From contig JAFAZW010000020.1 in NCBI GenBank assembly GCA_019239415.1, forward strand, positions 1 through 45,396: 45,396 nucleotides of DNA, given 5' to 3'. The stretch is from Alphaproteobacteria bacterium (lineage in GTDB: Bacteria > Pseudomonadota > Alphaproteobacteria > Sphingomonadales > Sphingomonadaceae). Position 1 is the stretch's first letter. Every line of letters starts with the position of its first letter. Of the stretch, positions 1-45,396 are shown one piece after another. The translations under genes and the position numbers were made by a program. Below the pieces are notes generated by a model. That model was not told where the DNA came from. It did no database searches and saw only the letters and a program-made list of their open reading frames with translations.

Positions 1-58
1 GCTCGGCGGCGATGTGCGCCCAGTCGTCCACCTTGCCCTCGCGCATGTCCGTGAACAT
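1..58 (-). CDS. N-terminal 19 codons of a truncated protein (possibly HD-domain type)
   Basis: On the minus strand an ATG at 58 opens a frame that stays open to the window edge and reads MFTDMREGKVDDWAHIAAE. It is preceded by a very good ribosome binding site, AAGGAGAGG, about five bases upstream, so a real gene start is likely. Only 19 residues are visible. The opening faintly resembles small HD-domain phosphohydrolases of sphingomonads, but that is memory-based and weak. The gene is divergent from the histidine kinase, and the roughly 130 bp between them must carry both promoters. Confidence 0.5.
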   Translation of the reverse strand, partial: MFTDMREGKVDDWAHIAAE

Positions 59-192
59 CACGACCTCTCCTTCGGCGGCGAGGGTAATGCGGCCGCATCG
101 CCCTGACAACAATGCGGTCTTTTCGAGGAGGCCGCGCGCGGCTAGTCTCCGCGCCGCCGGCGGGGGCCGCAGCTGGAGACGATGCGAGGCCG

Positions 193-2697
<2,505 letters not shown>

Positions 2698-2727
2698 GGT
2701 CTCGTCGCGGGCGGAGCCGTGCGAGGT

Positions 2728-2755
2728 CTTGAACCGGTTCGGCCCTCTCCTAAAT
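2728..2755 (+). promoter_or_regulatory. Probable RpoH (sigma-32) promoter of the hsp20 gene
   Basis: CTTG at 2728-2731 is followed 17 bases later by CCTAAAT at 2749-2755. The alphaproteobacterial RpoH consensus is usually given as CTTG, 17-18 bases, then CYTATnT, so six of the seven bases in the downstream box fit. It lies about 100 bp before the small heat-shock gene and points at it, the expected place for a heat-shock promoter. Confidence 0.6.
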
Positions 2756-2858
2756 TCCTCCCGTCGGGCGACTTCGGTGCCCGGCCTGTACCCGCGAGGG
2801 GCTCCGGGCCTCGTGCCGGTCCCCTCGTCCCCATGTTGCTCACAGGAGGACAAGGATC

Positions 2859-3353
2859 ATGAGAAGCTTCGATTTCACCCCCTATCGCCGCTCCACGATC
2901 GGCTTCGACCGATTGTTCGAATTCCTCGAGAATGCAAACCGCGAGCAGGCGGACAATTATCCCCCCTACGACATCGAGAAGCTGAGCGACGACCGCTACC
3001 GGATCACGCTCGCCGTCGCCGGGTTCAGCCCGAACGACATCGACATCACGGCCCGTCAGAACCTGCTGACGATCACCGGCCGCAAGGCGGAGAGCCGCAA
3101 CCGCGACGGCAATTACGTCCACATGGGCATCGCCACCCGCGCGTTCGAGCGTCGCTTCGAGCTCGCCGATTTCGTGCGTGTCGACAATGCCGACATGAAG
3201 GACGGTCTGCTCGCTATCGAGCTGGTGCGCGAGATCCCGGACGCGATGAAGCCGCGCAAGGTCGAGATCAACGGCGGCGAGCGGCGGACCATCGACGCCG
3301 AGAGCGGCCCCAAGGCCGACGTGCCCGCGGAAGGCGAACGCGCCGACGCCTGA
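2859..3353 (+). CDS. Small heat-shock protein, Hsp20/alpha-crystallin family (IbpA-like)
   Basis: This 164-residue holdase chaperone binds unfolding proteins and passes them to DnaK/ClpB. The N-terminus (MRSFDFTPYRRSTIGFDRLF) is the classic IbpA/HspA class A start. The alpha-crystallin domain spans about residues 40-130 and has the motif LAVAGFSPNDIDI and a beta-9-like stretch ending DGLLAIEL. The C-terminal tail is charged and lacks an obvious IXI motif of the exact type, although KVEI is present. The start is fixed by a strong AGGAGG at 2843-2848. An RpoH-like promoter lies upstream and a palindromic repeat directly follows the stop. It stands alone as a monocistronic gene. Confidence 0.95.
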   Translation: MRSFDFTPYRRSTIGFDRLFEFLENANREQADNYPPYDIEKLSDDRYRITLAVAGFSPNDIDITARQNLLTITGRKAESRNRDGNYVHMGIATRAFERRFELADFVRVDNADMKDGLLAIELVREIPDAMKPRKVEINGGERRTIDAESGPKADVPAEGERADA

Positions 3354-3366
3354 TCGGTCCGCAAAG

Positions 3367-3392
3367 TGGGGACAGGTACGTACCTGTCCCCA
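3367..3392. repeat. REP-like palindrome, family A copy 1
   Basis: A perfect 26-bp palindrome with two 13-bp arms (TGGGGACAGGTAC and its complement) starts 13 bp after the hsp20 stop and is followed by five Ts. It shares the GGGGACA-GTAC core with copies at 18781-18818 and 23504-23542. It may double as the hsp20 terminator. Confidence 0.85.
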
Positions 3393-3477
3393 TTTTTGCC
3401 ATTTCTGCCGAGAGACCGCCGCGGTTCGAGCCGATAGATGCCCGGACCTTCGAGAAACCGAAGAAGGCGGCGACACG

Positions 3478-3642
3478 GTGAAACGGCCCAGCAGACTGCG
3501 CCATCCCTTCGCGCTTGTCGCGCAAGGCTTCCTCGCCGCCGCGCTCGTCTTCGCGGCGTTCGATCCGACGCTGGTCGGCTCCGGCTCCGCCGGCGACGAG
3601 GCCCAGGCGAACGCGCTGCTGGCCGAGCTGCTCAACAGCTGA
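3478..3642 (+). CDS. Small single-span membrane protein, tandem paralogue 1 (54 aa)
   Basis: A GTG-started frame of 54 codons has a basic N-terminus (KRPSRLRHP) and one hydrophobic segment, about residues 11-31 (ALVAQGFLAAALVFAAF). A short polar tail containing SAGD and ending in an amphipathic ALLAELL stretch follows. AGGCGG sits six to seven bases before the GTG. It is clearly similar to the peptide encoded at 3826-3978: both share LR, ALV, GFLA, AL.F.A, a Pro, SAGD and a C-terminal EL. That resemblance between neighbours is the main evidence that both are real genes. The function is unknown. The N-in, C-out orientation suggested by the positive N-terminus is inference. Confidence 0.6.
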   Translation: MKRPSRLRHPFALVAQGFLAAALVFAAFDPTLVGSGSAGDEAQANALLAELLNS

Positions 3643-3825
3643 TCGCGCTAAGGGAACGGCCGGGCGCCCGCACTGTCCCCGCGCTTGTCGCAAGGCACCG
3701 TCCGCTTATCTTCCGTTAAGCCTTCGACCGCCATGCCGGTGTCCGGGATCGCGCCGGGCGCGCCGCGGCGGCCGATCACCGAGAGACGCTAGAGGAGGCG
3801 GGCCGCTGCGCCCGACGGTGGGTAT

Positions 3826-3978
3826 ATGTTGACCAAGCTTCGCAGTCCCGTCGCGCTGGTGACCGAGGGTTTCCTCGCCGGCGCGCTGCTCTTCCTCGCC
3901 GCCAATCCGGGTTTCCTTCACCACCGCTCCGCCGGCGACGACCGCGCCGCCGCTCTCGTCCAGGAGCTGATCCGCTAG
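3826..3978 (+). CDS. Small single-span membrane protein, tandem paralogue 2 (50 aa)
   Basis: This ATG-started frame of 50 codons begins MLTKLRSPVALVTEGFLAGA. The hydrophobic stretch covers about residues 9-27, followed by NPGFLHHRSAGDD and a short amphipathic C-terminus, AALVQELIR. By eye, about 20 of 50 positions match the peptide at 3478-3642, including the GFLA and SAGD blocks. The Shine-Dalgarno signal is weak (GGTGGG directly upstream). A good AGAGGAGG at 3791-3798 is too far away to serve this start, and a stop codon at 3790 rules out a longer form. The next gene, pdeM, begins 38 bp downstream on the same strand. Function unknown. Confidence 0.6.
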   Translation: MLTKLRSPVALVTEGFLAGALLFLAANPGFLHHRSAGDDRAAALVQELIR

Positions 3979-4016
3979 GCGCTTGCACCGCGGCGCGGCG
4001 CGCGTATAGGCGGTCC

Positions 4017-4679
4017 ATGGTTCGCTTTACGTTCGCCGGGCAGGAGCTGATGGCGCTGCCGCAGGGCGCGCTGTTCTGGCCGGCGCGCCGCGCGCTCCTG
4101 CTTGCCGACCTCCACCTCGAGAAAGCGAGCTGGTTCGCGCGGCTGGGGCAGATGCTCCCGCCCTACGATTCGATCGCCACGCTGGCGGATCTCACGGCGC
4201 TCGTCGCGGCGACGTCCGCCCGCGAAGTCTGGTGCCTCGGCGACAGTTTCCACGACCGCTTCGGCTGCGAGCGCCTGCCCGAGCGCGCGCGCGCGATGCT
4301 GACCGCGCTCACCGCCGCGACGCGCTGGACCTGGATCGCCGGCAACCACGATGCCGGCCTGCTGGACCATTGCGGCGGCGCGATCGTCGCGGAAACCGAA
4401 GTGGACGGGCTGCTGCTGCGCCACGAGGCCGACCCCGCCGAGCAGCGCCCGGAGCTGTCGGGGCATTTCCACCCCAAGCTGCGCATCACCCAGCGGGGCC
4501 GGCAGGTCTCGCGCCGCTGCTTCGTCGCAACGGAGACCAAGCTGATTCTCCCCGCATTCGGCGCGCTGACCGGCGGCCTGGACGCCGCGCATCCGGAGAT
4601 CGTCCGCGCCGTCGGGCCCGGCGCCGAGGCGCTGGTGCCGGTCGCGGATCGGCTGCTGCGTTTCCCTCTCGCCGCCTAG
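4017..4679 (+). CDS. pdeM: Ligase-associated DNA damage response metallophosphoesterase
   Basis: A 220-residue calcineurin-like phosphoesterase with the metal-binding blocks in order: DLHLEK (about 30), LGDSFHD (about 78), GNHD (about 111) and GHFHPK (about 149). The spacing and the opening TFAGQELMALPQGALFWP match the PdeM family, which normally sits beside an LHR-type DEXH helicase and an ATP-dependent DNA ligase in a bacterial repair cluster. Here neither partner is adjacent. The gene ends head-to-head with msrA, overlapping by four bases. The product is probably a cytoplasmic nuclease or phosphodiesterase used in DNA repair. The function within the cluster is inferred from family context. 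Confidence 0.9.
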   Translation: MVRFTFAGQELMALPQGALFWPARRALLLADLHLEKASWFARLGQMLPPYDSIATLADLTALVAATSAREVWCLGDSFHDRFGCERLPERARAMLTALTAATRWTWIAGNHDAGLLDHCGGAIVAETEVDGLLLRHEADPAEQRPELSGHFHPKLRITQRGRQVSRRCFVATETKLILPAFGALTGGLDAAHPEIVRAVGPGAEALVPVADRLLRFPLAA

Positions 4680-5335
4680 GGCCGCCAGAGGCCGGGAAAG
4701 TTCGCCTTCAGCGCCGCGAGCTTCGGCAGGTCCCAGCGACGGATGTAGGGGCTGTCCGGGTGCTTGCGCTCATAGCCCTGATGATAGTCCTCGGCGGCAT
4801 AGAAGGCGCCGGTCTCGACCTTCGTCACCACCCGCTGCGGAAAAGCACGGGCGGCGTTGAGCTGGGCGATATAGGCGCTCGCCGCCCGCCGCTGCGCCGC
4901 GTCCTGGGGAAAGATGGCGGAGCGGTAGCTCGGGCCGACATCGGGCGTCTGGCGGTTCAACTCGGTCGGGTTGTGCGATGAGAAGAAGACGCGCAGCAGC
5001 TGGCCGTAGCTGACTTGACGCGGGTCGAAGACGATACGCACCGATTCGGCGTGGCCGGTGGTCTCCGTCCCGACCTTCGGATAGGTGGCGTCGGCGCGGC
5101 TGCCGCCGGCATAGCCCGCGGTGACCGCGCGCACCCCCTTCACATGCTCGAACACGCCCTGCATTCCCCAGAAGCAGCCGCCCGCGAAGACGGCGGTCTG
5201 GCTGGCGCCGGCGGCGGGCACGTCGATCTTGGGCGGCGGTGCCGCGGCAGCGCTGGCGGGCGCTGCAGGCATCAGCAACCAGGCGGCACCCGCGAGCGCG
5301 GCGGCGCCGACGGCGGCAGTGGTCAGGATCTTCAT
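4676..5335 (-). CDS. msrA: Peptide-methionine (S)-S-oxide reductase with signal peptide
   Basis: This 219-residue enzyme reduces methionine S-sulfoxide in oxidised proteins. The catalytic motif GGCFWG places the nucleophilic cysteine at about residue 54, and the family blocks VTAGYAGG, GHAE and YHQ follow. The first 30 residues form a signal peptide (hydrophobic AAALAGAAWLLM, then ASAAA), so the protein is probably exported to the periplasm. I place the start at ATG 5335 because this ATG overlaps the pabBC stop as ATGA, typical of translational coupling. A start at 5350 would only add five residues. Co-expression with folate synthesis genes is positional; a functional link is not obvious. Confidence 0.93.
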   Translation of the reverse strand: MKILTTAAVGAAALAGAAWLLMPAAPASAAAAPPPKIDVPAAGASQTAVFAGGCFWGMQGVFEHVKGVRAVTAGYAGGSRADATYPKVGTETTGHAESVRIVFDPRQVSYGQLLRVFFSSHNPTELNRQTPDVGPSYRSAIFPQDAAQRRAASAYIAQLNAARAFPQRVVTKVETGAFYAAEDYHQGYERKHPDSPYIRRWDLPKLAALKANFPGLWRP

Positions 5336-7149
5336 GACGAGGGTCTCCAAAGCTGTGCGCCCACAAGCCCCCTGAGGCTGTTGCCGATCAGGAACCCGTG
5401 CCTCAGATCGTCTTCGCGCAGGTCGGCTTCAAGGGCTCGTCCCTCCTCGAGCAGCCGTTCGCGCAGAATTCCCGGCAGCAGGCCTCGCGCCGACGGCGGC
5501 GTCAGCAGCTTTCGGTCCCGCTCGACGAACACGGTCGTGAAGCTTCCCTCCGTCACGAATCCTGCCGGATCGACGAAAACGACCTCGAAGGAGTCGCCGC
5601 GGGCCTCGTCGTAGAAGCGCCGGTCGCTGGTCTTGTGGCGCAGCCGGAAGTCGGACGGATCCACCGGCAGCGCCGCCAGCTTCACCGTCACGGCCTCGAC
5701 CGGCGCCGGCGGCAGCGGCCGGGTCTCGACCGCCAACGCGCCGCTTCGCGACAGAAGCAGCCGCAGCCGCCGCGGCGCGCGCAAAGCGAAGGTCGCGGCC
5801 TGGAGCTCGTTGCGGGCATGGTGGCGGTCGAAGGTGAAGCCGAGCGCCGCGGCGCTTCGCTTCATCCGCGCGAGATGGCGCTCCAGCTCGGCGATGCCCG
5901 CCTCGGGATCGAAGCGCATCGTCTCGATCAGGTCGAAGCGCCGGTCCGTCTCCACGAAAGCTCCCTTGGCAAGGCATTCCCGCCACTCGTCGGCCGGACG
6001 GCTGTCGGCGACGATGCCGGAGCCCAGGCCGATCCGCGCGCGGCTCTCCCCGTCGCGCAGGACGAGAGTGCGGATCGCGACATTGAACGCGGCTTCCCCG
6101 TCCGGTGCAAGCCGGCCGATGCTGCCGGTGTAGACGCCGCGGGTGCGCCGTTCGAGCCCGTGGAGGATTTCCTGCGCCCGGATCTTGGGCGCACCGGTGA
6201 TCGACCCGCACGGGAAGATCGCTTCGACGACGTCGACCGGGCCCAGCCCCGCGCGCAGCGTGGCGGTAACCGTCGACGTCATCTGCTGGAGCGTGGGATA
6301 GCGCTCCACCTCGAACAGCCGCGGCACCTGGACGCTGCCCCGCGCGGCCACGCGCGACAGGTCGTTCCGCAGCAGGTCGACGATCATCAGGTTCTCGGCG
6401 CGCTGCTTAGGATCGGACCGCAGGGCCTCGGGATCGGCCTCGGGCGGGGCCGTGCCCTTCATCGGCCGCGCGGTGATCCGCCCCGCCTCGATCGTGAAGA
6501 ACAGCTCCGGAGACAAGGAAAGAAGCCAGTGCGAGCCCGTGAACACCACGCCGCCCCACCCCGCCCGCGCACGCGGCCGCAGCGCCGCGTAGAGAGCGAG
6601 CGGATGGCCGGCAATTGCCACGTCTGCCTCGAAGGTGAGATTCGCCTGGTAGACGTCGCCTTCGAGGATGTGCGCCTGGATCGCCGCGACCGCCGAGAGA
6701 TAGGAGTCGCGGTCCATCGCCGCGCGTGGCGCCCCGGCCCAGGCCCCCGCCGGCGCCGGCAGCGCGTCGAAGCCGACTTCCTCGACCCGATCGAACAGGC
6801 CGAACCACAGCAGCGGCGTCTCCGCATCCCGCGGTGCGAGCGGCGCCAGCCTGGGCTCCAGGGCATGGCCCGCTTCGTAGGCGAGAAACCCGGCGGCCTC
6901 CCGGTTCGCCGCGCGCAGCCGCTCCAGCGCCGGCGCGACATCCTCGATCCGGCGCGCTTCGATGATCTCCGCCGGCGCGCGGTAGAGGCGCGCGCCCTGC
7001 CCGCCCCAGCCGTCGAGAAGGACGAATGGCGTGCCGCCTTGCCAGAAGCGGGCAGGGGGTCCATCTCGCCCGGCGTCAGGAGGATTTCCGGTGGTTTCCA
7101 GCGTCTTCGACCTCTTCAAGATCGGCGTGGGCCCGTCCAGCTCCCACAC
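5332..7149 (-). CDS. pabB: Fused aminodeoxychorismate synthase component I / 4-amino-4-deoxychorismate lyase
   Basis: This is a PabB-PabC fusion for p-aminobenzoate synthesis in the folate pathway. The N-terminal two-thirds carries chorismate-binding motifs: SLSPELFF, RPMKGTAPP, DLLRNDLSR, the loop CGSITGAPK and GSGIVADS. The last roughly 200 residues are a class IV PLP lyase with the likely PLP lysine in HKTSDRRFYDEAR and the block TEGSFTTVFV. The glutamine amidotransferase PabA is not present here. The start is uncertain. The longest form begins at GTG 7149, overlaps the sdaA start by 59 bp and has no clear ribosome binding site. TTG 7119 is the alternative; the only nearby ATG (7064) is in another frame. 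Confidence 0.88.
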   Translation of the reverse strand: MWELDGPTPILKRSKTLETTGNPPDAGRDGPPARFWQGGTPFVLLDGWGGQGARLYRAPAEIIEARRIEDVAPALERLRAANREAAGFLAYEAGHALEPRLAPLAPRDAETPLLWFGLFDRVEEVGFDALPAPAGAWAGAPRAAMDRDSYLSAVAAIQAHILEGDVYQANLTFEADVAIAGHPLALYAALRPRARAGWGGVVFTGSHWLLSLSPELFFTIEAGRITARPMKGTAPPEADPEALRSDPKQRAENLMIVDLLRNDLSRVAARGSVQVPRLFEVERYPTLQQMTSTVTATLRAGLGPVDVVEAIFPCGSITGAPKIRAQEILHGLERRTRGVYTGSIGRLAPDGEAAFNVAIRTLVLRDGESRARIGLGSGIVADSRPADEWRECLAKGAFVETDRRFDLIETMRFDPEAGIAELERHLARMKRSAAALGFTFDRHHARNELQAATFALRAPRRLRLLLSRSGALAVETRPLPPAPVEAVTVKLAALPVDPSDFRLRHKTSDRRFYDEARGDSFEVVFVDPAGFVTEGSFTTVFVERDRKLLTPPSARGLLPGILRERLLEEGRALEADLREDDLRHGFLIGNSLRGLVGAQLWRPSS

Positions 7150-8470
7150 GATGGGGCCGATGACGGCGGCGTGCCGCTTTGTCGAGACGCTGCGGGGCGG
7201 CGGCCGCTTCGACGCCGCCGAACGCGTCGAAGTTCGCCTCTACGGCTCGCTGGCGCTGACCGGCAAGGGCCACGCCACCGACCGGGCGATCCTCCTTGGA
7301 CTTTCCGGCCAGCGTCCGGACCGGATCGATCCCGACGAGGCGGAGCGGATCGTCGCCGGGATCCGCGAGTCCGGCGTGCTTCGTCTCGGCGGCGCGCGCG
7401 ACATCGGCTTCGACGAGGCGCGGGACCTGCTCTTCCTCCAGAAGGAGCGGCTGCCGCACCATTCGAACGGCATGCGCTTCGCCGCCTTCGACGGCGCCGG
7501 CGCGGATGTCGGGAGCGGCGTCTATTATTCGACGGGCGGCGGCGCCGTGGTCGACGAGGGCGCGATCGCCCGCAACGCACCGCCGGACGGCGTCTGGGAC
7601 ATTCCCTACAATTACCGGTCGGCCGCGGAGCTCCTCGCCATCGCTGCGCGCGAGGGGCTCGGCATCGCCGAGGTCGCTCGCGCCAACGAGCGCGCCCACC
7701 TCTCCGACGCGGAGATCGATTCGCGCCTCGCCGCCATCGCGCAGGCGATGGAGGGGTGCATCGACCGCGGCATCGCCCAGGGCGGCATTCTTCCCGGCGG
7801 CCTCAAGGTCAAGCGGCGCGCCCCCGGGCTCTACCGCCTGCTCCTGGAACGCGCCGAGCGCATGCTCTCCGACCCGCTGACCGTGATCGACTGGGTCAAC
7901 CTCTGGGCGCTGGCGGTGAACGAGGAAAATGCCGCCGGCGGCCGCGTCGTCACCGCCCCGACCAACGGCGCCGCCGGCATCGTCCCCGCGATCCTGCGCT
8001 ACTATCGCCGGTTCACGCCCCAGGCGAACGACGAGGGCGTGCGCACCTTCCTCCTCACAGCGGCAGCGGTCGGCTCGCTGTTCAAGGAGAATGCCTCCAT
8101 CTCGGGGGCCGAGGTCGGCTGCCAGGGCGAAGTGGGCGTCGCCTGCTCGATGGCCGCCGCCGGGCTCACCGCGGCGCTCGGCGGCACCCCGGCGCAGATC
8201 GAGAATGCCGCCGAAATCGGCATGGAACACAATCTCGGCCTCACCTGCGATCCGGTCGGCGGCCTCGTCCAGGTCCCCTGCATCGAGCGCAACGCCGTCG
8301 GCGCGATCAAGGCGATCGAGGCGAGCCGCCTCGCCCTCGCCGGCGACGGCTCCCATCTCGTCAGCCTCGATCAGGTGATCGAGACGATGCGGCGCACCGG
8401 CCTCGACATGAACGAGCGCTACAAGGAGACCAGCCTCGGCGGGCTCGCGGTCAACGTGGTGGAGTGCTGA
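7091..8470 (+). CDS. sdaA: L-serine ammonia-lyase, iron-sulfur type
   Basis: A single-chain, 459-residue [4Fe-4S] serine dehydratase converting L-serine to pyruvate and ammonia. The start is well fixed: AGGAGGA at 7078-7084 lies six bases before GTG 7091, and the family signature [20 protein letters not shown] begins at once. Cluster-ligand cysteines are expected in the C-terminal half, where [15 protein letters not shown] and VPCIERNA are visible. [11 protein letters not shown] and [20 protein letters not shown] are further family blocks. It is divergent from, and overlaps, the pabBC 5' end. The next gene starts seven bases after its stop, so the two are probably co-transcribed. Confidence 0.96.
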
Positions 8471-8477
8471 CGCGCCG

Positions 8478-9218
8478 ATGGACTACGCCTTCGCCGCCGC
8501 GATCCTGCTGCTCCTCGCCTGGTTCGTCCGGAACGACGCCGCCGAATATGCCGCCTTCAAGGCGCTGACCGACACCATTCAGCGCCAGCGGGAGTTCCAG
8601 CGCTGGACGCTGCGCTCGTTCCTCTTCTTCTTCGCGGGGGCGGTGGTGGTGCTCGCGCTGCTCGGGAGGATCGACGCCCTCTGGCGGATGCCGCCCGAAT
8701 TCGCGCCGCTTGCGCGCGTCGTGGCGATGCGGCTTTCGAGGGAGGATCATTTCCTCCTCTTCGTCATCGGCGGCGCGTTCGGCGGCGGCCTGCTCGGCGC
8801 GAGCCTCGCGCCGTTGCTGAAGAAGCGAAGGGCGCCCGAGCCGGTGGTGATCGGCGATATCGCGCCGCTCATGCCCCGGAATGCGATGGAGCGGCGCTGG
8901 ACCGCGCTGCTCGCTCTCAATGCCGGACCGGCCGAGGAAGTCTTTTTCCGCCTGCTGCTGCCGCTGGTCTTCACGCTGGCGACGGGACGGCCGCTCGCCG
9001 CCTTCATCGTCGCCGGCGTCGTCTTCGGCCTCGTCCATTTCTATCAGGGATGGGCCGGGATCGTCGGAACAATGGTCGTCGGCGCGCTGTTGGCCTGTCT
9101 CTACCTCGCGGCCGGGACGATCTGGGTACCGGCAATCCTGCATTCGCTCATGAACCTCAATTCCCTCTGGTTGCGGCCCTGGCTCGCGTCGCGGGCAGAC
9201 CGGCGTCTCAGCGCCTGA
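8478..9218 (+). CDS. CPBP family intramembrane metalloprotease
   Basis: A 246-residue polytopic membrane protein of the CAAX protease/bacteriocin-processing (Abi/CPBP) family. It shows the paired signature EEVFFRLLLP (about residues 155-164), then FGLVHFYQGWAGIVG and a final HSLMN, the conserved glutamates and histidines expected to bind zinc. Hydrophobic spans occur near residues 3-15, 45-65 and 90-110 and through the C-terminal third. The substrate is unknown. It starts seven bases after sdaA and ends by overlapping the convergent lipoprotein gene by 11 bases. Confidence 0.88.
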   Translation: MDYAFAAAILLLLAWFVRNDAAEYAAFKALTDTIQRQREFQRWTLRSFLFFFAGAVVVLALLGRIDALWRMPPEFAPLARVVAMRLSREDHFLLFVIGGAFGGGLLGASLAPLLKKRRAPEPVVIGDIAPLMPRNAMERRWTALLALNAGPAEEVFFRLLLPLVFTLATGRPLAAFIVAGVVFGLVHFYQGWAGIVGTMVVGALLACLYLAAGTIWVPAILHSLMNLNSLWLRPWLASRADRRLSA

Positions 9219-10401
9219 GGTTCGCCGCCAGCCATTCCTCGACCGCCCGATACGACGAGCGACCCTTCGGCGGCGAGTCGCCCAGGCCGGTCGCGAAGAA
9301 GGCGATGCCGCGGCCGGTCGCGGGGTCGATCCAGAGGCCGGAGCGGACGCCATAGGCGTCGCCGGCGTGACCGGTGCGGGGGCGGCGGTCGCCGAACAGG
9401 TCGTCGGTGGAGCATTGGGCGGTGGTCTGGGTGGCGAGACCATAGCCGCAGTAGAAGCCCTCCTCGGTCTCGCCGTTCGCGCCGTCATGACGCCAGTGGA
9501 GGTGCTCCATCTCGGCGATGCTCGCCTCGGCGAGGAAGCGGCGGCCGTCGGCGAGGCGGCCGCGGCGCAGCAGCAGCCCACCGACCTTGGCGAGATCGGC
9601 CATCGAGATGCGCAGCCCTCCCTGGGGCGAGAAGAGGCCGCCGTTGGTGCCCAGCCGGTAGGCCTCGAGATCGCAGCTGCCGTCCGCGGGGGCGTAGACG
9701 AGGCACGGCGGCGGCGCGCCGCGCAGGTCGTCCTTCACCGCCTTGCCATCGGGCGCATAGAGCACGACGGCTCGCGCCAGCGTGGCAGTGGAGCAGCCGC
9801 TCCAGTTCATGCAGCCGGAGATGCCGAGCGGCGCCAGCACCAGGCGCCGCATCAGCCGGTCGAAGCGCTCCCCCGTCACCCTCTCCATCGCCGTCGCGAC
9901 GATCGGGAAATTGAGATTGGTGTAGCGGAAATAGGTGCCGGGCGCGTGGACGGCGTCCCACGCCTTCGGATCGCGGACATGCGCTTCGACGGTCGTGCCG
10001 AGCGGCAGGACATAGTCCGCCGCGTCGGTCAGGCTGGAGCGGTGGGAGAGGAGCAGCCGCAGGGTGATCGGCGCGTCGGGGAAGGCGGGGTTTCTCAGCC
10101 GCCAGCCGAGATAGTCGGAGACGTCGCGGTCGAGGTCGAGCCTGCCCTGCTCGACCAGGCGCATGACGCCGAGCGCGACGTGGAGCTTGGTGACCGAGGC
10201 GACGCGGACGGGATCGTCGATCGTCGCCTTGCGTCCGGTGGCGCGGTCGGCGAGCCCGCCGGCGCCGGCGCGAAGAATGTGGTGATCGTCGAAGACGGCC
10301 CAGGCCCAGCTCGCCGGTGTCGGCGGCGGCGGCGGAGGCTGCGGCGTCATCGTCGCGCAGCCGGCGAGGACAGTGGCGGCGAGCAGGACAAGAGGCTTCA
10401 T
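9208..10401 (-). CDS. Serine hydrolase lipoprotein, class C beta-lactamase fold
   Basis: A 397-residue lipoprotein with signal peptide and lipobox LAGC (Cys 15), followed by a proline-rich linker ([12 protein letters not shown]). The penicillin-binding-like serine motif SVTK lies at residues 69-72, and YTN lies in RYTNLNF. The fold is that of the EstB/beta-lactamase-related serine hydrolases; the substrate may be an ester, peptide or D-amino acid compound. The gene is translationally coupled to cysNC through an ATGA overlap (10398-10401), so it is the last gene of the cysD-cysNC operon. An envelope hydrolase in a sulfate-assimilation operon is unusual. Confidence 0.88.
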
Positions 10402-12221
10402 TCCTCCTCCTCGAGATAGCGCACGATCGCCTCGGCGGCGTCCTCGGCGGAAAGGCGGCCGGTGTCGACCCGGAGCTCCGGCGCCTCGGGCGGCTCGTAG
10501 GGCGCGCCGATGCCGGTGAAGTTCGGGATGCGGCCGGCGCGGGCCTTGGCGTAGAGGCCCTTCGGATCGCGCCGCTCCGCCTCGGCGAGCGCGACGTCGA
10601 CGAATATCTCGACGAAGTCGCCTTCGGGCAGCATCGCCCGCACCATCCGGCGCTCGGACCGATAGGGGCTGATGAAGGCGGCGAGGACGATGAGCCCGCC
10701 ATCGAGCATCAGCTTCGCCGTCTCGCCGACGCGGCGGATATTCTCGGCGCGGTCGGCTTCCGAGAAGCCGAGGTCGCGGTTGAGGCCGAGCCGGACGTTG
10801 TCGCCGTCGAGGAGGAAGGTGTGGCGCCCGCGCGCGTGCAGCTTCGCCTCGACGAGGTTGGCGATGGTCGACTTGCCGGCGCCCGACAGACCGGTGAACC
10901 ACAGCAGCCGCGGCCGCTGGCCCTTGAGGCCGGCGCGCGCTTCCCGCGTCACCTGGAGCGCCTGCGGGTGGAGGTTCTGCGAGCGGCGCAGGGCGTGGCG
11001 GATGAGGCCGGCGCCGACCGTGTCGTTGGTGACGCGGTCGATCAGGATGAAGCCGCCGAGGTCGCGGCTCCTCTCGTACGGCGCGTGGACGAGGGGCCTG
11101 TCGGTCCACAGGTCGCAGACGCCGATGCCGTTCAGCGCGAGCGTCCGCGCCGGCGCCGGCTCCAGCGTCGTCATGTCGATCTCGTGCTTGGGCGGTTGCA
11201 GGGTGGCGAGGCAGGTCTGGGTAGCGAGCTTCAGCGCATATTGGCGGCCCGGCACCAGCTCCTCATGCGCCATCCAGACGATGGTAGCTTCGAACTGGTC
11301 GGCGACGTCGGGCGCGCCGTAGCTGCTGACGACGTCGCCGCGCGAGCAGTCCACTTCGCTCGTGAAGGCGAGGGCGATCGACTCGCCGGCCCGTGCGCAG
11401 TCCGCGTCCGCGCCGGCGACGAGCACGCGCGCGACGGTGGCCTCCACCTCCGCCGGCAGGATCCAGACGCGCTCCCCCTTCGCCACCTTGCCGCTGGCAA
11501 CGAGCCCGGCGGCGCCGCGAAAGCCGCCGTCGCGGATCGCCGTCTGCACGGGCAGCCAGAAAGGTCCGTCGGCGCGAAGCGCCTTCGGCTCGGCCGTTTC
11601 GAGGTGAGCGAGGAGGGTGGGTCCTTCATACCAGCGCATCGCGTCCGAGCCGCGCGTGACGTTGTCGCCGACCGTGGCGGAGACGGGGATGGCGACGAAC
11701 GCGTCGGCAACGACGCGGAAATCGGCGACGATGCGATCGAAGACGGCGCGGTCGTAGCCGACCAGGTCCATCTTGTTGACCACCAGCACGATGGTGCCGA
11801 CGCCCAGCAGGCGGCACAGGAAGGCGTGCCGCCGGCTCTGCTCGAGCACGCCCTTCCGGGCGTCGACCAGCACCAGCGCCAGTTCGGAGGTCGAGGCGCC
11901 GGTGACGAGGTTCCTGGTATATTGCTCGTGCCCGGGGGCGTCCGCGACGACGAACTTGCGCCTGTCGGTCTCGAAGAAGCGCCAGGCGACGTCGATGGTG
12001 ATGCCCTGCTCGCGCTCCGCCTCGAGCCCGTCGACCAAGCGCGACAGGTCGCCGCCGCACTGGGCGAGCTCGTCCTCATAGGCCGAGCCGGTCTCGTAGA
12101 GCAGGCGGCCGAGCAGGCTCGACTTGCCGTCGTCGACCGAGCCGCAGGTGATGAGGCGAAGCAGCGTCTTCTCGGGCGCCGCGGCCGGGGGCGGCGGCTT
12201 GCGGCGGCGGAACAGGGCCAT
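10398..12221 (-). CDS. cysNC: Sulfate adenylyltransferase subunit 1 fused to adenylylsulfate kinase
   Basis: A 607-residue bifunctional enzyme of sulfate activation. The CysN part is an EF-Tu-like GTPase with P-loop GSVDDGKSS, switch motif DAPGHEQY and NKMD; it drives ATP sulfurylase activity together with CysD. The C-terminal CysC domain has P-loop GLSGAGKST at about residue 444 and the block [17 protein letters not shown], and phosphorylates APS to PAPS. The preceding cysD overlaps it by one base (TGATG), and the downstream lipoprotein overlaps as ATGA, giving a tight three-gene operon. Assimilatory PAPS reductase and sulfite reductase genes are not in the window. Confidence 0.96.
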
Positions 12222-13117
12222 CAGAAATAGCCCTCCCGCTTCTTGCGCTCCATCGAGGCGGCGCCGTCGCGATCGATGATCCGGCCCTGCCGCTCCGAGA
12301 GGCGGTCGCGCCGCATCTCGTCGAGCAACTCGGCGATCGTCGTTGCGCGGCTCTCGATCGCGCCGGACAGCGGGTAGCAGCCGAGGGTCCGGAAGCGGAC
12401 CCAGCGCTCCTCCGCCTCGCCCGGTTCGGCCCGGAGGCGGTCGTCGTCGACCATCAGGATCGTGCCGTCGCGCACCACCGTCGGACGCGGCGCCGCGAAA
12501 TAGAGATCCGAAACCTCGATCCCTTCCGCTTCAACGTAGGACCACACGTCGCGCTCGGTCCAATTGGAGAGCGGAAAGATGCGGAAGCTCTCCCCCTTGG
12601 CTTTGCGGGCGTTGTAGAGCCGCCAGAGCTCCGGCCGCTGGCGCTTCGGATCCCAGCGCTGGCCGGCAGCGCGGAACGAGAAGATGCGCTCCTTCGCCCG
12701 CACCCTCTCTTCGTCGCGGCGCGCGCCGCCGATCGCCGCGTCGAAGCCCCCCGCCTCCAGCGCCTGCTTCAGCCCGTCGGTCTTCCACATCTGGGTGTGC
12801 AGCGCCGAACCGTGGTCGAGCGGGTTGATGCCGCGCGCGTCCGCCTCGGGGTTGCGGTGGACGATGAGCTCCATCCGCGCTTCGGCCGCGGCCTTGTCGC
12901 GCAGCGCATACATCGACCGAAACTTCCAGGTCGTGTCGACGTGGAGCAGCGGGAACGGCGGCGGCGCCGGCGCGAAGGCCTGCTTCGCCAGGTGAAGGAG
13001 GACCGAGCTGTCCTTCCCGGCCGAATAGAGCATGACCGGCCGCTCGCTTTCGGCCACCGCCTCGCGCAGGATGTGGATCGCCTCGGCCTCGAGCCGCTGG
13101 AGGTGCGTGAGCGTCAT
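12221..13117 (-). CDS. cysD: Sulfate adenylyltransferase subunit 2
   Basis: A 298-residue PP-loop ATPase that forms APS from ATP and sulfate with CysN. The start ATG 13117 opens [20 protein letters not shown], matching the family. The PP-loop is [13 protein letters not shown], and later blocks such as [14 protein letters not shown] and [11 protein letters not shown] are typical. The C-terminus ends in the usual KKREGYF. Upstream, 69 bp separate it from the divergent metallo-hydrolase gene. No obvious CysB or other operator was identified in that short space. Confidence 0.96.
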
Positions 13118-13186
13118 CGCGCCGCCACCCTTAATGGCCCGTTCGCGCCGGTTGCAACTTCCCCGGGCCGAGGCCATGTGCCGGGG

Positions 13187-13852
13187 ATGTCCGAACCGCC
13201 CCTCAAGGCCGTCATCGTCCCGGTGACGCCGCTCCAGCAGAATTCGACTCTGCTCTGGTGCACGACGACCATGAAGGGCGCCTTCACCGATCCCGGCGGC
13301 GACCTCGACCGGCTGAAGGCGGCGGCGCGCCAGCATGGCGTGGAGGTCGAGAAGATCCTCCTCACCCACGGCCATATCGACCATTGCGGCTCCGCCAAGA
13401 TCCTCGCCGACGAGCTGGGCGTCCCGATCGAGGGGCCGCACGAAGCGGACCGCTTCTGGATCGCCCGCCTCGAGGACGACGGACGCAATTACGGCATCAC
13501 CGGCAAGGTCTTCGAATCGGACCGCTGGCTGGCCAACGGCGACACGGTGACGGTCGGCGCGCTGACCTTCGACGTCTACCATTGCCCCGGCCACACGCCG
13601 GGCCACGTCGTCTTCCACCATCCGCCCTCGAAGCTCGCCATCGTCGGCGACGTCCTGTTCAGGGGCTCGATCGGCCGCACCGACTTTCCGATGGGCAACC
13701 ACCAGGACCTGATCGACGCCATCACCCAGCGCCTCTGGCCGCTCGGGTCCGACACGATGTTCGTGCCCGGTCACGGTCCGATGTCGAGCTTCGGCCAGGA
13801 GCGGCAGAGCAACCCGTTCGTCGCAGACCGGGTGCTCGCCCGCCCCGCCTGA
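13187..13852 (+). CDS. Metallo-beta-lactamase fold hydrolase, glyoxalase II-like
   Basis: A 221-residue MBL-fold protein. The dinuclear metal site is visible as THGHIDHCG, followed by [12 protein letters not shown], a [13 protein letters not shown] block with the bridging Asp, and a last histidine in VPGHG. The layout matches the short YcbL/GloB2-like glyoxalase II-type thioester hydrolases, a group with broad substrates. It is divergent from cysD and followed by a long hairpin repeat. Start ATG 13187 is preferred. An in-frame GTG nine bases upstream is also possible. Confidence 0.92.
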
Positions 13853-13879
13853 GCCGAGCTCTGGCGATTGTCCACAAAT

Positions 13880-13964
13880 CCGTTCGGGCTGAGCCTGTCG
13901 AAGCCTTGTCCTTCCTTGCTGAGGAGGAAGAAAGACAGGCCTTCGACAGGCTCAGGCCGAACGG
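13880..13964. repeat. Long inverted repeat, family B copy 1
   Basis: An 85-bp imperfect hairpin begins with CCGTTCGGGCTGAGCCTGTC and ends with the complementary arm ending in GGCCGAACGG; the tip contains a second CTTCCT/AGGAAG stem. A near copy lies at 21035-21123. It sits in the gap between the MBL hydrolase and the cyclophilin, 28 bp after the first gene's stop. Confidence 0.88.
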
Positions 13965-14052
13965 TGCCTGAGTGTCGGCGCACCGAGCAAGGGGTGGCGC
14001 CGTGTCGCCGTGCAGCCTATCTGCCGCCGCGAACGACAGGAGACATGCCGCC

Positions 14053-14514
14053 ATGGCCAACGAACTCAACACCCTCGTCCTCAACCTCGATTCGGGCGGG
14101 GACGTCGTCATCCGGCTGCGGCCGGACCTCGCGCCGGGCCACGTCCAGCGTATCCGCGAGCTGGTCGAGGAAGGCTTTTACGATGGCGTCGTCTTCCACC
14201 GCGTCATCCCCGGCTTCATGGCGCAGGGCGGCGACCCGACCGGGACGGGCATGGGCGGGTCGAACCGGCCGGACCTCAAGGCCGAATTCTCCAACGCCCC
14301 GCACGTGCGCGGCGTCGCCTCGATGGCGCGCGCGCAGAATCCGAACAGCGCCAACAGCCAGTTCTTCATCTGCTTCGACGACGCCCGTTTCCTCGACGGC
14401 CAGTACACCGTCTGGGGCGAGGTCGTCGAAGGCATGGAGCATGTCGACGCCCTCCCGAAGGGCGAGCCGCCGCGCCAGCCCGGCAAGATCGTCAAGGCCA
14501 GCCTGAGGCCCTAG
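14053..14514 (+). CDS. Peptidyl-prolyl cis-trans isomerase, cyclophilin type
   Basis: A 153-residue single-domain cyclophilin without a signal peptide, so probably cytoplasmic. The family blocks are all present: FYDGVVFHRVIPGFMAQGGD, a GTGMGG loop, SMARAQNPNSANSQFFI and the final FDGQYTVWGEV-like stretch (here LDGQYTVWGEVVEGM). The substrate-binding Arg/Phe/Gln residues typical of active enzymes appear to be kept. The start ATG 14053 has AGGAG about ten bases before it. The SDR gene starts only four bases after its stop, suggesting co-transcription. Confidence 0.95.
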   Translation: MANELNTLVLNLDSGGDVVIRLRPDLAPGHVQRIRELVEEGFYDGVVFHRVIPGFMAQGGDPTGTGMGGSNRPDLKAEFSNAPHVRGVASMARAQNPNSANSQFFICFDDARFLDGQYTVWGEVVEGMEHVDALPKGEPPRQPGKIVKASLRP

Positions 14515-14518
14515 CGCC

Positions 14519-15277
14519 GTGGCGGCGCGCCCCGTCACCCTCATCACCGGCGCCTCGGCGGGACTGGGCGTCGAATTCGCGCGCCTCTGCTCCGCGCGGG
14601 GCGACGAGCTGGTGCTGGTCGCCCGGCGGCGGGAGCGGCTCGACGCGCTGGCGCGGGAGCTCGGCAAGGCGCACGTCTTCGCCGCCGACCTCGCCGCGCC
14701 CGGCGCCGCCGCGGCCCTGATCGGCGAGGTGGAGGCGGCGGGGCTCCAGGTCGAGACGCTGATCAACAATGCCGGCTTCGGCCTCGCCGGCCGCTTCGAC
14801 GAACAACCGCCGGAGCGGCAGACGGCGATGATCGACCTCGACATGCGGGTGCTTACCGAGCTGTGCCGCCTGGTCCTGCCCGGCATGGTCGCCAACCGCC
14901 GCGGCTTCGTCCTCAACGTCGCCTCCACCGCGGCTTTTCAGCCCGGCCCGTACATGGCCGTCTATTATGCCTCGAAGAGCTACGTCCTCTCCCTCACCGA
15001 GGCGACCCACGAGGAGCTGAAGGACAGCGGCGTCCACGTCACCGCGCTCTGCCCCGGTCCGACCGCGACCGAGTTCTTCGAAGTCGCGGGCGATCCGAAC
15101 GGCAAGCTCGCAAAGCTCGCCGTCCCCGCCCGCGCGGTGGCCGAGGCGGGACTCGCGGGTCTCGCGAGGAACCGCGCCATCGTTATCCCGGGCCGCACCA
15201 ACAAGCTGACGGCACAGGCCTCGCGCTTCCTCCCGCGCGCGACCATGCGGCGGATCGTCGCCCGGCTGAAAAGCTAG
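14519..15277 (+). CDS. Short-chain dehydrogenase/reductase
   Basis: A classical SDR of 252 residues with the nucleotide-binding motif TGASAGLG near the N-terminus, NNAGFG, a catalytic serine in VASTAAF and the YYASKSY active-site tyrosine-lysine pair. CPGPTATEFF follows, as in the DltE/YdfG-like group of SDRs often annotated as general oxidoreductases. The substrate is unknown. It starts with GTG 14519 just after the cyclophilin stop. It ends convergent with the LysR gene, overlapping by four bases. Confidence 0.92.
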   Translation: MAARPVTLITGASAGLGVEFARLCSARGDELVLVARRRERLDALARELGKAHVFAADLAAPGAAAALIGEVEAAGLQVETLINNAGFGLAGRFDEQPPERQTAMIDLDMRVLTELCRLVLPGMVANRRGFVLNVASTAAFQPGPYMAVYYASKSYVLSLTEATHEELKDSGVHVTALCPGPTATEFFEVAGDPNGKLAKLAVPARAVAEAGLAGLARNRAIVIPGRTNKLTAQASRFLPRATMRRIVARLKS

Positions 15278-16158
15278 GCGGCGGCGTCCGCGAACAGCCA
15301 GTCGTGGAAGAGCCGGACCGGCCGGCGGTTGATCGACGAGCGGCGGCACGCGAACCAGTAAGCGTAGGGACTCGGCGCGGCGATCCCGAACAGCTGGACG
15401 AGCCTTTCGTCCTGCGACGCCTTGAGGTGGCTTTCCAGCATGAACGCGACCCCGAGCCCCTCCGCGGCGGCGTCGAGGATCAGCTGGCCCGAATCGAAAT
15501 GGTCGATCGCCGCCGGCTGGAGGTCCGGCAGCCCGACCGCCTCACGCCAATAATCGAACGTGTCGGGCAGGTCGCGGTGGAGGAAGATGGTGGTCCGGCC
15601 GAGCTCGGCGGGGTCGCGCAGCGCCTCCGCCCCCTCCGCGAGGCGCCAGGCGCCGATCGCCACCACCCGGTCCTCGGCATCGATGCGGCGGGAATAGAGG
15701 TGCGGGTCGATCTCCACGGCCACCGCGATCACCGCGTCGAGCCCCTCGTCGAGCCGCGCCAGGAGGTGCGCGCCGGTGTCGATGTCGATGTGCAGCTCCG
15801 GATGCGCGGCGCGCAACTCGGGCAGGTGCTGCATCATCCGCTGCGAGGCGAAGAGCGGCGGCACGCCGAGCCTCAGGCGCATCAGCTCCTGACCGCCGAG
15901 CGCCCGCTCCATCGCCATCGCGAGGCTGTCGAGGGCCGGCGCGATCTCCGAGAGCAGCTGCTCGCCCTCGGCGTTGAGATGGATCGCCTGGTGCCGCCGC
16001 TCGAACAGAAGATGGCCCACGAACCGCTCCAGCGCCTGAATCCGGCGGGTCAGCGCCGGCGATGACAAGGCCAGGGCCTCGGCGGCGGCCTTGACCGAGC
16101 CGAGCCGTGCGACCTGCACGAACGCCTCGATCGCGGTGAGGGGCGGCAGCCTGCGCAT
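15274..16158 (-). CDS. LysR-family transcriptional regulator
   Basis: A regulator of about 294 residues. The N-terminal winged helix-turn-helix is clear (LPPLTAIEAFVQVARLGSVK, then AAAEALALSSPALTRRIQALE), followed by a periplasmic-binding-protein-like effector domain. It resembles the GcvA-type start. ATG 16158 has GGGAG five bases upstream, so I prefer it to ATG 16170. The gene is convergent with the SDR. Its promoter region faces a 300-bp space shared with the CDC48-like gene. A possible minus-strand promoter is TTGTGC, 16 bases, then TATATG, just upstream. The target genes are unknown. Confidence 0.9.
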   Translation of the reverse strand: MRRLPPLTAIEAFVQVARLGSVKAAAEALALSSPALTRRIQALERFVGHLLFERRHQAIHLNAEGEQLLSEIAPALDSLAMAMERALGGQELMRLRLGVPPLFASQRMMQHLPELRAAHPELHIDIDTGAHLLARLDEGLDAVIAVAVEIDPHLYSRRIDAEDRVVAIGAWRLAEGAEALRDPAELGRTTIFLHRDLPDTFDYWREAVGLPDLQPAAIDHFDSGQLILDAAAEGLGVAFMLESHLKASQDERLVQLFGIAAPSPYAYWFACRRSSINRRPVRLFHDWLFADAAA

Positions 16159-16239
16159 CCTTGCTCCCATTTTCCTTTATCTTGCAACGCACTAGCGCGG
16201 CTTCGGCGCGGCAGGGGCGGAAATCCGCCTTTTCCCGCA

Positions 16240-16372
16240 TGCATATTTTGCACCCATATAGCATTTCTTCGCACTTGCACAATGTCTGCTGCAGCGCGAA
16301 AAGAACCCTGCCTTTCAGGCATCCTCTCCTAACAAACTTTCGGCCGGTCCCTTGCGGACCGGCCTTTTTTTT
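16240..16372 (+). ncRNA. Possible small RNA or terminated leader ahead of the CDC48-like gene
   Basis: The only gene-free stretch of about 300 bp in the first 20 kb (16171-16475) carries a strong plus-strand terminator with no plus-strand coding gene within 1 kb upstream. A short transcript must therefore start somewhere in 16171-16330. The segment before the terminator contains a pyrimidine-rich TCCTCTCCTAAC, similar to the C-rich, anti-Shine-Dalgarno motifs of alphaproteobacterial trans-acting small RNAs. I cannot point to a convincing plus-strand promoter, so the 5' end is a guess. Confidence 0.35.
16342..16372 (+). terminator. Strong intrinsic terminator with no upstream gene on its strand
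   Basis: A perfect 9-bp stem, GGCCGGTCC with its complement, and a five-base loop (CTTGC) are followed directly by eight Ts. It points away from the LysR gene and lies about 100 bp before the CDC48-like start. Confidence 0.85.
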
Positions 16373-16377
16373 GCGCG

Positions 16378-16403
16378 CGGTCCAGTGGATCGGCCCTTTT
16401 TTT
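16378..16403 (+). terminator. Second, weaker terminator-like hairpin in tandem
   Basis: CGGTCC and GGATCG can pair (one G-T pair) around the loop AGT, followed by GCCC and seven Ts at 16397-16403. It repeats the layout and partly the sequence of the stronger hairpin five bases upstream, as if duplicated. Confidence 0.5.
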
Positions 16404-16475
16404 GCCTGTGCGGACCCGCCGGGGTGGAACCGCCGTTGTCCTCGCTTATCTCCCGCGCCTGACGAAAGGACGATG

Positions 16476-18773
16476 ATGGCGGACGAGGAACGGCAGCCGA
16501 CGCGGCTGCAGGTGGCGACGATGCGGCCCGAGGACAGCGGCCGCGGCCTCGCGCGCCTCCCCCGGCGGCTGATGGCCGAGCTCGGCCTCGGCGAGGGCGA
16601 CGTCGTCGAGATCACCGGCAAGCGCGCCACGCCGGCCCGCGCCGTCGCCCCCTATCCCGAGGACGAGGGCCTCGACATCATCCGCCTCGACGGCCTCCAG
16701 CGCGCCAATGCCGAGATCGGCTCGGGCGACTTCGTCACCTTGCGCAAGGCCGAATCGAAGCCCGCCCAGCGCGTCGTCTTCGCCCCCGCGCAGAAGAATC
16801 TGCGCCTCCACGGCTCGGCTCAGGCATTGAAGCGCAGCTTCGGCATGAAGCCGCTGACCGCCGGCGACATCGTCGCCACCACCGGGCAGCAGCAGGTGCA
16901 GCGCGGCGACATCCCGCCCGAGCTGCGCCAGATGCTCGCCTCGCCCGCTTACGCCCTGCAGGAGATCCGCCTCACCGTCGTCTCCTCGACCCCCAAGGGC
17001 ATCGTCCATATCGACGCCACCACCGAGGTCGAGCTGCTTCCCGAATATACCGAGGCCGCCGAGACCCGCCGCGCCGACGTCACCTACGACGATCTCGGCG
17101 GCATGGGCGCGACGATCGACCAGCTGCGCGAGATGGTCGAGCTCCCGCTGCGCTACCCCGAGATCTTCGAGCGACTGGGCGTCGACCCGCCCAAGGGCGT
17201 CCTCCTCTACGGCCCGCCCGGCACCGGCAAGACCCGCCTCGCCCGCGCCGTCGCCAACGAGAGCGACGCCAATTTCTTCCACATTGCCGGCCCGGAGATC
17301 ATGGGCTCGGCTTATGGCGAGAGCGAGCGGCGCCTGCGCGAGGTATTCGAGGAAGCGGGCAAGGCCTCCCCCTCGATCATCTTCATCGACGAGATCGATT
17401 CGATCGCCCCCAAGCGCGGCCAGGTCCAGGGCGAGACGGAGAAGCGGCTCGTCGCCCAGCTATTGACCCTCCTCGACGGCCTCGAGCCGCGCCAGAACCT
17501 CATCGTCATCGCCGCGACCAACCGCCCCGAGGCGATCGACGAGGCGCTCCGCCGCCCCGGTCGCTTCGACCGCGAGATCGTCATCGGCGTCCCCGACGAG
17601 CGCGGCCGTCGCGAGATCCTCGCCATCCACACCCGCGGCATGCCCCTCGACGGCGGCGTCAATCTCCCCGAGCTCGCCCGCCGCACCTACGGCTTCGTCG
17701 GCGCCGACCTCGCCGCCCTCGTCCGCGAGGCGGCGATCGAGGCGGTCCGCCGCATCATGCCGCAGATCAACCTCGAGGAAGGGACGATCCCGCACGAGGT
17801 GCTCGACACCCTCTCGGTCAAGGGCGGCGACTTCGAGGAGGCGCTGAAGCGCGTCCAGCCCTCGGCGATGCGCGAGGTGATGGTGCAGGCGCCCAATATC
17901 GGCTGGGACGATGTCGGCGGCGTCGACGAGGCGCGCGAGCGGCTGAGAGAAGGCGTCGAGCTGCCCCTCAAGCACCCCGACGCCTTCAAGCGCATGGGCA
18001 TCCGTCCCGCCAAGGGCTTCCTCCTCTACGGCCCGCCCGGCACGGGCAAGACCCTCCTCGCCAAGGCCACCGCCCGCGAGGCGGAAGCGAACTTCATTGC
18101 CACCAAGTCGTCGGACCTGCTCAGCAAATGGTATGGCGAGAGCGAGCAGCAGATCGCCCGCCTGTTCGCCCGCGCGCGCCAGGTCGCGCCGACCGTCATC
18201 TTCATCGACGAACTGGACAGCCTCGTCCCCGCCCGCGGGGGCGGGCTCGGCGAGCCCCAGGTGACGGAGCGCGTCGTCAACACCATCCTCGCCGAGATGG
18301 ACGGACTCGAGGAGCTGGGCTCGGTGGTGGTGATCGGCGCGACCAACCGGCCCAACCTCGTCGACCCGGCCCTGCTCCGCCCGGGCCGTTTCGACGAACT
18401 GATCTATGTCTCCGTGCCCGACGAGGCCGGGCGCCGCCACATCCTGGGCATCCACACCGGGAAGATGCCGCTGGCCGAGGACGTCGACCTCGATTCCCTC
18501 GCCCGCCGCACCGACCGCTTCACCGGCGCCGACCTCGAGGACCTCGTCCGCCGCGCCGGCCTCCACGCGCTGCGCGCGTCGATGGCAGCGGCGACGGTGA
18601 CGATGGCTGATTTCGACCGCGCCCTCGACGACACCCGCGCCAGCGTCACCCCCGAAATGGAACGCGACTACGAACGCATCCAGGCCAGCCTCAAGCAGGA
18701 CGCGATGAGCTCGGCGGCAGGCATCGGCTTCGTCGCCCCCGGCATGCTGACGCCGCGCGGGCCGAAGGGGTAA
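16476..18773 (+). CDS. CDC48/VCP-like tandem AAA+ ATPase
   Basis: A 765-residue protein built like archaeal/eukaryotic CDC48: an N-terminal double-psi barrel region (about 1-190) and two AAA+ modules. Walker A GPPGTGKT occurs at about 246 and again at about 519. Walker B appears as IIFIDEIDS and VIFIDELDS, with arginine-finger regions RRPGRFDRE and LRPGRFDE. Such proteins act as hexameric unfoldases and are found in some alphaproteobacteria. The substrate and partner protease are unknown. ATG 16476 is preferred over the adjacent ATG 16473 because AGGA then has better spacing. It stands alone between a tandem terminator upstream and palindromic repeats downstream. Confidence 0.93.
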   Translation: MADEERQPTRLQVATMRPEDSGRGLARLPRRLMAELGLGEGDVVEITGKRATPARAVAPYPEDEGLDIIRLDGLQRANAEIGSGDFVTLRKAESKPAQRVVFAPAQKNLRLHGSAQALKRSFGMKPLTAGDIVATTGQQQVQRGDIPPELRQMLASPAYALQEIRLTVVSSTPKGIVHIDATTEVELLPEYTEAAETRRADVTYDDLGGMGATIDQLREMVELPLRYPEIFERLGVDPPKGVLLYGPPGTGKTRLARAVANESDANFFHIAGPEIMGSAYGESERRLREVFEEAGKASPSIIFIDEIDSIAPKRGQVQGETEKRLVAQLLTLLDGLEPRQNLIVIAATNRPEAIDEALRRPGRFDREIVIGVPDERGRREILAIHTRGMPLDGGVNLPELARRTYGFVGADLAALVREAAIEAVRRIMPQINLEEGTIPHEVLDTLSVKGGDFEEALKRVQPSAMREVMVQAPNIGWDDVGGVDEARERLREGVELPLKHPDAFKRMGIRPAKGFLLYGPPGTGKTLLAKATAREAEANFIATKSSDLLSKWYGESEQQIARLFARARQVAPTVIFIDELDSLVPARGGGLGEPQVTERVVNTILAEMDGLEELGSVVVIGATNRPNLVDPALLRPGRFDELIYVSVPDEAGRRHILGIHTGKMPLAEDVDLDSLARRTDRFTGADLEDLVRRAGLHALRASMAAATVTMADFDRALDDTRASVTPEMERDYERIQASLKQDAMSSAAGIGFVAPGMLTPRGPKG

Positions 18774-18780
18774 GAGAATT

Positions 18781-18818
18781 GGGGACACGTACTTTTTCGT
18801 GAAAAAGTACGTGTCCCC
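18781..18818. repeat. REP-like palindrome, family A copy 2
   Basis: Two perfect 18-bp arms (GGGGACACGTACTTTTTC and its complement) surround a two-base centre GT. It begins eight bases after the CDC48-like stop and shares its core with copies at 3367 and 23504. Confidence 0.88.
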
Positions 18819-18837
18819 TTTGTCCCCACCCCCTGGG

Positions 18838-18857
18838 ATGCCAGCCTTTGCCGGCAT
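18838..18857. repeat. Short palindromic repeat, ATGCC-GGCAT family
   Basis: ATGCCAGC, loop CTTT, GCCGGCAT (one mismatch) lies between the family A palindrome and the MFS stop codon. It resembles the hairpin at 27444-27464 and belongs to the ATGCCGGC-type intergenic repeats of many bacteria. Confidence 0.6.
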
Positions 18858-18862
18858 GACGG

Positions 18863-20116
18863 TCAGGGCCGAATCTGCCACCCCGCCCACGCCGCCAGCC
18901 CGAGCATGATCGCCGCCACCGCCGCGAACGGCAGCGGCCTCGATAGCTCATAGAGCGCCACCGCCGCCGCGGGGGCGGCGATGTACGCCACGCCGTTCAC
19001 CGAGGTCACCATCCCCGCCACCGCATTCTGCTCCTCCGGCCCCACCGCGAGCGAGGCGCCGCTGGTGAAGCCGGGGCGGAAGAAGCCGAAGCCGAGCGAG
19101 GCCAAAGCGAAGCCGAGGGTGAGACCGTAGGCGCCGCTGGCGAGGCCGGTCGCCAGCGTGCCGACCCCGGCCAGCCCGCAGCCCCACAGGACGAGCTGGC
19201 GCGGCGTCATCGCGAAGAAGGGAATGAGCGCCCATTGCGCCAGCAGCGTCGCGCCGGCGCCGGCCATCAGCACGATGGCGATATGCTGCTGCGCCTCGGC
19301 CAGCGGGGCGCCGGAGCGGTCGATGACGAGGAAGCCGATGACGCCCAACAAGGCGGCGTTGCCGTGGCCGCCGACGATGCCGATGACTTGCCAGGGGAGG
19401 ATGCGCCGGTCCGTCCAGGCGAGGCGCGGTTCGTTCGCCGCGCGGCTGTGACCGCCCCGCGTGAGGGTGCCCATCGACGGGAATTCGACGACCTCGCCCC
19501 GCGCGTCGCTGCGCGGCGTGTCGTCGGGGAGGCGCAGGATCAGCGCGGCCAGCACCACCGCGGCGATCAAGGCGAAGACGAACAGCGGCCCCGCGAGGCC
19601 CAGCGGGGCGAACACGAACAAGGGCGCGATCGCCGGCCCGATGATCGTGCCGAGCCCGAAGGAGGAGGCGATCGCGGCGAGGCTGGCGGTGCGCTGCTCA
19701 CCTTCGGTGCGCGCCGCGACATAGGCCTGCACAGCCGGCGGGGAGGCCGAACCGAGGATGCCGTAGATTGCCCGCCCGACGATGAAGACTGGAAATACGA
19801 GCGCCGCCGGGATGACGCCGCGCAGGCCGAGCGCCAGCACCGTCCCGCACACCAGCATCGAGGCGATGAAGCCGATCAGCCCCAGCCGCATCAGCGCCCG
19901 CCGCCCCCGCCGGTCGGCGCGGTGCGCCCAGTGCGGCGCCAGCGCCACCCAGGCGATCGCCGACAGGCTGAACGCCACCGCGACCCACAGATCGGCGATG
20001 TGGAGCTGCCGTCCGATCGCCGGCATCAGCGACTGCATCGCCGTATTGCCCGAGGCGGCGACGAGCATCACGGCGAAGAGAAGGGCGAAGCGTTCGCGCG
20101 AGGCGAAGAGGGCCAT
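18863..20116 (-). CDS. Major facilitator superfamily transporter
   Basis: A 417-residue polytopic inner-membrane protein with about 12 hydrophobic segments. The A-loop region APHWAHRADRRGRRALMRLG, between spans 2 and 3, is the usual MFS signature (GxxxDRxGRR-like). VFIVGRAIYGILGSASPPAVQAYVA further fits drug/metabolite antiporters. No substrate can be assigned. Start ATG 20116 is preferred; ATG 20143 would add nine residues. It is divergent from the PmtA-like methyltransferase, with about 130 bp between. It converges on the CDC48-like gene, with repeats in the gap. Confidence 0.87.
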   Translation of the reverse strand: MALFASRERFALLFAVMLVAASGNTAMQSLMPAIGRQLHIADLWVAVAFSLSAIAWVALAPHWAHRADRRGRRALMRLGLIGFIASMLVCGTVLALGLRGVIPAALVFPVFIVGRAIYGILGSASPPAVQAYVAARTEGEQRTASLAAIASSFGLGTIIGPAIAPLFVFAPLGLAGPLFVFALIAAVVLAALILRLPDDTPRSDARGEVVEFPSMGTLTRGGHSRAANEPRLAWTDRRILPWQVIGIVGGHGNAALLGVIGFLVIDRSGAPLAEAQQHIAIVLMAGAGATLLAQWALIPFFAMTPRQLVLWGCGLAGVGTLATGLASGAYGLTLGFALASLGFGFFRPGFTSGASLAVGPEEQNAVAGMVTSVNGVAYIAAPAAAVALYELSRPLPFAAVAAIMLGLAAWAGWQIRP

Positions 20117-20248
20117 GACGACAGGTCCCGGAAAGCCAACCATCCGTCGCGCCGCGGGGGCGGCGGGTCCGGCGGCGCGGGCCGGCCTTGCCATTGCCGC
20201 GTTGATTTGCCAACGCAGGCGGCTCAGCAGATCGAAACGGGACGTGGC

Positions 20249-20869
20249 ATGACCTTCACCGGCGAACAAGCACAACGGAGCCGCGCCTTCGCCCGGCGCG
20301 GCGGCGGCGGCGGTCCGCTCTGGCAGTTCCTGCGCGGGTTCCTGAAGCACCCGGTGATGGTGGGCTCGGTCATCCCGTCGTCCAAAGTGCTCATCGACAA
20401 GATGCTGGCTCCGGTCGACTGGGCCAATTGCAAGCTGTTCGTGGAATACGGCCCCGGGGTCGGCACCTTCACCCAGGAAGTGCTGAACCGGCTGGCGCCC
20501 GACGCCATCCTGCTGACCATCGACACCAACTCCGACTTCACCACGTACCTCAGCCGCAAGATCCGCGATTCGCGCCTGCGCGCGGTGACGGGCTCCGCCG
20601 CCGACGTGCGCACGATCATGGCCGACTTCGGCCTCACCGAGGCGGACTACATTCTCTCCGGCCTTCCCTTCTCGACGCTGCCGCCCGGCATCGGCCCGAA
20701 GATCGCGGAGGAGACCGCCGAGGCCCTGCGCCCCGGCGGAGCCTTCCTGGTCTATCAATTCTCCCCCAAGGTCCGGCAGTTCATCGCCCCCTATTTCGAC
20801 CGCATCGACCGCGGCTTCGAGTGGGTGAACATTCCGCCTGCGACCTTGTTTTGGGCGTGGAAAGACTGA
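20249..20869 (+). CDS. SAM-dependent methyltransferase, PmtA-like (phospholipid N-methyltransferase type)
   Basis: A 206-residue class I methyltransferase with SAM motif I as VEYGPGVGTFT, preceded by a conserved FLKHPVMVGSVIPSSKVLIDKM block and followed by LSGLPFSTLP. This pattern is seen in PmtA and related methyltransferases that methylate phosphatidylethanolamine head groups, and in KsgA-like folds. Given a cardiolipin-synthase-like gene 0.4 kb downstream, a phospholipid substrate is plausible but unproven. The N-terminus is basic (RSRAFARRGGGGGPLW), which could help membrane contact. Confidence 0.82.
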   Translation: MTFTGEQAQRSRAFARRGGGGGPLWQFLRGFLKHPVMVGSVIPSSKVLIDKMLAPVDWANCKLFVEYGPGVGTFTQEVLNRLAPDAILLTIDTNSDFTTYLSRKIRDSRLRAVTGSAADVRTIMADFGLTEADYILSGLPFSTLPPGIGPKIAEETAEALRPGGAFLVYQFSPKVRQFIAPYFDRIDRGFEWVNIPPATLFWAWKD

Positions 20870-20968
20870 GCGGCCGAGCGCAGCGAAGCCGGCGCCAAAG
20901 GCGCCGCCTGAGCAGCGCGTAGAGACCGCGAAGTCCGGCCGGCGGGTCGCCTTGGCGAACCCGTCCGA

Positions 20969-20993
20969 CGTCACGGGATTCACTCCCGTGACG
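20969..20993. repeat. Perfect 10-bp hairpin
   Basis: CGTCACGGGA, loop TTCAC, TCCCGTGACG. There is no T tract on either strand, so it is a repeat or RNA structure rather than a standard terminator. Confidence 0.7.
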
Positions 20994-21034
20994 GCTCCGG
21001 CCCAAGTGGCTTAGCGCCTCGGCGCCCACCTTCT

Positions 21035-21123
21035 CCGTTCGGGCTGAGCTTGTCGAAGCCCTGTCCTTCTCTCTCGCTCGAAAGAGGCGAAATACAGGGC
21101 TTCGACACGCTCAGCCCGAACGG
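21035..21123. repeat. Long inverted repeat, family B copy 2
   Basis: Begins CCGTTCGGGCTGAGCTTGTC and ends with the complementary arm CTCAGCCCGAACGG. It is a near copy of 13880-13964 with a different central loop, as expected for a dispersed hairpin element. Confidence 0.88.
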
Positions 21124-21161
21124 TGTCTCGGCTCAAGGCAAGCGCCCACACTGCTTCCCTT

Positions 21162-21245
21162 CCGTCATTGCGAGGAGCGCAGCGACGAAGCAATCCACGC
21201 GCCGCGCGCCGCACCTCGATTGCTTCGCTGCGCTGGCAATGACGG
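21162..21245. repeat. Inverted repeat, family C (CCGTCATTGCGAGGAGCGC type)
   Basis: The left arm CCGTCATTGCGAGGAGCGCA continues through a GCGACGAAGCAATC stretch. It is mirrored on the right by GATTGCTTCGCTGCGC, then GGCAATGACGG. This sequence type recurs between genes in many bacteria and is recognised here from memory. Confidence 0.8.
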
Positions 21246-21266
21246 TTCAGGCGGCCCAACGGGCCG

Positions 21267-22442
21267 CTACGCCGCCTCCTCGCGCCCGAAATTGAGCCGC
21301 TTGGTGATCCGGTAGTCCGCGATCGCCACCACGAAGTAAGCAAACGCCCACCTCATCCGGTTGAGCAAAGTCCGCTGCTTGCGGTGGCTCTCGCGGGTCA
21401 CCGGATTGCTGTTGGCGATCTCGCCATCGACGAACTTGCGCATCGCCGCGGAAAACGCCGGATCGTTGACCCGCAGCATCATCTCCAGGTTCAGATAGAG
21501 GCTGCGCATGTCGAGATTGGCCGAGCCGATATGGACGACTCCGTCGACCACGAAGAGCTTGGTGTGCATCTTCGTCGCCGCATATTCGAACACCTTCACC
21601 CGGCGCTTCAGGAGCCACCAGTAGAAAGCCCGCGCCGCGTCGACCGCGACATTGTGGTCGGATTTCTCGGCCGTCACTAGCCGCGCCTCGCCGTGCCTGG
21701 CGATGCGGCCGATGCGCAGCAGCATGCCGGGGCTCGGCGCGAAATAGGCGGCGATGATGTCGATGCGGCGGGCGCGGCGCATGTCGCGGCGCATCGCCCG
21801 CGCCCAGGGGCTCAAACGCCGGGTCGGGCCGCCGAACAGCCAGTGCAGCTTGCCCTCGGTGATGCTGTGCTGCTGGAGCAGGCGGCGGATATCGCGGATG
21901 CTCGCCTCGGGCGCCCGGGCCCACCCGAACAGATCATCGAAATATTTGGTGAGGCAGGCGGTGCTGTCCCCCTCGACCTCCAGGCCGAGATCTCGCCACG
22001 CACCGGATGCGATCGTTCCGAAATAATCGTCGGAGATGTTGAACCCGCCGATGATGACCTTGCGTCCGTCGGCGAGCGCCAGCTTCTGGTGGTTCCTGAG
22101 CAGGTAGCGGCGCCCGTAGCGCGGGCTGAAGCGGCAGAAGCGCACGTCGCTGTCGAGCAGGGGTTGCCAGAAGGCCTTGCTGGTCGTCGCGCCGAAGCCG
22201 TCGACGAGCAGCGACACCAGCACGCCGCGTCCCGCCGCCGCGATCAGCGCGTCGCGCACCCGCGTGCCGGCCGCGTCGTCGAGGAAGATGTAGTAGAGGA
22301 CGCGCACCGTTTCCTTGGCTCCGTCGATGAGCCCGATCAGCGCGTCGAGCCGCTCCGGCCCGTCGGCGAGGAGGGTGAGGCGGTTCCCGGCCACCTCGAC
22401 GGACACGGCCTGGGCGGGATTATGCTCGGCTGCGTCGGCCAT
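21267..22442 (-). CDS. Phospholipase D-like protein / cardiolipin synthase family
   Basis: A 391-residue protein with two HKD motifs: HQKLALAD followed by GGFN in the first half, and HTKLFVVDG followed by GSANLDMRS in the second. This is the layout of bacterial cardiolipin synthases (ClsA/ClsC type), which join two phosphatidylglycerols or use PE plus PG. There are no strong N-terminal membrane spans, so it is closest to the soluble ClsB/ClsC-like group. Start ATG 22442 opens MADAAEHNPAQAVSVEVAGN. It is divergent from rpoZ. Confidence 0.88.
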   Translation of the reverse strand: MADAAEHNPAQAVSVEVAGNRLTLLADGPERLDALIGLIDGAKETVRVLYYIFLDDAAGTRVRDALIAAAGRGVLVSLLVDGFGATTSKAFWQPLLDSDVRFCRFSPRYGRRYLLRNHQKLALADGRKVIIGGFNISDDYFGTIASGAWRDLGLEVEGDSTACLTKYFDDLFGWARAPEASIRDIRRLLQQHSITEGKLHWLFGGPTRRLSPWARAMRRDMRRARRIDIIAAYFAPSPGMLLRIGRIARHGEARLVTAEKSDHNVAVDAARAFYWWLLKRRVKVFEYAATKMHTKLFVVDGVVHIGSANLDMRSLYLNLEMMLRVNDPAFSAAMRKFVDGEIANSNPVTRESHRKQRTLLNRMRWAFAYFVVAIADYRITKRLNFGREEAA

Positions 22443-22495
22443 CGGGAAAGGGCATGGCCGGGCCGGCGGCGGAGGGCAAGCCCCACCCCGAATCA

Positions 22496-22524
22496 TTGAC
22501 ATTCGCCCCCCTCGTCCGTATCTC
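22496..22524 (+). promoter_or_regulatory. Sigma-70-type promoter of rpoZ
   Basis: A perfect TTGACA at 22496-22501, a 17-base spacer and TATCTC at 22519-22524 stand 42 bases before the rpoZ ATG. The -35 match and spacing are ideal for the housekeeping sigma factor. Confidence 0.75.
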
Positions 22525-22565
22525 GCCGCCTTTCCCCCGATCCTTGTGCTCAACGGAGTTGCCGG

Positions 22566-22907
22566 ATGGCGCGCGTTACCGTCGAAGATTGCGTCGACAA
22601 GATCCCGAACCGTTTCGACCTCGTCCTGCTTTCGGCCCAGCGCGCGCGCCAGGTGTCGGGTGGGGCCGAGCTGACGATCGACCGCGACCGCGACAAGAAC
22701 CCCGTCGTGGCGCTGCGTGAGATCGCCGAGGAGACGGTGAAGCCCAGGCATCTCGAAGAGGCGCTGATCGGCAGCCTCCAGCGCGTCCAGATCGACGACG
22801 ACGAGGCGCCGGATGAGATCGGCTCGCTGTCGCAGTCGGCCGAGGCGCTCCGCCTCACCGCCGCCGCCCCGCCCCGCAACAACAATGCCGGCGGCGATTA
22901 CGAGTAA
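22566..22907 (+). CDS. rpoZ: DNA-directed RNA polymerase omega subunit
   Basis: A 113-residue omega subunit that helps fold and assemble the beta-prime subunit of RNA polymerase. The sequence is typical throughout: [29 protein letters not shown] and [15 protein letters not shown]. The C-terminal tail is longer than in E. coli and acidic, as in other alphaproteobacteria. In many bacteria rpoZ precedes the ppGpp synthetase gene. Here ogt, the hxlR region and the CC_3452 gene lie between rpoZ and rsh. Confidence 0.97.
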
Positions 22908-23496
22908 CCGGGAGGCGCCGGGCCGCGAGGCCGGCGCCTTCTTCCTGTTCGACACCGCGCTCGGCCGCTGCGCCCTCGTCTGGCGCGGCGGGAGCATCAT
23001 CGGCGCCGCCCTGCCGGAACGCGATGACGCGGCGATGCGCCGCAGCCTCTTCCGCCGCTTTCCCGGCGCGCTGGAGGCCGACCCGCCGACCTTCGTCCGG
23101 ACCGCCGCGGAGCGCGTCGCCCGCCACCTTTCCGGCCACTTCTCCGACTTTTCGGACCTTCCTGTCGACGTTGCGGGAGCATCCGACTTCGAGCGTGCGG
23201 TCTATGCCGCCGCCCTCGCCATACCCTGCGGCGAGACCCGCACCTATGGCGACCTCGCCCGCGCCGTCGGCCAGCCGCAGGCGGCGCAGGCGGTCGGGGT
23301 GGCGCTGGGCCGCAATCCGGTGCCGATCCTCGTCCCCTGCCACCGCATCGTCGCCGGCGCCGGCCGCACCGGCGGCTTCTCCGCCGCCGGCGGCGTCGCG
23401 ACCAAGTTCCGCATCCTCGAGATCGAGCGCGCGAAGCTTCCGGGGGAAGGGGAGGGGCTGTTCGCGGAGCTGCCGCTCAAGGTGAAGCCACGCTAG
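22885..23496 (+). CDS. ogt: Methylated-DNA-protein cysteine methyltransferase
   Basis: A 203-residue suicide DNA repair protein that moves alkyl groups from O6-alkylguanine to its own cysteine. The acceptor motif PCHRIV is intact ([13 protein letters not shown]), preceded by [20 protein letters not shown], the helix-turn-helix recognition region. Start ATG 22885 overlaps the end of rpoZ by 23 bases, so the two genes are probably co-transcribed. A longer frame reaches back to 22813 but is Arg/Pro-rich and lies wholly inside rpoZ. A family A palindrome follows the stop within ten bases. Confidence 0.93.
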
Positions 23497-23503
23497 GCGC
23501 AAT

Positions 23504-23542
23504 GGGGACACGTACCGTTCGGCACGAAAGGTACGTGTCCCC
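23504..23542. repeat. REP-like palindrome, family A copy 3
   Basis: GGGGACACGTACC and its complement form 13-bp arms around a partly paired centre, GTTCGGCACGAAA. A half-site, ACGTGTCCC, follows at 23549-23557. It lies in the 62-bp gap between the convergent ogt and hxlR genes. Confidence 0.87.
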
Positions 23543-23558
23543 TGTTCTACGTGTCCCT

Positions 23559-24014
23559 CTACAACTCCGAGCGGTCCACCCACTCCAGCTCGCCGCGCGT
23601 CAGCGGGCGCATGTCGGCGTCGCGCACCGCCATCGGCGCGATCGGGCGCCGCGTCGCCTTGTCGACCAGCACGGGATTGCTCGGGCCGCTCGCCACCCAG
23701 CGCTCGCCCCATTCCCTCAGCGACAGCAGCACCGGCAGCAGGTCGAGGCCCTTGTCGGTCAGACGGTAGGCGACGCGGCGGCGGTCGGCGGGGTCGGGCT
23801 CGCGGCGGAGGATGCCGTTCTCGACGAGCCGGCCGAGGCGGTTGGAAAGGATATTGCGGGCGATGCCCAGCGTCGACTGGAATTCCTCGAAATGCTGGAG
23901 GCCGTTGAAGGCGCCGCGCAGGATCAGGAACGACCAGCGCTCGCCCACCGTCTCCAGCGCGGCGGCGATCGAGCAGGTCCGCAGCAGTTCGCGGTGACGG
24001 TCGAGATCGAGCAC
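23559..24014 (-). CDS. HxlR-family transcriptional regulator
   Basis: A 151-residue winged helix-turn-helix regulator. The family core is plain: RTCSIAAALETVGERWSFLI, LRGAFNGLQHFEEFQ and LGIARNILSNRLGRLVENGI, with a conserved cysteine near residue 15 in the position used for redox or quinone sensing in related proteins. No ATG is available in frame; GTG 24014, with AGGA eight bases upstream, gives the usual family N-terminus. It is divergent from the small CC_3452-type gene, with a twofold operator between them overlapping its own promoter. It is therefore probably autoregulated and a repressor of the neighbour. Confidence 0.9.
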   Translation of the reverse strand: MLDLDRHRELLRTCSIAAALETVGERWSFLILRGAFNGLQHFEEFQSTLGIARNILSNRLGRLVENGILRREPDPADRRRVAYRLTDKGLDLLPVLLSLREWGERWVASGPSNPVLVDKATRRPIAPMAVRDADMRPLTRGELEWVDRSEL

Positions 24015-24067
24015 GAGAGCGATCCTAGCCGCTTTGTTCCGGCTTGAACATGGCGCCCATCTTATCG

Positions 24068-24111
24068 GTTGCAATTGGAAACTATTATGGTACTCGGTTG
24101 CATATTGCAAC
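24068..24111. promoter_or_regulatory. Two-site operator for the HxlR regulator
   Basis: GTTGCATATTGCAAC at 24097-24111 is a perfect 6-3-6 inverted repeat. GTTGCAATTGGAAAC at 24068-24082 keeps the left arm and spacing, with a degenerate right arm. The two centres are 29 bp apart, about three helical turns, in the divergent promoter region. Confidence 0.65.
24082..24110 (-). promoter_or_regulatory. Minus-strand promoter of hxlR
   Basis: Read on the minus strand: TTGCAA (24110-24105), a 17-base spacer, then TAATAG (24087-24082). The -35 box lies inside the palindrome, as expected for autorepression. Confidence 0.6.
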
Positions 24112-24131
24112 TGAGACAGGGAAATACCGCG

Positions 24132-24416
24132 ATGCGCGACACTTTCGCCACCTTTGCCGGCCTCCTCCTCGCCGGCGCCGGCGCCAACCTCTACCGCGCC
24201 GAGCCCGCCGCGCCGCCGGCCAAGGCGCGGGTGATCGCCGGCGAGACCGTGTGGCGCTGCGGGCCGGACGGGTGCACCGCCGGCAGCAGCGGCGCCCGGC
24301 CGCTGGTCGACTGCCAGGGCCTCGTCCGCGCCGTCGGGCCGGTGAAGAGCTTCGCCGTCGCCGGCGCGCCGCTGCCCGCCGACCAGCTCGAAAAATGCAA
24401 CGCGCGGCGGCGCTGA
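24132..24416 (+). CDS. Small secreted protein of the CC_3452 family
   Basis: A 94-residue protein with a signal peptide (MRDTFATFAGLLLAGAGANL) and a mature part opening YRAEPAAPPAKARVIAGETV. It then has a cysteine pair (WRCGPDGC), a further cysteine in VDCQG, and it ends with LPADQLEKCNARRR. This composition matches the CC_3452-type proteins found across Caulobacter and sphingomonads, whose function is unknown. The four cysteines suggest two disulfides in the periplasm. AGGGAA lies about nine bases before ATG 24132. The gene is divergent from hxlR across the operator, so it is a likely target of that regulator. Confidence 0.85.
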   Translation: MRDTFATFAGLLLAGAGANLYRAEPAAPPAKARVIAGETVWRCGPDGCTAGSSGARPLVDCQGLVRAVGPVKSFAVAGAPLPADQLEKCNARRR

Positions 24417-24462
24417 CGCTTCAAAACTTGCATCGTCCCCGCGCCGCACCCAATGAGGGGCG

Positions 24463-26553
24463 GTGCTGAGGCAATATGAACTGGTCGAGAAGGTCCGGTC
24501 CTACGATCCGGACGCCGACGAGGCGATGATCAACCGCGCCTACGTCTTCTCGATGCAGAAGCACGGGTCGCAGAAGCGCGCCTCGGGCGATCCCTATTAC
24601 AGCCATCCGATCGAGGTGGCCGGCATCCTGACCGATCTCCATCTCGACGACGAGACCATCGTCACCGCCATCCTCCACGACACGATCGAGGATACGGTGG
24701 CGACGCCCGAGGAGGTGGAGAAGCATTTCGGCCCCAACGTCGCCCGCCTCGTCGACGGCGTCACCAAGCTCTCCAAGATCGAGGCGCAGTCCGAGAGCCA
24801 GCGGGCGGCGGAGAACTTGCGCAAGTTCCTGCTCGCCATGTCGGGCGACATCCGCGTGCTGCTAGTCAAGCTCGCGGACCGGCTGCACAACATGCGCACG
24901 CTCCACTTCATCAAGAGCGAGGAGAAGCGCCGCCGCATCGCCCGCGAGACGATGGACATCTACGCCCCGCTCGCCGAGCGGATCGGCATGTACGAGTTCA
25001 TGACCGAGATGCAGACGCTGGCCTTCCGAGAGCTGGAGCCGGACGCCTATGCCTCGATCGCCAAGCGGCTGGAGCAGCTCCACAAGGGCGAGGGCGATCT
25101 CATCGAGCGCATCGCCCGCGGCTTGAAGGCGCATCTCGAGGCGAACGGCGTCGAGGCGCAGGTGCAGGGGCGCGAGAAGCATCCTTACTCGATCTGGCGC
25201 AAGATGGCCGAGCGCCACGTCAGCTTCGAGCAATTGTCCGACGTCATGGCCTTCCGCGCCGTCGTCGGCTCCGTCGAGGAATGCTACCAGACGCTCGGCC
25301 TCATCCACCGCCGCTGGCCGGTGGTGCCGGGGCGGTTCAAGGATTTCATCTCGACGCCGAAGCGCAACGGCTACCGCTCGCTCCACACGACGATCATCCA
25401 CGACGAGCAGATGCGGATCGAGATCCAGATCCGCACCGCCGAGATGCACGCCCAGGCCGAGCACGGCCTCGCCGCCCACTGGGCCTACAAGGAAGGCGTG
25501 CCCGAGGAGGCGACGGCGGACCATCCGTGGATCAGCGACCTCGTCGAGATTCTCGAACATGCCGCCTCAGCGGAGGAGCTGCTCGAGCATACCCGCATGG
25601 CGATGTACCAGGACCGGATCTTCGCCTTCACCCCGAAGGGGGAGCTGATCCAGCTGCCCAAGGGCGCGACGCCGGTCGATTTCGCCTATGCCGTCCACAC
25701 CGACCTCGGCGACCAGACGGTCGGCGCGAAGATCAACGGCCGCGTCATGCCGCTGCGCACGCCGCTCGAGAACGGCGACCAGGTCGAGATCCTGGTCTCC
25801 AAGGCGCAGCATCCGCAGCCCGCCTGGCTGACCTTCGTGGTCACCGGCAAGGCACGCGCCAAGATCCGACGCTTCGTCAAGTCGAAGGAGCGGGAGGAGA
25901 CCATCGCGCTCGGCCGCAAGATCTACGAGGAAATCGTCCAGCGCCTCCCCCAGCCGCTCGGCTGGGAGGCGATGGCAGAGGCGCTGAAGCGGCTCCACTT
26001 CCCCGACGACGCGACCCTGATGGAAGCGATCGCGCTGAAGCGCGTGTCCGACGTCGCCGTGATGGAAGCCCTGATCCCTGGCTCGACCGGCAAGGACGGG
26101 GTCAAGCCCCCGCCGCAGCGCACCGCCATCTCGATCAAGGGCCTCACCCCCGGCGTCGCCTTCAAGCTGGCCGAATGCTGCCATCCCATTCCGGGCGACC
26201 GCATCGTCGGCCTCCGCCGCGAGGACGAGGAGATCGAAGTCCACGCGATCGGCTGCGACAGCCTGGCCGCGGGCATCGACGCCGACTGGGTCGACCTCGC
26301 CTGGGGGGACGAATCGGACGGCGGCACGGCGCGCCTGTGCGTCGTCGTGCGCAACGAGCCCGGGGCCCTCGCCGCGGTCGCCGGCGTGCTCGGCAATTAC
26401 GGCGCCAACATCGTGTCGATGGAGCAGGCGAGCCGCGACGGCAGCTTCCACACCTTCCGCTTCGACGTCGAGGTGCACGACGTCCAGCACCTGATGCGGA
26501 TCATCGCCGCGCTCCGCGCGACGGAAGCCGTGTCGAGCGCCGAGCGCCTCTGA
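24463..26553 (+). CDS. rsh: Bifunctional (p)ppGpp synthetase/hydrolase, RelA/SpoT family
   Basis: A 696-residue Rsh protein controlling the stringent response. In order: the hydrolase HD domain with HDTIEDT (His about residue 72), the synthetase domain with KRNGYRSLHTTI, a TGS domain (RIFAFTPKGELIQLPKGATP), and a C-terminal ACT domain. Both catalytic domains look intact, as expected for the single Rsh of alphaproteobacteria. The start is GTG 24463, with AGGGG close upstream; MLRQYELVEKV matches family N-termini. The gene for tryptophan dioxygenase follows after only two bases, so they form an operon. Confidence 0.96.
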   Translation: MLRQYELVEKVRSYDPDADEAMINRAYVFSMQKHGSQKRASGDPYYSHPIEVAGILTDLHLDDETIVTAILHDTIEDTVATPEEVEKHFGPNVARLVDGVTKLSKIEAQSESQRAAENLRKFLLAMSGDIRVLLVKLADRLHNMRTLHFIKSEEKRRRIARETMDIYAPLAERIGMYEFMTEMQTLAFRELEPDAYASIAKRLEQLHKGEGDLIERIARGLKAHLEANGVEAQVQGREKHPYSIWRKMAERHVSFEQLSDVMAFRAVVGSVEECYQTLGLIHRRWPVVPGRFKDFISTPKRNGYRSLHTTIIHDEQMRIEIQIRTAEMHAQAEHGLAAHWAYKEGVPEEATADHPWISDLVEILEHAASAEELLEHTRMAMYQDRIFAFTPKGELIQLPKGATPVDFAYAVHTDLGDQTVGAKINGRVMPLRTPLENGDQVEILVSKAQHPQPAWLTFVVTGKARAKIRRFVKSKEREETIALGRKIYEEIVQRLPQPLGWEAMAEALKRLHFPDDATLMEAIALKRVSDVAVMEALIPGSTGKDGVKPPPQRTAISIKGLTPGVAFKLAECCHPIPGDRIVGLRREDEEIEVHAIGCDSLAAGIDADWVDLAWGDESDGGTARLCVVVRNEPGALAAVAGVLGNYGANIVSMEQASRDGSFHTFRFDVEVHDVQHLMRIIAALRATEAVSSAERL

Positions 26554-26555
26554 CC

Positions 26556-27359
26556 ATGGCCGGGGGGGACGCAAAGGCGATGACCTACGGCGGCTACCTC
26601 GCCCTCGACGTCCTGCTGGGCGCCCAGCACCCGCTGTCGGATCAACCGGACGAGCTGCTCTTCATCATCATCCACCAGACCAAGGAGCTGTGGCTGAAGC
26701 AGGCGATCGCCGAGCTTGCCTCGTCCGCCAGCCTGATTCGCGCCGACCGCCTCGTCGAGGTGCACAAGAGCCTGTCGCGCGTGTCGCGCATCCAGGCGGT
26801 GATGACGCTTTCCTGGGACGTCTTGGCGACGATGACCCCGTCCGATTATTCCGGCTTCCGCGAAGTGCTCGGCACCAGCTCCGGTTTCCAGTCCGCCCAG
26901 TTTCGCGAGTTCGAATACCGCCTCGGCCTCAAGGAAGGCGGGCACCTCAAATTCCAGGAGGAGGGCTCCGGCGCCTATGCCGCCCTGATGGCCGCGCTAG
27001 AGGCGCCGAGCCTGTGGGACGAAGCCAATGCCGCGCTCGCCCGGGGCGGCTTCCCGGTCCCTCGCGAGGCGTTGGAGCGCGACTGGCGGGAGCCCTACAC
27101 CCCCAGCGCGGGCGTCGAGGCGGCGTGGACCGAAGTCTATCGCGATCCCCACCGCCATTGGCCCTTCTACCAGCTCGCCGAAAAGCTGGTCGACCTGGAC
27201 GATGCCCTCACCGCGTGGCGCCAGAAACATGTGCTGACGGTCGAGCGGATCATCGGCGCCAAGCGCGGCACCGGCGGCACCGCCGGCGTCGCCTATCTCC
27301 AGACCACACTCCCCAAGCGCGCCTTCCCGGAGCTCTGGTCGCTGAGGACGCGGTTGTAA
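26556..27359 (+). CDS. kynA: Tryptophan 2,3-dioxygenase
   Basis: A 267-residue heme enzyme opening the indole ring of tryptophan to N-formylkynurenine, the first step of the kynurenine pathway. The recognisable blocks are MTYGGYLALDVLLGAQHP, the HQTKELWLKQAI helix, DYSGFREVLGTSSGFQSAQF and the C-terminal GTGGTAGVAYLQ. It lacks the long N-terminal extension of eukaryotic forms, as is usual in bacteria. It starts three bases after the rsh stop. Kynurenine formamidase (kynB) and kynureninase (kynU) are not in the window. Confidence 0.96.
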   Translation: MAGGDAKAMTYGGYLALDVLLGAQHPLSDQPDELLFIIIHQTKELWLKQAIAELASSASLIRADRLVEVHKSLSRVSRIQAVMTLSWDVLATMTPSDYSGFREVLGTSSGFQSAQFREFEYRLGLKEGGHLKFQEEGSGAYAALMAALEAPSLWDEANAALARGGFPVPREALERDWREPYTPSAGVEAAWTEVYRDPHRHWPFYQLAEKLVDLDDALTAWRQKHVLTVERIIGAKRGTGGTAGVAYLQTTLPKRAFPELWSLRTRL

Positions 27360-27383
27360 GCGACCGGCGTCCGATCGAGGTCG

Positions 27384-27467
27384 TCACCCCGGACTTGATC
27401 CGGGGTCCGCCTTTTTTCCAGCATCACGTGGCCGAGGAGGTGGATGCCGGGTCATGTCCGGCATGAC
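27384..27467. repeat. Intergenic inverted repeat with terminator-like tail, family D
   Basis: CCCCGGA, loop CTTGA, TCCGGGG at 27387-27405 is followed by a T6 run at 27412-27417. A second hairpin, ATGCCGG, seven-base loop, CCGGCAT, lies at 27444-27464, and the ends read GTCA and TGAC. The two hairpins belong to the TGATCCGG/ATGCCGG type of dispersed bacterial repeats. The element sits between convergent kynA and the M48 peptidase and may terminate kynA. Confidence 0.75.
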
Positions 27468-27476
27468 GGCCTAGTC

Positions 27477-28466
27477 TCAGATCCCCGCCCGCCACGGTTG
27501 CCCGGCGCGGATCGCCGCGATCTCGTCGGCGGCGATGCGTTCGCGGGCGCCGAGGCTCGGATGGCTGCGGAAGATCTGTGGGAACCAATCGAACTTCCCG
27601 AGATAGCGGCGCCAGAAGGGAATCGCCGCGTCGAGGTCGTAACCCGCCGCGGCCATCAGCCGCAGCCCGAAGCGGTCCGCGTCGGCCTCGCGCTTCCAGA
27701 TGTTGCTGGCATGGATGCCGAGCCCCGCCAGCACGCCCTCCTCACTCCGGGTCGCCGGGTGGCCGAGAATGTCGTGCGCCATTTCGTGGCCGAGGACGAC
27801 GGCGAGCTCGTCGTCATTGCGGACGTAATCGAGCATCGACGTGGTCATCACCACATAGGTGCCGGTCGCGAAGGCGTTCGTCTGGTCGGAGCGGGCGAGG
27901 CGAATGCGGCCGAGGCAGGCGGGGAGCGAATCGAGGCGCAGGCGCAACTCGCTCCCGCCGCGCAGGACGAGGAGCTCGGCGGGCCCCTGCCGGAGCGCGT
28001 CCTCGAGCTGGCGTTCCGTCGCCTCCAGCCGGCGGCGCCAGACGGTCCGCTCGCGGATCCCGGCAATCTCGCTCGGTGACGGAAAGACGGCCCCGTTCAC
28101 GGCCAGGAAGACGTCACCGGCGACGAGGCCGGCCCTGGCAGCGGGGCTGCCGGCGATCACGCTCAGCACCCCCGGCCCGCGATCGAGCCCGTAGCGGGCG
28201 ACCATCAGCGGACGGTCCTTCACCTCATATTCGGCGAGGTGGTGGAACAGCATGCCGGTGAGAGGCCAGGCGCCGGGGCAGAGCGGCCGGCCGGCGAGCG
28301 CCAGGCGATAGGCTACCTTGGCGACCCGGAGGTCGGCCCGGCGAAGAGTCGATTCGCCGGCTTCGCCCGCAGCGGATGCGGCGGGCGGCGCCTTGGCCTC
28401 GATGGCGGGGAGCGGCGCCGCCGGCCACAGCAATCCGGCGATCAGCAAGGCCGCGGCGCGTCGCAT
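27477..28466 (-). CDS. M48-family zinc metallopeptidase with PDZ domain, exported
   Basis: A 329-residue protein with an N-terminal signal peptide (MRRAAALLIAGLLWPAAPLP), a PDZ-like domain at about 85-170 (LSVIAGSPAARAGLVAGD), and the zinc motif HEMAH (VVLGHEMAHDILGH). A downstream glutamate lies in KREADADRFGLRL, the third zinc ligand of M48 proteases. The PDZ module inserted ahead of the peptidase is the layout of several alphaproteobacterial periplasmic M48 proteins. It probably acts in envelope protein quality control; the substrate is unknown. It is the last gene on the minus strand before convergent kynA. Confidence 0.9.
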   Translation of the reverse strand: MRRAAALLIAGLLWPAAPLPAIEAKAPPAASAAGEAGESTLRRADLRVAKVAYRLALAGRPLCPGAWPLTGMLFHHLAEYEVKDRPLMVARYGLDRGPGVLSVIAGSPAARAGLVAGDVFLAVNGAVFPSPSEIAGIRERTVWRRRLEATERQLEDALRQGPAELLVLRGGSELRLRLDSLPACLGRIRLARSDQTNAFATGTYVVMTTSMLDYVRNDDELAVVLGHEMAHDILGHPATRSEEGVLAGLGIHASNIWKREADADRFGLRLMAAAGYDLDAAIPFWRRYLGKFDWFPQIFRSHPSLGARERIAADEIAAIRAGQPWRAGI

Positions 28467-28486
28467 CGTCGATCTTCTCTGGACGC

Positions 28487-28523
28487 AAAAAATCGGCCGG
28501 ATGAAGGCTTCCTCACCCGGCCG
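28487..28523 (-). terminator. Intrinsic terminator of the small membrane protein gene
   Basis: On the minus strand, CGGCCGG, a 16-base loop and CCGGCCG are followed by ATTTTTT. It sits 33 bp after the stop of the 28557-28790 gene. Confidence 0.75.
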
Positions 28524-28556
28524 GATTTCACAGACTGGCGAGTACCCGCCGCCCGA

Positions 28557-28790
28557 TCACGGGCTGTGCGGGAGGTCGCCGTCGTTGTTGCCGCGGGTGG
28601 CGGCGATGATGCCGAGGATGATCGCGATGAGAGCGATCAGCGGAATGATGAAGCCGCCGCGGAGCTCGCTGCCCGAGACGTTCTCACCGGCCGGGGCGAC
28701 TTCTGTCGCCGCCGTCTGCGCGGCCGCCATGGTCGGCGCGGCCATCAACGCAACCGAGGCGGTCGCAGCGATAATACCTTTGAAACCCAC
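28557..28790 (-). CDS. Small secreted/membrane-anchored protein of unknown function (77 aa)
   Basis: A 77-residue protein with a signal peptide (GFKGIIAATASVALMAAP, cleavage likely near AAAQ), a short polar linker (ATEVAPAGENVSGSELRGG), one transmembrane helix (FIIPLIALIAIILGIIAA) and a short charged tail. Similar SELRGG-then-helix proteins are common hypotheticals in sphingomonads. The start is GTG 28790, with GGGAGAAG about eight bases upstream. A strong terminator follows, so it is its own transcription unit. Function unknown. Confidence 0.82.
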   Translation of the reverse strand: MGFKGIIAATASVALMAAPTMAAAQTAATEVAPAGENVSGSELRGGFIIPLIALIAIILGIIAATRGNNDGDLPHSP

Positions 28791-29109
28791 GTCAGCTTCT
28801 CCCTTCGTACTCGAGCCTGTTTTCTCGCGGTTCAGCGGTCCTCCTATCCGAGCAGCCGGCGGCTGTCTAGTCCCGAATGGCAGGGCCCGATCACCTCGAA
28901 GCGCTCCGTATCCCCGTCTAGTTTACGAAGCTTGAAGCGCACAACCCCTCTGCCGCCCCAAGGTTCACGGTCGCGGCATGATCGTGCCGCCCCTGTTGCA
29001 GCGGAGCGACAGTGGCCGGGCGGCGGGCGAGTCGCGGCGGGTGCGGCCATTGCGCGCGGTCCGATCCTGTTTCAGAAGCTGGCCCGCCTTGAGGAGGAGG
29101 AAGCGCGAC
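28791..29109. other. Intergenic region with no gene recognised
   Basis: About 320 bp separate two divergent small genes. A minor CAGCC/GGCTG hairpin lies near 28854. An in-frame upward extension of the next gene to ATG 28978 exists but is Arg-rich and is not supported. I see no clear promoter box on either strand. Confidence 0.5.
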
Positions 29110-29760
29110 TTGGCCCATCTCACCGCGCTGCGCCGCGGCGGCGCCTGGCTGCTCGCCATCCTGTTGCTGCTCGCGGCCGCGCCGGCGACGGCGGCGGTCA
29201 CCATCACTTTCTACTCGCACGAGCTCGGCTCCTCCTTCCCCCACGCCTTCGTGACGATGGCGGGGGCGCCGGACCGCGGCGGCCCGGCCCTGAACGTCGA
29301 TTACGGCTTCACCGCCAAGGCGATCACCCCGGCGATCCTGTGGGGCCGGGTCGGCGGCGAGGTCGTCTCCGACCACGGCGCCGCCTACATACGCGGCAGC
29401 GACCGCCACTTCTCGCTGACGCTCAGCGACGACGAATATGACCGGGTGATGGCCACGATCGCGCGCTGGCGCGCCGCGCCGCAGCCCTCGTACGACCTCG
29501 GCACCCACAATTGCGTCCACTTCGTCGCCGATCTCGCCCGCAGCCTCGGCATGGCCGCCGACACGCCCAAGAACCTGATGAAGAAGCCGCGCTCCTATCT
29601 CGAGCACCTCACCGCCGAGAACCGGCCGTGGCTGGCCGCCCACCACGCCACCTTCTGGCGCGGCCCGTCCGCCACGCAGCAGCCCAAGCAGCAGCCGAAG
29701 CCGCAGCCGAAGCCGCAGAAGGAGCCGTACCGGCAGCCGCTGCGCGTGCCTTCGTCTTGA
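29110..29760 (+). CDS. Secreted protein of unknown function with His...Cys (permuted papain-like) pattern
   Basis: If started at TTG 29110 the protein has 216 residues. That start has an exceptional ribosome binding site, GAGGAGGAGG at 29091-29100, with the proper spacing. A signal peptide follows (GGAWLLAILLLLAAAPATAA). The mature part has TFYSHELGSSFPHAFVTM, and later THNCVHFVADLA. A His early and an NCxHF cysteine motif late are the arrangement of permuted NlpC/P60-like thiol hydrolases, but the assignment is tentative. The C-terminus is a Pro/Gln/Lys-rich tail (QQPKQQPKPQPKPQKEP), perhaps a periplasmic or wall-spanning linker. Confidence 0.78.
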   Translation: MAHLTALRRGGAWLLAILLLLAAAPATAAVTITFYSHELGSSFPHAFVTMAGAPDRGGPALNVDYGFTAKAITPAILWGRVGGEVVSDHGAAYIRGSDRHFSLTLSDDEYDRVMATIARWRAAPQPSYDLGTHNCVHFVADLARSLGMAADTPKNLMKKPRSYLEHLTAENRPWLAAHHATFWRGPSATQQPKQQPKPQPKPQKEPYRQPLRVPSS

Positions 29761-29832
29761 CTTTGCCGCGCCGATCCACCTTAGCGGCGGCGAGGCCCGG
29801 CCTCCCCTGATCTCCCTGCCAAGCGAGCGAAA

Positions 29833-31107
29833 ATGAGCGTTTCCCGCAACGAAAAGGTCGTCGTGGTCGGCCTCGGCTATGTCGGCCTGCCGCTCGCCGT
29901 GGCGCTGGCGAAGCGCTTCGACGTCACCGGGCTCGACATCGACGCCGCCCGCGTCGACGAGCTGAAGGCGGGCCGCGACCGCACGCGCGAGGTGACGGGG
30001 GACCAGCTCGCCGCTTCGACGCTCGCTTTGACCCACCGGGCCGAGGATTGCCGCGGGGCCGACATCTACATCGTTACGGTGCCGACACCGGTCGACGCGG
30101 AGAACCGGCCGGACCTGGGACCGGTCGTGTCGGCGACCCGCTCCGTCGCCGCATTGCTCGACCCGGCCCGCAAACCGATCGTCGTCTACGAGAGCACGGT
30201 CTATCCCGGCGTCACCGAGGAGGTGTGCGGGCCGCTGATCGAGGAGCTTTCGGGCCTGCGCCGCGGCATCGACTTCTTCCTCGGCTACTCGCCGGAGCGG
30301 ATCAATCCGGGGGATCGCGAACATACCGTCGACCGCATCGTCAAGGTCGTGGCGGGCGAGAATCCGGCCGTCCTGGAGCGCCTCGCCGCCCTTTACGGCG
30401 CCGCGACGAGCGCCGGCGTGTTCCGCGCGGCCTCGATCAAGGCCGCCGAGGCGGCGAAGGTGATCGAGAACGCCCAGCGCGACATCAACATCGCCTTCAT
30501 GAACGAAATCACCCAGATTTTCGCGAAGCTCGACATCTCGATCTGGGACGTGCTCGCGGCGGCGGGGACCAAGTGGAACTTCCTCAGGTTCCAGCCCGGC
30601 CTCGTCGGCGGCCACTGCATCGGCGTCGATCCTTATTATCTCAGCTTCCGCGCCCAGCAGCTCGGGATCGAGCCGCACGTCATCCTTGCCGGCCGCGCGA
30701 TCAACGACCGCATGGGGGCTTGGGTCGCCGAGCGGCTGCACGACCGCCGGGGAAAGGCCGGCACGGCGCTCGTCATGGGCCTCACGTTCAAGGAAAACGT
30801 GCCGGACCTCAGGAACAGCCGCGTCATCGACGTGATCCGCCGGCTGGAGGAGCTCGGCCACAAGGTCACGATCCACGACCCCCTCGCGGATCCGGCGGAG
30901 GCGCGTCACGAATATGGGGTGGACCTCGATCCGGCGGCGCTGGATCGACGCTACGACCTCGTCCTCGCCGCCGTCGCGCACGACGCCTATCGCGCCTTGG
31001 CCGACGACACCGTCGCGGCGCTCGTCGCCGACGGCGGCCTCCTCGCCGACCTCAAGAACCTCTACGCGGACCGGACCCTGGCCGGCGTGGAGCGCTGGTC
31101 GCTCTAA
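29833..31107 (+). CDS. tviB: UDP-N-acetylhexosamine 6-dehydrogenase (TviB/WbpO type)
   Basis: A 424-residue nucleotide-sugar dehydrogenase that oxidises UDP-GlcNAc (or GalNAc) to the uronate with two NAD+. The N-terminal Rossmann motif is VVGLGYVGLPLAVALA. The middle shows VTVPTPVDAENRPDLGP, VYESTVYPGVTEE and GYSPERINPGD, and the catalytic cysteine lies in GGHCIGVDPYY. The VYESTVYPG and SPERINPGD forms mark the TviB/WbpO branch rather than UDP-glucose dehydrogenase. It opens the polysaccharide locus. Convergent with it, separated by a nested hairpin repeat, is the epimerase gene. Confidence 0.93.
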   Translation: MSVSRNEKVVVVGLGYVGLPLAVALAKRFDVTGLDIDAARVDELKAGRDRTREVTGDQLAASTLALTHRAEDCRGADIYIVTVPTPVDAENRPDLGPVVSATRSVAALLDPARKPIVVYESTVYPGVTEEVCGPLIEELSGLRRGIDFFLGYSPERINPGDREHTVDRIVKVVAGENPAVLERLAALYGAATSAGVFRAASIKAAEAAKVIENAQRDINIAFMNEITQIFAKLDISIWDVLAAAGTKWNFLRFQPGLVGGHCIGVDPYYLSFRAQQLGIEPHVILAGRAINDRMGAWVAERLHDRRGKAGTALVMGLTFKENVPDLRNSRVIDVIRRLEELGHKVTIHDPLADPAEARHEYGVDLDPAALDRRYDLVLAAVAHDAYRALADDTVAALVADGGLLADLKNLYADRTLAGVERWSL

Positions 31108-31109
31108 TG

Positions 31110-31228
31110 CCTCCCCATGAGCTGCGGCTCATGGGGAGGGGGCACCATGCGAGAACCGCTCACCTCAGTGCAGGCTACCCCTCCACCAGGTTTCACCTGG
31201 TTCCCCTCCCCATCTGGCGATGGGGAGG
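31110..31228. repeat. Nested hairpin repeat between convergent genes
   Basis: CCTCCCCATGAGC, loop TGCG, GCTCATGGGGAGG is a perfect 13-bp hairpin three bases after the tviB stop. CCTCCCCATC, loop TGGC, GATGGGGAGG closes the element at 31205-31228, five bases before the epimerase stop. The inner strands can also pair with each other (ATGGGGAGGGG with CCCCTCCCCAT), so two alternative folds exist. A CCAGG/CCTGG stem lies in the middle. It may act as a bidirectional terminator. Confidence 0.82.
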
Positions 31229-31232
31229 CCTT

Positions 31233-32228
31233 TCAGAGGCCGTGATACTGCCGGTACCAGTCGACGAACTTCGGGATGCCTTCCGCGATCGTCGTCGTCG
31301 GTTCGAAGCCGAGGTCGCGTTGGATGGCGCTGATGTCGGCATAGGTGTCGCGCACGTCGCCCGGCTGCATCGGCAGCAGGCGGCGCTCGGCCTTGCGGCC
31401 GCAGGCCTCCTCGAGCAGGTCGATCATCCGCCCAAGCTCCTCGGAGCGATGGTTGCCGATATTGTAGAGCCGGTGCGGCGCGCGGCTGCCGCCGGCCTTC
31501 TCGGTCCCGTCGTCCGGCGCCGGATGGTCGAGGCTCGCGACGACCCCCGCGACGATGTCATCGATAAAGGTGAAGTCGCGACGCATATCGCCTTCGCCGA
31601 ACACCTGGATCGGCTCGCCGGCGAAGATCGCCCTGGCGAACAGCCACATCGCCATGTCCGGACGGCCCCACGGCCCGTAGACGGTGAAGAACCTGAGGCC
31701 GGTCTGCGGCAGCCGGTAGAGGTGGGCATAGGTCTCGCTGATCAGCTCGTCGGCCTTCTTGGTGGCGGCGTAGAGCGAGAGCGGATGGTCGACCCGGTCC
31801 TCGACCCGGAAGGGCAGGCTGTCATTGCCGCCGTAGACCGAGGAGGAGGAGGCGTAGACGAAATTCTCGGTCCCGCGCGCCCGCGCCGCTTCGAGCATGT
31901 TCAAGTGTCCGACGAGGTTCGAATGGACGTACGCGTGGGGGTTCTCGATCGAATAGCGCACGCCCGCCTGCGCGCCGAGATGGACGATCCGGTCGAAATC
32001 CTGCCCTTCCAGGGCGCGCGTCAGCGCCGCATTGTCGGCGAAGTCGACCTCGAGGAAGGTGAACCCCCCCTCGCGGCCGAGCTGCGCGAGGCGGTCGCGC
32101 TTCAGCGCCACCGAATAATAGGCGTTGACGTTGTCGAGCCCGATCACCCGCTCGCCGCGTGCAAGCAGCCGGCGCGCGACATGGAAGCCGATGAAGCCGG
32201 CGGCGCCGGTGACGAGGGTGGAGCGCAT
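31233..32228 (-). CDS. NAD-dependent epimerase, UDP-glucuronate 4-epimerase family
   Basis: A 331-residue extended SDR with TGAAGFIGFHVARRL, the NVNAYYSVALKRDRL loop, HLGAQAGVRYSIENPHAYV, and the catalytic tyrosine and lysine in YAATKKADE. It continues with LRFFTVYGPWGRPDMAMWLF and RDFTFIDDI. This is the CapI/GAE signature, which interconverts UDP-GlcA and UDP-GalA. Beside a TviB-type dehydrogenase it might instead act on UDP-GlcNAcA, as TviC-like enzymes do. Family sequence favours GlcA; gene context favours the N-acetyl form. Confidence 0.9.
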   Translation of the reverse strand: MRSTLVTGAAGFIGFHVARRLLARGERVIGLDNVNAYYSVALKRDRLAQLGREGGFTFLEVDFADNAALTRALEGQDFDRIVHLGAQAGVRYSIENPHAYVHSNLVGHLNMLEAARARGTENFVYASSSSVYGGNDSLPFRVEDRVDHPLSLYAATKKADELISETYAHLYRLPQTGLRFFTVYGPWGRPDMAMWLFARAIFAGEPIQVFGEGDMRRDFTFIDDIVAGVVASLDHPAPDDGTEKAGGSRAPHRLYNIGNHRSEELGRMIDLLEEACGRKAERRLLPMQPGDVRDTYADISAIQRDLGFEPTTTIAEGIPKFVDWYRQYHGL

Positions 32229-32385
32229 CAGGAAAGGGATCCGTTTCGAAGCCTGAGGCGGCGCTTAGACGAAAGCGGGCGCGGCTTTCAACGCCGCCGG
32301 CGAGAGTGGACTTGGCCGCGCCTTTTCCTCTAACGGCATAAGGCGATACGTCCCTCGCGGGGGGATTGGGGACCCAGAGACAGGC

Positions 32386-33663
32386 GTGACCGTAACCTCG
32401 AAGATCACCAGCACGCGCCGCACGCTCTGGCACCGCATTCGCTTCCAGCTGGGCGTTGGGCTGCTCGCGGCGGTGCTCATCCCCTATGCGATACGCTACC
32501 AGTTCGATATCCGCGCCGGCGATCTCGCGGCGCTCAACAATTCGCTGATCGCGACGACGCTGGCGCTGGTCGCTGGCTATTACGCCTTCCGCCGCGTCTC
32601 GCATTATCCCGGCGTCCGCGCCTCCTACCACATCCTGCCGACCTTCGCGGCGACGTACGGCGTGGCGCTGGCGGTCTTCTTCTTCCTCCGCCTCAACTAC
32701 AGCCGCCTCCACTTCCTCGGCAGCTTCCTGCTCTGCGTCGGCTGGTATTACATCGTCTATTTCAAGCTGCAGCGGCAGCAGCGGCTGACCATCGGCGTCG
32801 TGCCGTTCGGCGAGGTCGGACACCTGCTCGACATCGAGGAAGTGAGCTGGGTGACGCTCGGCGACCCCGAGACGCCCGAAGTCGCGTGCGACGCGATCGT
32901 CGCCGATCTGCGCTCCGACATTCCCGACGCGTGGGAGCGCTTCCTCGCCGACCGCGCCCTCGCCGGCACGCTCGTCATGCACGTCAAGCAGATGGAGGAA
33001 TCGCTCACCGGCCGCGTCGCGATCGAGCACCTCTCCGAGAACAATCTCGGCTCGCTCATCCCCGGTATCGTCTACGCCAAGGTGAAACGGGTGTGGGACT
33101 TCGGCCTCAGCCTGCTGCTGCTGCCGGTGCTGATTCCTTTCCTGCTGCTCGTCGCGCTGGCGATCCGGCTCGATTCGCGCGGGCCGATCCTGTTCCGGCA
33201 GGAGCGGATGGGCTATCGGGGCGAGAAGTTCCGCATGTACAAGTTCCGCAGCATGCGCGAGGCGGGCGACGCGCACGACGCCCGCGCCGCGGCGATGACC
33301 CTGGACGACGACGCCCGCGTCACCCGCCTCGGCAAATATCTGCGCCGCTACCGGATCGACGAGCTCCCCCAGATCGTCAACATCCTGAAGGGCGAGATGA
33401 GCTGGATCGGCCCCCGGCCCGAGGCGGTGCCGCTGTCGCTGTGGTACGAGGCCGAGCTGCCCTTCTACCGCTACCGCCACATCGTCCGTCCCGGCATTAC
33501 CGGCTGGGCGCAGGTGAAGCAGGGCCATGTCGCCGACGTCGGCGACGTGCTGTGGAAGCTCCAGTACGATTTCTATTATATCAAGAACTTCTCGTTCTGG
33601 CTCGACGTGCTGATCGTCGCCCGGACCATCCGCACCATCCTAAGCGGATTCGGAGCGCGGTAG
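32386..33663 (+). CDS. Initiating sugar transferase (polyprenyl glycosylphosphotransferase, WcaJ/PglC type)
   Basis: A 425-residue membrane enzyme that places the first sugar-1-phosphate on undecaprenyl phosphate. The N-terminal half has about four hydrophobic spans and a CoA-binding-like middle domain. The C-terminal catalytic region shows a reentrant helix (KRVWDFGLSLLLLPVLIPFL), then LFRQERMGYRGEKFRMYKFR, RRYRIDELPQIVNILKG and SWIGPRPEAVPL, with GITGWAQV. It starts at GTG 32386 and ends convergently with the acyltransferase gene, overlapping by 24 bases. Its substrate sugar is unknown. Confidence 0.93.
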   Translation: MTVTSKITSTRRTLWHRIRFQLGVGLLAAVLIPYAIRYQFDIRAGDLAALNNSLIATTLALVAGYYAFRRVSHYPGVRASYHILPTFAATYGVALAVFFFLRLNYSRLHFLGSFLLCVGWYYIVYFKLQRQQRLTIGVVPFGEVGHLLDIEEVSWVTLGDPETPEVACDAIVADLRSDIPDAWERFLADRALAGTLVMHVKQMEESLTGRVAIEHLSENNLGSLIPGIVYAKVKRVWDFGLSLLLLPVLIPFLLLVALAIRLDSRGPILFRQERMGYRGEKFRMYKFRSMREAGDAHDARAAAMTLDDDARVTRLGKYLRRYRIDELPQIVNILKGEMSWIGPRPEAVPLSLWYEAELPFYRYRHIVRPGITGWAQVKQGHVADVGDVLWKLQYDFYYIKNFSFWLDVLIVARTIRTILSGFGAR

Positions 33664-34836
33664 CGGCGGCGCGACATTCTCCAGCTCGGCGCTGACCGGC
33701 TCGTCCGCTGGGCTCGCCGCGCGGGCGGGGCGTCCCACCAGCCAGGGCGACAGCCTGTCCCGCAAGCGATCGGTGTTGCGCTCCGTCGCCTGCGCGAAGG
33801 CCCAGCAGACAAGGTAGGCAAGCGCCGCGAGCGCCAGGATGAGGCCGTAGGCGGCGGGCCCCGGCGGGAGGCGGGTCGGGAGGTACCCGGCCTTCTGGAG
33901 GATCGCGAGGGCGAGCAGCACGATCGGCACGTGCAGCGCGTAGAGCGAGAAGGAGAAAGCGGCGAGGCTATGGCCCAGCCGCGGCGCCGGCTGCTTTTCG
34001 CGGAACCAATTGTCGGCGAGCAGCAGGGCGGTCGCCAGCGCGACGAAGGCGTCCTGAAGCCAGGGAAAGACCGGAATCCGCGCCGCGAGCAGGGCGAGGA
34101 GGAAGAGCGGCAGGGTCAGCCACGGCAGGCGCAGCCGGCGAACCGTCGAGGCGAGCGCCCCCGCCACCCAGAAGGGAAACATGGCGAGGATCATGCCGCG
34201 GGTGAAGGCGCTGAGCACGACGAGGGCGAGGGCGTAGACGATGATCGCCACGCCGAAGGCCGACCGTCCGCGCGCCGCGGCGAACAGGATGCCGGCGGCG
34301 ATCATATAATAGGTCCACTCGAAGGCGAGCGACCAGAGCGGCTGGTCCCAGCCGACGGACGGCGTCACCATGTCGTTCACAAGCACCGCTGCGGCGGCAA
34401 AGGTCGCCGGCGTCGACCAGTAGCGCACGTCGGGCAGGCCGGAGACCCAGGCGTCGGTGCGCAGGATCGGCGCTTCGGGGGCAAGCAGCGCGATCGCGGC
34501 GATGATCGCCAGCGCCGGCCACAGCACGATGAAGATGCGCGAGAAGCGGTCGGTGAAGAAGCGCCGCGCCTGGGTATCCGTGACGCCGCCCTTGAGCAGC
34601 CGCAGCGCCTTGCCGCCGACGAGATAGCCGCTGATCACGAAGAACAGGACGACCGCCTGGTGGCTGAACCCCGTCAGCGCGTAGACGAGCTTCGCGAAAG
34701 CTCCGGCGTGGGGCGAATAGTCCTGGGTGACGAAGCCGCGGCAATGCTGGACGACGACCATCATCGCCGCCAGCCACCGCAAATGATCGAGATTGGTGGT
34801 CAGGACCGGCGCCCTGGTGCGCGCCCGCTCATGCAC
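33640..34836 (-). CDS. Acyltransferase family 3 membrane protein
   Basis: A 398-residue polytopic protein of the OafA/NodX/ExoZ family that transfers acyl groups, often acetyl, to sugars. The N-terminal LDHLRWLAAMMVVVQHCRGF contains the essential histidine, and about ten hydrophobic segments follow. It is the last gene of the rfbC-rfbD-asnB-acyltransferase operon; its GTG start at 34836 overlaps the asnB stop by eight bases. Its function in O-acylation of the polysaccharide repeat unit is inferred from context. Confidence 0.9.
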   Translation of the reverse strand: MHERARTRAPVLTTNLDHLRWLAAMMVVVQHCRGFVTQDYSPHAGAFAKLVYALTGFSHQAVVLFFVISGYLVGGKALRLLKGGVTDTQARRFFTDRFSRIFIVLWPALAIIAAIALLAPEAPILRTDAWVSGLPDVRYWSTPATFAAAAVLVNDMVTPSVGWDQPLWSLAFEWTYYMIAAGILFAAARGRSAFGVAIIVYALALVVLSAFTRGMILAMFPFWVAGALASTVRRLRLPWLTLPLFLLALLAARIPVFPWLQDAFVALATALLLADNWFREKQPAPRLGHSLAAFSFSLYALHVPIVLLALAILQKAGYLPTRLPPGPAAYGLILALAALAYLVCWAFAQATERNTDRLRDRLSPWLVGRPARAASPADEPVSAELENVAPPLPRSESA

Positions 34837-36811
34837 AGGCGCGCAGCTCCACCCCCGCCGGCGCGCCCGCCTCCCGGTGCCAGGCCTGGAACATCAGCAC
34901 CGCCCACAGCGCCGGCGTCGCGTCTCGCCGGCCGGAGAGGTGCTCGCGCCACCGCCGCGCGACCAGAGCGGGGTCGAAATAGCCCTCGCCGGCCATCCGC
35001 GCCGGGTCGAGCAGGTCCTCGGCCCAGGGCCGCAGCGGCCCCTTGATCCATTCGCCGACGGGGATGGCGAAGCCGGCCTTGGGCCGCTCGAACAAGGCCC
35101 TGGGCGCCTGCCGGTAGAGCAGTTCGCGCAGGATGTGCTTCCCCTTGCCGCTCTTCACCTTCATCGCGACCGGGATGCGCGCGGCGAGTTCGGCGACGCG
35201 GTGATCGAGGAAAGGGACGCGCGTTTCCAGGCTCACCGCCATCGCGGCACGATCGACCTTGCAGAGGATGTCGTCCGGCAGATAGGAAACGGCGTCGCAA
35301 TACATCATCCGCACCGCATCCGGCGCGCCCGGCGCCACGTCGAGGTCGAAGGGCTGGCTTTCGCCGCCGGCGCCGAGCACCGGCGAAGCCTCGAAGCTCC
35401 ATTCGTCGAGGAAGCTGTTGTAGACGTCGTCGAAGCTGCGGGCGGCCCCGGCGACGCGCAGCGCCTTCTGCATCTTCGCCCCGAAATGCGGCTGCCGGCG
35501 GCCCGGCGCCAAGTTCCAGACGCCGGAGGGCAGCCGGCTGAGCGGCGTGCCGATCAGGCCGCGCACCGGCCGCGGCAGCATCTGCAGTCGGCGCCAGAGC
35601 CGCGGCGCGGCGAAGTGGCGGTTGTAGCCGGCGAACAATTCGTCGCCGCCGTCGCCCGACAGCGCCACCGTCACCTGCTCGCGGGCGAAGCGGCTCACGA
35701 GATGGGTCGGGATCTGCGAGGAATCGGCGAACGGCTCGTCATACATGGCGGGGAGCAGCGGGATGACGTCGCGCGTCTCCTTCACCGTCACGTAGCGCTC
35801 GTGGTGGACGGTGCCGAAATGGGCGGCGACGGCCTTGGCATATTCGGCTTCGTTGAACCCGGCTTCCTCGAACCCGATCGAGAAGGTGCGCACCGGCTGC
35901 GGCGAATATTTCTGGTAGAGGGCGACGACGGTCGAGCTGTCGATGCCGCCCGAGAGGAAGGCGCCGACCGGCACGTCCGCGACCGCCTGGCCGCCGATCG
36001 CCGCCGCGAGCGTCGCCTCGAGCCGCTCCAGCGCCTCGCCCTCGTCGGCGATCGGCTCGGCGAAGCCGCGCCGCATCACGTCCCGGTAGGACCAGTAGCG
36101 GGCGAGCGCGATGCCGCCCTCCCGCCCCTCGCGCGGCGGCGCGTCGCGCGGTGCCTTCACCGCGTCGGGAGCGACGCTGAGAATGCAGCCCGGCTCGAGC
36201 TTGAACAGGCGCTCGTAGATCGACAGCGGCGCGGGAATGTAGGTGCGGGCGGCGAGGAGCCGCAGCGCCGGCCGGCTGACAGGATTGTCGAACCGCGGGT
36301 GGGCGCGGATCGCCTTCAGCTCCGAGCCGAAGACGAAATCGCCGCCGGCCCAGCCATAATAAAGCGGCTTCTCGCCGAAACGGTCGCGCGCGAGGTGGAG
36401 CAGGCGCGCCTTTTTGTCCCACAGCGCCAGGGCGAACATGCCGACCGCCCTGGCGAGCGTCGCCTCCAGGCCCCAGGCGGCGATGCACTCGACGAGGGTC
36501 TCGGTGTCCGAATGGCCGCGCCACTTCGTAGCGGTACCCGCGGCATCGAGCTCCGCCCGGAGCGCCATATGGTTGTAGATCTCGCCATTGTAGCTCAGCA
36601 CCCAGCGGCCGTTCGCGGCCGCCATGGGCTGGTGGCCGAGCGGCGAGAGGTCGATGATCGACAGCCGCCGGTGACCGAGGCCGATCCCCGCCTCGGCATC
36701 GGTCCACACGCCCTGGTCGTCGGGGCCCCGGTGCGCGATGGGGTCCGTCATCCGCCGCACCAGCGCCGGATCGGGCCGCCCCGCCGTCAGCAATCCCGCG
36801 ATGCCGCACAT
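34829..36811 (-). CDS. Asparagine synthase-type glutamine amidotransferase in a sugar operon
   Basis: A 660-residue AsnB-like enzyme. The N-terminal glutaminase domain starts MCGIAG, with the nucleophilic Cys 2; RGPDDQG and SYNGEIYN are intact. The C-terminal synthetase domain has the ATP PP-loop SGGIDSS, then LSGDGGDELFAGY and the family's YLPDDILCKVDRAAM. Enzymes of this family in O-antigen and capsule loci (for example WbtH-like and WbpS-like) convert a uronic acid to its amide, rather than making asparagine. Placement between rfbD and an acyltransferase, in a locus with a UDP-HexNAc dehydrogenase, supports that role. The start ATG 36811 is set by the Cys 2 requirement. Confidence 0.92.
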   Translation of the reverse strand: MCGIAGLLTAGRPDPALVRRMTDPIAHRGPDDQGVWTDAEAGIGLGHRRLSIIDLSPLGHQPMAAANGRWVLSYNGEIYNHMALRAELDAAGTATKWRGHSDTETLVECIAAWGLEATLARAVGMFALALWDKKARLLHLARDRFGEKPLYYGWAGGDFVFGSELKAIRAHPRFDNPVSRPALRLLAARTYIPAPLSIYERLFKLEPGCILSVAPDAVKAPRDAPPREGREGGIALARYWSYRDVMRRGFAEPIADEGEALERLEATLAAAIGGQAVADVPVGAFLSGGIDSSTVVALYQKYSPQPVRTFSIGFEEAGFNEAEYAKAVAAHFGTVHHERYVTVKETRDVIPLLPAMYDEPFADSSQIPTHLVSRFAREQVTVALSGDGGDELFAGYNRHFAAPRLWRRLQMLPRPVRGLIGTPLSRLPSGVWNLAPGRRQPHFGAKMQKALRVAGAARSFDDVYNSFLDEWSFEASPVLGAGGESQPFDLDVAPGAPDAVRMMYCDAVSYLPDDILCKVDRAAMAVSLETRVPFLDHRVAELAARIPVAMKVKSGKGKHILRELLYRQAPRALFERPKAGFAIPVGEWIKGPLRPWAEDLLDPARMAGEGYFDPALVARRWREHLSGRRDATPALWAVLMFQAWHREAGAPAGVELRACA

Positions 36812-36846
36812 GATCGATCGTCCGTTTCGAAAGGCCGGACCGTCAC

Positions 36847-37746
36847 TTAGTCCCTGCCGGCCGTCGCGCCAAGCAGCCGGTCCACGACCGTTTCCAGCGA
36901 ATCCCGCCACGGCGGCGCGCGATAGCCGAAGGTCTCCGCGAACAGCCCGGAGTCGAGCCGGCTGTTGAGCGGCCGCGGCGCCTTGGCGGGCCAGTCGGCG
37001 GTGGCGATGTCCGTCACCTCGGCCCAGGGGCCGCCGCGCGCACGGCTCGACTGGAAGATCGCGCGCGCAAAATCGGCCCAACTCGTCGAGCCGGTGCCGG
37101 CGAGATGGTAGGTCTTGCCGAGCCCCCGCCCCGGTTCCTGGTGCCACTGCCCGATCATGGTGAGGATCCCGTCGGCGATGTCGAGCGCCGACGTGGGGTT
37201 CCCCACCTGGTCCCCCACCACCGTCAGCGTATGGCGGGTCTCGGCCACCGCGAGCATCGTCTTCACGAAATTCCTGCCGAAGGGGCTGTACACCCAGGCC
37301 GTGCGGAGGATGGCGTGGGCGGGCAGCACCGCGCGGATCGCCTCCTCGCCTTCCAGCTTGGTACGGCCGTAGACGCTCCTCGGCCCGGTCGGGTCGTCCT
37401 CGCGCCAGGGCCTGTCGCCGCTGCCGTCGAACACATAGTCGGTCGAGACGTGGACGAGGCGCGCACCCGTCTCCCGCGCCGCCTCGGCGAGCGCGCGGGG
37501 ACCTTCGGCGTTCAGCGCCCGCGCCGCCTCCGGCTCATCCTCCGCCTGGTCGACGGCGGTGTGGGCCGCGGCGTTGACGATGATCTCGGCGCCGCTCCCC
37601 CGGACGACACGGCGCAGGCTGTCGGGATCGGCGAGATCGGCTTCCGGACGGCCGGTAAACGCAAGGGCGAGCCCATGCGCCGCCGCCCGCTCGGCCAAGC
37701 TGCGCGCCAGCTGCCCCTCGCGGCCGAGGACGAGGATGCTGCTCAT
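36847..37746 (-). CDS. rfbD: dTDP-4-dehydrorhamnose reductase
   Basis: A 299-residue SDR-type enzyme, the last step of dTDP-L-rhamnose synthesis. The dinucleotide-binding start is ILVLGREGQLARSLAE, and VNAAAHTAVDQAEDEPE, VSTDYVFDGSG and SVYGRTKLEGE (catalytic Tyr and Lys) are textbook RmlD blocks. It overlaps rfbC by four bases (ATGA) and is followed by the amidotransferase after about 35 bp. The earlier genes rfbA and rfbB, for the thymidylyltransferase and 4,6-dehydratase, are not in this window. Confidence 0.95.
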   Translation of the reverse strand: MSSILVLGREGQLARSLAERAAAHGLALAFTGRPEADLADPDSLRRVVRGSGAEIIVNAAAHTAVDQAEDEPEAARALNAEGPRALAEAARETGARLVHVSTDYVFDGSGDRPWREDDPTGPRSVYGRTKLEGEEAIRAVLPAHAILRTAWVYSPFGRNFVKTMLAVAETRHTLTVVGDQVGNPTSALDIADGILTMIGQWHQEPGRGLGKTYHLAGTGSTSWADFARAIFQSSRARGGPWAEVTDIATADWPAKAPRPLNSRLDSGLFAETFGYRAPPWRDSLETVVDRLLGATAGRD

Positions 37747-38309
37747 GCCTCGTAGCGGAAGTCGGCTGGGGCGTCGGCGAGCAGCGGCGCCTGGCGATCC
37801 TTGTCGGACAATATGGGTGCCCGGCCTTCGAGCGGCCAATCGACGCCGATCGCCGGGTCGTCCCAGCGGATACCGCGATCGTGCTCGCGCGAATAAGGGG
37901 CAGAGACCTTGTAGACGACCTCCGTGTTCGGCTCGAGCGTGACGAAGCCGTGGGCATAGCCCTCCGGCACCAAAATCTGGTTCCAGGCCTCTGCCGACAA
38001 TGTCAGCCCCACCCAATGCCCGAAGGTCGGCGACCCGTGCCGGATGTCGACCGCGACATCATAGACGGAGCCGCGCACCACCCGCACCAGCTTCACCTGC
38101 GCCGCCGGCGGCGCCTGGTAGTGGAGGCCGCGCAGGACCCCGGCCTCCGCCGACAGGCTGTGATTGTCCTGGACGAAGCTGACCGCGATCCCCTTGGCCG
38201 CGAGCGCCGGCGCGTTCCAGGTCTCGGAGAAGAAGCCCCGCGCGTCGCCATGGCGGACCGGGACGATTTCATAGACTCCCGGGAGGGCGAGAGGGCGGAC
38301 GCTGACCAT
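37743..38309 (-). CDS. rfbC: dTDP-4-dehydrorhamnose 3,5-epimerase
   Basis: A 188-residue cupin-fold epimerase of the dTDP-rhamnose route. The catalytic histidine lies in LRGLHYQAPP, with DVAVDIRHGSPTFG and VPEGYAHGFVTLE as further RmlC signatures. ATG 38309, with AGGGA seven bases upstream, is preferred; ATG 38324 lacks a ribosome binding site. It is the first gene of the minus-strand operon rfbC-rfbD-asnB-acyltransferase. It is divergent from the WbsX-like gene, only 81 bp away. Confidence 0.94.
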   Translation of the reverse strand: MVSVRPLALPGVYEIVPVRHGDARGFFSETWNAPALAAKGIAVSFVQDNHSLSAEAGVLRGLHYQAPPAAQVKLVRVVRGSVYDVAVDIRHGSPTFGHWVGLTLSAEAWNQILVPEGYAHGFVTLEPNTEVVYKVSAPYSREHDRGIRWDDPAIGVDWPLEGRAPILSDKDRQAPLLADAPADFRYEA

Positions 38310-38390
38310 CTGATATCCCTGCATTGGCACGCCGGAGCCGGCGCGGATTTCGGTTGCGGAGCCCGGCGGCGCCGACATAGGCGGAGGCCG

Positions 38391-39680
38391 ATGGCCGACA
38401 CCCTGCTCGAACAATATGCCTGCAACGTCATGCCGGGCGCCGATTATGACGACGGACGCGACCGCCCGACGCTGCCCGAGCGGTTGCCGGCCCGGCTCAT
38501 AGCCTTCTACCTGCCGCAGTTCCACGCCATTCCTGAGAACGACGCCTGGTGGGGCGAGGGCTTCACCGAGTGGACCAACGTCACCAAGGCGTTGCCGCGT
38601 TTCGAGAATCACTACCAGCCGCGGCTGCCCGGGGCGCTCGGCTTCTACGATCTCAAGCAGGCCGGCGTGCTGCGGCGCCAGGCCGAGATGGCGCGCGCCT
38701 ACGGGATCGAGGGCTTCTGCTTCCACCATTATTGGTTCGGCGGGCGGCGTCTCCTCGAGCGACCGGTCGAGAACCTTCTTGCCGACCGGTCGATCGACCT
38801 GCCCTTCTGCGTCAACTGGGCGAACGAGAACTGGTCGCGGCGGTGGGACGGCTCGGAGGATGCCGTGCTGATGGCGCAGGCCCATTCGCCGGAGGACGAC
38901 GTCGCCTTCGCGCGCAGCCTCGAGCCGCTGTTCGACGACCCCCGCTACATCCGCGTCGGCGGCCGACCGCTGCTGATGCTCTACCGTCCCTCGCTGCTCC
39001 CGGACGCGGCGGCGACGGTGGAGCGGTGGCGCGAGCATTTCGCCCGCCGGGGCGACCCGCCCTATATCGTCATGCCGCAGGTGTTCCACGAGCACGACCC
39101 CAGGCCCTACGGCATGGACGCGGCCGCCGGCTTCCCGCCGCACCGTTCGCGGCTCAACGTCGCGCCGATCGCGCCGCCGGGACGGCTGTTCGACCATGAA
39201 TTCCGCGGCGACGTCCGCACCTATGATGCAATTGCGCGCGAGTCGATCGGCTACCGTCCCGACGGTTTCCGCCTCTTCCCCGGCGTCTGCCCGGATTGGG
39301 ACAATGACGCGCGCAGCCCCGGGCGCGGCTTCGTCCTCACCGGCTCGACCCCCGCCAAATACGGCGCCTGGGTCGAGGCCGCGGTGCGGTGGATCGCCGC
39401 CGAAGCGCCGCCGGAGGAACGGCTCGTCTTCATCAACGCCTGGAACGAGTGGGCGGAGGGGACCTATCTCGAGCCGGACCGCCATTATGGCTACGCCTAC
39501 CTCGCGGCCGGCGCCCGCGCTCTCGCCCGCGTGGCCGCCGACCCCGGCGGAGAGGCGGATCTCAGCGCGCTCGCCCAGGGGGCCGGGGAGGCCGGACGCC
39601 CGCGACGCCTCGCCCGCCGCGTCGCTCGCGCCGGCGCCCGCCTCTCCGACGCCGTCGGCCGCGCCCTGCGCGCGGTCTAG
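38391..39680 (+). CDS. WbsX-like / glycoside hydrolase family 99-like protein
   Basis: A 429-residue protein of the GH99-like group often called WbsX, found in polysaccharide loci. The characteristic openings are IAFYLPQFHAIPENDAWWGE and GFTEWTNV, followed by FCFHHYWFGGRRLLERPVE, CVNWANENWSRRWDG and FINAWNEWAEGTYLEPD, all highly typical. Family members are variously treated as glycosyltransferases or endo-mannosidase-like hydrolases; the activity here is open. The C-terminal 40 residues are Arg/Ala-rich. GGAGG lies three bases before ATG 38391. Confidence 0.9.
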   Translation: MADTLLEQYACNVMPGADYDDGRDRPTLPERLPARLIAFYLPQFHAIPENDAWWGEGFTEWTNVTKALPRFENHYQPRLPGALGFYDLKQAGVLRRQAEMARAYGIEGFCFHHYWFGGRRLLERPVENLLADRSIDLPFCVNWANENWSRRWDGSEDAVLMAQAHSPEDDVAFARSLEPLFDDPRYIRVGGRPLLMLYRPSLLPDAAATVERWREHFARRGDPPYIVMPQVFHEHDPRPYGMDAAAGFPPHRSRLNVAPIAPPGRLFDHEFRGDVRTYDAIARESIGYRPDGFRLFPGVCPDWDNDARSPGRGFVLTGSTPAKYGAWVEAAVRWIAAEAPPEERLVFINAWNEWAEGTYLEPDRHYGYAYLAAGARALARVAADPGGEADLSALAQGAGEAGRPRRLARRVARAGARLSDAVGRALRAV

Positions 39681-39752
39681 CCGGTCCCCTCGCCAAGCGC
39701 GCGCGCAGCCTTTAGGGCTCGCGCGGACGTCTTCACCCATGCCAGAGGCTCC

Positions 39753-40808
39753 ATGGACAGTCCGCACATCCTTCCCGTGATCCTGTCCGGCGGCGGCGGC
39801 ACGCGCCTCTGGCCGCTGTCGTCGCCCGAGCGGCCCAAGCAGTTCCTCGCCCTCGACGGGGACGCCACCCTGCTGCAGCAGGCCGTGGCGCGGGTCACCG
39901 GGCCCGGCTTCGCGCCGCCGCTGCTGGTCGCCAACGAACGCCACGCGACCCTGATCGAGGACCAGCTTCGGGCCGTCGGGTGCGAGGGCGCCCGCCTGCT
40001 GCTCGAGCCGGAACCGCGCAACACGGCGGCGGCGATCGCCCTCGCCGCCGTGGCGGCGCCCGACGGCGCGACTCCGCTCCTCGTCATCCCGTCCGATCAT
40101 GTGATCCGCGATCCGGCGGCGTTTCGGGCGGCGGTGCGAACCGCCTTGCCGCTCGCGGAAAAGGGCTGGCTCTGCACCTTCGGCATCGCCCCCGACCGGC
40201 CGGAGACCGGCTATGGCTGGATCCGGCTCGGCGAGGCGCTCGGGGACGGCGCCCGCGCGGCCGCCGCCTTCGTCGAGAAGCCGCCGCGCGACGCCGCCGA
40301 GCGGATGCTGACCGACCGCGCGCATGTCTGGAACAGCGGCATCTTCCTCTTCCGCGCCGCCCCCCTCCTCGCCGCGCTGGAGCGCGACGCGCCGGCGGTG
40401 CTCGCGGCCGCGCGCGCCGCGGTCGCGAATGCCGCCGGGACCGGTGGCCGGATCCTGCCCGAGCGCACGGCATTCGCCCGCGCCCCGTCGATCTCGTTCG
40501 ACCATGCGGTGATGGAGAAGGCCGACCGGGTCGCGGTCGTGCCCGTCGACATGGGCTGGAGCGACGTCGGCAGCTGGGACGCACTCTACGACATCGGCAC
40601 CCCGGACGAGGACGGCAACGTCGCGGAAGGCGCCGTGCTGGCGCTGGACACGGCCGGCTGCCTGATCCGCAGCGTCGCCGGCCGGCGCGTGACCGTCATC
40701 GGTCTGACGGACCTGATCGTCGTGGCGGGCGAGCGCGATGTCCTCGTCCTGCCGCGGGGCCAGGCGCAGCAGGTGCGCGCCATCGCGGACCGGCTCGAGC
40801 GGAGCTGA
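39753..40808 (+). CDS. manC: Mannose-1-phosphate guanylyltransferase (GMP domain only)
   Basis: A 351-residue nucleotidyltransferase forming GDP-mannose. The N-terminal signature is VILSGGGGTRLWPLSSPERP with KQFLAL, followed by LLEPEPRNTAAAIALAA, GYGWIRLGEAL and VEKPP. Most bacterial ManC/CpsB proteins are about 470 residues, with a C-terminal mannose-6-phosphate isomerase cupin. This one ends before that domain, so it is probably guanylyltransferase-only. It shares a direction with the WbsX-like gene 72 bp upstream. Its product is the substrate of the Gmd enzyme encoded at the right edge. Confidence 0.93.
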   Translation: MDSPHILPVILSGGGGTRLWPLSSPERPKQFLALDGDATLLQQAVARVTGPGFAPPLLVANERHATLIEDQLRAVGCEGARLLLEPEPRNTAAAIALAAVAAPDGATPLLVIPSDHVIRDPAAFRAAVRTALPLAEKGWLCTFGIAPDRPETGYGWIRLGEALGDGARAAAAFVEKPPRDAAERMLTDRAHVWNSGIFLFRAAPLLAALERDAPAVLAAARAAVANAAGTGGRILPERTAFARAPSISFDHAVMEKADRVAVVPVDMGWSDVGSWDALYDIGTPDEDGNVAEGAVLALDTAGCLIRSVAGRRVTVIGLTDLIVVAGERDVLVLPRGQAQQVRAIADRLERS

Positions 40809-40812
40809 GACC

Positions 40813-42009
40813 CTACCAGTTCCGGTCGGCCGCCGGGGGACCTTGGCCGATCTCGGCCTGGATATGGTCGATGCGGCCGGGCCGCCGCCGATCCCGCCAG
40901 GCGAGGCAGAGGTTCAGCACCTTCGCGCCGAGCCTGATGCCCGGCGCTTCGACGAAACGGTAGGTGAAGGCGGCGAGAACCGTGACGGCGAGATAGGCGA
41001 TGGCGAGGCAGACGACATAGGCGGCGGTTCCCGACGACCGGGCGAGCACCGCGCGGAACACCGGCGACAGGTGGAACAGCACCAGCGGGTGCAGCAGGTA
41101 GAGCGAATAGCTGACCTTGCCGTAGAAGCGTAGCGGCCGCCCCTCGAGCAGGCGCGGTCGCCACAAGCCGCAGCCGACGAGCAGCGCCCCGTAGGCGAGC
41201 GCGATCGGGGGGCGGAAATTCACGTTGCCGCCCGACTTCCCGATGAGCAGGATCAGGAACAAGGCGGCCGTCCCGCCCGCGGCCATCCACTTGCCGATCC
41301 GCACGGCGTCCGGCCGCCGCTCGAGCGCGACGTAGAGATCGTGGGCGAGCATGCCGAGGATGAAGAAGGAGATGAAGCCTGCCACCGAGAAATAGGTGAG
41401 CAGCGCATATTTGGGATACAGGCTGTCGAAGATGGGAGCGAAGACCGCGAAGCCGCCCGCCGTCACCGCGGCGATCGCGACCTTGTAGGAGAGGCGCATC
41501 CGGAAGATCGGCAGGAAGGCCACGTAGAAGAGCATTTCGACGCCGATCGTCCAGCTCGCCCATACGATCCCTTCCTGCTTCCATGGAAAGAAGTTGAAGA
41601 TCATCAGCAGGTTGACGAGGATCTCGAACGGCCCCTTCGTCGGCTGGTGTAGCAGCGGAGCGCGCACCAGGAAGACGGCGAGCATCAGGTAGAAGAGCGG
41701 AACGATGCGGAACAAGCGGCTGACTGCGTAGCTCGCCGCGGGCCAGGTGGTGCGATCGTGGCGGGGCATTGTCAGCGACAGCGAAAAACCGCTGATCAGG
41801 AAGAAGAGGAAGACCCCGGTGCCGCCGAAGTCGGCGATCCGCGTCAGAATCCAGTTCCCCGTCGTCGGCGGCTGGGTTGGCACGTAGAGCAGGTGGAAGG
41901 CGACGACGTAGAGCGCGGCCACGCCGCGCAGGCTGTCGAGGAAGGCGAGCCTGCCCCGCTTCTTCCCGCCGTCCGGCCCCGTCGGCTCCGTCTGCCCGCG
42001 AACTTCCAT
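40813..42009 (-). CDS. Acyltransferase family 3 membrane protein (second copy)
   Basis: A 398-residue polytopic acyltransferase of the same superfamily as 33640-34836 but not closely similar. The N-terminal FLDSLRGVAALYVVAFHLLY carries the essential histidine, and LFFLISGFSLSLTMPRHDRT and ASYAVSRLFRIVPLFYL follow. About ten membrane segments are visible. Its C-terminal cytosolic tail is short. It lies on the minus strand downstream of the esterase lipoprotein and may be co-transcribed with it. A role in O-acylating the glycan is inferred. Confidence 0.9.
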   Translation of the reverse strand: MEVRGQTEPTGPDGGKKRGRLAFLDSLRGVAALYVVAFHLLYVPTQPPTTGNWILTRIADFGGTGVFLFFLISGFSLSLTMPRHDRTTWPAASYAVSRLFRIVPLFYLMLAVFLVRAPLLHQPTKGPFEILVNLLMIFNFFPWKQEGIVWASWTIGVEMLFYVAFLPIFRMRLSYKVAIAAVTAGGFAVFAPIFDSLYPKYALLTYFSVAGFISFFILGMLAHDLYVALERRPDAVRIGKWMAAGGTAALFLILLIGKSGGNVNFRPPIALAYGALLVGCGLWRPRLLEGRPLRFYGKVSYSLYLLHPLVLFHLSPVFRAVLARSSGTAAYVVCLAIAYLAVTVLAAFTYRFVEAPGIRLGAKVLNLCLAWRDRRRPGRIDHIQAEIGQGPPAADRNW

Positions 42010-42057
42010 CGCCAGCAGTGGTAGGTTCCGCCTGCGATTCCCGCAACGCGCCGGTGG

Positions 42058-43485
42058 CTAATTCAGGGGCTGTTCGAAGCGAATCGCGTAATGGCGCACC
42101 TTCGCCGGGACCGGATAGCCGAGACGCTGGTACACCGACCGGGCCGGATCCTCGGAATAGAGATTGCCGCGGCCCGAGGCGTAGCCGTCGATCACCGCGT
42201 CATTGCCCAGGGCGTACTGGACGCGGGGATTGGCGCCGGTCGGCACCTGGTCGAGGGTGAGCCGCACCGTGTCGGCGCCGATGATCGCCACCGAGACGAC
42301 GCGGGCGGAACGGCTGTCGTCCCAATAGTTGAACCCTTGATTGGGCGTGGGCGGCATGAAGTCCGTGTCGAAGGCGAGGCCGTTTCCCGGGACGGCGAAC
42401 CTGACGTCGATGGTGACGCCGCTACGGATCGCCGAGAGCGGCCAGAGCGGGGTGAAGGCCGATCCGCGCCGCACCCGGTCGAAGACGAGGCCCGCCACGT
42501 CGGCGAGCGCCATCTTGCCGATGTCCGCGACGTGGATGATGTCGCCCGCGCCGAACCGCGCTTGGTACATCGGCCCGATCAGCGTGATTCCGCGTCCGAA
42601 GCGACGCCGCGCCAGCGCGAGCTGGTCGAGCTCGACGCCGGTGATGCCGGGCTCGGCGTCCGTGGTGTTGATCTGCTGGATCATCAGCTCGGGTCGCACC
42701 GCCTGGCCCGTGATCGCCATGATGTCCGCGGCGAGGTCGTCGGCCAGCCTCTCCAACGTCGCGGCGTAGTCCCCCGTCCGCGACTCGCCCTGAATCCAGA
42801 CCACGCCCCTGACGATGAAATCTCTCTTGTAGAGCTTCGCCGTCGCGGTCGTCCTGCGGACGTCGGCGAGCAGGCTCTGGTAATTGGCCGTGCCCTTCAC
42901 GAAGGAGTCGATCGGTTGCGCACCCTGGAATTGCGTATGGACATAGAGGCCGGTTGGGGCGCGACCGGCGTCGCGGGCGACGCGTTCGGCGGCATAGCCG
43001 TCGAGCGTCGCCGGAAAATGCCCGATCAGCCCCGGCTCGTCGTAGAGGTCGGCGAACGCCGCTGGGGCGTCGGATAGGGTGGCCGGCCCCTCTCCGTAGA
43101 AGCCGAGGCTGCTGCCCACGACCGTGTGGGGGAACAGCGCCACATGCAGCGCCTTGTTGGTGTCGGTCGCGACGGAAAGGCCGGCATTAGACTGGCCGTA
43201 GACGAGGAGGCCGTCCAGAGCGGCGCTCGATTCGACCAGCCAGCCCGCCGTGCCTTTGAGCTGGCGGGCGTCGTAGGTGGTGCCGTCGTCGTCGCGGAAC
43301 GTGGCGATGAACGCCGTATCGTCCGAGCGGACGCTCGTCCCGTTGCCCAGGAAGTTGGGCGCCGACGAACTGAGCGGCGGCGCGACCACGATCGGCGTCG
43401 CGGCAGAGACGCCGCCGGACGGCCCTGCATCCCCGCCGCAGGCCGCAAGGCAGAGGCACAGCCAGGCGGCGGACAGGTGCTTCAT
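42058..43485 (-). CDS. SASA-type (sialate O-acetylesterase-like) esterase lipoprotein
   Basis: A 475-residue lipoprotein with lipobox LAAC (Cys 16) and a GGDAGPSGG linker. The SGNH-type esterase signatures are in order: the nucleophile block YGQSNA with Ser 99, then WIQGESR, a characteristic SASA block, and a C-terminal GAGDIIHVADIGK with a DxxH-like pair. SASA proteins remove O-acetyl groups from sugars. In a polysaccharide locus with two acyltransferases, a surface-bound editor or degradation enzyme for O-acetyl decoration is plausible. It could also cut a host or environmental sugar ester. Confidence 0.83.
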   Translation of the reverse strand: MKHLSAAWLCLCLAACGGDAGPSGGVSAATPIVVAPPLSSSAPNFLGNGTSVRSDDTAFIATFRDDDGTTYDARQLKGTAGWLVESSAALDGLLVYGQSNAGLSVATDTNKALHVALFPHTVVGSSLGFYGEGPATLSDAPAAFADLYDEPGLIGHFPATLDGYAAERVARDAGRAPTGLYVHTQFQGAQPIDSFVKGTANYQSLLADVRRTTATAKLYKRDFIVRGVVWIQGESRTGDYAATLERLADDLAADIMAITGQAVRPELMIQQINTTDAEPGITGVELDQLALARRRFGRGITLIGPMYQARFGAGDIIHVADIGKMALADVAGLVFDRVRRGSAFTPLWPLSAIRSGVTIDVRFAVPGNGLAFDTDFMPPTPNQGFNYWDDSRSARVVSVAIIGADTVRLTLDQVPTGANPRVQYALGNDAVIDGYASGRGNLYSEDPARSVYQRLGYPVPAKVRHYAIRFEQPLN

Positions 43486-43612
43486 CGAACGCTCCCGGCA
43501 TCCGTCGCGCGCCGTTCGCGAAGGCGCCGACCCATGGCGCGTCTGATGCGCTTCACCGCCGCGCTCGTCGATGGCTGAGATTCCTCGACTTACGAGGAGA
43601 CGTCGTGCGAAA

Positions 43613-45396
<1,784 letters not shown>

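What the first reader, a model, noticed from the sequence alone, without database searches (positions are those of the whole stretch)
3478..3978. Tandem, divergent copies of a 50-54 residue single-span membrane protein
Two short genes, 3478-3642 and 3826-3978, each encode a basic N-terminus, one hydrophobic helix containing GFLA, and a polar tail with SAGD and an EL-type end. They lie in tandem on the same strand. By eye about 20 of 50 residues match, including a shared ALV..GFLA core. Similarity between neighbours with different GC-rich codons argues for real, duplicated small proteins of unknown role.
Basis: partly seen in the sequence, partly recalled or inferred. Interest (0 to 1): 0.75.

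Follow-up and report, generated by a model that had tools for sequence, protein, structure and literature searches.

The report
Duplicated, fast-evolving small membrane-protein gene
Two neighbouring 50- to 54-residue genes are real, diverged copies of an uncatalogued single-span membrane protein that relatives in the same genus keep beside the same DNA-repair gene, and that resembles a wider sphingomonad family whose job is unknown.

Summary
In detail: window 3478-3642 (GTG start, 54 aa) and 3826-3978 (50 aa) share 24 of 48 aligned residues. The family is real. A profile finds it in 25 of 26 genomes of the window's genus, Allosphingosinicella by named matches, and in all 25 a member lies directly upstream of pdeM. 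Only the window has two there. Consensus MxxxKKLxNPFALVxQGFxAGAxLF: basic N-terminus, one helix with a GFxxGA motif and a polar Q/E/N, and a fast-changing tail. No Pfam, NCBIfam or PHROGs family fits. Other genera of the GTDB family carry a likely distant relative (MxxFLKSDLFRNFAxGFxxGA; 118 of 199 genomes match), usually overlapping the start of an exported msrA. An obligatory MsrA role is unlikely: three near-complete Allosphingosinicella genomes keep the small gene with a single, apparently cytosolic MsrA. The dN/dS test between the two copies is not significant; the family-wide pattern favours coding. Best reading: an N-in/C-out bitopic protein that packs its helix against an unidentified inner-membrane partner. 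Coding is solid; the mechanism is inferred.

The parts
3478..3642 (+). Small membrane protein copy 1 (GTG start, 54 aa); the extra, upstream copy
   Evidence: profile E 2.0e-15, but it is a row of that profile; G007, the relative with the closest neighbours, has one copy, whose DNA runs on with copy 2 and pdeM
3826..3978 (+). Small membrane protein copy 2 (ATG, 50 aa); the positional counterpart of the single gene in relatives, 38 nt before pdeM
   Evidence: (profile E 1.8e-16, also a row of it)
3983..4010 (+). Promoter-like element for pdeM (TTGCAC, 16 nt, TATAGG; ATG six bases further on), suggesting a leaderless pdeM transcript
   Evidence: TATA in the last 22 nt before the pdeM ATG in 24 of 25 genomes, CTTG[ACT] in the gap in 21 of 25; the generic sigma-70 scan found none, so the function is inferred
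4017..4679 (+). pdeM, ligase-associated DNA damage response endonuclease; conserved downstream neighbour
   Evidence: TIGR04123 223.3 bits, cut-off 150; synteny
2859..3353 (+). HSP20/IbpA-like small heat shock gene; frequent but not invariable upstream neighbour
   Evidence: (IbpA model 151.7 bits, below its cut-off of 212)
4676..5335 (-). msrA with an export-type N-terminus (ATG at 5335; export judged by eye), convergent with pdeM; in other genera an exported msrA usually follows the wider-family small gene
   Evidence: (TIGR00401 162.7 bits, cut-off 108.1)

Best explanation
The two ORFs are genuine protein-coding genes, a tandem duplicate (seen only in this genome) of a gene that normally stands alone upstream of pdeM. 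Each makes a bitopic inner-membrane protein. The basic N-terminus stays in the cytoplasm. One helix of about 19 residues spans the membrane, with a conserved GFxxGA (small-xxx-small) face next to a polar Q/E/N. The polar tail faces the periplasm and in copy 2 is predicted to end in a short helix. The protein most likely works sideways in the membrane, packing its helix face against a larger integral membrane protein, or against itself, to stabilise or tune it, as CydX-, KdpF- or AcrZ-type small proteins do (that analogy is recalled). Shown: homologues, conservation, synteny, one hydrophobic segment, and conservation concentrated in that segment rather than the tail. Inferred: expression, topology, membrane location, helix packing. 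Unknown: the partner.
For: Homologues in 25 of 26 genus genomes, all 25 with a member directly upstream of pdeM, 30-148 nt away. Invariant P8, L11, G15, F16 and near-invariant G19 (copy 2 numbering) over 30 members, with poorly alignable tails. Two 34-aa members end right after the helix, so the helix is the constant part. In all 30 the segment before the helix has net charge +1 to +5 and in 29 of 30 the part after it is neutral or acidic. AlphaFold from the two window sequences: helix 8-26 (mean pLDDT 90 over residues 11-20) and helix 34-49; mean pLDDT 76.3, pTM 0.38. pS > pN in 350 of 378 pairs. pdeM seems to have its own promoter in the gap, so the small gene is probably not just a pdeM leader.
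Against: No partner identified and no homologue of known function. The protein diverges fast: window versus G007 pN is 0.36-0.37 against 0.072 for HSP20 and 0.094 for PdeM, unusual for a subunit held in a stable complex. GxxxG-like patterns and polar residues in helices are common, and copy 1 has A instead of G at the second small position. Topology rests on charge counting only, and in the 29 wider-family relatives the same count is less clear (-1 to +4 before the helix). No expression data were available.
Confidence: 0.5

Rival explanations
1. Accessory of periplasmic methionine-sulfoxide repair: the small protein anchors or assists an exported MsrA at the inner membrane.
For: In other genera the likely distant relative lies upstream of msrA on the same strand in 26 of 29 loci, and the first possible MsrA start lies within -12 to +25 nt of its stop in 21 of 26, at -4 in 15 of these. 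MsrA there has lipoprotein-type or other export-like N-termini (by eye and pattern). In the window msrA is the next gene after pdeM.
Against: In the genus only 8 of 26 genomes have an intact close relative of this exported MsrA, with a split match in G023, while 25 of 26 have the small gene. G008, G019 and G025 (99% complete) and G024 (86%) show one MsrA match each, and its N-terminus looks cytosolic. None of the 30 genus or 29 wider-family proteins has a cysteine to carry electrons.
Confidence: 0.15
2. The hydrophobic stretch is a cleaved signal peptide and the product is a short secreted peptide.
For: Basic n-region plus hydrophobic core; some tails hold Ala-x-Ala; in the wider family AxA (19 of 29, shuffled mean 14.1) and PxAxA (12 of 29, shuffled mean 1.8) are enriched.
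Against: In the genus AxA is at chance (13 of 30, shuffled mean 13.3). The tail is the variable part and the hydrophobic part the conserved one, the reverse of an exported peptide. Two members have almost no tail.
Confidence: 0.08
3. A type I toxin (hok/ldr/tisB-like, recalled): small hydrophobic toxins that can occur in tandem under antisense RNA control.
For: Size, hydrophobicity and tandem arrangement; weak scores of single members to two holin families (E 0.032 and 0.073).
Against: One copy at the same place in 24 of the 25 genomes with the family, two in the window. No Rfam antitoxin family among the matches in 2600-5400, and no plasmid match for copy 2. Toxicity and antisense transcription were not tested.
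Confidence: 0.05
4. A leader or upstream ORF whose translation, not product, regulates the next gene.
For: Short overlap with msrA in many wider-family loci; position just before pdeM in the genus.
Against: Residues, not just the frame, are conserved. pdeM is 30-148 nt away with a TATA of its own in 24 of 25 genomes. Copies without pdeM in the fetched stretch exist in G005, G013, G014, G015 and G023.
Confidence: 0.05
5. Chance ORFs in GC-rich DNA.
For: Many spurious ORFs overlap the region; the dN/dS test between the two copies alone is not significant.
Against: Homologues at the same place in 25 genomes, among them four genomes not used to build the profile (E 2.6e-12 to 3.8e-8), and synonymous excess in closer pairs (p = 7.6e-7 and 1.7e-6).
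Confidence: 0.01

Closest known systems
Uncatalogued small protein upstream of exported msrA in other genera of the same GTDB family (alignment A3)
   Same: Size, single hydrophobic segment with GFxxGA, chromosomal neighbourhood (pabB, msrA, pdeM in part of the loci); profile similarity 84% by local hhalign
   Different: Genus members lack the DLxRNF N-terminal signature, lie before pdeM rather than before msrA, and resemble it little outside the helix (global hhalign probability only 29%)
Small bitopic accessory proteins of known complexes (CydX, KdpF, AcrZ; recalled)
   Same: Length of about 30-50 residues, one helix, no enzymatic motif
   Different: No convincing match in Pfam, NCBIfam or PDB chains; no gene for a membrane complex next to it in the window
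YohP of E. coli (27 aa; abstract and outline of PMC12719787)
   Same: Small membrane protein without catalytic activity
   Different: Shorter; no alignment to YohP was attempted; no stress data here

Membership tests
Allosphingosinicella pdeM-upstream small protein family (defined here) | NPFALVxQGFxxGA-type helix matching profile A1 | tested here: met
   Window copies E 1.8e-16 and 2.0e-15, though both are rows of A1; without a profile the two score E 1.6e-7 against each other in the genome. Members outside A1: G002, G008, G010, G016 and the pdeM-side copies of G005 and G013
Allosphingosinicella pdeM-upstream small protein family (defined here) | Lies directly upstream of pdeM | tested here: met
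   25 of 25 genomes with a member, G023's in a disrupted frame; copy 2 in the window is 38 nt away
msrA-linked small protein family of other genera (A3) | GFxxGA helix similar by profile | tested here: met
   Local hhalign score 28.7, reached by 0 of 150 all-core and 1 of 150 helix-block column shuffles; global probability 28.7%. 6 of the 34 places that A3 lists in the genus at E <= 1 are this family, one of them below 0.01; the window's copies are not among them
msrA-linked small protein family of other genera (A3) | KSDLxRNF-type N-terminal signature | tested here: not met
   Genus members have KKLxNPFAL
msrA-linked small protein family of other genera (A3) | Gene directly upstream of msrA | tested here: not met
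   pdeM follows in the window and in 25 of 25 genomes
Type I toxins | Antisense RNA regulator | tested here: inconclusive
   No Rfam antitoxin family among the matches in 2600-5400; an undescribed antisense RNA cannot be excluded
Type I toxins | Toxic on expression | not testable with these tools
   Needs an experiment
Secreted peptide with signal peptidase I site | AxA after the hydrophobic core more often than chance | tested here: not met
   Genus: 13 of 30, shuffled mean 13.3
CydX/KdpF/AcrZ-type accessory proteins | Sequence membership in the named families | tested here: not met
   No family at E 10 in Pfam for the four proteins; NCBIfam best E 0.088; best over 30 members in Pfam E 0.0051, to DUF7940; PDB best E 0.28
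CydX/KdpF/AcrZ-type accessory proteins | Physical association with a membrane complex | not testable with these tools
   Needs crosslinking or co-purification

The most novel reading that the evidence does not exclude
A sphingomonad-wide, uncatalogued small membrane protein belongs to envelope oxidative-damage repair: it is co-translated with exported MsrA in many genera, was separated from it and kept for an MsrA-independent function in Allosphingosinicella, and doubled in the window lineage, where the two helices could form a heterodimer.
Probability: 0.15. Interest if true: 0.6.

Novelty: new member of a known kind. Interest (0 to 1): 0.4.

Why it matters
Small membrane proteins are easily missed by annotation. 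This gives a family with a clear residue signature, fixed synteny within a genus and a likely counterpart overlapping msrA in many related genera, so its function can be tested by deletion. It also shows a small gene that keeps its place throughout a genus while its sequence changes several times faster than its neighbours.

Tried and rejected
Dispersed-repeat reading of the palindrome GGGGACAGGTACGTACCTGTCCCC before copy 1: its half-site occurs at only one other place in the genome, so it looks like a terminator of hsp20 or an operator rather than a repeat family.

Signal-peptide reading: no excess of AxA in the genus. MsrA-partner reading as the leading explanation: dropped. Regulon reading of the TTCA-N6-GTTTA element found upstream of 12 of 28 small genes: a stricter form of the pattern has 8 matches in 10 genomes, five of them upstream of the small gene and three elsewhere, against 2 for the reversed control pattern, so it looks gene-specific rather than a regulon; the window's copies lack it.

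Tree of 30 members: only 50 columns, 15 of 27 inner forks open. It pairs copy 1 with G007 (96/84), whereas the DNA comparison joins copy 2 with G007 through pdeM (75% over 362 nt). The date of the duplication stays unresolved.

Papers: Sphingomonas, small proteins, transmembrane, ribosome profiling: 0 papers; 138 papers hold a term, 10 listed; 1, 3, 4, 1 and 3 papers listed. I saw listings and the starts of abstracts only, except the abstract and outline of PMC12719787. None of these listings named this family; most subscription papers are not held.

Not run: fold search (a single helix gives no meaningful match) and any search of phage or E. coli records. The plasmid search used copy 2 only. 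The weak matches of one or two members (E 0.005 to 0.08) were treated as noise.

Rows dropped: of the 30 wider-family loci, L109 was left out of the 29-row table because it is cut by a contig end and my script read the wrong position in it; L104 was left out of A3 (28 rows) as near-identical to L101. Of 15 lipobox pattern matches I discount two (L112, the active-site Cys; L093, an unlikely position). The two tailless members were left out of the 28-member selection counts, and G023's pdeM-side copy, in a disrupted frame, out of the 30-member set.

Full report
What is there. Window 3478-3642 and 3826-3978 are intact ORFs of 54 (GTG) and 50 (ATG) residues on the + strand, between an HSP20 gene (2859-3353) and pdeM (4017-4679; TIGR04123). 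The proteins match at 24 of 48 positions, E 2e-6 for the pair. In the window's own genome there is no third credible copy: the next match to copy 2 is E 0.72 inside a 709-codon frame.

Is it real. With copy 2 alone as query, 49 of 98 related genomes gave some match at E <= 1, many of them chance; the best outside the window was G007's at 1.5e-7. From these I built a profile of 22 rows (A1), taken from 21 genomes of the genus. It finds the family in 25 of 26 genomes of the genus, and in 21 of 21 near-complete ones. The four genomes not in A1 score 2.6e-12 to 3.8e-8. G004 (87% complete) has no member and no pdeM match either, so its locus may simply be missing from the assembly. In 149 genomes drawn from the GTDB family, 4 match: three of the genus, the window's own included, and G171. 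Two 34-aa second copies (G014, G015) and a pdeM-side copy of G023 in a disrupted frame were seen too.

Synteny. In 25 of 25 genomes with the family a member is the gene directly upstream of pdeM, 30 to 148 nt away, median 40. In 24 of 25 the last 22 nt before the pdeM ATG hold TATA (G019 does not), and in 21 of 25 the gap holds CTTG[ACT]. This reads as a leaderless pdeM promoter, but the generic promoter scan found none in the window. Upstream, HSP20 and a histidine kinase are frequent but not constant. Only the window shows two members at this place. DNA comparison with G007 aligns copy 2 through pdeM (75% over 362 nt) and only 53 nt of copy 1, so copy 2 is in the shared position. The short-protein tree instead groups copy 1 with G007 (96/84). 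These disagree and I leave the timing open.

Selection. Across 28 members, 350 of 378 pairs have pS above pN; the pairs are not independent. Closer pairs are clear: G003/G015 p 7.6e-7, G009/G025 p 1.7e-6. Copy 1 against G007 gives p 0.027, copy 2 against G007 p 0.19. Against G007 the small proteins have pN 0.36-0.37 where HSP20 has 0.072 and PdeM 0.094 (all). So the genes code for protein but change quickly, above all in the tail.

Anatomy. Over 30 members P8, L11, G15 and F16 of copy 2 are invariant and G19 nearly so. The part before the helix carries +1 to +5 in all 30, and the part after it zero or negative charge in 29 of 30; G021 is the exception. AlphaFold gives helices 8-26 and 34-49, mean pLDDT 76.3, pTM 0.38, from two sequences. 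Topology by the positive-inside rule and helix packing through the GFxxGA face are inferences.

Wider relatives. The one out-of-genus hit (G171, E 0.0075) lies between pabB and msrA and belongs to a small-protein set MxxFLKSDLFRNFAxGFxxGA. A profile of 28 of these (A3) matches 118 of 199 genomes and 61 of 96 genera of the GTDB family at E <= 0.01, G019's own member counted, and the weakest may be chance. Of 289 genomes sampled across the class 9 match: three of the same family at 4.8e-8 or better and six others at 2.4e-4 to 0.008, which I take for chance. Homology to the window family is likely but not certain. Local hhalign gives 84.3% and score 28.7, global only 28.7%; 0 of 150 all-core and 1 of 150 helix-block shuffles reach the local score. 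In the genus, A3's best place is G019's own member (E 0.0029), and 6 of 34 places at E <= 1 are the family; the window's copies are not among them.

The msrA link. A tblastn match to MsrA is present in 27 of 30 wider-family loci, to PabB in 5 and to PdeM in 3. In the 29 typed loci MsrA follows on the same strand in 26. Taking the first possible start codon, it begins within -12 to +25 nt of the small stop in 21 of 26, and at -4 in 15 of these. A lipobox is clear in 13 of 26 by my count. This suggested a role in periplasmic methionine repair. It was then tested in the genus. All 26 genomes have some MsrA, but a close relative of the window's exported one is intact only in G000, G007, G021, G011, G002, G010, G016 and G022, with a split match in G023. 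G008, G019, G024 and G025 show a single MsrA whose N-terminus looks cytosolic and still keep the small gene. The second MsrA copies of the other genomes were not all checked for export; G014's best match looks exported. An obligatory MsrA role is therefore unlikely in this genus. No protein of either set has a cysteine.

What it is not. No family in Pfam, NCBIfam, PHROGs or PADLOC matched convincingly, nor any PDB chain; copy 2 has no plasmid match. Chance ORFs, secreted peptides, leaders and toxins fit worse, for the reasons given under the rivals.

Verdict. A real, uncatalogued, genus-wide small membrane protein family with a tandem duplication in the window. Function by lateral helix packing with an unknown partner is the best reading, at about even odds.

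Noticed in passing
window 2764-2865 (+): A probable ROSE RNA thermometer directly before HSP20: 43.4 bits, just under the gathering score of 45, E 1.5e-4.
   Followed up: no
window 3367-3397: Perfect palindrome GGGGACAGGTACGTACCTGTCCCC followed by five T, perhaps the hsp20 terminator; one further half-site in the genome. The terminator scan did not list it.
   Followed up: partly
upstream of small genes in G002, G006, G009, G010, G012, G013, G017, G018, G020, G022, G024, G025: TTCA-N6-GTTTA in 12 of 28 upstream regions against a mononucleotide-shuffled mean of 0.0045, at about 60-150 nt before the start; absent before the window's copies. A stricter form is nearly unique per genome.
   Followed up: partly
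L069 (G013) and L070 (G005): Second family copies lie about 3 kb and 1 kb from what looks like pspF-pspA-pspB loci; in L070 seven ORFs of 79-110 aa with a hydrophobic segment follow (names by eye).
   Followed up: no
L074 (G014) and L075 (G015): 34-aa family members without a tail, each near an ORF of about 150 aa with a hydrophobic N-terminus.
   Followed up: no
loci L083-L112: Wider-family tails carry PxAxA in 12 of 29 (shuffled mean 1.8), and the following MsrA has a clear lipobox in 13 of 26 by my count, so lipoprotein-type MsrA seems common in these genera.
   Followed up: partly
L072 (G023): The pdeM-side copy in G023 sits in a disrupted frame while a second, intact copy lies on another contig; sequencing error or decay cannot be told apart.
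   Followed up: no
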